From Planctomicrobium piriforme (GTDB lineage Bacteria; Planctomycetota; Planctomycetia; Planctomycetales; Planctomycetaceae): a DNA stretch of 49,714 bases. The position numbers were made by a program, and so were the translations under genes. The stretch is from the NCBI GenBank assembly GCA_945860955.1, contig CAMATH010000056.1, positions 1 to 49,714 of the forward strand, read 5' to 3'. Under the pieces are notes generated by a model. That model searched no databases and was not told the DNA's origin. It saw only the letters and a program-made list of their open reading frames with translations. The stretch's first letter is position 1. The number at the start of each line of letters is the position of its first letter. Shown here piece after piece: positions 1-49,714 of the stretch.

Positions 1-3000
1 CGTGAACGGTGATCTCATACGCATCCTGATCCGGATTCTTGCCGCTCGCCAGAATCGAGCCATCTGCCAGCAGCGTTAGCGTCGCCCCCCCTGCGGACTT
101 CATCTCGGTCGGCTTTAGCAGCGTCCACTGGTTGGCCCGCTCGGCTTCCGTCAGCGGCAGCTCGGCGAGTGCCAGCGCCTGGTTGGATAACAACGCCTCG
201 TCGGTGGTCGCATTGGACACACACCGCGCGTAGTCGGCCACCGCCTCGCGCCAGTGCTGCAAGGCTACTTGCGCGTTCCCCCTGCGAGCGTACAGCCGCT
301 GGAGGTCGGCGGCGCTGGTGTCCGTGGGTTGCTCCGCGAGGGCTTCGATGGCGGTCGTTAAATCGGTGACCTGGGCCACTGCATTGGAATTCAGCCCGGC
401 GAGTTCGGCGCGAAGTTCAAGGAATCCGGGGTGACGCGGCTCTTGCGCGAGGCGTTCGTTGAGCAGGTCTGCGAGGGAGCGCAACGGCTCGTTGTAAGGA
501 TGAAGGGATTGCTCGTCTTTCATCCTTCCGCCTTCATCCTTCATCCTTCCGGCCGCTGCTTGCACCAGCCCGGCCGCTTCGACGGGCCGACTCTCGTGGA
601 CGAGAGCGGTCACCAGCCGCAAGAGATCCGAGGTGTTGAACCATTCCTGAGGCGCGTGCTCGCGAATGGAATTTAGTTCGTCGAACGATTTCGCCGTCTG
701 CCTCCAGTCCTGGCGGGATGAAAACTGTTTGACACGGTCAGCGGCCCAGGCTCCCTGGACGCGCGAATCGTTGGGCCGCTGACGAACGAGGGTTTCCAGG
801 GTGTCGTGCCAGCGACGTGTTTCCGAATGCGTGCGAACATAGGACGCGAAATCGACTTGAGAATCGAGCAATACGGTCAGTTGCCCCGCGGCCTGCTCGG
901 GCGGAATATCGTCCAGGGGTTGAGTCGTCCAGAGAATAGCCGGGGAGCCTGTCGCGAGCAGTTGCCGACCGTCCGGAGAAAACGCCACCGAATGGCGCTC
1001 GACGCCGATTTCCGGATCGAGGCGCATCACTTCCCGCCAGGTGGCCACGTTCCACAGGCGAACGGAACTCTCATAACTTCCCGAGGCCAAAGTCCTGCCA
1101 TCGGGCGAGAAAGCGACACTGGTGACGCCGTTGGTATGCCCGCGCAGTGTCTGCACGAGTTCCCCATTGACGGGATTCCAGACCTGGACGGTGCCGTCAT
1201 GGCTGACGAGCGCCAGGAGATCGCCGGTCGGGGAAAAGGCCACGTCATGAAAAATCTTCTGAATGAGGTCGCCGCGAAATGGATTTTGGAGGACGTGCAA
1301 CGTCTTCCAGGTGGCGGTGTCCCAGATTCTGGCCGTACCGTCACTGCTGCCGCTCGCCATCCGCGACCCATCACGCGAGAACGCGACCGCAGTGCAGTAG
1401 TTTTCGTGCCCCAGCAGATATCGGATGGCGCGCCGCGAACCGACGTCGTAGATTTTCAACGGGAATTGGCCCATTCTTCCTACCGTCAGTTCCTTGATCG
1501 CCCCAAAACCTGCTGCCAGAAATCTGCCGTCGGGCGAAAAACTCGACGTGCTGACGACGCCGTTGCCCGCCGTCGTTTCAAAACCGGGAAGATCGGTCGT
1601 CCCGGGCAGAACGGCTAGACGCTCGCCCCGTTCGATATCCCACAGCTCGATGTACGATACGTTTGGCTTCCCCCCGAAGCCCACGGCCAGCAACCGATTG
1701 TCTGGCGAAAAGGCGATCCCTTCGGGGTACACCCCGGCCTCGACTGTGACCGGCAGATCGCGAACGGGCTGGCCTGTCTCGGCATCGCGCAGGCGAATGC
1801 GTCCTTGCTGCAGATCGGCGGTGGCGATCATCAATCCATCGGGCGAGAATCTCGCGCGCCGGCCGGCGACGCCGTCCAATGTCCGGTGGACTGATGCGAC
1901 CTTCAGACCGAGGTCCCACAGGCGCGTCGTTCGATCGCGGCTGGCACTGATCACCTGGTTGCCTGCGGCCGCAAAAGTGATGTGGGAGACCTCGTCGCGA
2001 TGCCCGATCAGGGGCATTGGCTCCTGCGGAGCTGCTCCCGCTGTGGCCAGGGCTTTCCAATCGGGCCAGATCTTGATCGATCCGTCGACGCACGCTGTGG
2101 CCACAGAGGTCCCCCGTGGGTCGAAGGCGAAAGCGGACACCGAGGACGCTTGCTCAAACGTCGTCTTCTTGACGCCGCGGCCGCTCGAGATTGTGAACGC
2201 GCTGACGGTGCCGGTATGCATCTGGCTGACGAACAGGGATTGGCCATCCGGGCAGATCGCCGCCGTTCGCGGGCTCCCCATGTCGGCGCTCTGCTTATCC
2301 ATGAGTACGGTGATCTGTGCCGCCGCATGGTCCAGCCGGAATACAGAGCACCAGCCTGGTCCTGGCACGGCGACGGTCAAGCCATCGGCCGAAACCGAGA
2401 GCGTACCGGCTTCCGACAGTTTGGAATCCTGGGTGGCGATCATCGTGCCGGTCGTGGTGTTCCACCAGGCAATCTTGGAATCCAAGGTGACCAGCAACTG
2501 ACCATCCGGAGAAAAGATAACCCCAAACAGCGCTGCGGCCGGGATGGGCGGCCTGACATCCGTGCCAGTGACAACGTCGACCAGATGAACCAGTTTTGCT
2601 TTCGCGTCGGCCAAGGCGATGAGCCGACCGTCTCGCGACAGTGCCATCGCGCTCAAGTTTCTTCCCTGTTTGAGTTCCAGGGGCGGGCGGTTTTCGCGCT
2701 GAGTCGTCGTGTCCCAGCGATGGAGCAGGCCGTCTTCGTCGATGGTGACGAGTTCGCCCTCTGTGGTGAGAGTGGTGTCCGAGACCGGCTGTTCCCCCGT
2801 CGCGAAAATCGTCCCCCGGCTGTCGACCAGCCGCTTGAGATAATGCCACTCGAACCCGCGCAGATCGTCGTCGCTGGGACTTGCCAAGCCTGTCGCAGGC
2901 TCGTGGTCGGCCAGCCGATCAAGAACCTGACGGGCGTTGGCGTGTGAATCGCCAATCAGCCGGTCGGCAAGCTGGATGTCGGTTGCGTAACGAAACTCAC

Positions 3001-4789
3001 GACTCCGTTTTTCCGCGCGTTGCGCCGCGGCTTCCGCGGCTTCCGCCGTCGCCCGTTCGTGTTCGGCCTGCTCGGCGTTTTGTCGTGCTTCTTCGGCTCG
3101 GGCAGCGGCGATCTCCGCCTGCCGGCCCGCTTCGTGGCGCGCGAAGAGCGCGAACACACAGGCAACGGCGGCGATACCGGCGACCACGGCGACGCCGGCG
3201 ACCAGTTTGCGCAGGTTGCGCGCCGCCCGCTGCTGCTGCTCCAGGCGCAGTTCTTGCGCCTCAGCCAATTGCTGAGCCTGCTGCAGTTCGCGCTGCTGCG
3301 CCGCTTCGCGCGCCTGTTCCTCGGCGACGCTGGCCCGCTGGCTCGCTTCGAGAAACCCCATCGCCGTCGAAAATCCCGGGCGGTAGCGTTCTGCCCAGGG
3401 GGCGTTGGGGCGTTTGGTTTCGCGCCAGGCCAGAGCGATGCCCAGTTCGGGGTCGCGATACAAGCCCGCCTTTCCCTGTTCGTGCAGATCGGCGCTTTCC
3501 GACAGGCGATGGTAGATGCCGGCCGCCTGCGTTTCCTCTTCGACCCATTGCCGCAGCCGGGTCCAGACACGCATCAGGCTTTCATGCGAAATATCGATGA
3601 TCGTCTGTTCGGTCAGTTCGACCTCGGGCGAGGGCATTAAGAACGTGACGCCGCTCTGCCGGTAGGCGTCGATGATCGGCGTCAGTTCCTCGGCCGGCAC
3701 GTCGAGAATCTGGCACAAGCGTCCCAGTCGCTGGGGACGCCGAATCCCCCGGTTGTTTGACTCTTCAACCGTCAGCGCCTGAAAGATCCCCTGGCACAAT
3801 TCGCGCTCTCGGTCGCTGGCGAGCGAGTCGTAGATTTCGTCGGCATGCAGCGACAGCGCCTGCGACATCTTGCCGACGCGCTGGTAGTCGTCGAGATCAA
3901 GCGCAGAAAAAGGGGTCAGGTCTAATTGATGCGCAGCACCCTCCGGGCCGTTCCGGTCAATTAGACCTGACCCCTTTTTCTCGGCGTCGCCACGGCCGGC
4001 CCAGACGTTCCAGGTGCGCATCAACGCGTGCTGCAGACAGGGGAGCTGGTCGGCCTGCTGGCCCAGGTCGTTCAGCAGCCTTTGCAGCAGCCGGGGGGCG
4101 ATCTTTCCGCCAGCCACCTTGATCGGCCCCTCGATCACCCGCTTGTATTGCTCGCGCGTCAGCCGGGGAATGAGGAACTCCCCCCGGTTGACCATCTCGG
4201 CGAGTCCCTCGAACTGCCCGCATTCGCCGATGAAGTCGGAGCGCATCGTCAGCACGACGTAAATCGGCACTTCCTTCTGCGCGACCGCTTCCAGCAGCAG
4301 GCTCACGAACTCGTTGGCGGCTTCCTGCTGCCGCTGCCCGGCGTCCTGAAAGCGGAAGATCTCTTCGAACTGGTCGACGACCAGCAGAAAATTGGTGCCG
4401 TCCCCCAGGTCGGCCTGCTTGACCGCTTCGACCAGCCCGAAATGACTGCGGCTCAACGTCGCCAGCAGATTTTCGCGGACATGCTCGGCCTCGCGATCGT
4501 AGAGATCCGCCTCGAGCAGCGCATCGGTCAACAGCGCCAGCGGATTCCCCCCGGGATGCGTGACGGCAATCTCCCACGCCGCCCCGGCGTCAAGCATGCG
4601 GCCACCGAGCAGTTCGGAGAGCAGCCCGCAGCGAACCAGCGACGACTTGCCGCTCCCCGAGGTGCCGACGACGGCGACAAACCGGTTCGTGCCGAGACGC
4701 TGCAGCAGTTCGAGAGTCTGTTCTTCACGCCCGAAGAAGAGGTAGTCTTCTTCCTGGGTGAAGGGACGGAGACCGGGGAAGGGGTTCAT
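1..4789 (-). CDS. nSTAND1 NTPase with TM segment, coiled coil and WD40 repeats (partial, runs off left edge)
   Basis: One open frame runs from the ATG at 4787-4789 to the window edge without a stop (at least 1596 codons), so the C-terminus is missing. The N-terminus MNPFPGLRPF with FFGRE is the nSTAND1 signature. Walker A GTSGSGKSS lies near residues 42-50 and Walker B FLLVVDQFEE near 132-141. After the helical ATPase module (QLPCLQHALMRTW) come an EAQ-rich coiled coil, one TM helix near 518-540 (VAGVAVVAGIAAVACVFALF), an A/E-rich linker with DLRGFEWHYL, WD40 repeats from about 630 to 1330, and a TPR-like tail. STAND NTPases act as nucleotide-controlled oligomerising switches; ligand and output are unknown here. 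Two dispersed elements sit in frame, at about residues 270-295 and 1413-1424. No Shine-Dalgarno is visible; a repeat abuts the start. It is the last visible gene of the signalling cluster. Confidence 0.9.
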   Translation of the reverse strand, partial: MNPFPGLRPFTQEEDYLFFGREEQTLELLQRLGTNRFVAVVGTSGSGKSSLVRCGLLSELLGGRMLDAGAAWEIAVTHPGGNPLALLTDALLEADLYDREAEHVRENLLATLSRSHFGLVEAVKQADLGDGTNFLLVVDQFEEIFRFQDAGQRQQEAANEFVSLLLEAVAQKEVPIYVVLTMRSDFIGECGQFEGLAEMVNRGEFLIPRLTREQYKRVIEGPIKVAGGKIAPRLLQRLLNDLGQQADQLPCLQHALMRTWNVWAGRGDAEKKGSGLIDRNGPEGAAHQLDLTPFSALDLDDYQRVGKMSQALSLHADEIYDSLASDRERELCQGIFQALTVEESNNRGIRRPQRLGRLCQILDVPAEELTPIIDAYRQSGVTFLMPSPEVELTEQTIIDISHESLMRVWTRLRQWVEEETQAAGIYHRLSESADLHEQGKAGLYRDPELGIALAWRETKRPNAPWAERYRPGFSTAMGFLEASQRASVAEEQAREAAQQRELQQAQQLAEAQELRLEQQQRAARNLRKLVAGVAVVAGIAAVACVFALFARHEAGRQAEIAAARAEEARQNAEQAEHERATAEAAEAAAQRAEKRSREFRYATDIQLADRLIGDSHANARQVLDRLADHEPATGLASPSDDDLRGFEWHYLKRLVDSRGTIFATGEQPVSDTTLTTEGELVTIDEDGLLHRWDTTTQRENRPPLELKQGRNLSAMALSRDGRLIALADAKAKLVHLVDVVTGTDVRPPIPAAALFGVIFSPDGQLLVTLDSKIAWWNTTTGTMIATQDSKLSEAGTLSVSADGLTVAVPGPGWCSVFRLDHAAAQITVLMDKQSADMGSPRTAAICPDGQSLFVSQMHTGTVSAFTISSGRGVKKTTFEQASSVSAFAFDPRGTSVATACVDGSIKIWPDWKALATAGAAPQEPMPLIGHRDEVSHITFAAAGNQVISASRDRTTRLWDLGLKVASVHRTLDGVAGRRARFSPDGLMIATADLQQGRIRLRDAETGQPVRDLPVTVEAGVYPEGIAFSPDNRLLAVGFGGKPNVSYIELWDIERGERLAVLPGTTDLPGFETTAGNGVVSTSSFSPDGRFLAAGFGAIKELTVGRMGQFPLKIYDVGSRRAIRYLLGHENYCTAVAFSRDGSRMASGSSDGTARIWDTATWKTLHVLQNPFRGDLIQKIFHDVAFSPTGDLLALVSHDGTVQVWNPVNGELVQTLRGHTNGVTSVAFSPDGRTLASGSYESSVRLWNVATWREVMRLDPEIGVERHSVAFSPDGRQLLATGSPAILWTTQPLDDIPPEQAAGQLTVLLDSQVDFASYVRTHSETRRWHDTLETLVRQRPNDSRVQGAWAADRVKQFSSRQDWRQTAKSFDELNSIREHAPQEWFNTSDLLRLVTALVHESRPVEAAGLVQAAAGRMKDEGGRMKDEQSLHPYNEPLRSLADLLNERLAQEPRHPGFLELRAELAGLNSNAVAQVTDLTTAIEALAEQPTDTSAADLQRLYARRGNAQVALQHWREAVADYARCVSNATTDEALLSNQALALAELPLTEAERANQWTLLKPTEMKSAGGATLTLLADGSILASGKNPDQDAYEITVH
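519..550. repeat. Low-complexity GGATGAAGG-type element inside coding sequence
   Basis: A purine-rich tract on the minus strand (GGAAGGATGAAGGATGAAGGC and following) encodes GRMKDEGGRMKDE in the nSTAND protein. Related tracts lie at 4793-4822 and 4871-4892 just upstream of the same gene, so the unit is a local dispersed repeat and not a conserved protein motif. Confidence 0.7.
3905..3981. repeat. Palindromic element inserted in frame in the nSTAND gene
   Basis: Perfect 25-bp inverted arms at 3905-3929 and 3957-3981 (core GGGGTCAGGTCTAATTGA) flank a 27-bp loop. On the minus strand the element reads through without a stop, adding about 25 residues (EKKGSGLID...LDLTPFSA) between GRGDA and LDLDDYQ, a variable loop after the ATPase helical module. 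It resembles REP/MITE-like palindromes mobilised by RAYT transposases; no transposase is in the window. Confidence 0.8.
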
Positions 4790-4792
4790 AGG

Positions 4793-4892
4793 GGAAGGAT
4801 GAAGGCGGAAGGATGAAAAGACGAAAGGACGGAAGTGCAAATATGGGGCGCATGTGGGGAATCATGTCTTCATCCTTCATCCTTCCGCCTTC
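4793..4892. repeat. Inverted pair of GAAGGCGGAAGGATGAA elements
   Basis: The 17-bp unit at 4801-4817 recurs in reverse complement at 4876-4892. The left copy lies directly upstream of the nSTAND start codon and occupies the place where a ribosome binding site would be. The same unit occurs inside the coding sequence near 519-550. Confidence 0.7.
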
Positions 4893-5157
4893 GCGCCAAC
4901 GGGGTGATTTGCCTTTGAATCTGCATTGAACCCGAGGCGAGAGTTCGAGGGACGGACGGTTTTGACAGGATTGACAAGATTTGCAGGATTAAAAACGGAC
5001 GAAAGGGGTGCACGATTTCGCAGGTCGCGACCATCCCTCTTCACCGTCGTTTCTTTAATCCTGTCAATCCTTTGAATCCTGTCCAAAATTTTCTTGAAAC
5101 CGTCACCCAACAAATCGATGACGATTTCGAATTTTTTTGTTCTCATCCGAGAGGTTT

Positions 5158-5161
<4 letters not shown>
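4877..5161 (-). CDS. Small ORF coupled to the TIR-kinase gene, mostly repeat-derived; doubtful
   Basis: A 94-codon frame starts at an ATG that overlaps the stop of the upstream kinase as ATGA (5158-5161), the arrangement of translational coupling. Only the first ~25 residues (MKTSRMRTKKFEIVIDLLG) look like ordinary protein. The rest (KKILDRIQRIDRIKET, NPANLVNPVKTV) is encoded by the inverted repeat at 4960-5090, and the end falls in the GGATGAAGG-type repeat. It may be the remnant of a small real gene disrupted by repeats, or chance coding. No function is proposed. Confidence 0.3.
4960..5090. repeat. Imperfect inverted repeat of GACAGGATTGACA type
   Basis: A tract at 4960-4999 containing GACAGGATTGACAAGATT pairs imperfectly with the reverse complement of 5047-5090 (containing TTTAATCCTGTCAATCC). 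The two arms of about 36-40 bp flank roughly 47 bp. The pattern is typical of dispersed intergenic repeats and makes up much of the small ORF 4877-5161. Confidence 0.65.
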
Positions 5162-7620
<2,459 letters not shown>

Positions 7621-7673
7621 GCGTATCGTTTCCTGTGAGAATGCTTCTCAGCTTGATGCTGTTCGTCCATCGG

Positions 7674-11853
<4,180 letters not shown>

Positions 11854-11861
<8 letters not shown>

Positions 11862-11898
11862 GGACTGGTCCAGTCCCTTCAATTCCGGTTCGCGCCAT
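11854..11898 (-). CDS. Possible 14-residue leader ORF overlapping the WD40-kinase start
   Basis: ATG 11898 is preceded by a perfect GGAGGG (11904-11909) at 5-nt spacing and encodes MARTGIEGTGPVHV before a TGA at 11854-11856. That stop overlaps the kinase start region (ATGTCTGA), while the kinase ATG at 11861 has no good Shine-Dalgarno of its own. The leader could couple translation to the kinase. Alternatively, the Shine-Dalgarno serves an upstream kinase start. Confidence 0.35.
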
Positions 11899-11986
11899 GA
11901 ATTCCCTCCAAATGACAGTGCGAAATCCACGCAAAAATCCCATCAAGATTTTTCAAATTTTCCTGGGACCGCCCCGAAACGACTCG

Positions 11987-12547
11987 TCAATCGCCGCTTT
12001 TTAGCCGTGAATGCAGCCAGGCCCGGGCGAATCTCCAGTACCGTTCAGCCGTTGCGGTCGAAATGCCGGTGGCATGGGCAGCCTCGGGAATCGACAGCCC
12101 GGCGAAGTACCGCAGCTTCACCAATTTCGCCTGGTCGGGCCAGTTCTGCTCAAATTCGGTCAACGCATCGTCGAGCGCCAGGAGATCAACAGGACGACTG
12201 GCGGACGGATCGGGAATCAATTCGAGGTCGATGTCCTCGATAACCCCGGCGCGCTTCTGACTGTTCTTTCGTCGGAAATGCTCAATCAAGATCCTGCGCA
12301 TCGCTTCCGCCGCAGCGGCGAAAAAGTGTCCACGACTATTCCATTCCCGCGGCTGGTCCGTATCGACCAGACGGACGTACACCTCGTGAACCAGAACGGT
12401 CGGCTGGAGTGTCTGCCCCGGTTTCTCGCGGGACAGTTTGGCCGCCGCCAGTTTGCGCAGTTCATCATAGACCAGCGGCAACAGCTTCTCGGCAGCGGAC
12501 GGATCGCCGGATTCGATCTGCGTCAGGATATGGGTGACGTCGTTCAT
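11987..12547 (-). CDS. ECF-type RNA polymerase sigma factor, planctomycete kinase-associated class
   Basis: The ATG at 12547 (MNDVTHILTQIESGD) is preferred over the TTG at 12574, giving 186 residues. Region 2 is in the first half (LVYDELRKLAAAKLSRE, TVLVHEVYVRLVD, HFFAAAAEAMRRILIEH), and region 4 with its helix-turn-helix is at the end (LVKLRYFAGLSIPEAAHATG then ATAERYWRFARAWL). This matches Sigma70_ECF (PF07638), the group that planctomycetes encode beside Ser/Thr kinases. No anti-sigma factor gene is adjacent; the kinases immediately downstream may take that regulatory role. It is the first gene of the signalling cluster. Confidence 0.92.
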   Translation of the reverse strand: MNDVTHILTQIESGDPSAAEKLLPLVYDELRKLAAAKLSREKPGQTLQPTVLVHEVYVRLVDTDQPREWNSRGHFFAAAAEAMRRILIEHFRRKNSQKRAGVIEDIDLELIPDPSASRPVDLLALDDALTEFEQNWPDQAKLVKLRYFAGLSIPEAAHATGISTATAERYWRFARAWLHSRLKSGD

Positions 12548-12676
12548 GGACCGATGATTGTAAGTCCTGTCCAAAGCGACTTAAACCACCGGACGAGGCG
12601 GAAATTCGGATTGGTTTGAGAATCGAACAGTCCCTTCCAGATGGTCGTTCGCAATCTCCCGGATCGTGTCGCCGGG

Positions 12677-14479
12677 CTAGGAATACAACCCCAACGAAGT
12701 CACCCATTGATCCATTGTCCGCCGACAGGCGTCCCGTTCAATAGGTAGCTCCAGCGCTCGGCCGCGGGCGTCGAGAATCAACCCGACCGTCCCGCCCCGT
12801 ACGGTTCGTTCGACCCGTTTTCGCGGGCCATTTCCCAAATCAAATCCGCCTCGTGGTGTGACAGTGACTTGGGCGGTCTGATTGGCAGACAGCGGTAGCC
12901 GCTTCAGCTCGCCCACACGCATCACCCCCGACTCCGTCAGCTCGGCGCCGGAGATCTGATAGCCGAAACAGTCGCGTCCTGGTTTCCCCGTGCCTGCCGC
13001 CGCCACGCAGGTTCCCAGATAAATCAGACAGTCTCGCTCGAAGACGGCCAGTGCCGCCTCCGGGTGAACCTCGGCCAATACCCCCAGGTGCGGCATCATG
13101 AAGATGCTGTCTTTGGCCAGGGTCGTGAAGCCGCGCGGCTCGAACGCGTCAACCAGCATCGCCGCCGTCTGTTCCATGCGCGGCGCGTGCGACAGCACCC
13201 CGCCCGACGCGACCAACAGATCGAGCCGCATATCATCGACAATCGTGCGCGGTCCCGCCTGTTGACGAAACATGTCGCCGATGCCGCGCTGTTGTTGGAT
13301 CCCTTGCAGAGTCGTCGCGAATTCTTTGTGCTGCAGGTACGCCAGTCGCAACGCCTCGCGGGCGACCGCCTGTTCAAAGACCAGCGCCTCCAGCGTCTGC
13401 GGAATCGTGGTCGGGCGAATCATCTTGTTTTTCACCCGGTTCCGCAGTTCGCGTTCGTCCATTTCAAAATGGACCCACCGCAAGATCCGCGGGAGGGTCG
13501 CTTCCGCGCAGACATTGGAGATCGAATAACTCATGCCGAGGTTGGCGCTCACCGTGCGGTTGAATACGCCATCAAACACACTGAAGACGTCGGTAGTCGC
13601 TCCGCCGATATCGACCCCGACCACGTTGATTTTCTCTTTTTTCGCGATCGATTCGAGGATGTTCCCGACCGCTCCCGGTGTCGGCATGATCGGAGCGTCG
13701 GCCCATTCCATGAGTTTGCCGTACCCGGGGGCATGCGCCATCACATGCTCGAGAAACAAATCGTGGATCGCATCTCGCGCCGGCGCGAGATTCTCGCGTT
13801 CAAGCACGGGCCGCACGTTGTCGACGACCGAAAGTTCGACCTCCGTGCCAAACGTCTGGCGGATGATCGCCGCCACATCGCGATTTCCCGCGAAAATCAC
13901 CGGCATGCGGTATTCGCCTCCAAATCGAGGCTGTGGCCGTGCCGGGGCGATGCGTTCCGCGATCTGCACCACCTGCTTCACGTTGCCCCCATCGGTTCCG
14001 CCGGCGATCAGAATCATGTCGGGGCGGAGTTCGCGGATCTGCTGGATCTGCTCGTGAGGCTGCCGGCGATCGTTCGCCGCCAGCGTTTCCAGCACGATCG
14101 CCCCCGCCCCCAACGCGGCCCGTTTGGCGCTGGCGGCAGTCATTTCCTTGACCACCCCCGCGACCACCATCTGCAGTCCTCCGCCGGCACTCGATGTGGA
14201 GATGTAAATGTCGCAGCCCGCGCCGTCGCGCGCCGGGCGAATGATCTGCCCCTGCCCGTCGATCAGCGCTCTTCCCGCCAGCTCCTGCAATTCGGTCAAG
14301 GCATTCACGACGCCAATCGTGACGTCGGCCAGCGGTTCCTCCACGGTGGTTGGAGCTTCGCCCCGATGCGTCTGGCGATATTCCCCGTTGACCAGTTCGA
14401 TAAGAATCGCCTTGGTGGTCGTGCTTCCACAATCGGTCGCGACAATCACCCGGATCTGATCCAGGGGGGGGACAGGCAT
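12677..14479 (-). CDS. GlmL/MutL-like ATPase (glutamate mutase accessory protein family)
   Basis: The ATG at 14479 (MPVPPLDQIRVIV) begins the conserved region; the longer frame only adds sequence that overlaps the previous gene. The 600-residue protein has an actin-fold ATPase: phosphate-1 VATDCGSTTTKAILIE, a second phosphate motif VVGVDIGGATTDVFSV, and a glycine-rich LIAGGTDGGN. It matches the GlmL family (PF13941), assigned to reactivation of B12-dependent glutamate mutase. No mutase subunits are in the window, so the client is unknown. It starts 5 nt after the stop of the rRNA methyltransferase gene, so the two are probably co-transcribed. Confidence 0.85.
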   Translation of the reverse strand: MPVPPLDQIRVIVATDCGSTTTKAILIELVNGEYRQTHRGEAPTTVEEPLADVTIGVVNALTELQELAGRALIDGQGQIIRPARDGAGCDIYISTSSAGGGLQMVVAGVVKEMTAASAKRAALGAGAIVLETLAANDRRQPHEQIQQIRELRPDMILIAGGTDGGNVKQVVQIAERIAPARPQPRFGGEYRMPVIFAGNRDVAAIIRQTFGTEVELSVVDNVRPVLERENLAPARDAIHDLFLEHVMAHAPGYGKLMEWADAPIMPTPGAVGNILESIAKKEKINVVGVDIGGATTDVFSVFDGVFNRTVSANLGMSYSISNVCAEATLPRILRWVHFEMDERELRNRVKNKMIRPTTIPQTLEALVFEQAVAREALRLAYLQHKEFATTLQGIQQQRGIGDMFRQQAGPRTIVDDMRLDLLVASGGVLSHAPRMEQTAAMLVDAFEPRGFTTLAKDSIFMMPHLGVLAEVHPEAALAVFERDCLIYLGTCVAAAGTGKPGRDCFGYQISGAELTESGVMRVGELKRLPLSANQTAQVTVTPRGGFDLGNGPRKRVERTVRGGTVGLILDARGRALELPIERDACRRTMDQWVTSLGLYS

Positions 14480-14484
14480 GGCGG

Positions 14485-15762
14485 TTACTCCAGCACCCGC
14501 AACCAGGCGGTGTGCAGATACTCGGACTCGGGAACATCTCCCAGAACCGGATGGTCGGCCGACGCTCCCGTTCGCTCGAGAATCTGAATCGATTTCCCCG
14601 CGCCGGCGTACTTCGCCGCCGATTGCAGCAGCCGGAGAAATTCCGCTTCGGGAAGCAATCCGGAACACGAACAGGTGACCAGAATTCCCCCCGGAGCGAC
14701 GACCTGCATCGCGAGCTTATTGAGGTCGAGATGCTTCTTCGTGCCGGCGTCGATCTCGGCGCGATTGCGGATCAGCTTGGGTGGATCGAGGACTACCACA
14801 TCGAATTTGGTGCCGTTCGAAATCATGTCGCGCAGGTATTGAAACGCGTCGACGTGAACGAACTTGATATTCGCCCGATTGAGTTTGGCGTTTTGCCGCG
14901 CGGTCTCCAGCGCCTGCTCATCCAGGTCGACTGCGGTCACCTCGGCGGCCTGCCCCAACCGGGCCGCCTGCAGAGCGAAACCGCCGGTGTAACAGCAGAC
15001 ATCCAGAACAGTTCGGCCGGGGGTCAGGTCGGCGAGTCGTTTGCGGTTGTCCCGCTGATCGCAGAAAAACCCAGTCTTGTGCCCCTCGGTGAAGTCGACC
15101 CGGAATTGCGTTTCGAACTCCGTGATGATTGTCGATTGGGGGCAATTCTCGGACTTGAGCGGCGGAGCGGTGAACCCCTCTTGTCCATGCGTCTTGGCGG
15201 GGGCCTGGATGACTGTATGTTTGGTTCCCAGTCGCGCTGCGATGAGTGCCAAAATCGCCTCCGCCCGCTGGTACATCGCCAGACTGAACGCTTCCGCCGA
15301 GAGAATGTCGCCGTACCGGTCGACCACCAGTCCCGGAAATCCGTCCGCCTCAGCGTGGATCACACGGTAGGCGGTCGCTTTGTCGTCCAGACGCAGAATG
15401 TCCCGCCGGAGAGCGATCGCGCGGTCGAGTCGGGCGACAACCAGCGATTCCTCGGGAGGCGTTGGTCCAAACGAGACCATGCGGACCGCGATCTCGGCCA
15501 TCGGATTGTAGAAGCCGAAACCGATGATCTCGTCCTGGGGCGACAGCACCTGTACAAAGTCGCCCGGCCCCGCGGATCGGTCGGCGGACGCGACCATCTT
15601 GCGGAACAGGTTGGGATGCCTGCGAACCGAGCGAAGTCGAACGATGGGGAGTTTCGCGGTTCCATCGGGAAAAATCGGTCGCTGCCTCAGCATCGACTGG
15701 GCGTACTGCGGCGCGGGCTTGACGGGATGAGACGGACCGGGGGGCACATTGGGACGAGACAT
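14485..15762 (-). CDS. RlmI-like class I SAM-dependent rRNA (cytosine-C5) methyltransferase
   Basis: The ATG at 15762 (MSRPNVPPGPSHP) is chosen over the frame opening at 15831; it gives 425 residues, about the usual RlmI length. The N-terminal part (LPIVRLRSVRRHPNLFRKMV; GDFVQVLSPQDEIIGFGFYN) is the PUA/EEHEE region. The Rossmann methyltransferase follows: motif I VLDVCCYTGGFALQAA, acidic VTAVDLDEQAL, motif IV FDVVVLDPPKLI, and TCSCSG with the candidate catalytic Cys. RlmI methylates a 23S rRNA cytosine; the exact site here is inferred from the family. It is divergent from the RlmM-like gene across about 130 bp. Confidence 0.9.
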   Translation of the reverse strand: MSRPNVPPGPSHPVKPAPQYAQSMLRQRPIFPDGTAKLPIVRLRSVRRHPNLFRKMVASADRSAGPGDFVQVLSPQDEIIGFGFYNPMAEIAVRMVSFGPTPPEESLVVARLDRAIALRRDILRLDDKATAYRVIHAEADGFPGLVVDRYGDILSAEAFSLAMYQRAEAILALIAARLGTKHTVIQAPAKTHGQEGFTAPPLKSENCPQSTIITEFETQFRVDFTEGHKTGFFCDQRDNRKRLADLTPGRTVLDVCCYTGGFALQAARLGQAAEVTAVDLDEQALETARQNAKLNRANIKFVHVDAFQYLRDMISNGTKFDVVVLDPPKLIRNRAEIDAGTKKHLDLNKLAMQVVAPGGILVTCSCSGLLPEAEFLRLLQSAAKYAGAGKSIQILERTGASADHPVLGDVPESEYLHTAWLRVLE

Positions 15763-15893
15763 GCGGGGATCGTACGCCCCCGCTGTGAGGAATGCAATTT
15801 TGAGCGTGTCGACGTACACTGTGAACCACACACCAGACCGCAGCGCCCCGGGCGATCCCCGGGGTCTTTCATTTTCCAGACCAGTCAGCCGTC

Positions 15894-16952
15894 ATGCCCA
15901 CCCCTGCCCGTTTCGTTTTCATGACCTGTCAGGTCGGGGCGGAGAACGCCCTGAAAGTTGAACTGGCACGCGACTGGCCCGGCTTGCGGTTCGCGTACTC
16001 CCGTCCCGGCTTCCTGACATTCAAACACTCCACGGGGGCCGAGTTTCCCGACGAATTTCATACGCACGCCGTCTTCGCCCGAACGTGCGGCGTGTCGCTT
16101 GGAAAAATCACCGAGGGGACACCCGAGGAGCGGGCGGCGAAGGTCTGGGAACTGATCGGCGACCGGCCGGTCGCCGACCTGCATGTCTATCCGCGTGATC
16201 AATCGGAACCGGGCTTTCGTGACTATGAACCGGGGTTGAATGCCGACTCGGAAGCAGCGGCCGCCGCGATTCGGTCGGCGGCCGCCTGTCCCCCCGCGAT
16301 CGCGCAACAGGTCGCCCCGCCCCCTCCGGACCCCAAGACCGGCCCGTTCGTCGCCGACGTGGTGCTGGTGGAGCCGGGTGAGTGGTGGGTTGGCTGCCAC
16401 AAAGCGCGGCGGCCAGTCTCGGCGTGGCCGGGTGGCTTTTTGCCGATGAAGCTGCCCGAATCGGCTGTCTCGCGCGTTTACCTCAAGATGCAGGAATCAC
16501 TGTTGTGGTCGGGCTTTAAGCTGCTTCCCGGGCAAACGGTGGCCGAGCTGGGGTGTTCGCCGGGGGGGGCATCGCAGGTGCTGTTGGAAGCGGGACTGAA
16601 CGTGATTGGCGTCGACCCGGCGGATATGGATCCGATGGTGACGGTGAATTCGCGTTTCAAACACATTCGGAAGCGGGCGAAGGAAGTCTCGCGACGGGAG
16701 TTTTTGCGGGTCGACTGGCTGACGTGCGATATCAATCTGCCGCCGACCTACACGCTGGATACCGTCGAAGCGATCGTCAAACACCCGGGAGTGCGGCTCA
16801 AAGGACTGATCCTGACGCTCAAACTGATCGAATGGAATCTCGCCGATTCGTTGCCCGAATACCTCGAGCGAGTCCGCCGACTGGGTTACAAGCAAGTGCG
16901 TGCCCGGCAACTGCACCACAACCGGCAAGAAGTGTGCGTCGTCGCGAAATGA
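15894..16952 (+). CDS. RlmM/FtsJ-like SAM-dependent 2'-O-ribose methyltransferase
   Basis: A 352-residue protein. Residues 1-180 are a THUMP-like RNA-binding region (FVFMTCQVGAENALKVELA; VVLVEPGEWWVGCHKA), followed by an RrmJ/FtsJ-type methyltransferase domain with motif I VAELGCSPGGASQVLLEAG, acidic GVDPADMDP, FLRVDWLTCDI and the LTLKLIEWN strand with the conserved Lys. This architecture is that of RlmM, which 2'-O-methylates a 23S rRNA cytidine. No clear Shine-Dalgarno is visible before the ATG at 15894. Confidence 0.85.
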   Translation: MPTPARFVFMTCQVGAENALKVELARDWPGLRFAYSRPGFLTFKHSTGAEFPDEFHTHAVFARTCGVSLGKITEGTPEERAAKVWELIGDRPVADLHVYPRDQSEPGFRDYEPGLNADSEAAAAAIRSAAACPPAIAQQVAPPPPDPKTGPFVADVVLVEPGEWWVGCHKARRPVSAWPGGFLPMKLPESAVSRVYLKMQESLLWSGFKLLPGQTVAELGCSPGGASQVLLEAGLNVIGVDPADMDPMVTVNSRFKHIRKRAKEVSRREFLRVDWLTCDINLPPTYTLDTVEAIVKHPGVRLKGLILTLKLIEWNLADSLPEYLERVRRLGYKQVRARQLHHNRQEVCVVAK

Positions 16953-17044
16953 TCGCGCGGCAGGTGTCTTGTTGAGCGCTGTGCAGGGCGTCGATTATCC
17001 CGGCGAGCCGGTCGGCGTCAGCCGCCGAGTGTTCGAGCTGATCA

Positions 17045-17458
17045 CTACGACGGCGGATTTCGCTTGGCCTCAATCCGCTTCGCCATTCGGGCGGCGATCA
17101 CGGCACGGCGCTTGTGAAACCCCCGCGCGATCAGTTCGTGTTCGTCACGGGCTTCGACCTGGAATGACAACAGCGAGCCATCGATTCGTACCAGTCGTGC
17201 TGTGCAAGTGACACGCTGTCCCAATGGCGTCGCAGCCAGATGTTCGACATCGACGTGAACCCCCACGGTGATTTCGCCCGGTTCCAGCGCGGGAAGGGCA
17301 GCATCGAGAGCTGCATGCTCCAAAAACCAGATCAACGAGGGAGTTGAAAGCACGGGAGGCAGGCCCGCGCTCGAGAAGTCGATCGCATGGTGCGGTTCCA
17401 CGAGGAAGACTCGCTGGGCGACGGTTCCGGTTCTGGGGGATTCGAGCATCTTGGACAA
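17045..17458 (-). CDS. FlK-like hot-dog-fold thioesterase
   Basis: A 137-residue single-domain protein. The hot-dog elements are visible: STPSLIWFLEHAALDAALP holds the Thr and Glu, and VHVDVEHLAATPLGQRV holds the His that correspond to the FlK catalytic residues. FlK hydrolyses fluoroacetyl-CoA in Streptomyces; most family members are general acyl-CoA thioesterases, so the substrate here is open. It is convergent with the RlmM-like gene and lies downstream of the cytochrome gene on the same strand, beyond a terminator. Confidence 0.8.
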   Translation of the reverse strand: MSKMLESPRTGTVAQRVFLVEPHHAIDFSSAGLPPVLSTPSLIWFLEHAALDAALPALEPGEITVGVHVDVEHLAATPLGQRVTCTARLVRIDGSLLSFQVEARDEHELIARGFHKRRAVIAARMAKRIEAKRNPPS

Positions 17459-17506
17459 ATTTCAAACAAGATTGTGTTTGAGTCGCGAAGGATCGCCGCG
17501 GTCCCT

Positions 17507-17549
17507 TGAAAAAACAAACCCCGCCGACATTCAGAAAACGTCGACGGGG
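17507..17549 (-). terminator. Rho-independent terminator after the cytochrome gene
   Basis: On the minus strand a 10-bp stem with one G-T-type mismatch (arms 17540-17549 and 17519-17528, CCCCG..GAC) and an 11-nt loop is followed by a T-rich tract (complement of AAAAAACAAA, 17509-17518). Confidence 0.8.
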
Positions 17550-17606
17550 TGAAGTCAGGATCCTGGAAACGCGGCAGTCGGGTGACACGCGTTCCAAACG
17601 ACAGGA

Positions 17607-18368
17607 CTATTCCTTGTCGCGGAACTTCTTGTGGCAGTCGTTGCACGCCTTATTGGCGGCGTCGAACGCCTTCTTCGCACCGGCGGCGTCCTTCGCCTTG
17701 AAGGCGGCGGCGGCGGCGGTCATTTCTTTCTGGAAGTCCTTCGACTGCGACTGCCACAGCGGCTTGTCGGCGTCGGCCTTCACTTCGTGGGTGTCTTCAT
17801 GGGTCACCAGCGCCAAAATTGCCAGGACGCTCGCGTCACGGGCGGTCGCCGCCAGTTCTTCGTCTTTTTCGGGGAGCTTCCGCACGTTGCGGCGCAGCTT
17901 GCCGTTGCGGGCGTTGACTTCCTTCATCAGCGCGCCCAACTTGGTCAGCTTGTTCCACTCGGCTTCGGGCTTGGCACCAGCGGCCGTTCCGCCAGCCGCC
18001 GACTTGACGGCGTCGAGGCCCTTCTTGGCGTCTTCGAAGCTCTTCGAATTCCAAATCGCGATCGCGCCGTCACGAACGTCGGCGGCTGACGCCTTCCATT
18101 CGGGCTTGTCTTCCGACTCGATCACCGCCTGAGCCAGAACGGCGAGAACACCCGCGTCACGCCCCAGGCTCGAAGCCTTCGCTTCCTGGTACTTTGACGC
18201 GTCGGCCAACGCTTCTTCCAACGCCTTGATCTTGGCGTTCGCTTCGATCACCAGGTCGGCACCGGCCGCCACTTCCTTAATCTTCACCGGGGCGCCGGCG
18301 AAGCTGGGAACGACGCACGCCACGGCGACCGCGACGGCACACAGACTCGACAAACGGGTCCGCAACAT
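17607..18368 (-). CDS. Secreted cytochrome c'-like protein with duplicated domain and one heme motif
   Basis: The ATG at 18368 has an AAGGAGAG Shine-Dalgarno and opens a signal peptide (MLRTRLSSLCAVAVAVACVV...SFAGA), so the longer frame to 18542 is rejected. The 253-residue precursor contains two helical repeats. Both have an RDA.VLA.LA segment and a K.W.....D block, but only the second ends with the heme motif CNDCHKKFR, as in class II cytochrome c'. The first copy ends without CxxCH. It should be a periplasmic mono-heme protein; a role in electron transfer or gas binding is inferred from the fold only. It is transcribed alone and ends at a good terminator. Confidence 0.85.
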   Translation of the reverse strand: MLRTRLSSLCAVAVAVACVVPSFAGAPVKIKEVAAGADLVIEANAKIKALEEALADASKYQEAKASSLGRDAGVLAVLAQAVIESEDKPEWKASAADVRDGAIAIWNSKSFEDAKKGLDAVKSAAGGTAAGAKPEAEWNKLTKLGALMKEVNARNGKLRRNVRKLPEKDEELAATARDASVLAILALVTHEDTHEVKADADKPLWQSQSKDFQKEMTAAAAAFKAKDAAGAKKAFDAANKACNDCHKKFRDKE

Positions 18369-18815
18369 CTGGAAACTCTCCTTCACAATGGGGTTGCACG
18401 GAAATTCAGAAACCACCCCCAACCGCCCCGGGAAAACGGTTCGACTGCCAACGCTTGTACGCGCCGTCGGAATGGACTCATCTGGCGGGAAGCGACAGAG
18501 TTCAGGAGCGGCCTTTGGTTCCCTCATGTCGAGACAAACCACTCACCGACTGATTTCCGCCGCCCGGGTGGGGTGGGGACGTTACAAATCGACGCGGATG
18601 TCCACTATTTTGAGTCGCACGCGGGAATCTTGTCAACCGTCAACGAAAACTGGCGCATCGAGCTTCTCGTCGAAAGGTCTGTGAGGCTGGATTCGGGCGT
18701 CGCGGACGAAACAATTGAGACCGGATGAAGAGGATGATAAGGGGTGGACAGGATGTCCTCGATTGCGTGTCGTCAGCAGAACTCCCTGTGATCGCGCGGA
18801 GAAAAGGGAACAAAA
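18369..18815. other. Intergenic region, divergent promoters expected
   Basis: About 450 bp between the divergent cytochrome and RepA-like genes. The only clear element is the cytochrome Shine-Dalgarno. A purine-rich tract near 18720-18760 (GGATGAAGAGGATGATAAGG) resembles the low-complexity repeats elsewhere in the window. No gene is supported. Confidence 0.5.
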
Positions 18816-20219
18816 GTGCATACTGGCATTGATGGCAGTAGTATTCTGGTGTATGATAAGATTCCGAGTGACATGTGTTCGATTCCGATCAAGGATTTTC
18901 TCGCGTGGTGCAACATGGCCAGTTCAAAAATTCCCAGAAAACGCCCGCTGAATGAGCTGGCTCGGTCGGAGTCGGAAGGCCCAGGAGCCGTTGCTTTGAC
19001 TCTGCCCGCAGAAACCGCCCCCCGGATGGTGACGTGGAAGATGGACAAACATTCCGTATTCGATCCGCCCTGGATTTGGAGCGACCGGATTCCCCGGGGA
19101 GGGTTGACTCTGCTCGTCCCCACTCCTGGTGGCGACGCCACGGATGTGATTTCCGACTTGGCCGCCCGCGTGACGGCGGGGGTGGCACTGCCCGGAGACG
19201 AGGAGTTCTGGGGGGGGCCGGGAGCGCAGCCGCCGCAGGGGGTGGTTGTGGTTTCGGCCGGGAGTGATCCCCGGTCTGGAATTGCCCGGCGGATCGCGCT
19301 GGCGGGGGGACGACTCGATCGGTTGCTGGTGATCACCGGAGTCGCTGAGCCATCGGAGAATGAAAACTCGCTCCCTGAGCGCAGTCTGTTATTGCCAACG
19401 GATCTCCCGTCACTGCGTCGGGAGATACTGGAGTGGAATCGATCTCGCCAGGGAACTGCCAGTGGGGAGCGGCTTGGAATGCTGGTGATCGATTCTCTGC
19501 CGTTTCAGGTTGCGAGATGGCGTGAACACGAGTTGCGGACGCTGTTCGACCAGCTCAATCGGCTGGCCCATGAACTCGATCTGTCGGTTGTGCTGGTGAC
19601 GCCCCTCGTGGCGGATCTGATTCGATTCGCCGCTGGGAAGATCACGCTGCCCAAGGCGCTGGGGAGTCTGGCCATGGTCGAGATGGCCCGCGCGATCTGG
19701 CAGATCTGCCCGGCGACCGATGGGATTGACCGTTTCCAGTTGCTGCCGCTGAAAGCGAGCAGTCGCGCAGCGCCGGCGGCTTATCAGATGCGCGACGAAA
19801 CGGTGGTTTGGGACGATTCCTCACCGAGCGAACTCGCGAGACAGGTGCGATTGGGGGACGCTCGCGTGGATTTCAATCCACGTTGTAATCCCTCACCGCC
19901 AGTTCGACAGCACAATGCGTCACCCGACACGACAACTTCTTCCAAACTGCCGCCGCCGAACGTAAGTCACGACGTTTCGAGAGACCCGATCCCGGCAGTC
20001 GGGACGAGTCGCCGGAATGGAAGCGTGCGTCGCGCCTCGAACGAAAGCGCCTGCTTCGCGAGGCTGCGACCTGGTCAGGAAACAACCAACCGGCCGCGGA
20101 TTCTTGATGTAGCCGTCTTTCTCCGAAAGACTGGCCCCGTTGTGTTTTCGCCGTCCCAAAAACGCACTGGGGACTGCCCAAGACTCACGACGAAGCACGC
20201 CGAGTTTTTCATGCTGTGA
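18816..20219 (+). CDS. RepA/AAA_25-like RecA-fold ATPase homologue with degenerate P-loop
   Basis: The frame opens at GTG 18816 with GGGAA upstream; ATG 18915 (MASSKIPRKR) is an equally plausible start. The region from WIWSDRIPRGGLTLLVPTPGG to DLAARVTAGVALPGDEEFW parallels RepA-type helicase-loader ATPases, and GMLVIDSLPFQVARW parallels Walker B. The P-loop is TPGGDATD where the family has GxxGxGKS/T, so the Lys and Ser/Thr are missing and ATP binding is doubtful. The last ~110 residues (after DDSSPSELARQVRLG) are low complexity and may be a non-conserved tail. The role is unknown; DNA-related function is inferred from the fold only. Confidence 0.6.
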   Translation: MHTGIDGSSILVYDKIPSDMCSIPIKDFLAWCNMASSKIPRKRPLNELARSESEGPGAVALTLPAETAPRMVTWKMDKHSVFDPPWIWSDRIPRGGLTLLVPTPGGDATDVISDLAARVTAGVALPGDEEFWGGPGAQPPQGVVVVSAGSDPRSGIARRIALAGGRLDRLLVITGVAEPSENENSLPERSLLLPTDLPSLRREILEWNRSRQGTASGERLGMLVIDSLPFQVARWREHELRTLFDQLNRLAHELDLSVVLVTPLVADLIRFAAGKITLPKALGSLAMVEMARAIWQICPATDGIDRFQLLPLKASSRAAPAAYQMRDETVVWDDSSPSELARQVRLGDARVDFNPRCNPSPPVRQHNASPDTTTSSKLPPPNVSHDVSRDPIPAVGTSRRNGSVRRASNESACFARLRPGQETTNRPRILDVAVFLRKTGPVVFSPSQKRTGDCPRLTTKHAEFFML

Positions 20220-20503
20220 ATTCATTCTCTTCATCCTGCCAAAATCACACGACTTGGGGCGTCGCGGAATGGCGAGAGGCGCGGCGAAGAGGCGAAGCCC
20301 CGACGAAGTCCAACTCATCTGGCGACGGAGGGATCTCCTGGGGGATTGCGCCAGCCCGCAGTGCGTCGAGGGACGAAAAACCCACAGTGGGCCGCGCATT
20401 TGGAAAATGCGGGCTACATTCTTCGAACGGCTTGCCTCCGTGCCACCTGTCGCGTGTCGCGACTGAACCCGGCAAAACGACGGATTGGATCTTGGTCAGG
20501 GAC
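20220..20503. other. Convergent intergenic region with a small hairpin
   Basis: A perfect 7-bp hairpin, CGCATTT-GGA-AAATGCG, lies at 20395-20411 between two convergent genes. It has no T-tract, so it is not a classical terminator; its GGCTACATTC flank looks like a dispersed repeat. No gene is supported here. Confidence 0.45.
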
Positions 20504-22885
20504 CTAAAGTTTCGGAAGTTTCGGAGGTGGAGGAGGGGGCGTTGGGCGTGCCGGTGGCGGGCGTTTCATAGGATCGTTCGCCAATTGCACCTGCTTTTTT
20601 CCCGGTGTCGCGGGAGCCGCCGGGGGAGCCGGTCGCTGCTCGGCAGGCTTGGGTGGCGGGTCGAAACGATGCAGCACTTCCACCCCCAGGGGCTGACTCA
20701 ACTCCCGCTGCGCCCAGACTGCCCAGGGGGTTCCCGGTGCCGTCTCGACAACCCGCTTCAACAGCCGTTCCGACTCGCGGGCCATTCGCCGAGACGCCGC
20801 CCCGCCAGCGAACTGCTCCGCCGATGGTCGGAAGATCCAGTGATTCGTTTTCTGTTCCACCTCACCGGAGCCGAGCTGTTTGAGCTGGGCACAGGTGATG
20901 TTGAATTCACTCACCCGCACTTTCATCGCCAGGAGACGCCCCAGAGACAGATCGTAGTTCACCTGCCAGCGCGGCTGCGTTTCCTTGGCGTATTCCCGTT
21001 CCACCGCCGGGGTGAAGCCCGCGAGCATTTCGTCAATCGCGTATGCCGACTCGGCGAGTGGTTTCTGCATTTCCGTCAGTCGGGCCAGGTAATTTCCTGG
21101 AGCGACCCGCATTTCCAGGGGCGGTGTCCCTTGCACCTTTCCCTTGCGACTCAATTCGGCCGCCCGCATCACTGCCGCCCGTAACGGATGGCGGCTGACA
21201 TCGCGGATGTACTCTTGCGGCGTGCTGAAATGGTAATCGGGAGCGAACGGCTTCACATCGGCGGGATTGAAAATCCCCGTGGGGGAAAACGCGGCGCTGG
21301 TGGTGAGAGTGGTCTGAAAATAGACGCCTCCCGTCTCCCGCACGAGTCGCGACAGTCCGTACGGACCCATCGACGATGAGAGGAACTCATGCTGCGGGCC
21401 GGCGAACCAGAACGGCATTTGGACCACTTCGAGCGCGTACGATTCTGGACCCAGATCCACCGGCAACTGATAGGTCTTGCCATCCTCCGGTGCGACATAC
21501 GGAACGAAGCCCTGGCGTCGGCCGAATATCGCCGACGGACCGACCACATACGCCTTCGCCCCCGTATGTCGACACAACAGGATCGAACGTTCGAGTTCCG
21601 CGAAATCGTCTCCCGTTTCGTCGGTCACCACCACCAGCATCACGCTGCGCGATTCGGTCGTCCGGAGCTTGCCCCAGCGTTTTAAGACCTGCTCGACCGC
21701 GGTAAAGACGTTCTCCACTCCGGTCGGGTCCGAGGGGACCGAGCGAACTGCCTGCCGGACGCGTTCGAACTCGCTGGTCGGTTCGTTCGTGAGAAACGTG
21801 GTCTGGTTGCCATAAGCCACGACGGCGGAGGTTAAACCCTGGTCGTGGCGGGGCAGGACCCGGCCATTTTCCTCCAGCGCCCCCAGCTCGCGGTAGACAC
21901 GGTCGAGTCGGTCGGCGATGCGTGTCCGCTGGCTCTTCAAGCTGTCGGAAGCGTCGAGAAGCCAGACCACCAGCACTTTCGATTCTTGCAGTTGGGTGGC
22001 GATTTCGTGTGTGATCCGGTCGAGCGCCGCCTCGACTTCCAGCAGCGAATCTCCGGTCGTTCCCTGGACTACGATCCGCTGGTCGATTTCCAGGCCCGCA
22101 GGGATATCAAACATGGGCCGAGGGGCGACCGTTTCGATGTCGATGGCGTCCAGGAAAGTGAGTGGTGCCATTTTCTGCTCCGCGATCGCGGACTTCTCGG
22201 CACCAACGCTTTGGGCGTTGATCGCCAGTCCCGACGAGGTTTCCCGATCAGCGGGGTCGGCCAGCTCGACGTCGGCGATCTCCAGCTCGGGAAGTTCGAG
22301 CGGCACTTCGGTTTCGAGCCGGGCTTCAACCCAATTTCGCAGTGGCTCGGACCACAAGTCATACGAAGCGGTCGCCAGCAGGGTGGCTGCCGCGAAGTGC
22401 AGGGCGATGGAAAAGATCGCCCCCATTCCCAGCAATTCGGCACGGCGACGCCGTCGCGGCGCATCGTCGGCCACCAGGTTTGCGACCGGAACGAAATCGA
22501 CGGCGGGTTCCGCGTTGTCAGTGACAGAACTCGCCGGCGGGGAATTCGCGCTCCATCCCGGGAGTGCGGCGCGACTGGCACGCGTAGGTTCTAATAGGAC
22601 CGAATCCGCGTTGGGGGTGGTTTCCGCAGTGGGACCCGGGGCGTCGTCTCCCTCGGGAAACGACTGGAATTCGAATGCAAAGTTGGTCGGCTCGTCGGGC
22701 GGACCGGGAATTGGGCTTTGAGACCACCCGGGAAGCGGGTTCCGTTGCCCGGTTGTGTTTCCAACGGGTGCCTGTGGTGCGTCAGGGGAACCGCGGAGCG
22801 TCTCCGCGACTTGAGACGAATCGCGCCCCCAGCCGGGCAACGGCCGGCGTGATGATGTGGTCTCGCGGTTCGTTGAAGAGGACAT
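20504..22885 (-). CDS. von Willebrand factor A domain membrane protein with three N-terminal LPGW motifs
   Basis: A 793-residue protein. Residues 1-140 are disordered and carry LPGW at 16-19, 51-54 and 108-111, each after a short polar or basic stretch. A basic cluster (RRRRR) and one TM helix follow at about 143-175. The vWA domain begins near residue 300 with a MIDAS-like DASDS (VVWLLDASDSLKS) and includes VMLVVVTDETGDD. The C-terminus is Pro-rich (PPPPPPKLPKL). The N-terminus should be cytoplasmic and the vWA domain outside. vWA domains mediate metal-dependent protein binding; the partner is unknown. Its neighbours give no hint. Confidence 0.8.
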   Translation of the reverse strand: MSSSTNRETTSSRRPLPGWGRDSSQVAETLRGSPDAPQAPVGNTTGQRNPLPGWSQSPIPGPPDEPTNFAFEFQSFPEGDDAPGPTAETTPNADSVLLEPTRASRAALPGWSANSPPASSVTDNAEPAVDFVPVANLVADDAPRRRRRAELLGMGAIFSIALHFAAATLLATASYDLWSEPLRNWVEARLETEVPLELPELEIADVELADPADRETSSGLAINAQSVGAEKSAIAEQKMAPLTFLDAIDIETVAPRPMFDIPAGLEIDQRIVVQGTTGDSLLEVEAALDRITHEIATQLQESKVLVVWLLDASDSLKSQRTRIADRLDRVYRELGALEENGRVLPRHDQGLTSAVVAYGNQTTFLTNEPTSEFERVRQAVRSVPSDPTGVENVFTAVEQVLKRWGKLRTTESRSVMLVVVTDETGDDFAELERSILLCRHTGAKAYVVGPSAIFGRRQGFVPYVAPEDGKTYQLPVDLGPESYALEVVQMPFWFAGPQHEFLSSSMGPYGLSRLVRETGGVYFQTTLTTSAAFSPTGIFNPADVKPFAPDYHFSTPQEYIRDVSRHPLRAAVMRAAELSRKGKVQGTPPLEMRVAPGNYLARLTEMQKPLAESAYAIDEMLAGFTPAVEREYAKETQPRWQVNYDLSLGRLLAMKVRVSEFNITCAQLKQLGSGEVEQKTNHWIFRPSAEQFAGGAASRRMARESERLLKRVVETAPGTPWAVWAQRELSQPLGVEVLHRFDPPPKPAEQRPAPPAAPATPGKKQVQLANDPMKRPPPARPTPPPPPPKLPKL

Positions 22886-23180
22886 GGACCGAGGGGGCCA
22901 ACGGAGAAACGGTCGATTGGATGCGTCGAATGAATTCTATACCGCGTGCGGGGTAAAATCGAACATTCCTTGAGCGACCTCTTGCCGGCTCGAACAACAG
23001 GTGCGGGCGATTTGTGGTTTGCCGAAGGGGGACACATTGCGGACAATTCACCACCGAACCGGAGCCCCGCCCGTCAGGAAGCGGTCGTCGGTAGGGACTG
23101 CCGGCCCTTGGCGCTGGCGGTTTTGTAGCGAAAACGTTCCGCAGCGTCGCTCCGGTTTTGGCAAACACGCGACCGGATCG
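22886..23180. other. Intergenic region upstream of the vWA gene
   Basis: About 300 bp between the small membrane protein gene's terminator and the vWA start. It must hold the vWA promoter, but I see no motif I can name. The frames that cross it look like chance coding. Confidence 0.4.
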
Positions 23181-23211
23181 CAAAAACCGACAGCCCCCTG
23201 TGCGGCTGTCG
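23181..23211 (-). terminator. Rho-independent terminator of the dapB operon
   Basis: On the minus strand an 8-bp perfect stem CGACAGCC/GGCTGTCG (23204-23211 and 23188-23195) with an 8-nt loop is followed by GTTTTTG. It begins 11 nt after the stop of the 87-residue membrane protein gene. Confidence 0.85.
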
Positions 23212-23221
23212 CGATGCTCGT

Positions 23222-23476
23222 TTAATGACGCTTTCGCAACAGGTATTTCACAAAATCCCACAACCCCGCGAACTTGAATTCCGGATCGACGTAGTGTTCA
23301 ATCACGTAAAACGTAAAGTAGTAGAATCGGCAGAAACACCAGACGCTGATGGCGAGCAACATTGCCACCTTGAGGGTCGGACGTTCGCACCAGACCAAAC
23401 CAGCGGCCACGATCCCCGCCAGCAGAAACAGCCACCCCTTCAAGTAAATCAATCGCGGATTCTTGAGGTCGCCCAT
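23222..23476 (-). CDS. Small membrane protein, function unknown
   Basis: ATG 23476 (MGDLKNPRLIYLKG) is preceded by GGTGGAAACA and gives 84 residues; a GTG at 23485 would add three. Two hydrophobic helices are visible (LFLLAGIVAAGLVW and VAMLLAISVWCFCRFYYFTFYV), with a basic C-terminus YLLRKRH. It follows the radical SAM gene by 27 bp and ends at a strong terminator, so it is the last gene of the dapB operon. I do not recognise the family. Confidence 0.75.
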   Translation of the reverse strand: MGDLKNPRLIYLKGWLFLLAGIVAAGLVWCERPTLKVAMLLAISVWCFCRFYYFTFYVIEHYVDPEFKFAGLWDFVKYLLRKRH

Positions 23477-23503
23477 TGTTTCCACCGGTTTTCTGAAACG
23501 GGA

Positions 23504-24364
23504 TCACGCCGCCCCAAACACCTCTGCCGCCATCCCGAGATCGCGCACCGACGTTGCGATTTCCTCAAGCTCGGTATCGGTCAGCGCCCCGACAAAATCC
23601 TCGGCTGGCCGACGCGCCACTGTGTAAACCTGGACCAAGCGGATCTGTCCACCTGCGGCGCGGATGTCCCGCAATCGCTCACACCACGCGGTGAGTTCCT
23701 CCACGGAGGGGGGATCACCGTGCAGCCGCATGAACAAGGCCTGAATCACGATGGGCCGTACGCGGGCGGCCGATGTGATGTTGTCGAGAATCTGCCGAAA
23801 CGGGATCGGCGTCCGATCGACCCGCTGAAAATACTCAGGTGTTCCCGCTTCCAGTTTGGCCCAGACTTCGCCCTGGTTGGCGTCCAGAATCTCAAGGGCC
23901 CGCGCGACCGCGGGCCTGTGCAGCATGCTGGCGTTGGTGATCAGCACCAGTTTCACATCGTTGAGGCCATGCTTCTGTTTCAAAGCCGCCGCCGCCGCGA
24001 CGATTTCGTCGAAGTTGCGATACGTCGTCGGCTCACCGTCCCCGGCGAACGCGATGTCGTTGATGCGCTTGCGGTCAGCGGGAGTCGACGCGAACTTTCC
24101 TTCGCGAAAAATCTCGCCGCTGGCAGCGTAGTCCAGCATCGAATCGAGTTCCGCCAGCAATCGTTCGGTCTCAACGAACTTTGACTCGGCCTGGCTGCGG
24201 CGATCGACCTGACAGTAAACACAGTCGAAATTGCAGACCTTGTCAGGGTTCAAGTTGACCCCGATCGAAATCCCGCGACTCCGGCGGGACAGAACCGGGT
24301 AGATGAACTTGAAGTTCTCGAAGTTGCGGGAATGGCCGCGATGCAGCGTCTGGAGGTCGGACAT
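23504..24364 (-). CDS. Radical SAM protein
   Basis: A 286-residue protein with the 4Fe-4S motif CNFDCVYC (CxxxCxxC) preceded by IGVNLNPDKV and a SAM-binding AGDGEPT (GGE-type motif) about 60 residues later. The rest is a radical SAM partial TIM barrel (VLITNASML; WAKLEAGTPEYF). No SPASM or second cluster motif is seen. The ATG overlaps the dapB stop as TGATG (24362-24366), indicating coupling. The reaction is not predictable from sequence; stable pairing with dapB would suggest a housekeeping role. Confidence 0.85.
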   Translation of the reverse strand: MSDLQTLHRGHSRNFENFKFIYPVLSRRSRGISIGVNLNPDKVCNFDCVYCQVDRRSQAESKFVETERLLAELDSMLDYAASGEIFREGKFASTPADRKRINDIAFAGDGEPTTYRNFDEIVAAAAALKQKHGLNDVKLVLITNASMLHRPAVARALEILDANQGEVWAKLEAGTPEYFQRVDRTPIPFRQILDNITSAARVRPIVIQALFMRLHGDPPSVEELTAWCERLRDIRAAGGQIRLVQVYTVARRPAEDFVGALTDTELEEIATSVRDLGMAAEVFGAA

Positions 24365-25164
24365 CAGAATCCCATCACGTCCGCCATCGAATACAGCCCT
24401 GCCTTCTTCGTGGCCAGAAACTTGGCCGCCGACAGGGCACCGTAGGCATAGCTGTCGCGGGTGTGCCCTTTCACAGTCACTTCCAGCGTCTCTCCCATCA
24501 AGCCGAATACGATGGTGTGTTCGCCGACATTATCCCCCACCCGCAAGGCGTGGTAGCCAATCTCATTGCGAGGGCGCACGCCGGGTCGCCCTTGCCGGCC
24601 ATGCACATGGTCGGTCTGGTGCATTTCCTCGGCGACAATCTGGCCAAACTTGAGCGCGGTTCCACTGGGGGCGTCTTCTTTGAAACGGTGGTGCCGTTCA
24701 ATCACCTCGACATCGACTCCCTCGGGAACCGATTTCAGAACCTTGGACGCCTCCCGGACGAGTTTCATCGCCAGATTGACGGCCAAGCTCATGCTGGGCG
24801 AAATCAGGACTGCGGTTTCCTGGGATGCCGCCAACACCCGTTCACGGATTTCCCCCTCCAGGCCGGTCGTGGCGATGACCAGAGGAATCTTCCGTTCCGC
24901 ACAGTACTCGGCGATGCGAGCGGCGGCCGCCGGTACGGAGAAGTCGATAATCACGTCTACCCGGTCGGCAAGTTCAGAGGTGACCGGAACACCCAATCGT
25001 CCGACGCCAGCGAGTTCTCCCGCGTCTTTCCCGAGTTGCGTGGATCCCGGAGCCTCAAGCGCCGCCCGCAGACGAAATTGCGAGTCACGCGACGCCAGCG
25101 CCACAATCCGCTGTCCCATCCGGCCCGCGGCACCATGAACTCCCAGGGTGAACGTGTCTGTCAT
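24364..25164 (-). CDS. dapB: 4-hydroxy-tetrahydrodipicolinate reductase
   Basis: The 266-residue protein starts at ATG 25164 (MTDTFTLGVHGAAGRMGQ), with GAGAAAGAG upstream, rather than TTG 25176. The NAD(P)H-binding loop GAAGRMG is at the N-terminus. The catalytic signature ERHHRFKEDAPSGTALK contains the His pair and Lys of the active site, and FGLMGETLEVTVKGHTRDS is the C-terminal domain. It reduces the dihydrodipicolinate precursor in lysine and diaminopimelate synthesis in the cytoplasm. It leads an operon with the radical SAM gene and a small membrane protein. Confidence 0.96.
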   Translation of the reverse strand: MTDTFTLGVHGAAGRMGQRIVALASRDSQFRLRAALEAPGSTQLGKDAGELAGVGRLGVPVTSELADRVDVIIDFSVPAAAARIAEYCAERKIPLVIATTGLEGEIRERVLAASQETAVLISPSMSLAVNLAMKLVREASKVLKSVPEGVDVEVIERHHRFKEDAPSGTALKFGQIVAEEMHQTDHVHGRQGRPGVRPRNEIGYHALRVGDNVGEHTIVFGLMGETLEVTVKGHTRDSYAYGALSAAKFLATKKAGLYSMADVMGF

Positions 25165-25639
25165 GCTCTTTCTCAAGTCGATCAGTTCAGAATCCGCCGA
25201 GCGGTGTCGGCACGAAGCGGTTACGCGACAGGATTATATACTGCGCGCGGTGCGAAACGCGACTTTCGCTCGGTTCCTTCTCAGAGTGCCGGGTGCCAAA
25301 CGCCGACCGTTTGACAGCCACAGTCAGAGTCGAGCGGGTTGCCCCGGACGAACGTGTCGCTTGTGACGCATTGCGAAATACGAACGAACATCGGGTCAGG
25401 AAGTCGCGATTGTCGCCGACCGTTGAATTTCAATGACTTCAGTCGTTGTGATCATTGCGTTCGTGGAATAGAATCATCGCGAGAAACTGCACAGAAGAGC
25501 ATTGAGGAATTGGTTGCCGGTGAGCGTGTTCTGGCCTGGAACGAATAACGAATCGGCGTTCAAGCCGATTGAGGAGAACTGGACCTGCTTCAATGAGCGA
25601 CACAAGTCACGAAATCTCAGAGTATTCTCAATCGGAGCA
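25165..25639. other. Intergenic region between dapB and the DUF1559-like gene
   Basis: About 475 bp between divergent genes. An AT-rich GATTATATACT at about 25232-25242 could be part of a dapB promoter but is not a consensus I can defend. From about 25380 the composition drops in GC, continuous with the gene downstream. Confidence 0.4.
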
Positions 25640-26413
25640 ATGATGGTGTCACAGCGATTGACTCTTAACAGGGCATGGTTCCTTCGTTGCGTCGGGATCA
25701 TACTCTGCGCCATTGCGTGTGCCTGGCCCCTTCAGTGCGGCTATTCCATGTGGTCGAGCAATATGTGTTTACATCGACTTAGGACCATGCACAATATTCT
25801 ATTCGATCAACGCACCGATGCGGTGCCATCGATTGAGTCTCCGTTACTGAAGGGCGATAACGGCGTTGTGCATTCATGGCGAGTGCGGATGACGGAGAAG
25901 CTCTTGGAATTACGTTCAATGAACGGAGAACAAGAAAGGCCCTTGGCGGTACGATATGATCTTCCATGGAGCGCATCCGAGAATCAAGGTCTGCACGATA
26001 TGCCGTTTTTCGCCTACCCCCCCTGGTCGTCGCAAAGAAGAAAGTGTACCGTTTTCGCGTTGACAACCCAGGATGGGCGGTGGTATTTCGAACACGCGAT
26101 CCATGAAGACGGCGGCAAATTGGATTTTACCAAAATGGACCCCGTTGTACTGGTCGACACACAAGGGACTGTTTCATGCTCGCCCGCGGAACCCATTGAG
26201 ATTGAGACTGACGGTTGCATGCTTTGGATCCAGCGCCCAACCGGGCGAAATTTTCTCGAGCCCGGCGGACTTCTAGTGCTGCGGTTAAGCGGTCGAGTTC
26301 AACACTTGGTCCATTGCGACACGGATGATGCGCGGTGCAAGCAAATCAACGGCACCCTCGAACCGGTGATCGAAAGCGTCGGCCGGGAGTCGTTTCCGTC
26401 CGCGAATCGCTGA
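25640..26413 (+). CDS. DUF1559-related membrane-anchored protein, divergent
   Basis: Start taken at ATG 25640 (MMVSQRLTLNRAW), with CGGAG upstream, giving 257 residues; the frame to 25502 adds unlikely sequence. One N-terminal hydrophobic helix (CVGIILCAIACAWPL) is followed by features of the DUF1559 family: MHNILFDQRTDA, the phrase DNGVVHSWRVRM (family form DGKPMHSWRVL) and VRYDLPWSASENQGL (YDFNEPWDSPNN). The GFTLVELL pilin segment is missing, so it is probably not a processed pseudopilin. The gene looks less GC-rich than its neighbours. Function unknown. Confidence 0.6.
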   Translation: MMVSQRLTLNRAWFLRCVGIILCAIACAWPLQCGYSMWSSNMCLHRLRTMHNILFDQRTDAVPSIESPLLKGDNGVVHSWRVRMTEKLLELRSMNGEQERPLAVRYDLPWSASENQGLHDMPFFAYPPWSSQRRKCTVFALTTQDGRWYFEHAIHEDGGKLDFTKMDPVVLVDTQGTVSCSPAEPIEIETDGCMLWIQRPTGRNFLEPGGLLVLRLSGRVQHLVHCDTDDARCKQINGTLEPVIESVGRESFPSANR

Positions 26414-26430
26414 TGCCGGATGAAGGAAAG

Positions 26431-26471
26431 GCGGGGACAAGCCCCGCACTCAGTGTGAAACAGAGTTTCAC
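26431..26471. terminator. Two hairpins between convergent genes
   Basis: GCGGGG-ACAAG-CCCCGC (26431-26447) and GTGAAAC-AGA-GTTTCAC (26455-26471) lie between the DUF1559-related gene and the ABC ATPase gene, the second overlapping the last codon. They lack long T-tracts but may serve both strands. Confidence 0.5.
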
Positions 26472-27979
26472 GTTGGCATGGACGTCAACGCCATCGACTC
26501 GACCCCGGTCATTGCCCCCGCAACCCGTTCCTCCGTAGCTTCGCTTTGCGGAATCTCGGCGACCACTCGGCCCCGGCGCAGCACGACCAGCCGATGGGAC
26601 AGTGCCAGCAACTCAGGCAGGTCGGACGATATCAAGAGAATCGCCGTTCCGTCCCGGGCCAGGGCGATGATCAGTTCATGAATTTCGCGTTTCGCCCCCA
26701 CGTCGACGCCGCGGGTCGGTTCATCGACCACTAACACCCGGCACCCTGTCGCCAAACCGCGTGCGAACACGACTTTCTGCTGGTTGCCGCCAGAGAGAGT
26801 GGAGACCACCGTTTCGACATCCGGCGTGCGGATCGCCAGGCGCTGGCGGGCCGACTCGGCGATCTGAAATTCCTGACTCCGGTTCAGTTTTCCCAACCAG
26901 CCCCGCAGTCGGTCGAGGATCGACAGGGTGGAGTTCTCGCGAACCGACATCCCTAAGACCAGTCCCTGCCGTTTGCGGTCTTCGGGTATGAGTCCGATTC
27001 CCAACTTGAGTGCCTGGCGCGGCGAGCGGATGCGGATGGCGTTTCCGTCAACCTCCAATTCGCCAGTGTAGTCCGGGTGCAGCCCGGTCAGCGTTTCGCC
27101 CAACTCGGTCCGCCCCGCACCGACCAACCCCGCCAGCCCCACGATTTCCCCCGAACGAAGTTCCAGGTTGACGTTGGTGAAGCGACCGGGAAGTGACAGC
27201 CGGCGAACTCGAATTCTGGGTGGCCCCATGGATTGCACGGGCGTTCCCACATCGACGGCGTCGACGTTTCGCCCGACCATCAGCCGGACGATTCCCTGCG
27301 GATCGAGTTCGCCAATTGGTCGCGTCGCGACATGTCGCCCGTCGCGGAGGATCGTCGCGGTTTGGCAAAGGGCAAAAATCTCTTCCAGCCGGTGCGAGAC
27401 GTAGAGAATCGTCGTCCCTTCCGCCTGAAGCGCGCGGATCAGTTGAAAGAGATTGTCCGTCTCGGCTCTCCCGAGTGAACTGGTCGGTTCGTCAAAGACC
27501 AGAACCCGCGCCCCGAGTCCGACGGCTGCCGCGATTTGAACCAGTTGCTCCTGGGCGAGGGACAATGTCCCCAGGCGCGCGTCGACATCGACGTCGAGCC
27601 TGACACGGGCCAGCAGCGTTCGGGCGCGATCACGCAGCTTGGCACGATCAAGCCACCAGCCGCGGCTGGGCAAATCGTGCAGGCAAAGATTCTCGGCGAT
27701 TGACAAGTCGGGGCAGAACACCAATTCCTGATGCACAATCCCAACGCCAGCCCGCATCGCTTCGCGTGGCGAATGAAACTGGACTGGTCGCCCGTCGAGC
27801 GCGATCTGCCCCGATTCCGGCCGATAGAGTCCGGCCAGAATTTTCCCCAGCGTGCTTTTCCCCGCGCCGTTCTCGCCGAGCAACGCGTGACACGCGCCGC
27901 TGGCGACCTCGAACGAAACGTCAGACAGTGCCTGAACGCCGGGAAACGACCGGGAAATGTTTTGGAAATGAACCTGCAT
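26468..27979 (-). CDS. Sugar ABC transporter ATP-binding protein, RbsA/MglA type
   Basis: A 503-residue protein with two ABC domains in tandem. The first has Walker A LLGENGAGKST, a degenerate signature LSLAQEQLVQIA and Walker B VLVFDEPTSSLG. The second lacks a proper Walker A (LAGLVGAGRTEL) but keeps LSGGNQQKVVFARG and VLVVDEPTRGVD. This asymmetry is normal for the RbsA/MglA/XylG class, which powers pentose, hexose or other carbohydrate uptake. No permease or periplasmic binding protein gene is adjacent, so it is an orphan here. It lies about 3 kb from the sugar-degrading microcompartment operon, but a link is only inference. Confidence 0.9.
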   Translation of the reverse strand: MQVHFQNISRSFPGVQALSDVSFEVASGACHALLGENGAGKSTLGKILAGLYRPESGQIALDGRPVQFHSPREAMRAGVGIVHQELVFCPDLSIAENLCLHDLPSRGWWLDRAKLRDRARTLLARVRLDVDVDARLGTLSLAQEQLVQIAAAVGLGARVLVFDEPTSSLGRAETDNLFQLIRALQAEGTTILYVSHRLEEIFALCQTATILRDGRHVATRPIGELDPQGIVRLMVGRNVDAVDVGTPVQSMGPPRIRVRRLSLPGRFTNVNLELRSGEIVGLAGLVGAGRTELGETLTGLHPDYTGELEVDGNAIRIRSPRQALKLGIGLIPEDRKRQGLVLGMSVRENSTLSILDRLRGWLGKLNRSQEFQIAESARQRLAIRTPDVETVVSTLSGGNQQKVVFARGLATGCRVLVVDEPTRGVDVGAKREIHELIIALARDGTAILLISSDLPELLALSHRLVVLRRGRVVAEIPQSEATEERVAGAMTGVESMALTSMPT

Positions 27980-28050
27980 GCGGGGGAGTTCCAGAGTGAT
28001 TTGGGTTGTGGATCATAGCGATCCACTTCCCAATCTGGATCCGTCCGCGC

Positions 28051-28272
28051 TCAGGCCCCGCGGCGCATATTCCAGTATGTGGACAGGACTTCGTAGAGGT
28101 CGGACGAGATTTGGACGTCGTCGTGACGGAAGTCGCGGAGCCAGGCACGGCGGCTCTGAGACGCGTCGGTCAGAATGGAGACGAGTTCCCCCAATGGGAT
28201 CGTGACCCGATTTTCGTTCACCAGCGACTCTTGAGCTTCTTCACCTGTGTAGAGCTTCAATCGCGACTGCAT
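28051..28272 (-). CDS. Small conserved-looking hypothetical protein
   Basis: A 73-residue acidic/basic protein (MQSRLKLYTGEEAQESL...VTIPLGELVSILTDA...SSDLYEVLSTYWNMRRGA). It has no TM segment or signal peptide; the composition is that of a real folded protein. The ribosome binding site is weak (AGGGATG about 8-14 nt upstream). It may be co-transcribed with the ABC ATPase, whose start is 71 bp further on. I do not recognise a family. Confidence 0.6.
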   Translation of the reverse strand: MQSRLKLYTGEEAQESLVNENRVTIPLGELVSILTDASQSRRAWLRDFRHDDVQISSDLYEVLSTYWNMRRGA

Positions 28273-28594
28273 GGGGCCAACATCCCTGTGGAATGGAGAA
28301 AGGCCAGGTCATCATGACCTGAACACAACAGAACCAGAAGAGCCCCGGTCCAATCGACCCGATTGAATCGCGAAGCATCACGCCCCAAACAGATCGGCGT
28401 TGGGGTGGGTTCGACTTGAACGATCTTTCCGGTTGGTCCGATTACCGGGAAGAATTTTGGCCTGCCAGCTTTCCAGTTTGCCCGGATTGCCAGAAATTAG
28501 CCGGTTGATTCCATCCGATTTGCCTGATATCCTTGAAAAGCCTCCCGGTGCCGATGCCGGTGCGCCCGATCCCATTGAGATTTGGAGCCTCCCC
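28273..28594. other. Intergenic region between divergent genes
   Basis: About 320 bp upstream of both the small hypothetical gene and the DUF1559 pseudopilin. The frame crossing it on the plus strand is an upstream extension of the pseudopilin frame without a signal. I see no defined promoter. Confidence 0.4.
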
Positions 28595-29596
28595 ATGCAG
28601 CGACGTAGCGCTCAGGACGTCTGCGATAGCGATATTGATTTGTCCACTCCCCGGCGTGGATTCACGCTGGTCGAGTTGCTGGTCGTGATGGCGATCATTG
28701 GAATTCTGGTGGCGTTGCTGATGCCGGCGGTGATGCAGGCACGCGAGGCGGCCCGCAAGAAGGAATGCCTGAACAATATCCGGCAGATCAACTTGGCGGC
28801 ACACAACTACCTCGATTCCCACCAGTGTTTTCCCTCGGGATGGCTCTGCAATCCCAATCTGCCGAACAGCACGTGCGACGTTCGGGGGCCCCGGTGGGCG
28901 TATCAGATCGACACGTTCGATAACCAGATTTTCCGCCAGCCGGATAACACCACCATCGAACTGGTTGCGCCGACGTCGCTGGTGATTTCCGACCTGTGGG
29001 GTTGGCAGGCGATGCTGCTTCCCCAGTTGGATCAGGGGACAGCGGTGATCGACTACCGCAAGCCGAAAGATTTCGGCACCGACTTTTCCAAAGGTGTCTA
29101 CGGCCAGAACTGGCAGACGATTCAAATGCGAATCAAGCCGTTCGAATGCCCCAGCGCGGCTCTCGCCCAGAACCGCCCCGGTGGCCTCGGTTACAGCACC
29201 TATCGTGGTTGCATGGGAACTCAGCCGACAAACGGCGTGATCTTCATCAACAGTTCGGTTTCGGATCGATTCATTCGCGATGGTTCGTCGCACACCTTGG
29301 TGTTTGGCGAATCGCAATACGGTTTCTGGGGCGACGCGCTCAGTTGCTGTGCGCGTGTTCCCGATCCGAAAGACCCGCGCGACAACGACCGCCCGATTTT
29401 TGACTGGGTGAACCCCAACGAAGTGAAAACCAAGGTCTACCAGATAATCGCCGGCTTCGGCAGCGGGCATGGTGACGTCTGCCATTTCGCGATGGCCGAC
29501 GGATCGTGCAGGCCGATTTCGAAGTCGATTGACCGTTCGATTCTGGCGGCCCTGGCCACGAAAGACGGGAATGAGCGGGTCAACGATTTTGATTAG
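28595..29596 (+). CDS. DUF1559 type IV pseudopilin-like protein
   Basis: ATG 28595 with GGAG 8 nt upstream gives 333 residues. The N-terminus has the prepilin peptidase site and pilin helix [17 protein letters not shown], with Phe+1 and Glu+5, then [20 protein letters not shown], which is diagnostic of DUF1559 (SBP_bac_10). Near the C-terminus [15 protein letters not shown] is the H-x9-DG motif of the family. Such proteins are very numerous in planctomycetes and are thought to be exported, pilin-like surface components. Six Cys residues in the ectodomain could form disulfides. It is transcribed alone. Confidence 0.92.
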
Positions 29597-29751
29597 TCGA
29601 TAACGCCCCACAGAACGGTTTTTGAAATGCGGTAACGCAGCGGCGGGAGCTTGGCGTCCCGCGGTCATTTCACCACTCCGTATTGCGCCGCGACGATGTG
29701 CGCTTCCCGAAGGATCGCCTCACGCCCGGCGAATTGCGAGTGGTTTCGTCC

Positions 29752-30165
29752 TCAACCCGACGGACGGTTTTTCTTGCCTTCGCTGGGGGGCGGTTTTGAC
29801 GGCGCGAGAATCGACATCACCACTCCTTGCACCTCCGCGACGCTGAATGGCTTTCGAAGTGTCCACTCCGCCCCAAACGCGGCGGCGTCGGGCAGGTAGT
29901 CCATGCCGTAGACCGAGATCCCTCCACTGATCGCGAGGATCGGCAGTGAAGGGACGCTTCGCCGGAGGTGAATGATGGTTTCCAGCCCGTTTTTCTCGGG
30001 CATGTTGATATCGCAAATCACCAGGTCGGCCGGCCCGGCGACAAACCGACGCAACCCGTCTTCGCCGTTTGCCGCTTCGTCGACTACCAGTCCGATCAGC
30101 TCCAGCGACCGACGGATCAGTCGTCGGATTTTCGCGTCATCATCGATCACCAGAACTCGAGACAT
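29752..30165 (-). CDS. Single-domain response regulator (CheY-like receiver)
   Basis: Tandem ATGs at 30168 and 30165; about 137 residues. It has the acidic pair in VLVIDDDAKI, the phospho-acceptor Asp in LVICDINMPEKNG, the switch Ser in ILAISGGI and the conserved Lys in TLRKPFSV. A short basic, Pro-rich tail (PSKPPPSEGKKNRPSG) replaces an output domain. The cognate histidine kinase is not in the window. Output probably goes through protein-protein contact. Confidence 0.93.
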   Translation of the reverse strand: MSRVLVIDDDAKIRRLIRRSLELIGLVVDEAANGEDGLRRFVAGPADLVICDINMPEKNGLETIIHLRRSVPSLPILAISGGISVYGMDYLPDAAAFGAEWTLRKPFSVAEVQGVVMSILAPSKPPPSEGKKNRPSG

Positions 30166-30310
30166 CATGCGCTGTCCGTTCCAGTTGGAATCCAGTGGCT
30201 TGGACGAGCATGCAAACCGACCACGACACCGGGCCCACCCGTCGGAATAGGAAACGTATCTTCCTCTCCACGACGCGTTTTGCCAATAGCGCTGTGATCA
30301 GAATTCCGCT

Positions 30311-30348
30311 GCACCGGTTGATTCGCGTCGTGCGTAACCAACCGGTGC
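30311..30348. other. 10-bp perfect inverted repeat between peptide and regulator genes
   Basis: GCACCGGTTG (30311-30320) and CAACCGGTGC (30339-30348) flank 18 nt. It lies 32 nt beyond the stop of the GG-leader peptide gene and upstream of the response regulator. It may be a termination hairpin without T-tract, or a binding site for a dimeric regulator of the response regulator gene. Confidence 0.45.
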
Positions 30349-30380
30349 GGTTGCGGGAAGGGGGGGTTAAATGCGGCTTC

Positions 30381-30626
30381 CTACGGTTGAGTGCTCGGAG
30401 TGTAGCCGGTCACGCCAGGCCCAGGAAGTTGCGTTCCGCCCGTACTTGTTCCGCCACTGCCGCTTGTGCTGGTGCCACTTGTTCCGCTCGTTGACGTTCC
30501 ATTCGGATTAGTACTCGGCGTGAACGTCGTCGCCATGGTCGGGTCGGTTCCACCGAAAATCCCCTTCACCTCGTCCGGTGTCAGTGACTCGAGCATCGGC
30601 AGGTCGTCAATCTTGATCTTCGCCAT
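30381..30626 (-). CDS. Small protein with double-glycine-type leader and Ser/Thr/Gly-rich tail
   Basis: An 81-residue protein with AAGGA about 9 nt upstream of its ATG. The first 26 residues, MAKIKIDDLP then SLTPDEVKGIFGG, look like a leader ending in Gly-Gly, the type cleaved by peptidase-containing ABC exporters and found on bacteriocin-like and RiPP-like precursors. The remaining 55 residues are mostly Ser, Thr, Gly and Pro (SGTSGTSTSGSGGTSTGG) with no Cys. No exporter, peptidase or modification enzyme is adjacent. A perfect TGTGA-N6-TCACA site lies about 135 bp upstream. Whether the core is a product, a signal or a surface peptide is unknown. Confidence 0.75.
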   Translation of the reverse strand: MAKIKIDDLPMLESLTPDEVKGIFGGTDPTMATTFTPSTNPNGTSTSGTSGTSTSGSGGTSTGGTQLPGPGVTGYTPSTQP

Positions 30627-31066
30627 GGTCGCAATCCTTCAGGATTTCGGACAACCGATCGGGAGAACGAGTCGCTCCGACGTGGAGCTACCGAAGTCGT
30701 CACACACTCGATTCAGGTCGTCAACATCAGAAATCCTACTCGACCGGCCGTTTTTGTACTGTGATAAAAGTCACAAATCGGTGGTTTCCGAACATTCGAA
30801 CCGCATCTGCCTGACTGCGGTTTCATTTCAGGCCGCAAGAAGGAACAGCTCGTCGATTTCCGGAACAAATCCATGAACCGTTGATCGTTCGACTCACGCG
30901 TTCGGCCGAGATGAAACCCATTCAGAGTAAGAACCGGTTCGTCGCGTGACCCAGGGAAGGACTCGCTGCGCTCGACCAACCCTGGGCATTGCAATAACAC
31001 CCCTACGAGGTAGACGCGCAGTACTGCCATTCGGGTCTTGAATTTGTCTGGTGCGTTCAGACGCGA
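30627..31066. other. Intergenic region upstream of the GG-leader peptide gene
   Basis: About 440 bp between the end of the microcompartment operon and the peptide gene. It holds the CRP-like site at 30760-30775 and a weak inverted pair CCAGGG/CCCTGG (about 30951-30986) which could lie in the trailer of the BMC transcript. No supported gene. Confidence 0.45.
30760..30775. promoter_or_regulatory. CRP/FNR-family-like operator
   Basis: The sequence TGTGATAAAAGTCACA is a perfect palindromic match to the CRP consensus TGTGA-N6-TCACA. Its centre is about 141 bp upstream of the GG-leader peptide start codon, within a 440-bp gene-free stretch, consistent with control of that gene. Confidence 0.55.
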
Positions 31067-31990
31067 CTAAAGAACCTTCTGAATCGTCTCCCGCAACACC
31101 TCGCCCGACTTTTGCAAGGCGATCTTCTCCTTGGGCCACAGCTCCACTTCCACGTGGTTCAATACCCCCTTGCGGCCCACCACCGTCGGAACCGAGATCG
31201 CGACGTCCCGCAATCCGTAGGCTCCCGACTGCAACGACGAGACCGGTAGAATTCGGCGTTGATCCAAAGCGACTGCGTGAACCACGTCGGCGATCGAGAC
31301 CCCCACCGCAAAGCCGGCTCCTCCCTTTTTCTTGATCACCTCGGCACCGCTTCCCCGAGTTTTCTTTTCCACCTCGGCGATCAACGCGCTGTTGACCCCC
31401 GGGAACTTCTCGAGCGGCAGACCCGCGATCTGCGCCTGCGACCAGATCGGCACCATGCTGTCGCCATGTTCGCCGAAGATCGTGACTTGAACCTGCGTCG
31501 GCGGCACATCGATGCGGGCCGCCAACATGCTTCGCAGTCGGGTCGTGTCCAGCACCGTTCCCAGCCCAATCACCTGAGCCGGCGGCAATCCCAATTCGCG
31601 GATCGCCAGATACGTCAACACGTCCACCGGATTAGAAACCACAAAGACGATCGCGTCTTTCTTGAGTCCCGACTTCTTGAGATCCCCCAGAATCCCCCGA
31701 AACAGCGACACATTGCGGTTGATGAGATCGAGCCGGCTTTCGTCGGGCTTCCGTCGCAGGCCGGCGGTGATCACCACCATGTCGCTGTCGGCGCACGCCT
31801 GAGTCGGGGCGGCGTAGATCTTCTGATCCGCGATCAGGCTCGCCCCGTGTAACAGGTCCAGGGCCTGTCCTTCGACAAGTTCCTGATTCACGTCGACCAG
31901 GACGATCTCACGCACGATCCGCCCGGCCTGCAACGCGAACCCCGCGCACGAACCGACCAGACCGCCACCGCCAATAATGCTGACTTTCAT
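31067..31990 (-). CDS. Lactate/malate dehydrogenase family protein of the PVM microcompartment operon
   Basis: A 307-residue NAD-dependent dehydrogenase. N-terminal VSIIGGGGLVGS is the dinucleotide loop. The catalytic pair is seen in LGTVLDTTRLRSML (Asp and Arg) and IFGEHGDSMVP (His). The substrate-specificity loop AGLRRKPDESRLDL has Arg at the position where lactate dehydrogenases have Gln, as malate dehydrogenases do. In PVM loci this gene is proposed to regenerate NAD+ for the aldehyde dehydrogenase or act on the lactate/lactaldehyde branch; the physiological substrate is not settled by sequence. No encapsulation peptide is visible. It is the last gene of the operon, 61 bp after the aldolase. 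Confidence 0.88.
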   Translation of the reverse strand: MKVSIIGGGGLVGSCAGFALQAGRIVREIVLVDVNQELVEGQALDLLHGASLIADQKIYAAPTQACADSDMVVITAGLRRKPDESRLDLINRNVSLFRGILGDLKKSGLKKDAIVFVVSNPVDVLTYLAIRELGLPPAQVIGLGTVLDTTRLRSMLAARIDVPPTQVQVTIFGEHGDSMVPIWSQAQIAGLPLEKFPGVNSALIAEVEKKTRGSGAEVIKKKGGAGFAVGVSIADVVHAVALDQRRILPVSSLQSGAYGLRDVAISVPTVVGRKGVLNHVEVELWPKEKIALQKSGEVLRETIQKVL

Positions 31991-32051
31991 GCTTGACTCT
32001 CAGGAATCGCTGTTCGTTGGAAGGTGGGGGAAATTCGTCCGTCAACCGCCG

Positions 32052-32957
32052 TTAGCGCTGCCCCATCGCCGCCATCACTTGTTCGGTGATCATCCGAACC
32101 ATCGCCTCTAGATCCGTACCCGCGGGAATGGTTCCCGCAGGCTGGATGCTCGCGCTCGTGGCTGGCTGCAGGTAGCCCGGGTATTGCGGGGGCGGTTCAA
32201 ACGCCTTCGGTTGCGGCAGGTTCTCGTGGTACCCGTCTCGGAATGCGGTGTTGCCGCACAAGTCACAGTTGTCCACATGGAACCGCGGATCGTCAAACCC
32301 CAGTTTCTTCTTGAGATCCAGCAACTCCCGGGATTTTTGTTCGTTCAAATAGCTGATGCCGCCGAGTTGCCGGGACAGAATCAGAATCCGGCAGTAGGCG
32401 TCAACAATTTCCGTCTTCCAGTACGCCTCTTCCAGCTCTTTGCCAAAGCTGACGGTGCCGTGATTCGTGAGGATGATGCAGCTCGTCCCCGGTTTCAGGA
32501 ACGGCAACACAGTCTCGGCGAAAGGCGATCCGCCCGGGGTCTCGTAGGGGGCGAACGGAATTTCGCCGAGAAACACTTCAATTTCGGGGAGTACGCACTG
32601 CGGAATCGGTTCGCGGGCGACACCGAACGCGGTAGCGTGGGGCGGGTGGCAGTGCACGACCGCGCGAATATCGGGTCGCGCCTTCATGATCGCCAGGTGC
32701 AACAGAATCTCGCTGGTGCGCTTCCGCTTCCCAGCGATCTGACCGCCGTTGAGGTCGACGGCACAAATGTCGTCGGGAGTCATAAACCCCTTGCAGATCA
32801 TCGTGGGGGAGCAAAGCACTTCGTTGTCGCCGACGCGATACGAGATATTCCCGTCATTGGCGGCGGCGAATCCCTTGTTGTACACCCGTCGGCCGATCTC
32901 GCAGATCTGCTCTTTGATCTTGCGGTCGTTGATGCCGGAATTCCACTGGTTGCTCAT
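32052..32957 (-). CDS. pvmN: Class II (zinc) aldolase of the PVM microcompartment, fuculose/rhamnulose-phosphate type
   Basis: A 301-residue protein. Residues 1-225 are the class II aldolase/adducin fold: zinc ligands in VVHCHPPHATAF and LTNHGTVSFG, and the likely catalytic Glu in KRTSEILLHLA. A CxxC pair (VDNCDLCGNTAF) follows, then a Pro-rich linker and a C-terminal amphipathic helix TDLEAMVRMITEQVMAAMG, the form of a BMC encapsulation peptide. In planctomycetes the homologue cleaves L-fuculose- and L-rhamnulose-1-phosphate to DHAP and L-lactaldehyde (Erbilgin et al. 2014). The pvm letter is assigned from memory of that locus order. It lies between BMC-P and the dehydrogenase. Confidence 0.92.
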   Translation of the reverse strand: MSNQWNSGINDRKIKEQICEIGRRVYNKGFAAANDGNISYRVGDNEVLCSPTMICKGFMTPDDICAVDLNGGQIAGKRKRTSEILLHLAIMKARPDIRAVVHCHPPHATAFGVAREPIPQCVLPEIEVFLGEIPFAPYETPGGSPFAETVLPFLKPGTSCIILTNHGTVSFGKELEEAYWKTEIVDAYCRILILSRQLGGISYLNEQKSRELLDLKKKLGFDDPRFHVDNCDLCGNTAFRDGYHENLPQPKAFEPPPQYPGYLQPATSASIQPAGTIPAGTDLEAMVRMITEQVMAAMGQR

Positions 32958-33033
32958 GGGGACTCTGAGGCTTTTCTGTAGGTGGGAGTGTGATTCGTAT
33001 GAGAAGGGCGGAAACTCGCGGGCGTCCGCGAGT

Positions 33034-33321
33034 TCATTCCGCCATCAATTCGACGGTATCCAACAGCGCGGCGTTGTACGCATCGACCGGTTTCAGCTCG
33101 GGGAGAAACGGGGCGGCCGCCTCTCCTCCTTCGCTGATCGCGATCTTTGCTCCTTCACCCGCGCCCAAATGATCGAAAACGACGAACGGTTCGCCGCGCC
33201 CGCTCTCGGTACCACGCAGGCCGTCGAGCGTGAACGGCACCGTCATCAGCCACGTCGCTCCACGGAGCGTCGGATGGCAACGGCTCAGGGTGACTTTTCC
33301 AATGACTTCGCCAATGCGCAT
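33034..33321 (-). CDS. pvmM: BMC-P pentameric shell vertex protein (EutN/CcmL family), third copy
   Basis: A 95-residue protein beginning MRIGEVIGKVTLSRCHPTL. The EutN/CcmL barrel is clear: FVVFDHLGAGEGAKIAISEGG is the conserved pore-proximal GAG(E)G segment. Such proteins form pentamers that cap the vertices of the polyhedral shell. It starts 9 bp after the stop of the uncharacterised gene upstream. It is the third BMC-P of the operon, and the three are divergent from one another. Symbol by locus order. Confidence 0.92.
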   Translation of the reverse strand: MRIGEVIGKVTLSRCHPTLRGATWLMTVPFTLDGLRGTESGRGEPFVVFDHLGAGEGAKIAISEGGEAAAPFLPELKPVDAYNAALLDTVELMAE

Positions 33322-33330
33322 GACTCGCTC

Positions 33331-34227
33331 CTAACGGTCGAGGGCTTTGAACAGCCCCGTCAGTTCAAACGAACCGCGTTTCGAACCGTCGAACGCGACA
33401 ACGTTGGGCCGGAACGACTCGTTCAGACGGAGGATCGCCCCCACGTCGGCGATGGCGGCGGCACGCACCTTTTCATTTCGACTCGCCAGGCACGCCACCC
33501 ATTCGGGGGCCGCCGACAGAATGAACACGTTGTCCGCTTCGCCTCGGCAAATCGCGCTGATCGCCTGCGTCGCCGCGTCCGCCGGGTCTCCCGCGAGTCG
33601 CTGATCGACGAGGGCACCGCTCGCCTGCCAGGTTGCGATCGCACCAGTCAATTCCGGTGTGGGTTGCGCCGCCACCAGGATCCAGCGACCACGTGGGACG
33701 CTCTTCGTCTTCGGGTCGGCGGACTCGCGGACCACTTCAAGACGACGGCTGCGGACCACATCATGCGCCGACGGCGTCAACAACGCCTTCGCGCTCACCC
33801 GCACAATGCGAGCGCCGTGCAATTGCTTTTCAAGAACTTCCGCCGTGATGATCCGCTCGGTGATCGTCACCTCAGCGGTGACGACTGTCGCTTGGGGGCC
33901 GAATGCGGATGGTGGCAGATTCACGGGAGCGGGAACCGCCGCGACTGATCCCGACACACCAGTGCGGGCGGGGGAGGGGAGGGGATTGGCCGGGCTGGCG
34001 GTCGTCGAAACTGCGACGTCGATCAGCGCCGGTGCGGCGGCCGGGGCTTCGAACCGGCTGGGGGGCGTCAACAGACGACCGCCATTGGCCTCAGTCGAAC
34101 TTATCGTTTCGACGAAGACTGGCTCGGGGTTGGTGACTGGCTCGGGGCGCGGCGTCTGCGCCACACCCGGCAGTTGCTGCAGGATGCGCCGCACGATCTC
34201 GTCGACTAACGCCGCGTCGTTGTTCAT
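33331..34227 (-). CDS. Uncharacterised PVM operon protein with encapsulation-peptide-like N-terminus
   Basis: ATG 34227 (MNNDAALVDEIVRRILQQL) overlaps the BMC-P stop as ATGA and gives 298 residues. The first 20 form an amphipathic helix like the encapsulation peptides of the PduL and aldehyde dehydrogenase genes in this operon. A Pro/Ala-rich linker of about 100 residues follows. The C-terminal part begins with VTITERIITAEVLEKQLHG and SAKALLTPSAHDVVR, reminiscent of BMC accessory proteins, then AISAICRGEADNVFIL and LASRNEKVRAAAIADVGAI, which faintly resemble RpiB/LacAB sugar-phosphate isomerases without their active-site motif. I infer a lumen cargo or scaffold; no function is established. 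Confidence 0.8.
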   Translation of the reverse strand: MNNDAALVDEIVRRILQQLPGVAQTPRPEPVTNPEPVFVETISSTEANGGRLLTPPSRFEAPAAAPALIDVAVSTTASPANPLPSPARTGVSGSVAAVPAPVNLPPSAFGPQATVVTAEVTITERIITAEVLEKQLHGARIVRVSAKALLTPSAHDVVRSRRLEVVRESADPKTKSVPRGRWILVAAQPTPELTGAIATWQASGALVDQRLAGDPADAATQAISAICRGEADNVFILSAAPEWVACLASRNEKVRAAAIADVGAILRLNESFRPNVVAFDGSKRGSFELTGLFKALDR

Positions 34228-34481
34228 GTGTCGGGCAATCCGATGATCGCCCATCTCAAGGGGGTTGTGTTCGCGCCCACCAGGTCACGCACCGCCGCTC
34301 CGTCCGAAGTGATCAGCACGGTGTCTCCCTGTCGGCTTCCCAACGGATCAATCGCCAGTTGCGGTTCTCCGTCGGGCTTGCGCGACGCGTCGAGCGGCTG
34401 CACAATCAACAGCTTCCAGCCATTCAGGCTGGCATGCTTGATGGTGGAGGTAACGCGACCGACGACTTGGGCAAGTTGCAT
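34224..34481 (-). CDS. pvmK: BMC-P shell vertex protein (EutN/CcmL family), second copy
   Basis: ATG 34481 (MQLAQVVGRVTSTIKH) gives 85 residues, the usual BMC-P length; the frame to 34526 would overlap the aldehyde dehydrogenase. The segment KLLIVQPLDASRKPDGEPQL is typical EutN/CcmL, while the pore segment reads LGSRQGDTVLITSDG instead of GAGEG. It lies 11 bp after the aldehyde dehydrogenase and overlaps the next gene by ATGA, so translation is coupled. Symbol by locus order. Confidence 0.9.
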   Translation of the reverse strand: MQLAQVVGRVTSTIKHASLNGWKLLIVQPLDASRKPDGEPQLAIDPLGSRQGDTVLITSDGAAVRDLVGANTTPLRWAIIGLPDT

Positions 34482-34492
34482 TTCGGCAGTGA

Positions 34493-35908
34493 TTAAAGGA
34501 TGTGCAGATCGTCCACCAGCACACACCGCCGCTGGCGAGTGAAAGTCAGCGGCGTCGTGACCCCTTCACCGGTCGGAGTCGCGATGCTGTAGCTCAGGTA
34601 GCCTTCGCCCCCGAGTCCCAGTCCCGCCATGCACGGGCCATTCTTGATGAACAGCGTCGTGTCCATTTCGCGAGCCATGATCGTCATGTTCCGCACGTTG
34701 CGACTGTGAATGATCGCGGTGTGGCGGTAGCCATGCTCGTGTTTCTTGGCCAAATCCACCGCCTGGCGGAAATCGCGAACGCGCACGATCGGGAGGACCG
34801 GCATCATCTGTTCCTGCGAGACGAATGGATTCGACTCGTCGGTCTCGGCGTAGAGGATCTGTGTTCCAGCCGGCACATTGACGCCAATCAGGCCGGCGAT
34901 GACCGCCGGATCGCGACCGATCAAGTCGCGGTTCAGCATCGGATGGTCTTTACCCGGCGTGAAGGCGATCGCCGTCAGTTGTTCCATCTGCGAGCGGGAA
35001 AGTTGGAAACCGCCATGGCGACCGAGCGCATCCATCAGTTTGGGGAAGATCGCATCGACCGCGAAGACCTCTTTCTCACCGATGCAGAGCAGGTTGTTGT
35101 CGTACGCACAGCCTTTCACGATGTTCTTGGCGGCGTTCTCTGGGCACGCGGTTTCATCGACAACGACCGGCGGATTCCCCGGACCGGCGACCACCGCTCG
35201 CTTTCGGCTCTCCATCGCGGCGCGAGCGACGGCTGGTCCGCCGGTGACCACAAGCATTCGCACCCCTTTGTGTTCGAAAATGCCGGCGGCGGATTCGAGC
35301 GTGGGCTTCTCGATGATGGTGATCAGGTTTTCCAGTCCGGTCGCGGCGTAGATCGCCTTGTTAAACCGACGCACTCCGTCGACCGCGATCCGCGCTCCCG
35401 AGGGGTGGGCATTGAAGACGACCGTGTTCCCCGAGGCGATCATGCTGACCGAGTTGCCCGCCAATGTCGGGAGCGAGTGGGTCACCGGGGTGATCGCGCC
35501 GATGACGCCGAAGGGAGCATGCTCCAGCAGGGTAATCCCCTGGTCGCCGCTGAAGCAATCGGTCTTCAGGAACTCGACACCGGGAACCAGCCGCAGGATC
35601 TGCAGCTTCTCGATTTTGTGATCGAGCCGGCCGATCTTGGTCTCGTCGAATTCGAGCTTGCCGAGTTCTTCGGCCTGTTCCGACGTGATCTTCCGGATGC
35701 AGTCGATCGCCTTGGCGCGATCCGAGATTGGCCGGGTCGATAGTTTTTTGAATGCCGCAGTGGCGGCGTCGACCGCTTGGTCGACGGTGGGAAAGACGCC
35801 CCAATCACCCGACTGACCGCGCGAAGAAGCCGCTGTGAACGGAGCCCGCCCGAGCTGCGAGAGGACTTCCTGAACCACCTGGCGGATCGCCGCTTCCGTT
35901 GTCTGCAT
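34493..35908 (-). CDS. pvmJ: CoA-acylating aldehyde dehydrogenase of the PVM microcompartment
   Basis: ATG 35908 ([20 protein letters not shown]) is preferred to TTG 35917; 471 residues. The first ~18 residues form an encapsulation-peptide helix, then a linker ([16 protein letters not shown]). The catalytic domain follows the PduP/EutE pattern: [40 protein letters not shown], and [13 protein letters not shown] with the candidate catalytic Cys. It should oxidise L-lactaldehyde to lactyl-CoA with NAD+ inside the shell, where the volatile aldehyde is contained. It is between the membrane protein and a BMC-P gene. Confidence 0.93.
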
Positions 35909-35981
35909 GTTCTTCAACTCACCCGGTTTTCGACTAAAAGACGACCTGGAACCACGTCGGCACTTGGTGGCCGACAGACCG

Positions 35982-36473
35982 TCAAAATGTGCGTTCGATC
36001 AAGTCCCGTTGCTCAACCAGCCAGGTTTCCAGCCTCTCGGCGGAAGGCCACTTCCTGAGCATCAATCCCGCGAAGAAGGCGACCAGCAGCAGCAACCACC
36101 ACTCACCCGTAACAATGAAGCAAATGAGCGAAAAGAACATCGCTCCTTCGAGCAACGCGGCGGAAAAGATGACGGACCCGTTGTGAATCTTTATCAGGTC
36201 GGCATCCGAAACCCCCGCTGGTGACTCGGCGAGACTTCGACGTTGACGGTTGATGTGCATGGGGGGCACGACAAACGATAAAACCGCTTGTGTTCCGCCA
36301 ACCACGCAGGCCACCACCACCAGAATGACATTCGGCGCCGCAAAAGCCCCTCCGCTTCGAGCGGCGATCGCGACCATCGCGAACAAGGTCGCCCCCGCGA
36401 GGAGCGCTCCCAGGAACACGCGTTCCATGCGCACCGCACCGGCTATCAATTCCTCACGACCGGAAGTATCCAT
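35982..36473 (-). CDS. Integral membrane protein within the microcompartment operon
   Basis: ATG 36473 ([16 protein letters not shown]) gives 163 residues. Four hydrophobic stretches are visible: [54 protein letters not shown] and [15 protein letters not shown]. The loops are basic ([11 protein letters not shown]). It is 17 bp after a BMC-P gene and 73 bp before the aldehyde dehydrogenase, firmly inside the operon. I do not recognise the family. A membrane protein is unexpected in a protein-shelled organelle locus; transport or shell tethering are possibilities only. Confidence 0.85.
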
Positions 36474-36490
36474 GGAGCGTCCCGCCAAAC

Positions 36491-36802
36491 TCAATTCTTG
36501 CTGTCGAAGATCGTCTTCCCGAACACCTGCACTTGATCCACGATGCCGATGATGGCCGCGTCGATTGGGAGCGACTTTGTTTCGGGCGTGTAACGGGCGC
36601 TGGACCCCTGAACACACAACACACACTCTCCTTCGCCAGCACCCACCGTATCGACCACCACGAACGAACGGCCGGTTGGCTTCAGACTTCCCTGGTCCTT
36701 TTCATCGACCCGTAACGGCTCGACGAGCAGCAGCTTCTGCCCGACCATCGACGACACTTTCTGCGTCGAAATCAGGCTTCCGGTAATCCGTGCCACGAAC
36801 AT
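36491..36802 (-). CDS. pvmH: BMC-P shell vertex protein (EutN/CcmL family), first copy
   Basis: A 103-residue protein beginning MFVARITGSLISTQKVSSMV. Typical EutN/CcmL sequence is present: KLLLVEPLRVDEKDQGSL and VVVDTVGAGEGECVLCVQG, with the GAGEG pore segment intact. The C-terminus IDAAIIGIVDQVQVFG is the final strand and helix. It lies 59 bp after acetate kinase. It forms shell vertices together with the other two BMC-P proteins, possibly as different pentamers. Symbol by locus order. Confidence 0.94.
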   Translation of the reverse strand: MFVARITGSLISTQKVSSMVGQKLLLVEPLRVDEKDQGSLKPTGRSFVVVDTVGAGEGECVLCVQGSSARYTPETKSLPIDAAIIGIVDQVQVFGKTIFDSKN

Positions 36803-36861
36803 CGTTCACCAATCCTGGCTGGGGCTTCGAGCGAAAACTTGGGAGACGATAACCGGCGGGC

Positions 36862-38067
36862 TTACGCCGCGCCGCTCGCCTCGCGGTTGGCGAGCGCCTC
36901 GACCGATTGGCGCGCCACCACAATCTCTTCGTTCGTGGGAACGACCCACACCTGAACCTTGCTTCCCGGCTTCGAGAGACGCGCCTCGCCCTTCGCCGAG
37001 TCGTTCAGGGCTTCATCCAACTCAATGCCGGCCCACTCCATGTCGCGACAGACGTCTCGACGGACCAGCCGGCTGTTTTCTCCAATTCCACCGCTGAACA
37101 CAATCGCGTCGGCTCCCCCCAGCAGGGCAAGATAGCCCCCCAGGTACAGCCGAATCGACGAGACGAACGCATCGAGCGCCAATTTGGCGCGGACGTGTCC
37201 ATTCGCGGCGGCCTGTTCCAGGTCGCGCACGTCGGGACTCAATCCGCTGAGGCCCAACAGGCCTCCCTTGCTCGATAGCTCTTCCAGCAACTGTTCCAGC
37301 GTTTTACCGGTCTTTCGCAGCAAAATCGGGAGCGAAAACGCGTCGAAGTCTCCCACACGGTTGTTGTGCGGCAGACCGGTCTGCGGACTCATTCCCAGCG
37401 TGTTTGCCTGCGATTGGCCGTTCTTCACGGCACACAGCGAATTGCTGCCGCCGAGATGGCACGTCACCAGTTTCAGATCGCTGCGTCCCAGCAGTTGAGC
37501 CATGCGTGTCGAAAGAAATCGATGGCTTGCGCCATGAAATCCCCAACGGCAGATTTCGTGCTGCTCTTTCCATTCGTAAGGAATGGCGTAAACCCGGTTC
37601 GGTTCGGGAATCGTCTCGTGAAACGCCGTTTCGAGCGCCGCCACCAGCGGAATCTGCGGAAACGCTTTCCGCAACTGCCGCATGGCCCGGGCGTACATCG
37701 GGTTATGTGCCGGCGCGATGTCGGCGAGTTCTTCCATCTTCGCCAGCAGCGCTTCGTCGACAATCCGCACGCCCGAGAGATTCCCGGCGAAGACGGCCTT
37801 GAAACCGATCGCCGACACTTCGTCAGCAGATTTCAGGCAGCCCCATTCGGGATTCATCAGCGAGTCGAGACAGATCTTGACCGCCGCCGCATGGTCGGGA
37901 ACCGACAACGTCGATTCTTCCCGGTGTCCCCCGATTTCCACAAAACAGGCGCTGTTGCCCTGACCGATGCGGTCGATACCGCCGCGGGCGATCTGCGTCT
38001 CCTGGGGAAGGTCGAACAGCCGGTATTTGAAGCTGGTCGAACCGAGGTTGGCGACAAGGATTTTCAT
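36862..38067 (-). CDS. ackA: Acetate kinase family protein (lactyl/acyl-phosphate kinase of the BMC)
   Basis: A 401-residue ASKHA-fold kinase of full family length. Motifs: [16 protein letters not shown] (family NxGSSSxK), [32 protein letters not shown] with the catalytic Arg region, and [10 protein letters not shown]. The nucleotide-site segment [11 protein letters not shown] diverges from the usual HLGNGSS. In this operon it would convert the acyl phosphate made by PduL to lactate with ATP formation. No encapsulation helix is seen, so it may act outside the shell. A pair of hairpins precedes the gene. Confidence 0.93.
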
Positions 38068-38075
38068 CGGGCGTA

Positions 38076-38126
38076 GCGTGGGTTTGCCCCACGCGTCAAG
38101 AATTCGCGTGGATTAAAAATCCACGC
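38076..38126. other. Tandem hairpins between BMC-H and acetate kinase genes
   Basis: GCGTGGG-TTTGC-CCCACGC (38076-38094) and GCGTGGATT-AAA-AATCCACGC (38106-38126) are perfect stems in the 68-bp gap between the second BMC-H stop and the ackA start. They are placed to stabilise the upstream shell mRNA or attenuate transcription into the enzyme genes. They might instead be a dispersed repeat. Confidence 0.6.
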
Positions 38127-38135
38127 CACGGCGGA

Positions 38136-38411
38136 CTACTTCTTGTTGACGAAGTGGTCGAGAACGCTCTTTTCAGGGCGGGCGATCACATGGGCGGCGA
38201 CCAGTTCGCCAACCTTTTTCGCGACCGCGGCACCCGCGTCAACCGCCGCCCGAACCGAGCCGACGTCTCCACGCACGATGGTCGTGATAAACGCTCCGCC
38301 GATTTGCACCATGCCAACCAACTGCACGTTGGCCGACTTGAGCATGGCGTCGGCCGCTTCGATCTGGGCGACGAGTCCCTTGGTTTCAATCAAGCCAATG
38401 GCTTCATTCAT
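38136..38411 (-). CDS. pvmE: BMC-H hexameric shell protein, second copy
   Basis: ATG 38411 ([16 protein letters not shown]) gives 91 residues, the usual BMC-H length; the frame to 38507 only adds unconserved sequence, and AGGTG lies upstream. The Pfam00936 fold is plain: [41 protein letters not shown] and VISARP-like HVIARPEKS. Such proteins tile the facets of the shell as hexamers with a central pore. It is about 70% like the upstream copy in the core by eye. It is 102 bp downstream of the other BMC-H. Symbol by locus order. Confidence 0.95.
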
Positions 38412-38513
38412 TGCTAACACACCTGGAGTGACAACTTGTTCCAGAAGAACGTCGGCGGATGGGCTGGAACTCGCCCGCTTGCCGGCCGCGGCTCGACGAA
38501 TGGCCACAGCAAG

Positions 38514-38822
38514 CTAGCTCGCCGCTCCGGTCGCCGCCTTGCCCGGCTTGGGCAGAATCGCCGCCAGTTCTTCGTGCGGCCGGGGAATGACCTGCACGCT
38601 GATCACTTCACCGACTTTGCTGGCGGCCGATGCGCCGGCGTCGACGGCGGCCTTCACGGCGGCGACATCACCGACCACGAACACCGTCACCATCCCGCTG
38701 CCGACCTTCTCCCAGCCGACAATCTGCACATTCGCCGACTTCAGCATCGCGTCCGACGCCTCGATCAACGCGATCAAACCCTTGGTTTCGATCATTCCAA
38801 GGGCTTCCAACGTTTTCGCCAT
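38514..38822 (-). CDS. pvmD: BMC-H hexameric shell protein, first copy
   Basis: ATG 38822 ([16 protein letters not shown]), with GGAG upstream, gives 102 residues. Core motifs [41 protein letters not shown] and [14 protein letters not shown] are standard BMC-H. The pore loop reads KVGSG here against QIGGA in the second copy, so the two hexamers should have different pores. The C-terminal tail ([16 protein letters not shown]) is longer than in the second copy. It is 63 bp after pduL. Symbol by locus order. Confidence 0.95.
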
Positions 38823-38885
38823 GTTCAAAACTCCAGAAAGGTCTTGTGAGGATTCGGAAAGTCCGACTCAGTTCAATCGCAGTGA

Positions 38886-39590
38886 CTACTTGTGCTGACA
38901 CGCGCACGGTTCCGCCTTCAACAACTCCACTTTAGTGGCTTTTTCGAGGTTCACCGCGTTTCCTTCGTCGGTGTCGACGTGAACCTCGAGGCGGATCTCC
39001 TTCCCCGCGCGAACTGTCAGGTCTTCCAGCACGGTCGCACAACCGGGCGATTCGATCCGCAGGTTCATCTTCTCTCCGTCCTTGACTCCGTAATACGCCA
39101 GGTCGGCCGGCCCCATATGCACGTGCCGCATCGCCCGGATCACGCCTGACTGCAACTCGACAACCCCTTTCGGCCCCACCAGCAAGCAGCCCGGTGTATC
39201 CTTCAGGTCACCACTGATTCGGACCGGCAGGTCGATACCCAGCGAGATCCCGTCGGTGAATGCCAGTTCGACTTGCGACGCCCCCCGGCATGGTCCCAAC
39301 ACCCGCACTTCAGGCAGCATGCGACGCCGAGGCCCTACGACGGCGACCGTCTGCTTCGCGGCGAAGTACCCCACCTGGTATAGATCTTTTTGAATTTCGA
39401 GTTGCGCCCCTTTGCCGAACAGCACTTCCAGGTCTTCCTGCGACAGATGCACGTGCCGGGCGGAGATATTGACCACCAGCGGGTTGGGCTTGGTCGCGGG
39501 GGCGGCCGGCGCGCCGAGGTGACGCAACAGCACATCGCGAACCACTTGCTCGACGGCGGCTCGGGTCAATTCGGGGGACGACAACGCCAT
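38886..39590 (-). CDS. pduL: PduL-type phosphotransacylase
   Basis: ATG 39590 has AAGGA 8 nt upstream and gives 234 residues; a GTG at 39596 overlapping the regulator stop (GTGA) is an alternative. The N-terminal helix [20 protein letters not shown] is an encapsulation peptide. Two PduL beta-barrel domains follow, with the paired zinc ligands [13 protein letters not shown] and [14 protein letters not shown]. PduL transfers the acyl group from CoA to phosphate, recycling CoA inside the shell; here the substrate is probably lactyl-CoA. The C-terminus ends CACQHK. It is the first structural gene after the regulator. Confidence 0.95.
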
Positions 39591-39592
39591 GT

Positions 39593-40351
39593 TCACAGTC
39601 CTTGGGCGATCAGCAGTTCAATTCCGGCAGCTTCCACAATCCGCTTCCATTCGTCGGTGATCCCGGAATCGACCACCAGACGGTGTACCCGTCCCAGCTC
39701 GCACAAATGGGCCAGGGCCGAGTGCCCCAGCTTGGAGCTGTCGGTCACCACAATCACTTCGTCGGCGACCTCCAGCATCGCCCGCTCGGTATCCGCCAGC
39801 AGCGTGTTGCTGTTGAACAGACCGCGCGGAGTAATCCCTCCCACACTCATAAACAGCCGACGGACGCGAATGTGAGACAGAGCCGCGATCGCGAGCGGAC
39901 CGAGGGCTACCCCCGTTTTCGGATAGAGGTATCCCCCCACCATCAACAATTCGATCTGCGGTTGATTCGCCAGCAGATTGACAACAGGCAGGGAATTCGT
40001 CGCAACCTGCAGTGACTTCCCAATCAGATGCCGGGCGACTTCGAGGGTTGTGGTTCCACCGTCGAGCAGAACCGCTTCGCCATTGGCCACCAGATCGGCC
40101 GCCACTCGACCGACCGCCTGTTTTTCCGGCCGCGCCTGAAAAGACCGCTCGTCCAGTGTGACGATCGATTCTCCCACGTACGCCGCCCCACCCCGTGTTC
40201 TACGGACTTGACCAATCTTCTCCAGCGCCTCCAGATCCCGACGAACCGTCGACTCACTGACCCCCGCCTGTTCGGCCAACTGTGGCAAAGAGGCGAAGCC
40301 CAGAGTTTCGATCAGACTCAGGATCTGTTGACGACGCTGGTCCAGAAGCAT
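39593..40351 (-). CDS. DeoR-family transcriptional regulator of the microcompartment operon
   Basis: ATG 40351 ([17 protein letters not shown]) gives 252 residues; the frame to 40375 begins with TTG. The N-terminal winged helix-turn-helix is typical ([26 protein letters not shown]). The C-terminal sugar-phosphate sensor domain has [23 protein letters not shown] and [13 protein letters not shown]. DeoR proteins usually repress and are released by a phosphorylated sugar, which would fit induction by fucose or rhamnose metabolites. The gene overlaps or abuts pduL, so it is probably part of the operon it controls. Confidence 0.93.
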
Positions 40352-40445
40352 GGGTGTTTGAGGGTGACTTGGCAATCTGGGCCGCGTGTGATGCCCATTG
40401 TGCGCTCATGGTGACGCAGTTTCAAGCATTGGATGTCAGAAAATC

Positions 40446-40462
40446 TCAAAATATTTCAAAAT
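40446..40462. promoter_or_regulatory. Candidate operator: direct TCAAAAT repeats upstream of the DeoR gene
   Basis: TCAAAAT occurs at 40446-40452 and again at 40456-40462, a 10-bp period, about 95-110 bp upstream of the regulator start in an AT-rich patch. DeoR-family proteins often bind spaced repeats, so this is a plausible autoregulatory operator, but short A-rich repeats are common. Confidence 0.3.
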
Positions 40463-40660
40463 GTGCCAGTTCTTCATGGAAGAATGCGAGAGCAAGTTCC
40501 ATTGGAAACCCATCGGCGGAATCGGGCTGGTGGTTGAATCCAACCGAACGCAGCCGAAATGACGGCACCTCTAATGGCGGCGAATCAGGCGTACCAGGAG
40601 AGTTCACCAAACGCTTGCCGCAGTGCATGTCGCGTCAAAACCCCTTTCTTTTTCTGGGTT

Positions 40661-40823
40661 TTTCGTGTGTTTCGTGCCTTTCGTGGTTCCCAATCTCTGC
40701 TCACACCGTAAGCGAGCGATTTAGGGCTGTGCCGGACGATTTCGCATCTGCGATGACCCAGCCCGATATTTGTTCGTGGTTTGACGGACTATCGGAACCA
40801 CGAAAGGCACGAAACACACGAAA
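40661..40823. repeat. Perfect 30-bp inverted repeat (CGTGTGTTTCGTG type)
   Basis: Arms at 40661-40690 and 40794-40823 are exact reverse complements (TTTCGTGTGTTTCGTGCCTT and following) and flank 103 bp of unique sequence. It is in the 604-bp gene-free region between the BMC operon and the rhomboid gene. The composition is that of dispersed intergenic repeats; the long spacer argues against a simple terminator. The rest of the region (40352-40955) holds only the candidate operator repeats. Confidence 0.8.
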
Positions 40824-40955
40824 GGCATACACTAAAAACAACCGCCCGCTTGAATACGAAAATCGGCGCCGTTTCCGGTGGCAGCGTCAGTTGACACTCG
40901 CACGGCCGACTCCCGTTGGTCGCAATTGTCCGCCGACCTAAGTCGCAACCCCACA

Positions 40956-42140
40956 CTACCTGGCGCGTCCGTCGTCCCCATCCAGCTCAAAAGCCCCCAG
41001 ATCAATCTGCCGTTGAGCCTCCCGCTCCAACTGTTCGCGAAGCCGGATCGAAACGCTGGCTCCGTTGGACTCGACCGGCGAGTGGCGTAACAACCGCAAC
41101 GCATAACGCGGCCGATTCAGGTGTTCGATCAGAATCTGTGCGAGCTGCAATCGCACCGGGTCGGCGTGTCGCTCAAACCGTCGCAGATATTCTTCAAACA
41201 AATCGGCCGCATTCGCGTGCTGTCCCAGTCGCGCGAGCTGCTCGGCCATCAACAACAGCGTTTCTTCCGGCAATTCCCAGGTGGGAACCACGCGGCGCGT
41301 CAACTGAAGGATTCTCCAGGCACGATCAACCCGGTTGCGAAACAGTGCGCGGTCAATTTCATGTAGTTTTCGGTCCAGCGATGTGGTGGTGGGGGCAAAC
41401 GCTGGTTCCAGCGGGACTGTCGGAATTCCCGCAGCACGTCGCGCCGCGTTTTCCACCAGGAACTCTCGTCGCCTCCACAGCGTAAACAGATCCCAACCTT
41501 CGCAATCGACCTTTTTCCGCACGAGCAGGTGTGTCGCCAGGGTCAGTCCGAGGACGCCTCCCAGAAAATGCAACAGCGACGTCGAAACATGAAACCCGCT
41601 CCAGACGGCCAGAGCGGCATCCAGTCCCAGGTACAGACCCGCGACTCCCCAGATCGGTATCTCCCACGGTTCGAGCAACCAATGTGTCCCAAACAGATTC
41701 CACGGGGCGATACACCTCAGATGATTGGCCGGTGCCCAGATCAGTGCCATCGCCATCAACCCCGAAACCACCGCCGAAATCCCGACCGATGTCCCCCCCA
41801 CGAACCAGAAGGAGCAGCTCTGCTCCCATGCCGCCTGCCCGATGCCCAGTGTGGCACACAGACCCAGCATGCGGAAGCCTCCGACTTTTCCCTCGACAAC
41901 AAGGCCGAATGACCACAAAAAGGCCATGTTGCCAAAGAGGTGGACGAAGTCTGCGTGCAGAAAATTCCGGGTGATCCACTGGAGCGGATGCAGTCCGACG
42001 CCATAGGCCAATGCCCAGCGCTCGACAGCGGCTGGGTCGAAAATCGTGACCCAGAGGTGAACCAGGCAGCAGACGCAAACCAAGCCCGCGGTCACCCAGG
42101 GACGATGGTACAGCGGGGCGTCGGTATCAAACGGCAGCAT
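40956..42140 (-). CDS. Rhomboid-family intramembrane serine protease with C-terminal helical extension
   Basis: ATG 42140 (MLPFDTDAPLYHRPW) gives 394 residues. The rhomboid core is visible: NFLHADFVHLFGNMAFLWSFG, the serine helix GGTSVGISAVVSGLMA, where GIS is the candidate GxS, and the histidine helix TSLLHFLGGVLGL. About 170 soluble residues follow (from LVRKKVDCEGWDLF), rich in TPR-like helices (AEQLARLGQHANAADLFEEYL). Family members cut substrates within the membrane; no substrate is suggested here. The last Gly of the usual GASG is replaced, so activity is probable, not certain. Confidence 0.85.
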   Translation of the reverse strand: MLPFDTDAPLYHRPWVTAGLVCVCCLVHLWVTIFDPAAVERWALAYGVGLHPLQWITRNFLHADFVHLFGNMAFLWSFGLVVEGKVGGFRMLGLCATLGIGQAAWEQSCSFWFVGGTSVGISAVVSGLMAMALIWAPANHLRCIAPWNLFGTHWLLEPWEIPIWGVAGLYLGLDAALAVWSGFHVSTSLLHFLGGVLGLTLATHLLVRKKVDCEGWDLFTLWRRREFLVENAARRAAGIPTVPLEPAFAPTTTSLDRKLHEIDRALFRNRVDRAWRILQLTRRVVPTWELPEETLLLMAEQLARLGQHANAADLFEEYLRRFERHADPVRLQLAQILIEHLNRPRYALRLLRHSPVESNGASVSIRLREQLEREAQRQIDLGAFELDGDDGRAR

Positions 42141-42171
42141 GCCGACCCGCGAAAACTGGGTGACGCCGGTG

Positions 42172-42792
42172 TTAGTCTTCTTCGTTGCGGAAGTGGCGGT
42201 TCTGCACGGGAACAACGCATTGCAGCACCTTGAGCAACACGTCGGAAGGGGAGCCGATGGCGTCGACCTCGGTAATCAGTCGCGGAGTGTAGAACTCGAG
42301 GACGGGACGGGTCTCGGCCTCGTAGATGCCAAATCGTTTGCGAATGATGTCTTCGTGCGCGTCGTCGACGCGATTGTCTCGAATCGCGCGACGGCGGATG
42401 CGGTGAATCATCGCCTCGGTATCGACGGACTTGAGGTGGATGACTTTCAGAACTTCGACGTACTGCTCGAGGATCTCCGCCTGCGCCCGGTTGCGGGGGA
42501 TTCCGTCGAGAATCAGCAGATCTTCGTACGGCTTGAAGTACGACAGCATCCGCAGACCGTCGAGGTGTCGCTTCCAGATCTGAATCGTGATTTCGTCAGG
42601 AACAAGCATCCCCTTCGACGTGTAGCGACAGACTTCGCGGCCTTCGGGAGAATTGATGTCGAGCGAGCGGAAGACTTCGCCACAAGACAGGTGATAGAAC
42701 CCGGGGATCTGCCCGAGAATGCGTCCTTGAGTTCCCTTGCCGACGCCGGGGGCGCCAAACAGCAGCACAGTTTGAAAGCGTTCAGTCGACAT
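42172..42792 (-). CDS. adk: Adenylate kinase-like nucleoside monophosphate kinase
   Basis: A 206-residue P-loop kinase: Walker A LLFGAPGVGKGTQ, NMP-binding YHLSCGEVFRSLD, and DGIPRNRAQAEIL (family DGFPR). The lid is very short (RRRAIRDNRVDDAHEDIIRKR) and has no zinc-binding Cys, as in short-type adenylate or UMP/CMP kinases. It interconverts AMP, ADP and ATP in the cytoplasm. The change of DGFPR to DGIPR and the HLSCGE segment make it a divergent member, so a second, canonical adk may exist elsewhere. It is upstream of the rhomboid gene on the same strand. Confidence 0.85.
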   Translation of the reverse strand: MSTERFQTVLLFGAPGVGKGTQGRILGQIPGFYHLSCGEVFRSLDINSPEGREVCRYTSKGMLVPDEITIQIWKRHLDGLRMLSYFKPYEDLLILDGIPRNRAQAEILEQYVEVLKVIHLKSVDTEAMIHRIRRRAIRDNRVDDAHEDIIRKRFGIYEAETRPVLEFYTPRLITEVDAIGSPSDVLLKVLQCVVPVQNRHFRNEED

Positions 42793-43016
42793 GGAATTCT
42801 ACTGGAGTCTCGTGAGAGTCTCTCTCGCGATGCAGGGGGTTTCTGATGGGCGCGGAGCGCATGGTAGCCGTACGTCGCGCGACGGACAACTCCCCCGCTT
42901 GCCCACTTGGGACGGTCGCTTTATGATCGGCCGTAGAGTCTGCGGGGGTCGCCTGTCTTCCGATGGACGGACCGGGCGTTGTCGCCTGATCACTACGGGC
43001 AAATCGAGCGAGATCC

Positions 43017-43958
43017 ATGGGACTGTTTGACCGTCTGAAAAAAGGGCTGCAGCGCACGAAAGAGCTGTTGCAGACCGACATCCGCGACCTGTTCAAATCG
43101 GGCGAACTGCTCACCGAAGAAAAGCTGGAACAGTTTTATTCCAAGCTGATCCTGACCGATATGGGTGTGCCCGCGGCTCGCGAAATCGTCGATGAAGTGC
43201 GGGAAAAGCACTTCGGTCGAACCGTCGTGATCGACGAAATCTGGGCGACCGTGAAAGCCCGGCTCAAGATCCTGCTCAAGGGGTCGGAAAACACCCTGTG
43301 GGACGTCGAGAACTTCCTGTCCCCACTCGCGATGGCCCCCACCGGGCCGACCGTGATTCTGGTCGCCGGCGTGAATGGGGTCGGCAAAACGACCTCCATC
43401 GCCAAACTCGCGAATCTGCTGCACAAAGCGGGACGCAAAGTCGTCTTGGCTGCGGGAGACACATTTCGCGCCGCCGCCGTCGAACAACTGACGATGTGGA
43501 GCAAGCGGATTGGCTGCGACATTGTCACCAAGCCGAGCGGGTCGGACCCGGCGGCCGTCGCCTACGCCGGGTGCGCTCGCGCCCTGGAAACGGGGGCCGA
43601 CGTTGTGGTGATCGATACCGCCGGCCGGTTGCAGACCCAGCAAAATCTGATGAAGCAGCTCGAAAAGATCCGCCGGGTCATTGGTGATAAGATCCCGGGA
43701 GCCCCGCACGAAGTGTTGCTGGTGCTCGACGCGACGACCGGACAGAACGGCGTCAGTCAGGCGCAGAAATTCTCGGAGTCGGTCGCCTGCACCGGTCTGG
43801 TTCTGGCGAAACTCGATGGGACCGCCAAGGGAGGAGTGGTCGTCGCGATCCGCCAGCAGATGAATCTCCCCGTCAAGTATGTGGGTCTGGGGGAACAAAT
43901 TGACGACATGGAGGTTTTCAACCCCGACAACTTCGTCGAAGCGCTGTTCGCGGGGTGA
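43017..43958 (+). CDS. ftsY: Signal recognition particle receptor FtsY
   Basis: A 313-residue SRP-type GTPase. The N domain (residues 1-100) is followed by the G domain: P-loop GVNGVGKTTSIAKLA, insertion-box AGDTFRAAAVEQL, DTAGRLQTQQNLM, and TKLDGTAKGG-like LAKLDGTAKGGVV, ending YVGLGEQIDDMEVFNPDNFV. The long acidic A domain of enteric FtsY is missing, as in many bacteria. It docks SRP-ribosome complexes at the membrane. The stop overlaps a GTG of the next frame, but that gene more probably starts at 44024. Confidence 0.97.
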   Translation: MGLFDRLKKGLQRTKELLQTDIRDLFKSGELLTEEKLEQFYSKLILTDMGVPAAREIVDEVREKHFGRTVVIDEIWATVKARLKILLKGSENTLWDVENFLSPLAMAPTGPTVILVAGVNGVGKTTSIAKLANLLHKAGRKVVLAAGDTFRAAAVEQLTMWSKRIGCDIVTKPSGSDPAAVAYAGCARALETGADVVVIDTAGRLQTQQNLMKQLEKIRRVIGDKIPGAPHEVLLVLDATTGQNGVSQAQKFSESVACTGLVLAKLDGTAKGGVVVAIRQQMNLPVKYVGLGEQIDDMEVFNPDNFVEALFAG

Positions 43959-44023
43959 ACGGGATCGGTGCCACTTCGTGCGATCTGTTTCCGCGGCGAG
44001 AATGGCCGCGGCTGGAGCGAGAC

Positions 44024-47000
44024 ATGCCACTGCGAATGCGAGTTCTCCAGGAATCCCGACGAACGCGAGCCGGCTGGGTGGGACTCGCCATTCTGGTACT
44101 CATCCCTCTGTTCGCGACGATCCAGAGTGCGATGGGAGCCGACACCCCCCGCTCCGGGCAGTTCAATCGCACAATCCGCCCCTTGCTGGCGGAACACTGT
44201 TTCCGTTGCCACGGCCCAGACGCGGGGCAACGCAAAGCCGATTTGCGACTCGACGAACGCGAGTCAGCGGTTCGCGAAAGGGACGGTGTCTTCACGATCC
44301 GTCCCGGGGTTTCCGACGAGAGCGAATTGCTGGCACGTGTGACATCGACCGATCCGGCACTGCGGATGCCGCCCCCCGGGTCGGGTGAGCCGCTGACCGT
44401 AGAGCAGATCGGGCAACTTCGCGACTGGATTGCCGACGGGGCGGTGTACGACCGATTCTGGTCACTGATTCCTCCACGCCGGCACGCGGCCCCCGCCCTA
44501 CGCGACGTCGTCTGGGCGTGTCAACCGGTGGATCGGTGGGTTCTTGGCCGACTGGAAGCCGAGGGGCTCGCGCCGTCTCCCCCGGCGACGCGCGAAACTC
44601 TGATCCGCCGAGTCACACTCGATCTCACCGGTCTCCCGCCGACCGAACGGGAACTCGATGACTTCTTCGCCGACGACGCGCCCGACGCGTATGACCGTCT
44701 GGTCGATCGGTTGTTGGCTTCTCCACGGTTCGGCGAACGGCAGACCCAGTTCTGGCTCGACGCCGCCCGTTACGCCGACACCAACGGGTACTTCACAGAC
44801 AACGAACGCACGATGTGGCGCTGGCGGGATGGAGTGATCGACTCGTTCAACCAGAATCAACCGTTCGATCAGTTCACGATTGAGCAGCTCGCCGGGGATT
44901 TGCTTCCGGACGCGACCGAGGCGCAACGCATCGCGTCGGGCTTCAATCGCAACCACATGTCGAACAACGAAACCGGACTGATTGATGAGGAATTTCGGAT
45001 CTCGTATGTGATGGATCGTTTGGAGACCACGGGCACCGTCTGGCTCGGGTTGACCCTGAATTGTGCGCGGTGCCATCCTCATAAATTCGATCCTTTGACG
45101 CAGCGCGAATACTACCAGTTGCTGGCGTATTTCAATCAAGTCGATGAAGTGGGGACGGTCCAGGGTGAGGGAAACTCGCCCCCGTTGATCTCCGCACCGA
45201 CCGCCGACCAGGTCGAGCGGCTGAACCGGCTGAAGCGGACTCGCGATGACGCTCAGGCGGGATGGCGGGCGCTCGAACCGCAGGTTCAATTGGACTTGGC
45301 GGAATGGTCAAAAGACGCCACCACAACGCTGCCGGTTCCCACGACGTCAGGACTGCTCGCCCGGTTTTCGTTTGAATCCGACCTGCCCCCTCGATCGACA
45401 GTCGCGGCCGCACCAGAACACGACGCGCAGCCAACGCTGGCAGCGGCCGGCCCCGACGAGAAGATTGGTTATGCATCAGGCGTTCAGGGCCGGGCGGCGC
45501 AGTTCGATGCTTACGCCCACTGTGTTACGACACGGGTCGAGTCGTTTGATTTTGAAAGGACCGACTCGTTCACGTTGGGAGCCTGGATCCATCCCACGAC
45601 CGGCAACGCGGGCTGCGTCCTCTCGAAAATCGATGACGACCAGTTCTTGCGGGGGTTTGATCTGTTTTACGAGAAGGGGAAGCTGGTCGCGCACCTGAAT
45701 CATAGGGCGGAAAGTGACGCGATTCGGGTCAAATCGACCCGCCCGATCGTCAGTGACTGGCAACATGTGGTCGTGACCTACGATGGCTCGAGTCGCGCCG
45801 CCGGCGTGCGGATCTACATCAATGGGGAACTCGATCCGGGGGTGATTGAATTCGATAACCTGCGCGGATCGATCCGCACTACTCAACCGTTCCGGATCGG
45901 TCGACGAAGCGACAGTCTCGGCTTCAATGGACTGGTCGACGAAGTCTGTCTGTTCAACCGGGTGCTGAGTGCCGACGAAATCTCCGCCTGGGCGACCGGC
46001 GAGTCGGTTCGCTCGCTCCTGAATCTGGAACCGGAGAAACGGACACCCACCCAGAAAGAACGGCTACTGCGTCATTACCTTCAAAGTTCCGACAAGGACC
46101 GGTTTGGCGTGTATCAACGCGATCGGTCCACCGTCGCCGCAGTCGTCGAGGAGGAGAAACGTTTGCCGACGACGATGGTCATGCGCGAACGGGCGGAGAA
46201 ACGGAAGACGTTCATTTTGACCCGTGGCCAGTACGATCAGCCGACCGAGGCGGTCGAACCGGCGGTTCCGGCAGCCTTGGCGGGGCAGGGGGGTGACCCT
46301 GCGCCAACTCCCCAAGACCGGCTGGAATTCGCGCGCTGGCTGGTGAATCCGCGTCAGGCACTTTCGTCGCGAGTCATGGTGAACCGAATCTGGGGCACGA
46401 TTTTCGGCACCGGGCTGGTCAAGACCACGGGGGATTTGGGAGTCCAGGGTGAATATCCAAGTCACCCCGAACTGCTGGACGAACTGGCCCTCGATTTCGT
46501 GGAGTCGGGCTGGGACATGAAATCACTGGTTCGCGAAATTGTCACCAGCGCCACCTACCGGCAACAATCGACCGTGACTCCCGCGAATTCCCGAAGGGAT
46601 CCCGACAACCGAATGCTGGCGCGCGGCCCGCGTTTCCGACTCGACGCCGAATCGATTCGTGATCAGGCATTGTCGGTCAGCGGACTCCTGACAAACATCC
46701 TGGGTGGCCCCAGTGTGCGGCCGTACCAGCCCCCCGGACTGTGGGAGGCGGTCTCATACGACGGCGGCCAGAGTTACGTTCCAAGCGAGGGGGGCGATTT
46801 GTATCGGCGGGGGCTGTACACATTCTGGAAGCGGCAAAGTCCGCCACCGGGTTTTCTGGTGTGGGATGGACCGACCCGAGAGACGTGCGTCGTCAACCGT
46901 TCCCGCACCAACACGCCGCTCCAGGCGCTCGTTCTGACCAACGACGTCACCTTTGTCGAGGCGGCCCGTGTCTGGGGGGGACGACTCTTGCGGGAGGCTG

Positions 47001-47290
47001 CGAGCGGTTCGCCCGTTCCCGCGATGAAACACGTCGTGGCCCGCGCGTTTCGACAACTCACAAGTCGGTTGCCGGATTCTGAGGAATCCCGGTTGTTCGA
47101 GAGGCTCTACCACGAGCAGTTGACAGAATTTCAATCCCATCCCGAGGCCGCGACCCGGCTGCTGCGCGTGGGGGATGCCCCTCCAGTCCGGCATGTGGAT
47201 GGCTCCGAAATCGATTCGGCGGAGTGGGCCGCGCTGACCACCGTTCTTCAGGTGATGTTGAATCTCGACGAGGCGGTCACCAAGGAGTGA
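44024..47290 (+). CDS. PSCyt1 / DUF1549 / LamG / PSD1 (DUF1553) planctomycete surface protein
   Basis: ATG 44024 with GGAG 7 nt upstream opens a signal anchor (GWVGLAILVLIPLFATIQSAM); 1088 residues. In order: PSCyt1 with heme motif CFRCHGPD; DUF1549 (LIRRVTLDLTGLPPTERELD); a second CxxCH (LNCARCHPHKFDP); a LamG/concanavalin-like domain at roughly 450-660 (FTLGAWIHPTTGNAG; VIVSDWQHVVVTYDG-like); then PSD1/DUF1553 (NRIWGTIFGTGLVKTTGDLG; TPLQALVLTNDVTFVEAARV). Such proteins are paired with DUF1501 proteins and are thought to act outside the cytoplasmic membrane, possibly in carbohydrate or redox functions; the substrate is unknown. The next gene begins 8 bp downstream. Confidence 0.93.
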   Translation: MPLRMRVLQESRRTRAGWVGLAILVLIPLFATIQSAMGADTPRSGQFNRTIRPLLAEHCFRCHGPDAGQRKADLRLDERESAVRERDGVFTIRPGVSDESELLARVTSTDPALRMPPPGSGEPLTVEQIGQLRDWIADGAVYDRFWSLIPPRRHAAPALRDVVWACQPVDRWVLGRLEAEGLAPSPPATRETLIRRVTLDLTGLPPTERELDDFFADDAPDAYDRLVDRLLASPRFGERQTQFWLDAARYADTNGYFTDNERTMWRWRDGVIDSFNQNQPFDQFTIEQLAGDLLPDATEAQRIASGFNRNHMSNNETGLIDEEFRISYVMDRLETTGTVWLGLTLNCARCHPHKFDPLTQREYYQLLAYFNQVDEVGTVQGEGNSPPLISAPTADQVERLNRLKRTRDDAQAGWRALEPQVQLDLAEWSKDATTTLPVPTTSGLLARFSFESDLPPRSTVAAAPEHDAQPTLAAAGPDEKIGYASGVQGRAAQFDAYAHCVTTRVESFDFERTDSFTLGAWIHPTTGNAGCVLSKIDDDQFLRGFDLFYEKGKLVAHLNHRAESDAIRVKSTRPIVSDWQHVVVTYDGSSRAAGVRIYINGELDPGVIEFDNLRGSIRTTQPFRIGRRSDSLGFNGLVDEVCLFNRVLSADEISAWATGESVRSLLNLEPEKRTPTQKERLLRHYLQSSDKDRFGVYQRDRSTVAAVVEEEKRLPTTMVMRERAEKRKTFILTRGQYDQPTEAVEPAVPAALAGQGGDPAPTPQDRLEFARWLVNPRQALSSRVMVNRIWGTIFGTGLVKTTGDLGVQGEYPSHPELLDELALDFVESGWDMKSLVREIVTSATYRQQSTVTPANSRRDPDNRMLARGPRFRLDAESIRDQALSVSGLLTNILGGPSVRPYQPPGLWEAVSYDGGQSYVPSEGGDLYRRGLYTFWKRQSPPPGFLVWDGPTRETCVVNRSRTNTPLQALVLTNDVTFVEAARVWGGRLLREAASGSPVPAMKHVVARAFRQLTSRLPDSEESRLFERLYHEQLTEFQSHPEAATRLLRVGDAPPVRHVDGSEIDSAEWAALTTVLQVMLNLDEAVTKE

Positions 47291-47298
47291 ATCCGATC

Positions 47299-48801
47299 AT
47301 GCCCGATTTTGTTGAACATTCGGAATCGACGGCCCGTTCGTCGATGGCCCGCCGGCAATGGTTGGGTCAGACGTTTGGTGGTCTGGGCGTGGCGGCCCTC
47401 GCCACACTTTCTCCACGCGGAGTGCGGGCGGATGAATCCACCGCGGACAGTGTCGCCAACGGGCCGAAACCGTCCCGATCTCCGTCCGCGCTGCCCCACT
47501 TTCCTCCGAAAGCGAAACGTGTCATCTCGCTGTTCATGCACGGGGGGCCGTCGCAGGTCGAGTTGTTGGACGAAAAGCCGGGGCTGAGTGAACGACACGG
47601 AACCGAACTTCCGGATTCGATTCGCGCGGGCCAGCGTTTGAATGGGATGACGGCCAGCCAGGGAAAGTTCCCTGTGGTCGCATCGCCATTTCGATTTCAA
47701 CGGCACGGCCAGTCGGGAGTCGCGCTCAGCGAGCTGCTCCCACACCTCGCGACCCGGGCGGATGACCTGTGCGTCATTCGGTCGATGACCACTGAGGCGA
47801 TCAACCACGACCCGGCGATCACCTATCTGCAAACGGGAGCCCAGTTGCCTGGCAGGCCGTCGACAGGATCGTGGCTAAGTTACGGACTGGGATCCGAGAG
47901 TGACGACCTGCCGACATATGTCGTGCTGCTCTCGCGCGGGAGCGCGGCACGTCCCGACGATCCGCTGTATGCCCGGCTTTGGGGCTCGGGCTTTCTCCCC
48001 TCGAATCATCAGGGGGTCTGCTTTCGGCCCCAGGGTGACCCCGTACTGTACCTGTCGCACGCGGGACAACTCAGCGACAGTTCGCGGCGGCGAATGCTCG
48101 AGAGCGTCACCGCGCTCAACCGTCGACACCACGATTTGACCGCCGATCCCGAGATCCTCACCCGCATCGCCCAGTACGAGATGGCATTTCGAATGCAGTC
48201 ATCGGTACCGGAATTGACTGAGATGAAAGGGGAGTCGGCACAGACGCTGGACCGGTATGGTGAAGACGTCTCCCGTCCGGGGACGTTCGCGGCGAATTGC
48301 CTGCTGGCCCGCCGGATGGTCGAGCGTGGAGTCCGTTTCGTCCAGCTCTTTCACCGCGGCTGGGACCAGCATTACAACCTTCCCAGTGATATCCGGCTGC
48401 AGGCGCGCGACGTCGATCAGCCCTGTGCGGCACTCTTATCGGACCTGAAGGAGCGGGGACTGCTGGACGACACCCTGGTCGTCTGGGGAGGCGAATTTGG
48501 GCGAACGGTTTACAGTCAGGGAAAGGTGGAAGCAGGCAACTACGGTCGCGATCATCACGGCCGTTGTTTCTCAATCTGGATGGCGGGTGGAGGCGTCGCG
48601 CCGGGAACGACCTATGGCCAGACCGACGACTATTCATTCAGCGTGGCCGAAAACCCGGTCCATGTTCACGACTTCAACGCGACTTTGCTGCACCTGCTGG
48701 GACTCGACCACACCCGGCTCACCTATCGATTTCAGGGACGGGACTTCCGCCTGACCGACGTGCATGGGGAAGTGGTTCGCGGGATCCTGGCGACCGCGTG
48801 A
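47299..48801 (+). CDS. DUF1501 protein with Tat signal
   Basis: ATG 47299, 8 bp after the PSD1 gene, with AAGGAG overlapping the upstream stop region; 500 residues. The N-terminus has a twin-arginine signal (ARRQWLGQTFGGLGVAALA). The DUF1501 (PF07394) core, a sulfatase-like alkaline phosphatase fold, shows FMHGGPSQVELLDEKPGL, GGEFGRT (VVWGGEFGRTVYSQG), DHHGRCFSIWMAGGG and the final DFNATLLHLLGLDHTRL. It is the standard partner of PSCyt/PSD1 proteins and probably works with the preceding gene product in the periplasm. Confidence 0.94.
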   Translation: MPDFVEHSESTARSSMARRQWLGQTFGGLGVAALATLSPRGVRADESTADSVANGPKPSRSPSALPHFPPKAKRVISLFMHGGPSQVELLDEKPGLSERHGTELPDSIRAGQRLNGMTASQGKFPVVASPFRFQRHGQSGVALSELLPHLATRADDLCVIRSMTTEAINHDPAITYLQTGAQLPGRPSTGSWLSYGLGSESDDLPTYVVLLSRGSAARPDDPLYARLWGSGFLPSNHQGVCFRPQGDPVLYLSHAGQLSDSSRRRMLESVTALNRRHHDLTADPEILTRIAQYEMAFRMQSSVPELTEMKGESAQTLDRYGEDVSRPGTFAANCLLARRMVERGVRFVQLFHRGWDQHYNLPSDIRLQARDVDQPCAALLSDLKERGLLDDTLVVWGGEFGRTVYSQGKVEAGNYGRDHHGRCFSIWMAGGGVAPGTTYGQTDDYSFSVAENPVHVHDFNATLLHLLGLDHTRLTYRFQGRDFRLTDVHGEVVRGILATA

Positions 48802-48831
48802 CCAGTTGCCGAACGGCCCGCTCAGTCGCTT

Positions 48832-49714
48832 TCAAGGGGCCTGCTTCGTCCGCGAGCGGATCCGCTCGCTCGCAATCTCGAGCGTTTTCTTTTCGGTCGC
48901 CGTCAGCGATTGCATCCCGGACTGATGGACTTTTTCCAGCAGGGAGTCGAGCTGTTCTTCGGCCGCGTGTTGTTCCTGTTCGACCCGTTCTCGTTTCGCG
49001 TCGCGGCGTCGTTCCAGCCAGCGGGCGATCGGGCCGGCGGTTTTGACCTGTGGCTTCGCGGCGACTGGTTCGTCATTGTCGAGACTGGTGTAGCCCTGCG
49101 AAAAGTCGTAACCCAAATACGAATCATCCTGACGCTCACCCAACTGCATCTGCATCCATTCGAAAATCGCTCCCAGCAGAATGAACGTCCCCAGTCCCAT
49201 GAGCATCGTGCTTTTCAAAAACAGCATGGCAACGAGTGACACGATCACCCCCGCCCCCACCGCGACTCGAAACGCCCACTCCTGGGCGGCGGACGGGGAA
49301 TAACGGCCGGCGAGGACCGCCCGCAGCATCCGCCCGCCGTCAAGCGGCAGGGCCGGCAGCAGGTTCGCCAGCAGCAATACCCAGTTGATCGCGAAAATCA
49401 CCTCACAAACTTCGGCGGCGCGGAACCCCCGATCCGCCAGATCCAGCGGAATTCCCGCAGTCGGATTCAAAATTCCCGGCCAACTTGGACCGTACAGCGC
49501 GATGACCGGCAACGTGATGGTGCAAATCACGAGGTTGACCAGTGGCCCCGCCGCCGCCACCAGAAAATCCACCTTGGGAATCGACGTCGATTCCACCGCC
49601 GCCAGCCCACCCAGCGGCCACAAAAGGATCTCGTCGGACCTCAAGCCCAGCGAACGGGCCGCCCAGACGTGACCAATCTCATGCAGTAGCACCGAAATGC
49701 ACAGACACGCCCCA
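48832..49714 (-). CDS. M50-family site-2 protease (5' end outside window)
   Basis: The frame is open to the right edge, so the start is missing. The zinc motif LLHEIGHVWAARSLGL (HExxH) is near the visible N-terminus, and the third ligand motif is in LLPALPLDGGRMLRAVL. Several TM helices follow (LVICTITLPVIALYG, VAVGAGVIVSLVAMLFL, GLGTFILLGAIFEWM). A charged soluble tail of about 80 residues (ARWLERRRDAKRERVEQEQH) ends the protein; no CBS or PDZ domain is visible in the window. It is convergent with the DUF1501 gene, with 30 bp between stops. Confidence 0.88.
   Translation of the reverse strand, partial: GACLCISVLLHEIGHVWAARSLGLRSDEILLWPLGGLAAVESTSIPKVDFLVAAAGPLVNLVICTITLPVIALYGPSWPGILNPTAGIPLDLADRGFRAAEVCEVIFAINWVLLLANLLPALPLDGGRMLRAVLAGRYSPSAAQEWAFRVAVGAGVIVSLVAMLFLKSTMLMGLGTFILLGAIFEWMQMQLGERQDDSYLGYDFSQGYTSLDNDEPVAAKPQVKTAGPIARWLERRRDAKRERVEQEQHAAEEQLDSLLEKVHQSGMQSLTATEKKTLEIASERIRSRTKQAP

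Follow-up and report, generated by a model that had tools for sequence, protein, structure and literature searches.

A double-glycine leader precursor with a disordered Ser/Thr/Gly/Pro-rich core in Planctomicrobium piriforme: a candidate CRP-controlled substrate of a HetC-like C39 exporter

The window, a stretch of 49,714 nucleotides from Planctomicrobium piriforme (contig CAMATH010000056.1 of assembly GCA_945860955.1, here C56 of genome G000), holds a short open reading frame on its minus strand. A first-pass annotation had credited this ORF with a good leader for a peptidase-containing exporter, and we found it exactly where it had been placed. The features below include one locus elsewhere in the same genome; G002 is a second genome of the genus.

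30381..30626, minus strand: precursor peptide ORF of 81 aa (ATG at 30626, stop at 30381-30383)
30549..30626, minus strand: double-glycine leader of 26 aa, MAKIKIDDLPMLESLTPDEVKGIFGG (L-12, E-8, V-7, I-4, G-2, G-1; residues 1-30 identical in G002)
30384..30548, minus strand: predicted mature peptide of 55 aa (80% Ser/Thr/Gly/Pro, without Cys; predicted disordered)
30306..30356, minus strand: strong hairpin in the gap between the peptide and response regulator genes (z -5.42; G002 counterpart z -3.35; no U-tract)
29752..30168, minus strand: receiver-only response regulator of 138 aa (same neighbour in G002, 87% identical)
30627..30710, minus strand: strongly conserved stretch directly 5' of the ATG (82/84 bases as in G002)
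30733..30738, minus strand: TAGGAT, a -10-like box (in G000 and G002 alike, its centre is 32 nt away from that of the palindrome)
30760..30775: CRP-type palindrome TGTGA-N6-TCACA (kept in G002 at the same spacing; 1 of 5 in the 8.4-Mb genome)
L159 9489-10981 (G000:C15): PpiC-type isomerase and CRP-type regulator in overlapping frames (the GTG start of the CRP-type gene overlaps the end of the isomerase gene)

The precursor begins with MAKIKIDDLPMLESLTPDEVKGIFGG, whose GG is residues 25-26, and continues with TDPT.... The published rule for C39 leaders (PMC6959990, PMC6363468) is L at -12, E at -8, L at -7, a hydrophobic residue at -4 and GG; the peptide has L, E, V (at -7), I (at -4) and GG, and so fits it. 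The window has 186 ORFs of 40-150 aa, and one of them contains a double-glycine motif composed with this leader in view, M-x6..24-[LMIVF][ST]xxE[LMVIF]xx[LIVMF]xG[GAS]; among the 19,381 ORFs of that size range obtained from 60 dinucleotide shuffles the motif was met in none. The predicted mature chain, TDPTMATTF...STQP, is composed of 17 T, 9 S, 11 G and 7 P among its 55 residues, with zero Cys, Lys, Arg or His; its charge is limited to one Asp, leaving it nearly uncharged. The Cys-free Ser/Thr/Gly/Pro composition and the GTSTSG-type repeats that had been described for the core are both there. The AF2 model has one longer helix at residues 17-23 (positions -10 to -4) followed by a flexible chain; its confidence is low (mean pLDDT 50), and the core is predicted to be disordered. 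Pfam and NCBIfam returned no credible match for the peptide, the sole rows standing at E 0.6-0.7.

An ortholog in G002, 70% identical, reveals how the gene has been conserved. Residues 1-30 are identical (30/30), whereas beyond residue 30 only 27/51 residues of the window peptide recur, with indels of whole codons among the differences. The 90 bases at the leader end carry five base changes, all silent and at third positions; third-position agreement is 25/30 over residues 1-30 and 111/135 in the response regulator gene, the same rate. The identical N-terminus, the confinement of its base changes to third positions and the whole-codon indels show that the ORF is coding. The contrast of 30/30 with 27/51 further argues that selection preserves every residue of the leader, and in the core acts mainly on composition and on the two ends (TDPT... 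and PGPG.T.YT.ST.P are kept in G002). No third ortholog was present in 170 family genomes, 392 phylum genomes or the species-representative contigs, a set in which the window's own genome may itself be absent. The ORF is almost certainly the precursor of a double-glycine leader peptide.

Neither tblastn nor a profile built from 8 leader rows uncovered another copy of the leader in its own genome. With a degenerate DNA pattern there were 6 matches in it and 5 in the reversed control, and reading of L036, L037 (the window) and L038, with L033-L035 left out, placed the leader in the window alone. Across the family, 9 of 170 genomes gave leader matches at E <= 0.5, and in 5 of the 9 (G000, G002, G083, G084 and G015) a short ORF begins at the leader; the recurrence of the leader on short ORFs of related genomes, on which the first-pass annotation had staked its reading, is thus borne out by similar leaders in G002, G083, G084 and G015. 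We rejected the matches in G183, G136, G094 and G074, in which no short ORF starts at the leader. In a phylum-wide set of 392 genomes the profile gave matches at E <= 0.1 in 27, own genome counted; L053 (G220) and L070 (G252) were read and the others screened by regular expression alone, and most of these matches fall within long frames and look like chance. Because the G252 leaders carry GQ or GR in place of GG, we count them as weak. L079 (9948-10175) and L080 (9964-10191) each encode a 75-aa protein whose DLP leader has FGAG at its end; both lie just 3' of an ECF-type sigma factor gene recognized by eye, with an exporter elsewhere in the genome.

A search of the genome for C39-peptidase ABC exporters had also been proposed, and it succeeded. 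The assembly (8.4 Mb, 98.9% complete) contains a single C39 match (E 1.3e-40), G000:C156, a protein of 1056 aa with two cNMP_binding domains followed by C39, ABC_membrane and ABC_tran, encoded directly after an HlyD gene. The C39 motifs Q..DCGP, GYH and GDP are all present, and their Cys, His and Asp we take to be the catalytic residues, as in PCAT1. Against NCBIfam the protein scores higher to the HlyB-type model TIGR01846 (603.5 bits) than to TIGR03796 (573.5) or the peptide-cleaving TIGR01193 (515.2), all under cut-off (853.3 for TIGR03796, whose match spans the C39-ABC part). Peptide (C56) and exporter (C156) are found on separate contigs; genetic linkage is usual for such pairs without being obligatory, and no leader motif occurs in the exporter locus (L039).

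In G002 the exporter is represented by its last 265 residues (792-1056), 97-100% identical, with which contig C1142 begins; there is one frame change near residue 956. The C39 part would fall past the contig end, and no C39 match was obtained in G002 at E 1e-8. The other two genomes of the genus, G003 (99% complete) and G001 (83%), have no leader match and no C39 match. Neither has an ortholog of the exporter, the best matches (35% and 33%) leaving the C39 part uncovered, or of the response regulator, where other receivers gave partial matches of just 36% and 44%.

Among the four genomes of the genus, therefore, the peptide, the response regulator, the exporter ortholog and an above-cut-off HTH_Crp_2 protein occur in the same two, G000 and G002, a count in which G001 is just 83% complete and the G002 exporter is a fragment. 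With two orthologs in a single genus, the co-occurrence of peptide and exporter may be one event. The wider family offers a second measure. The five genomes with true leaders all fall within the 19 of 170 that bear an exporter, defined as a C39 frame of at least 730 aa at E < 1e-29 (18 genomes) plus the G002 fragment; G151 and G127, with long frames and weaker C39 matches, were left out. The hypergeometric chance of this overlap is 1e-5 for five genomes and 1.2e-3 if they are counted as three lineages. In G083 and G084, likewise, leader gene and exporter are on different contigs.

We compared the exporter locus with 19 others (L081, L082, L083 and L103-L118). The nearest exporter is that of G015, 50% identical over its full length and 57.6% in the C39 domain, and two double-glycine leader proteins lie 1.6 and 2.5 kb before it; their leader, MPIQILDLPEPEDLTAEEAAAVFGG, is one of the few that resemble the window leader. 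Regular-expression leader ORFs are plausible in 2 of the 20 exporter loci (L082, L103), with a possible 31-aa one in L113, and reading added leader-like ORFs in L081 and L083. Since L081 and L083 were fetched because of their leaders, the leader count among exporter loci is biased. The regular-expression ORFs of L079, L080, L081, L103, L105, L111, L113 and L117 that we judged by eye not to be leaders were discarded. The double-glycine leader proteins at L082 1534-1848 and 2389-2706 and at L103 7467-7733, encoded next to the C39 exporters of two planctomycete genomes, have basic mature parts that resemble one another; G015 has two copies that are nearly identical, and none of them has an NCBIfam match above cut-off. 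L081 4706-12926 is a module of its own. It holds two ABC proteins, one with a cNMP domain and a weak C39 match and the other with C39, together with HlyD, a PPIase stretch resembling TIGR04500 and a peptide with a GGG leader.

The region upstream of the peptide gene suggests how it may be regulated. Its palindrome, TGTGACTTTTATCACA on the minus strand, has perfect arms and reads TGTGACTTTTGTCACA in G002; the spacer from palindrome to TAGGAT has diverged between the two genomes, and its length is kept. In class II CRP promoters the palindrome centre lies about 32 nt from the centre of the -10 box. A putative site at a 32-nt spacing, in a genome that encodes a CRP-type regulator, would be consistent with a promoter of this class. 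The chance of one of the five sites landing in the 440-bp upstream region is approximately 3e-4, before conservation is counted. TGTGA-N6-TCACA against its reversed control numbered 5/3 in G000, 4/2 in G002, 1/2 in G003 and 1/0 in G001; as the palindrome class is hardly enriched, the argument for the site is a local one. We excluded the other TGTGA site common to G000 (C16) and G002 (C293), which lies inside an 851-aa coding frame. No palindrome with 0-1 mismatch occurs near the exporter or the PPIase-CRP operon, the best by the exporter having 2 mismatches.

HTH_Crp_2 identifies one G000 protein above cut-off, that encoded on C15, and a second match below it; the C15 protein and its G002 counterpart are identical at 204/215 positions, and in G003 and G001 the matches are under cut-off only. 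Because 14 of 14 control genomes also have HTH_Crp_2 matches, the presence of the domain is unspecific. The recognition helix of the C15 protein, SRETVSRIL, lines up with the Vfr helix of solved structures, and its Arg and Glu presumably read TGTGA. The isomerase encoded with the regulator matches the 'peptide maturation' family TIGR04500 at 77 bits (cut-off 180); of the 20 exporter loci, L081 and L083 encode homologs of it, and the L083 homolog also matches TIGR04500 below cut-off. The pieces of the secretion module thus appear to be scattered over three contigs.

Between palindrome and gene, identity over 30627-30710 exceeds that at third positions of the leader and response regulator (82/84 vs 136/165, P 1.6e-5). 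We considered and rejected a riboswitch-like 5' element at this place, as its folding is no stronger than that of shuffled sequences (z -0.55, or -0.02 when the leader is included), and Rfam gave no match at E <= 1 in 29600-31066. Conservation without a shuffle-beating fold leads us to prefer promoter or UTR constraint to a structured RNA. The gene is probably under CRP-type control.

The leader, the conserved gene, the exporter genes, their co-occurrence and the promoter palindrome we read together, with somewhat better than even confidence, as marking the precursor of a disordered extracellular or matrix peptide that is CRP-controlled and secreted by a HetC-like exporter. The CRP-family activator (G000:C15) would bind TGTGACTTTTATCACA and turn the gene on from a class-II-type promoter. 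For the steps after precursor synthesis, which we infer from homology, the leader helix would dock onto C39 in the peptidase-ABC exporter with two cNBDs (G000:C156), the C39 Cys would cleave after GG, and the 55-residue chain would leave through the exporter and its HlyD adaptor; the PpiC-type isomerase may assist. Export of the peptide is well supported, and the C156 protein is very probably the exporter that performs it.

What the exported chain does is a more tentative matter. In composition it is suited to being a hydrated extracellular polymer or a peptide of the cell surface, possibly O-glycosylated, and the chain is most likely either unmodified or O-glycosylated; no glycosyltransferase was present among the window proteins scanned (the response regulator, the DUF1559 protein and ten more, three of these ten without a Pfam match). 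Being nearly uncharged, Cys-free and predicted to be disordered, it is most likely an extracellular or surface peptide (matrix, attachment) rather than a membrane-active bacteriocin. A matrix or surface role in particular we put forward tentatively, at rather less than even confidence.

The neighbourhood of the gene bears on the alternatives. The block conserved with G002 runs ABC ATPase, 73-aa ORF, DUF1559 gene, response regulator, peptide. Its 73-aa ORF (28051-28272) is 98.6% identical in G002 and has no Pfam match, and the 30306-30356 hairpin, with a 13-bp main stem, could be an attenuator, a stabiliser or a repeat element. Directly 5' of the peptide gene is a bacterial microcompartment (BMC) locus (31067-40375) that was not found on the G002 contig; Pfam identified in it an Ldh-type dehydrogenase, a class II aldolase, an aldehyde dehydrogenase and a BMC shell protein, and a DeoR-like regulator was recognized by eye. 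In G002 the upstream neighbour of the peptide gene is instead an SGNH-hydrolase-like gene (by eye), and the called ORFs of its 16.8-kb contig include no BMC-region matches.

The exported chain might instead be a pheromone, that is, a cell-cell signal acting perhaps through the adjoining response regulator or in developmental control. HetC, a cNBD-C39-ABC exporter, has been proposed to export a signalling peptide (PMC10986499). The receiver-only response regulator keeps its place beside the peptide gene in both the window and G002, which leads us to retain this reading, as an unlikely one: the regulator has no output domain, no sensor kinase is found for it among the scanned neighbours, and the core is long, of low complexity and drifting where the leader is fixed, unlike a receptor ligand.

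The abundance of Ser and Thr would also suit a modified RiPP, in which these residues are turned into azol(in)es, joined by ester or amide bridges or otherwise changed before export, and a TIGR04500-type PPIase and a PCAT do belong to a graspetide cluster (PMC13097080). A radical-SAM protein is encoded in the window (23504-24364), but it lies 6 kb off and outside the block shared with G002, within which the genes conserved with the peptide include no modifying enzyme. YcaO, LanM and ATP-grasp are absent from the ten window proteins scanned, the enzyme that the graspetide precedent needs being ATP-grasp, and the core has no Cys and one Asp; modification of this kind is quite improbable.

A class II bacteriocin or microcin would have the same type of leader and exporter. 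The core, however, has no hydrophobic, amphipathic or cationic stretch such as a membrane-active core would have, and no immunity gene was recognized among the nearest G002-conserved neighbours (the response regulator, the DUF1559 gene and the 73-aa ORF). We consider this reading very unlikely, and the first-pass view that this is not a classical bacteriocin stands. A microcompartment cargo tag, with an N-terminal helix and flexible linker as in encapsulation peptides, would match the helix at 17-23 and the same-strand BMC locus beginning 440 bp upstream, but it is scarcely credible and disfavoured by gene context, since in G002, the one relative available, the gene is not beside BMC genes, and neither a cargo domain nor an explanation for the exact leader spacing is at hand.

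Returning to the reading of an exported matrix or surface peptide, one may extend it to a dispersed, second-messenger-gated secretion module, in which the CRP-type regulator induces the peptide and the two-cNMP-domain exporter releases it only when nucleotide-bound. We regard this extension as doubtful. If it were true, a nucleotide signal (cAMP, ppGpp or other) would gate release, and planctomycetes would have a switch resembling HetC, governing a change of matrix or of cell type, whose substrate is identified.

Earlier work predicted bacteriocin genes in Planctomycetes (PMC4990742), and our literature search, which included the available parts of PMC3482391, PMC4990742 and PMC7794033, returned no study of C39-exported peptides in this phylum. 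The nearest tested precedent is EbfG1-4/PteB of Synechococcus elongatus PCC 7942, in which small GG-motif proteins are released with a C39-peptidase ABC transporter (PMC4997328). Their role (PMC4997328, PMC9981879) is in biofilm development, which the GG-motif proteins enable, and not as an antibiotic. The likeness is one of leader and exporter type. ebfG1-4 are described as sharing a transcript, and a single cloned fragment carried them together with pteB, whereas the window gene and its exporter are on different contigs, and the latter, unlike PteB, has two cNMP-binding domains.

In domain plan the exporter resembles HetC of Nostoc PCC 7120, a C39-ABC exporter with an N-terminal cNMP-binding domain and cysteine-peptidase activity. 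That domain binds ppGpp in vitro, and the substrate is stated as an open question (PMC10986499). The two are alike in combining a cNMP domain with the C39-ABC plan and in having no GG-leader gene adjoining; HetC has one described cNMP domain and no known substrate, whereas the C156 exporter has two domains and a candidate substrate.

CtA/PCAT1 and LahA/LahT follow the same leader rule as the window peptide, and the PCAT1-type leader helix spans -10 to -4, the positions of the helix predicted by AF2; their exporters are Gram-positive, and the available passages mention no cNMP domain (PMC6959990, PMC6363468). The graspetide cluster (PMC13097080) pairs TIGR04500 with a TIGR03796 PCAT, families matched respectively by the CRP-operon and L083 PPIases and by the C156 exporter. 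Unlike that cluster, the matches here are below the cut-offs (180 and 853.3 bits), the exporter scores higher to TIGR01846, and no ATP-grasp partner is seen.

This kind of secretion is already known, and the peptide is a new member of it that has an unusual core and a plausible regulatory circuit. The peptide brings a core unlike an antibiotic into the double-glycine class. As cNMP-domain exporters now stand beside, or co-occur with, named double-glycine leader proteins, their pairing becomes testable with purified parts.
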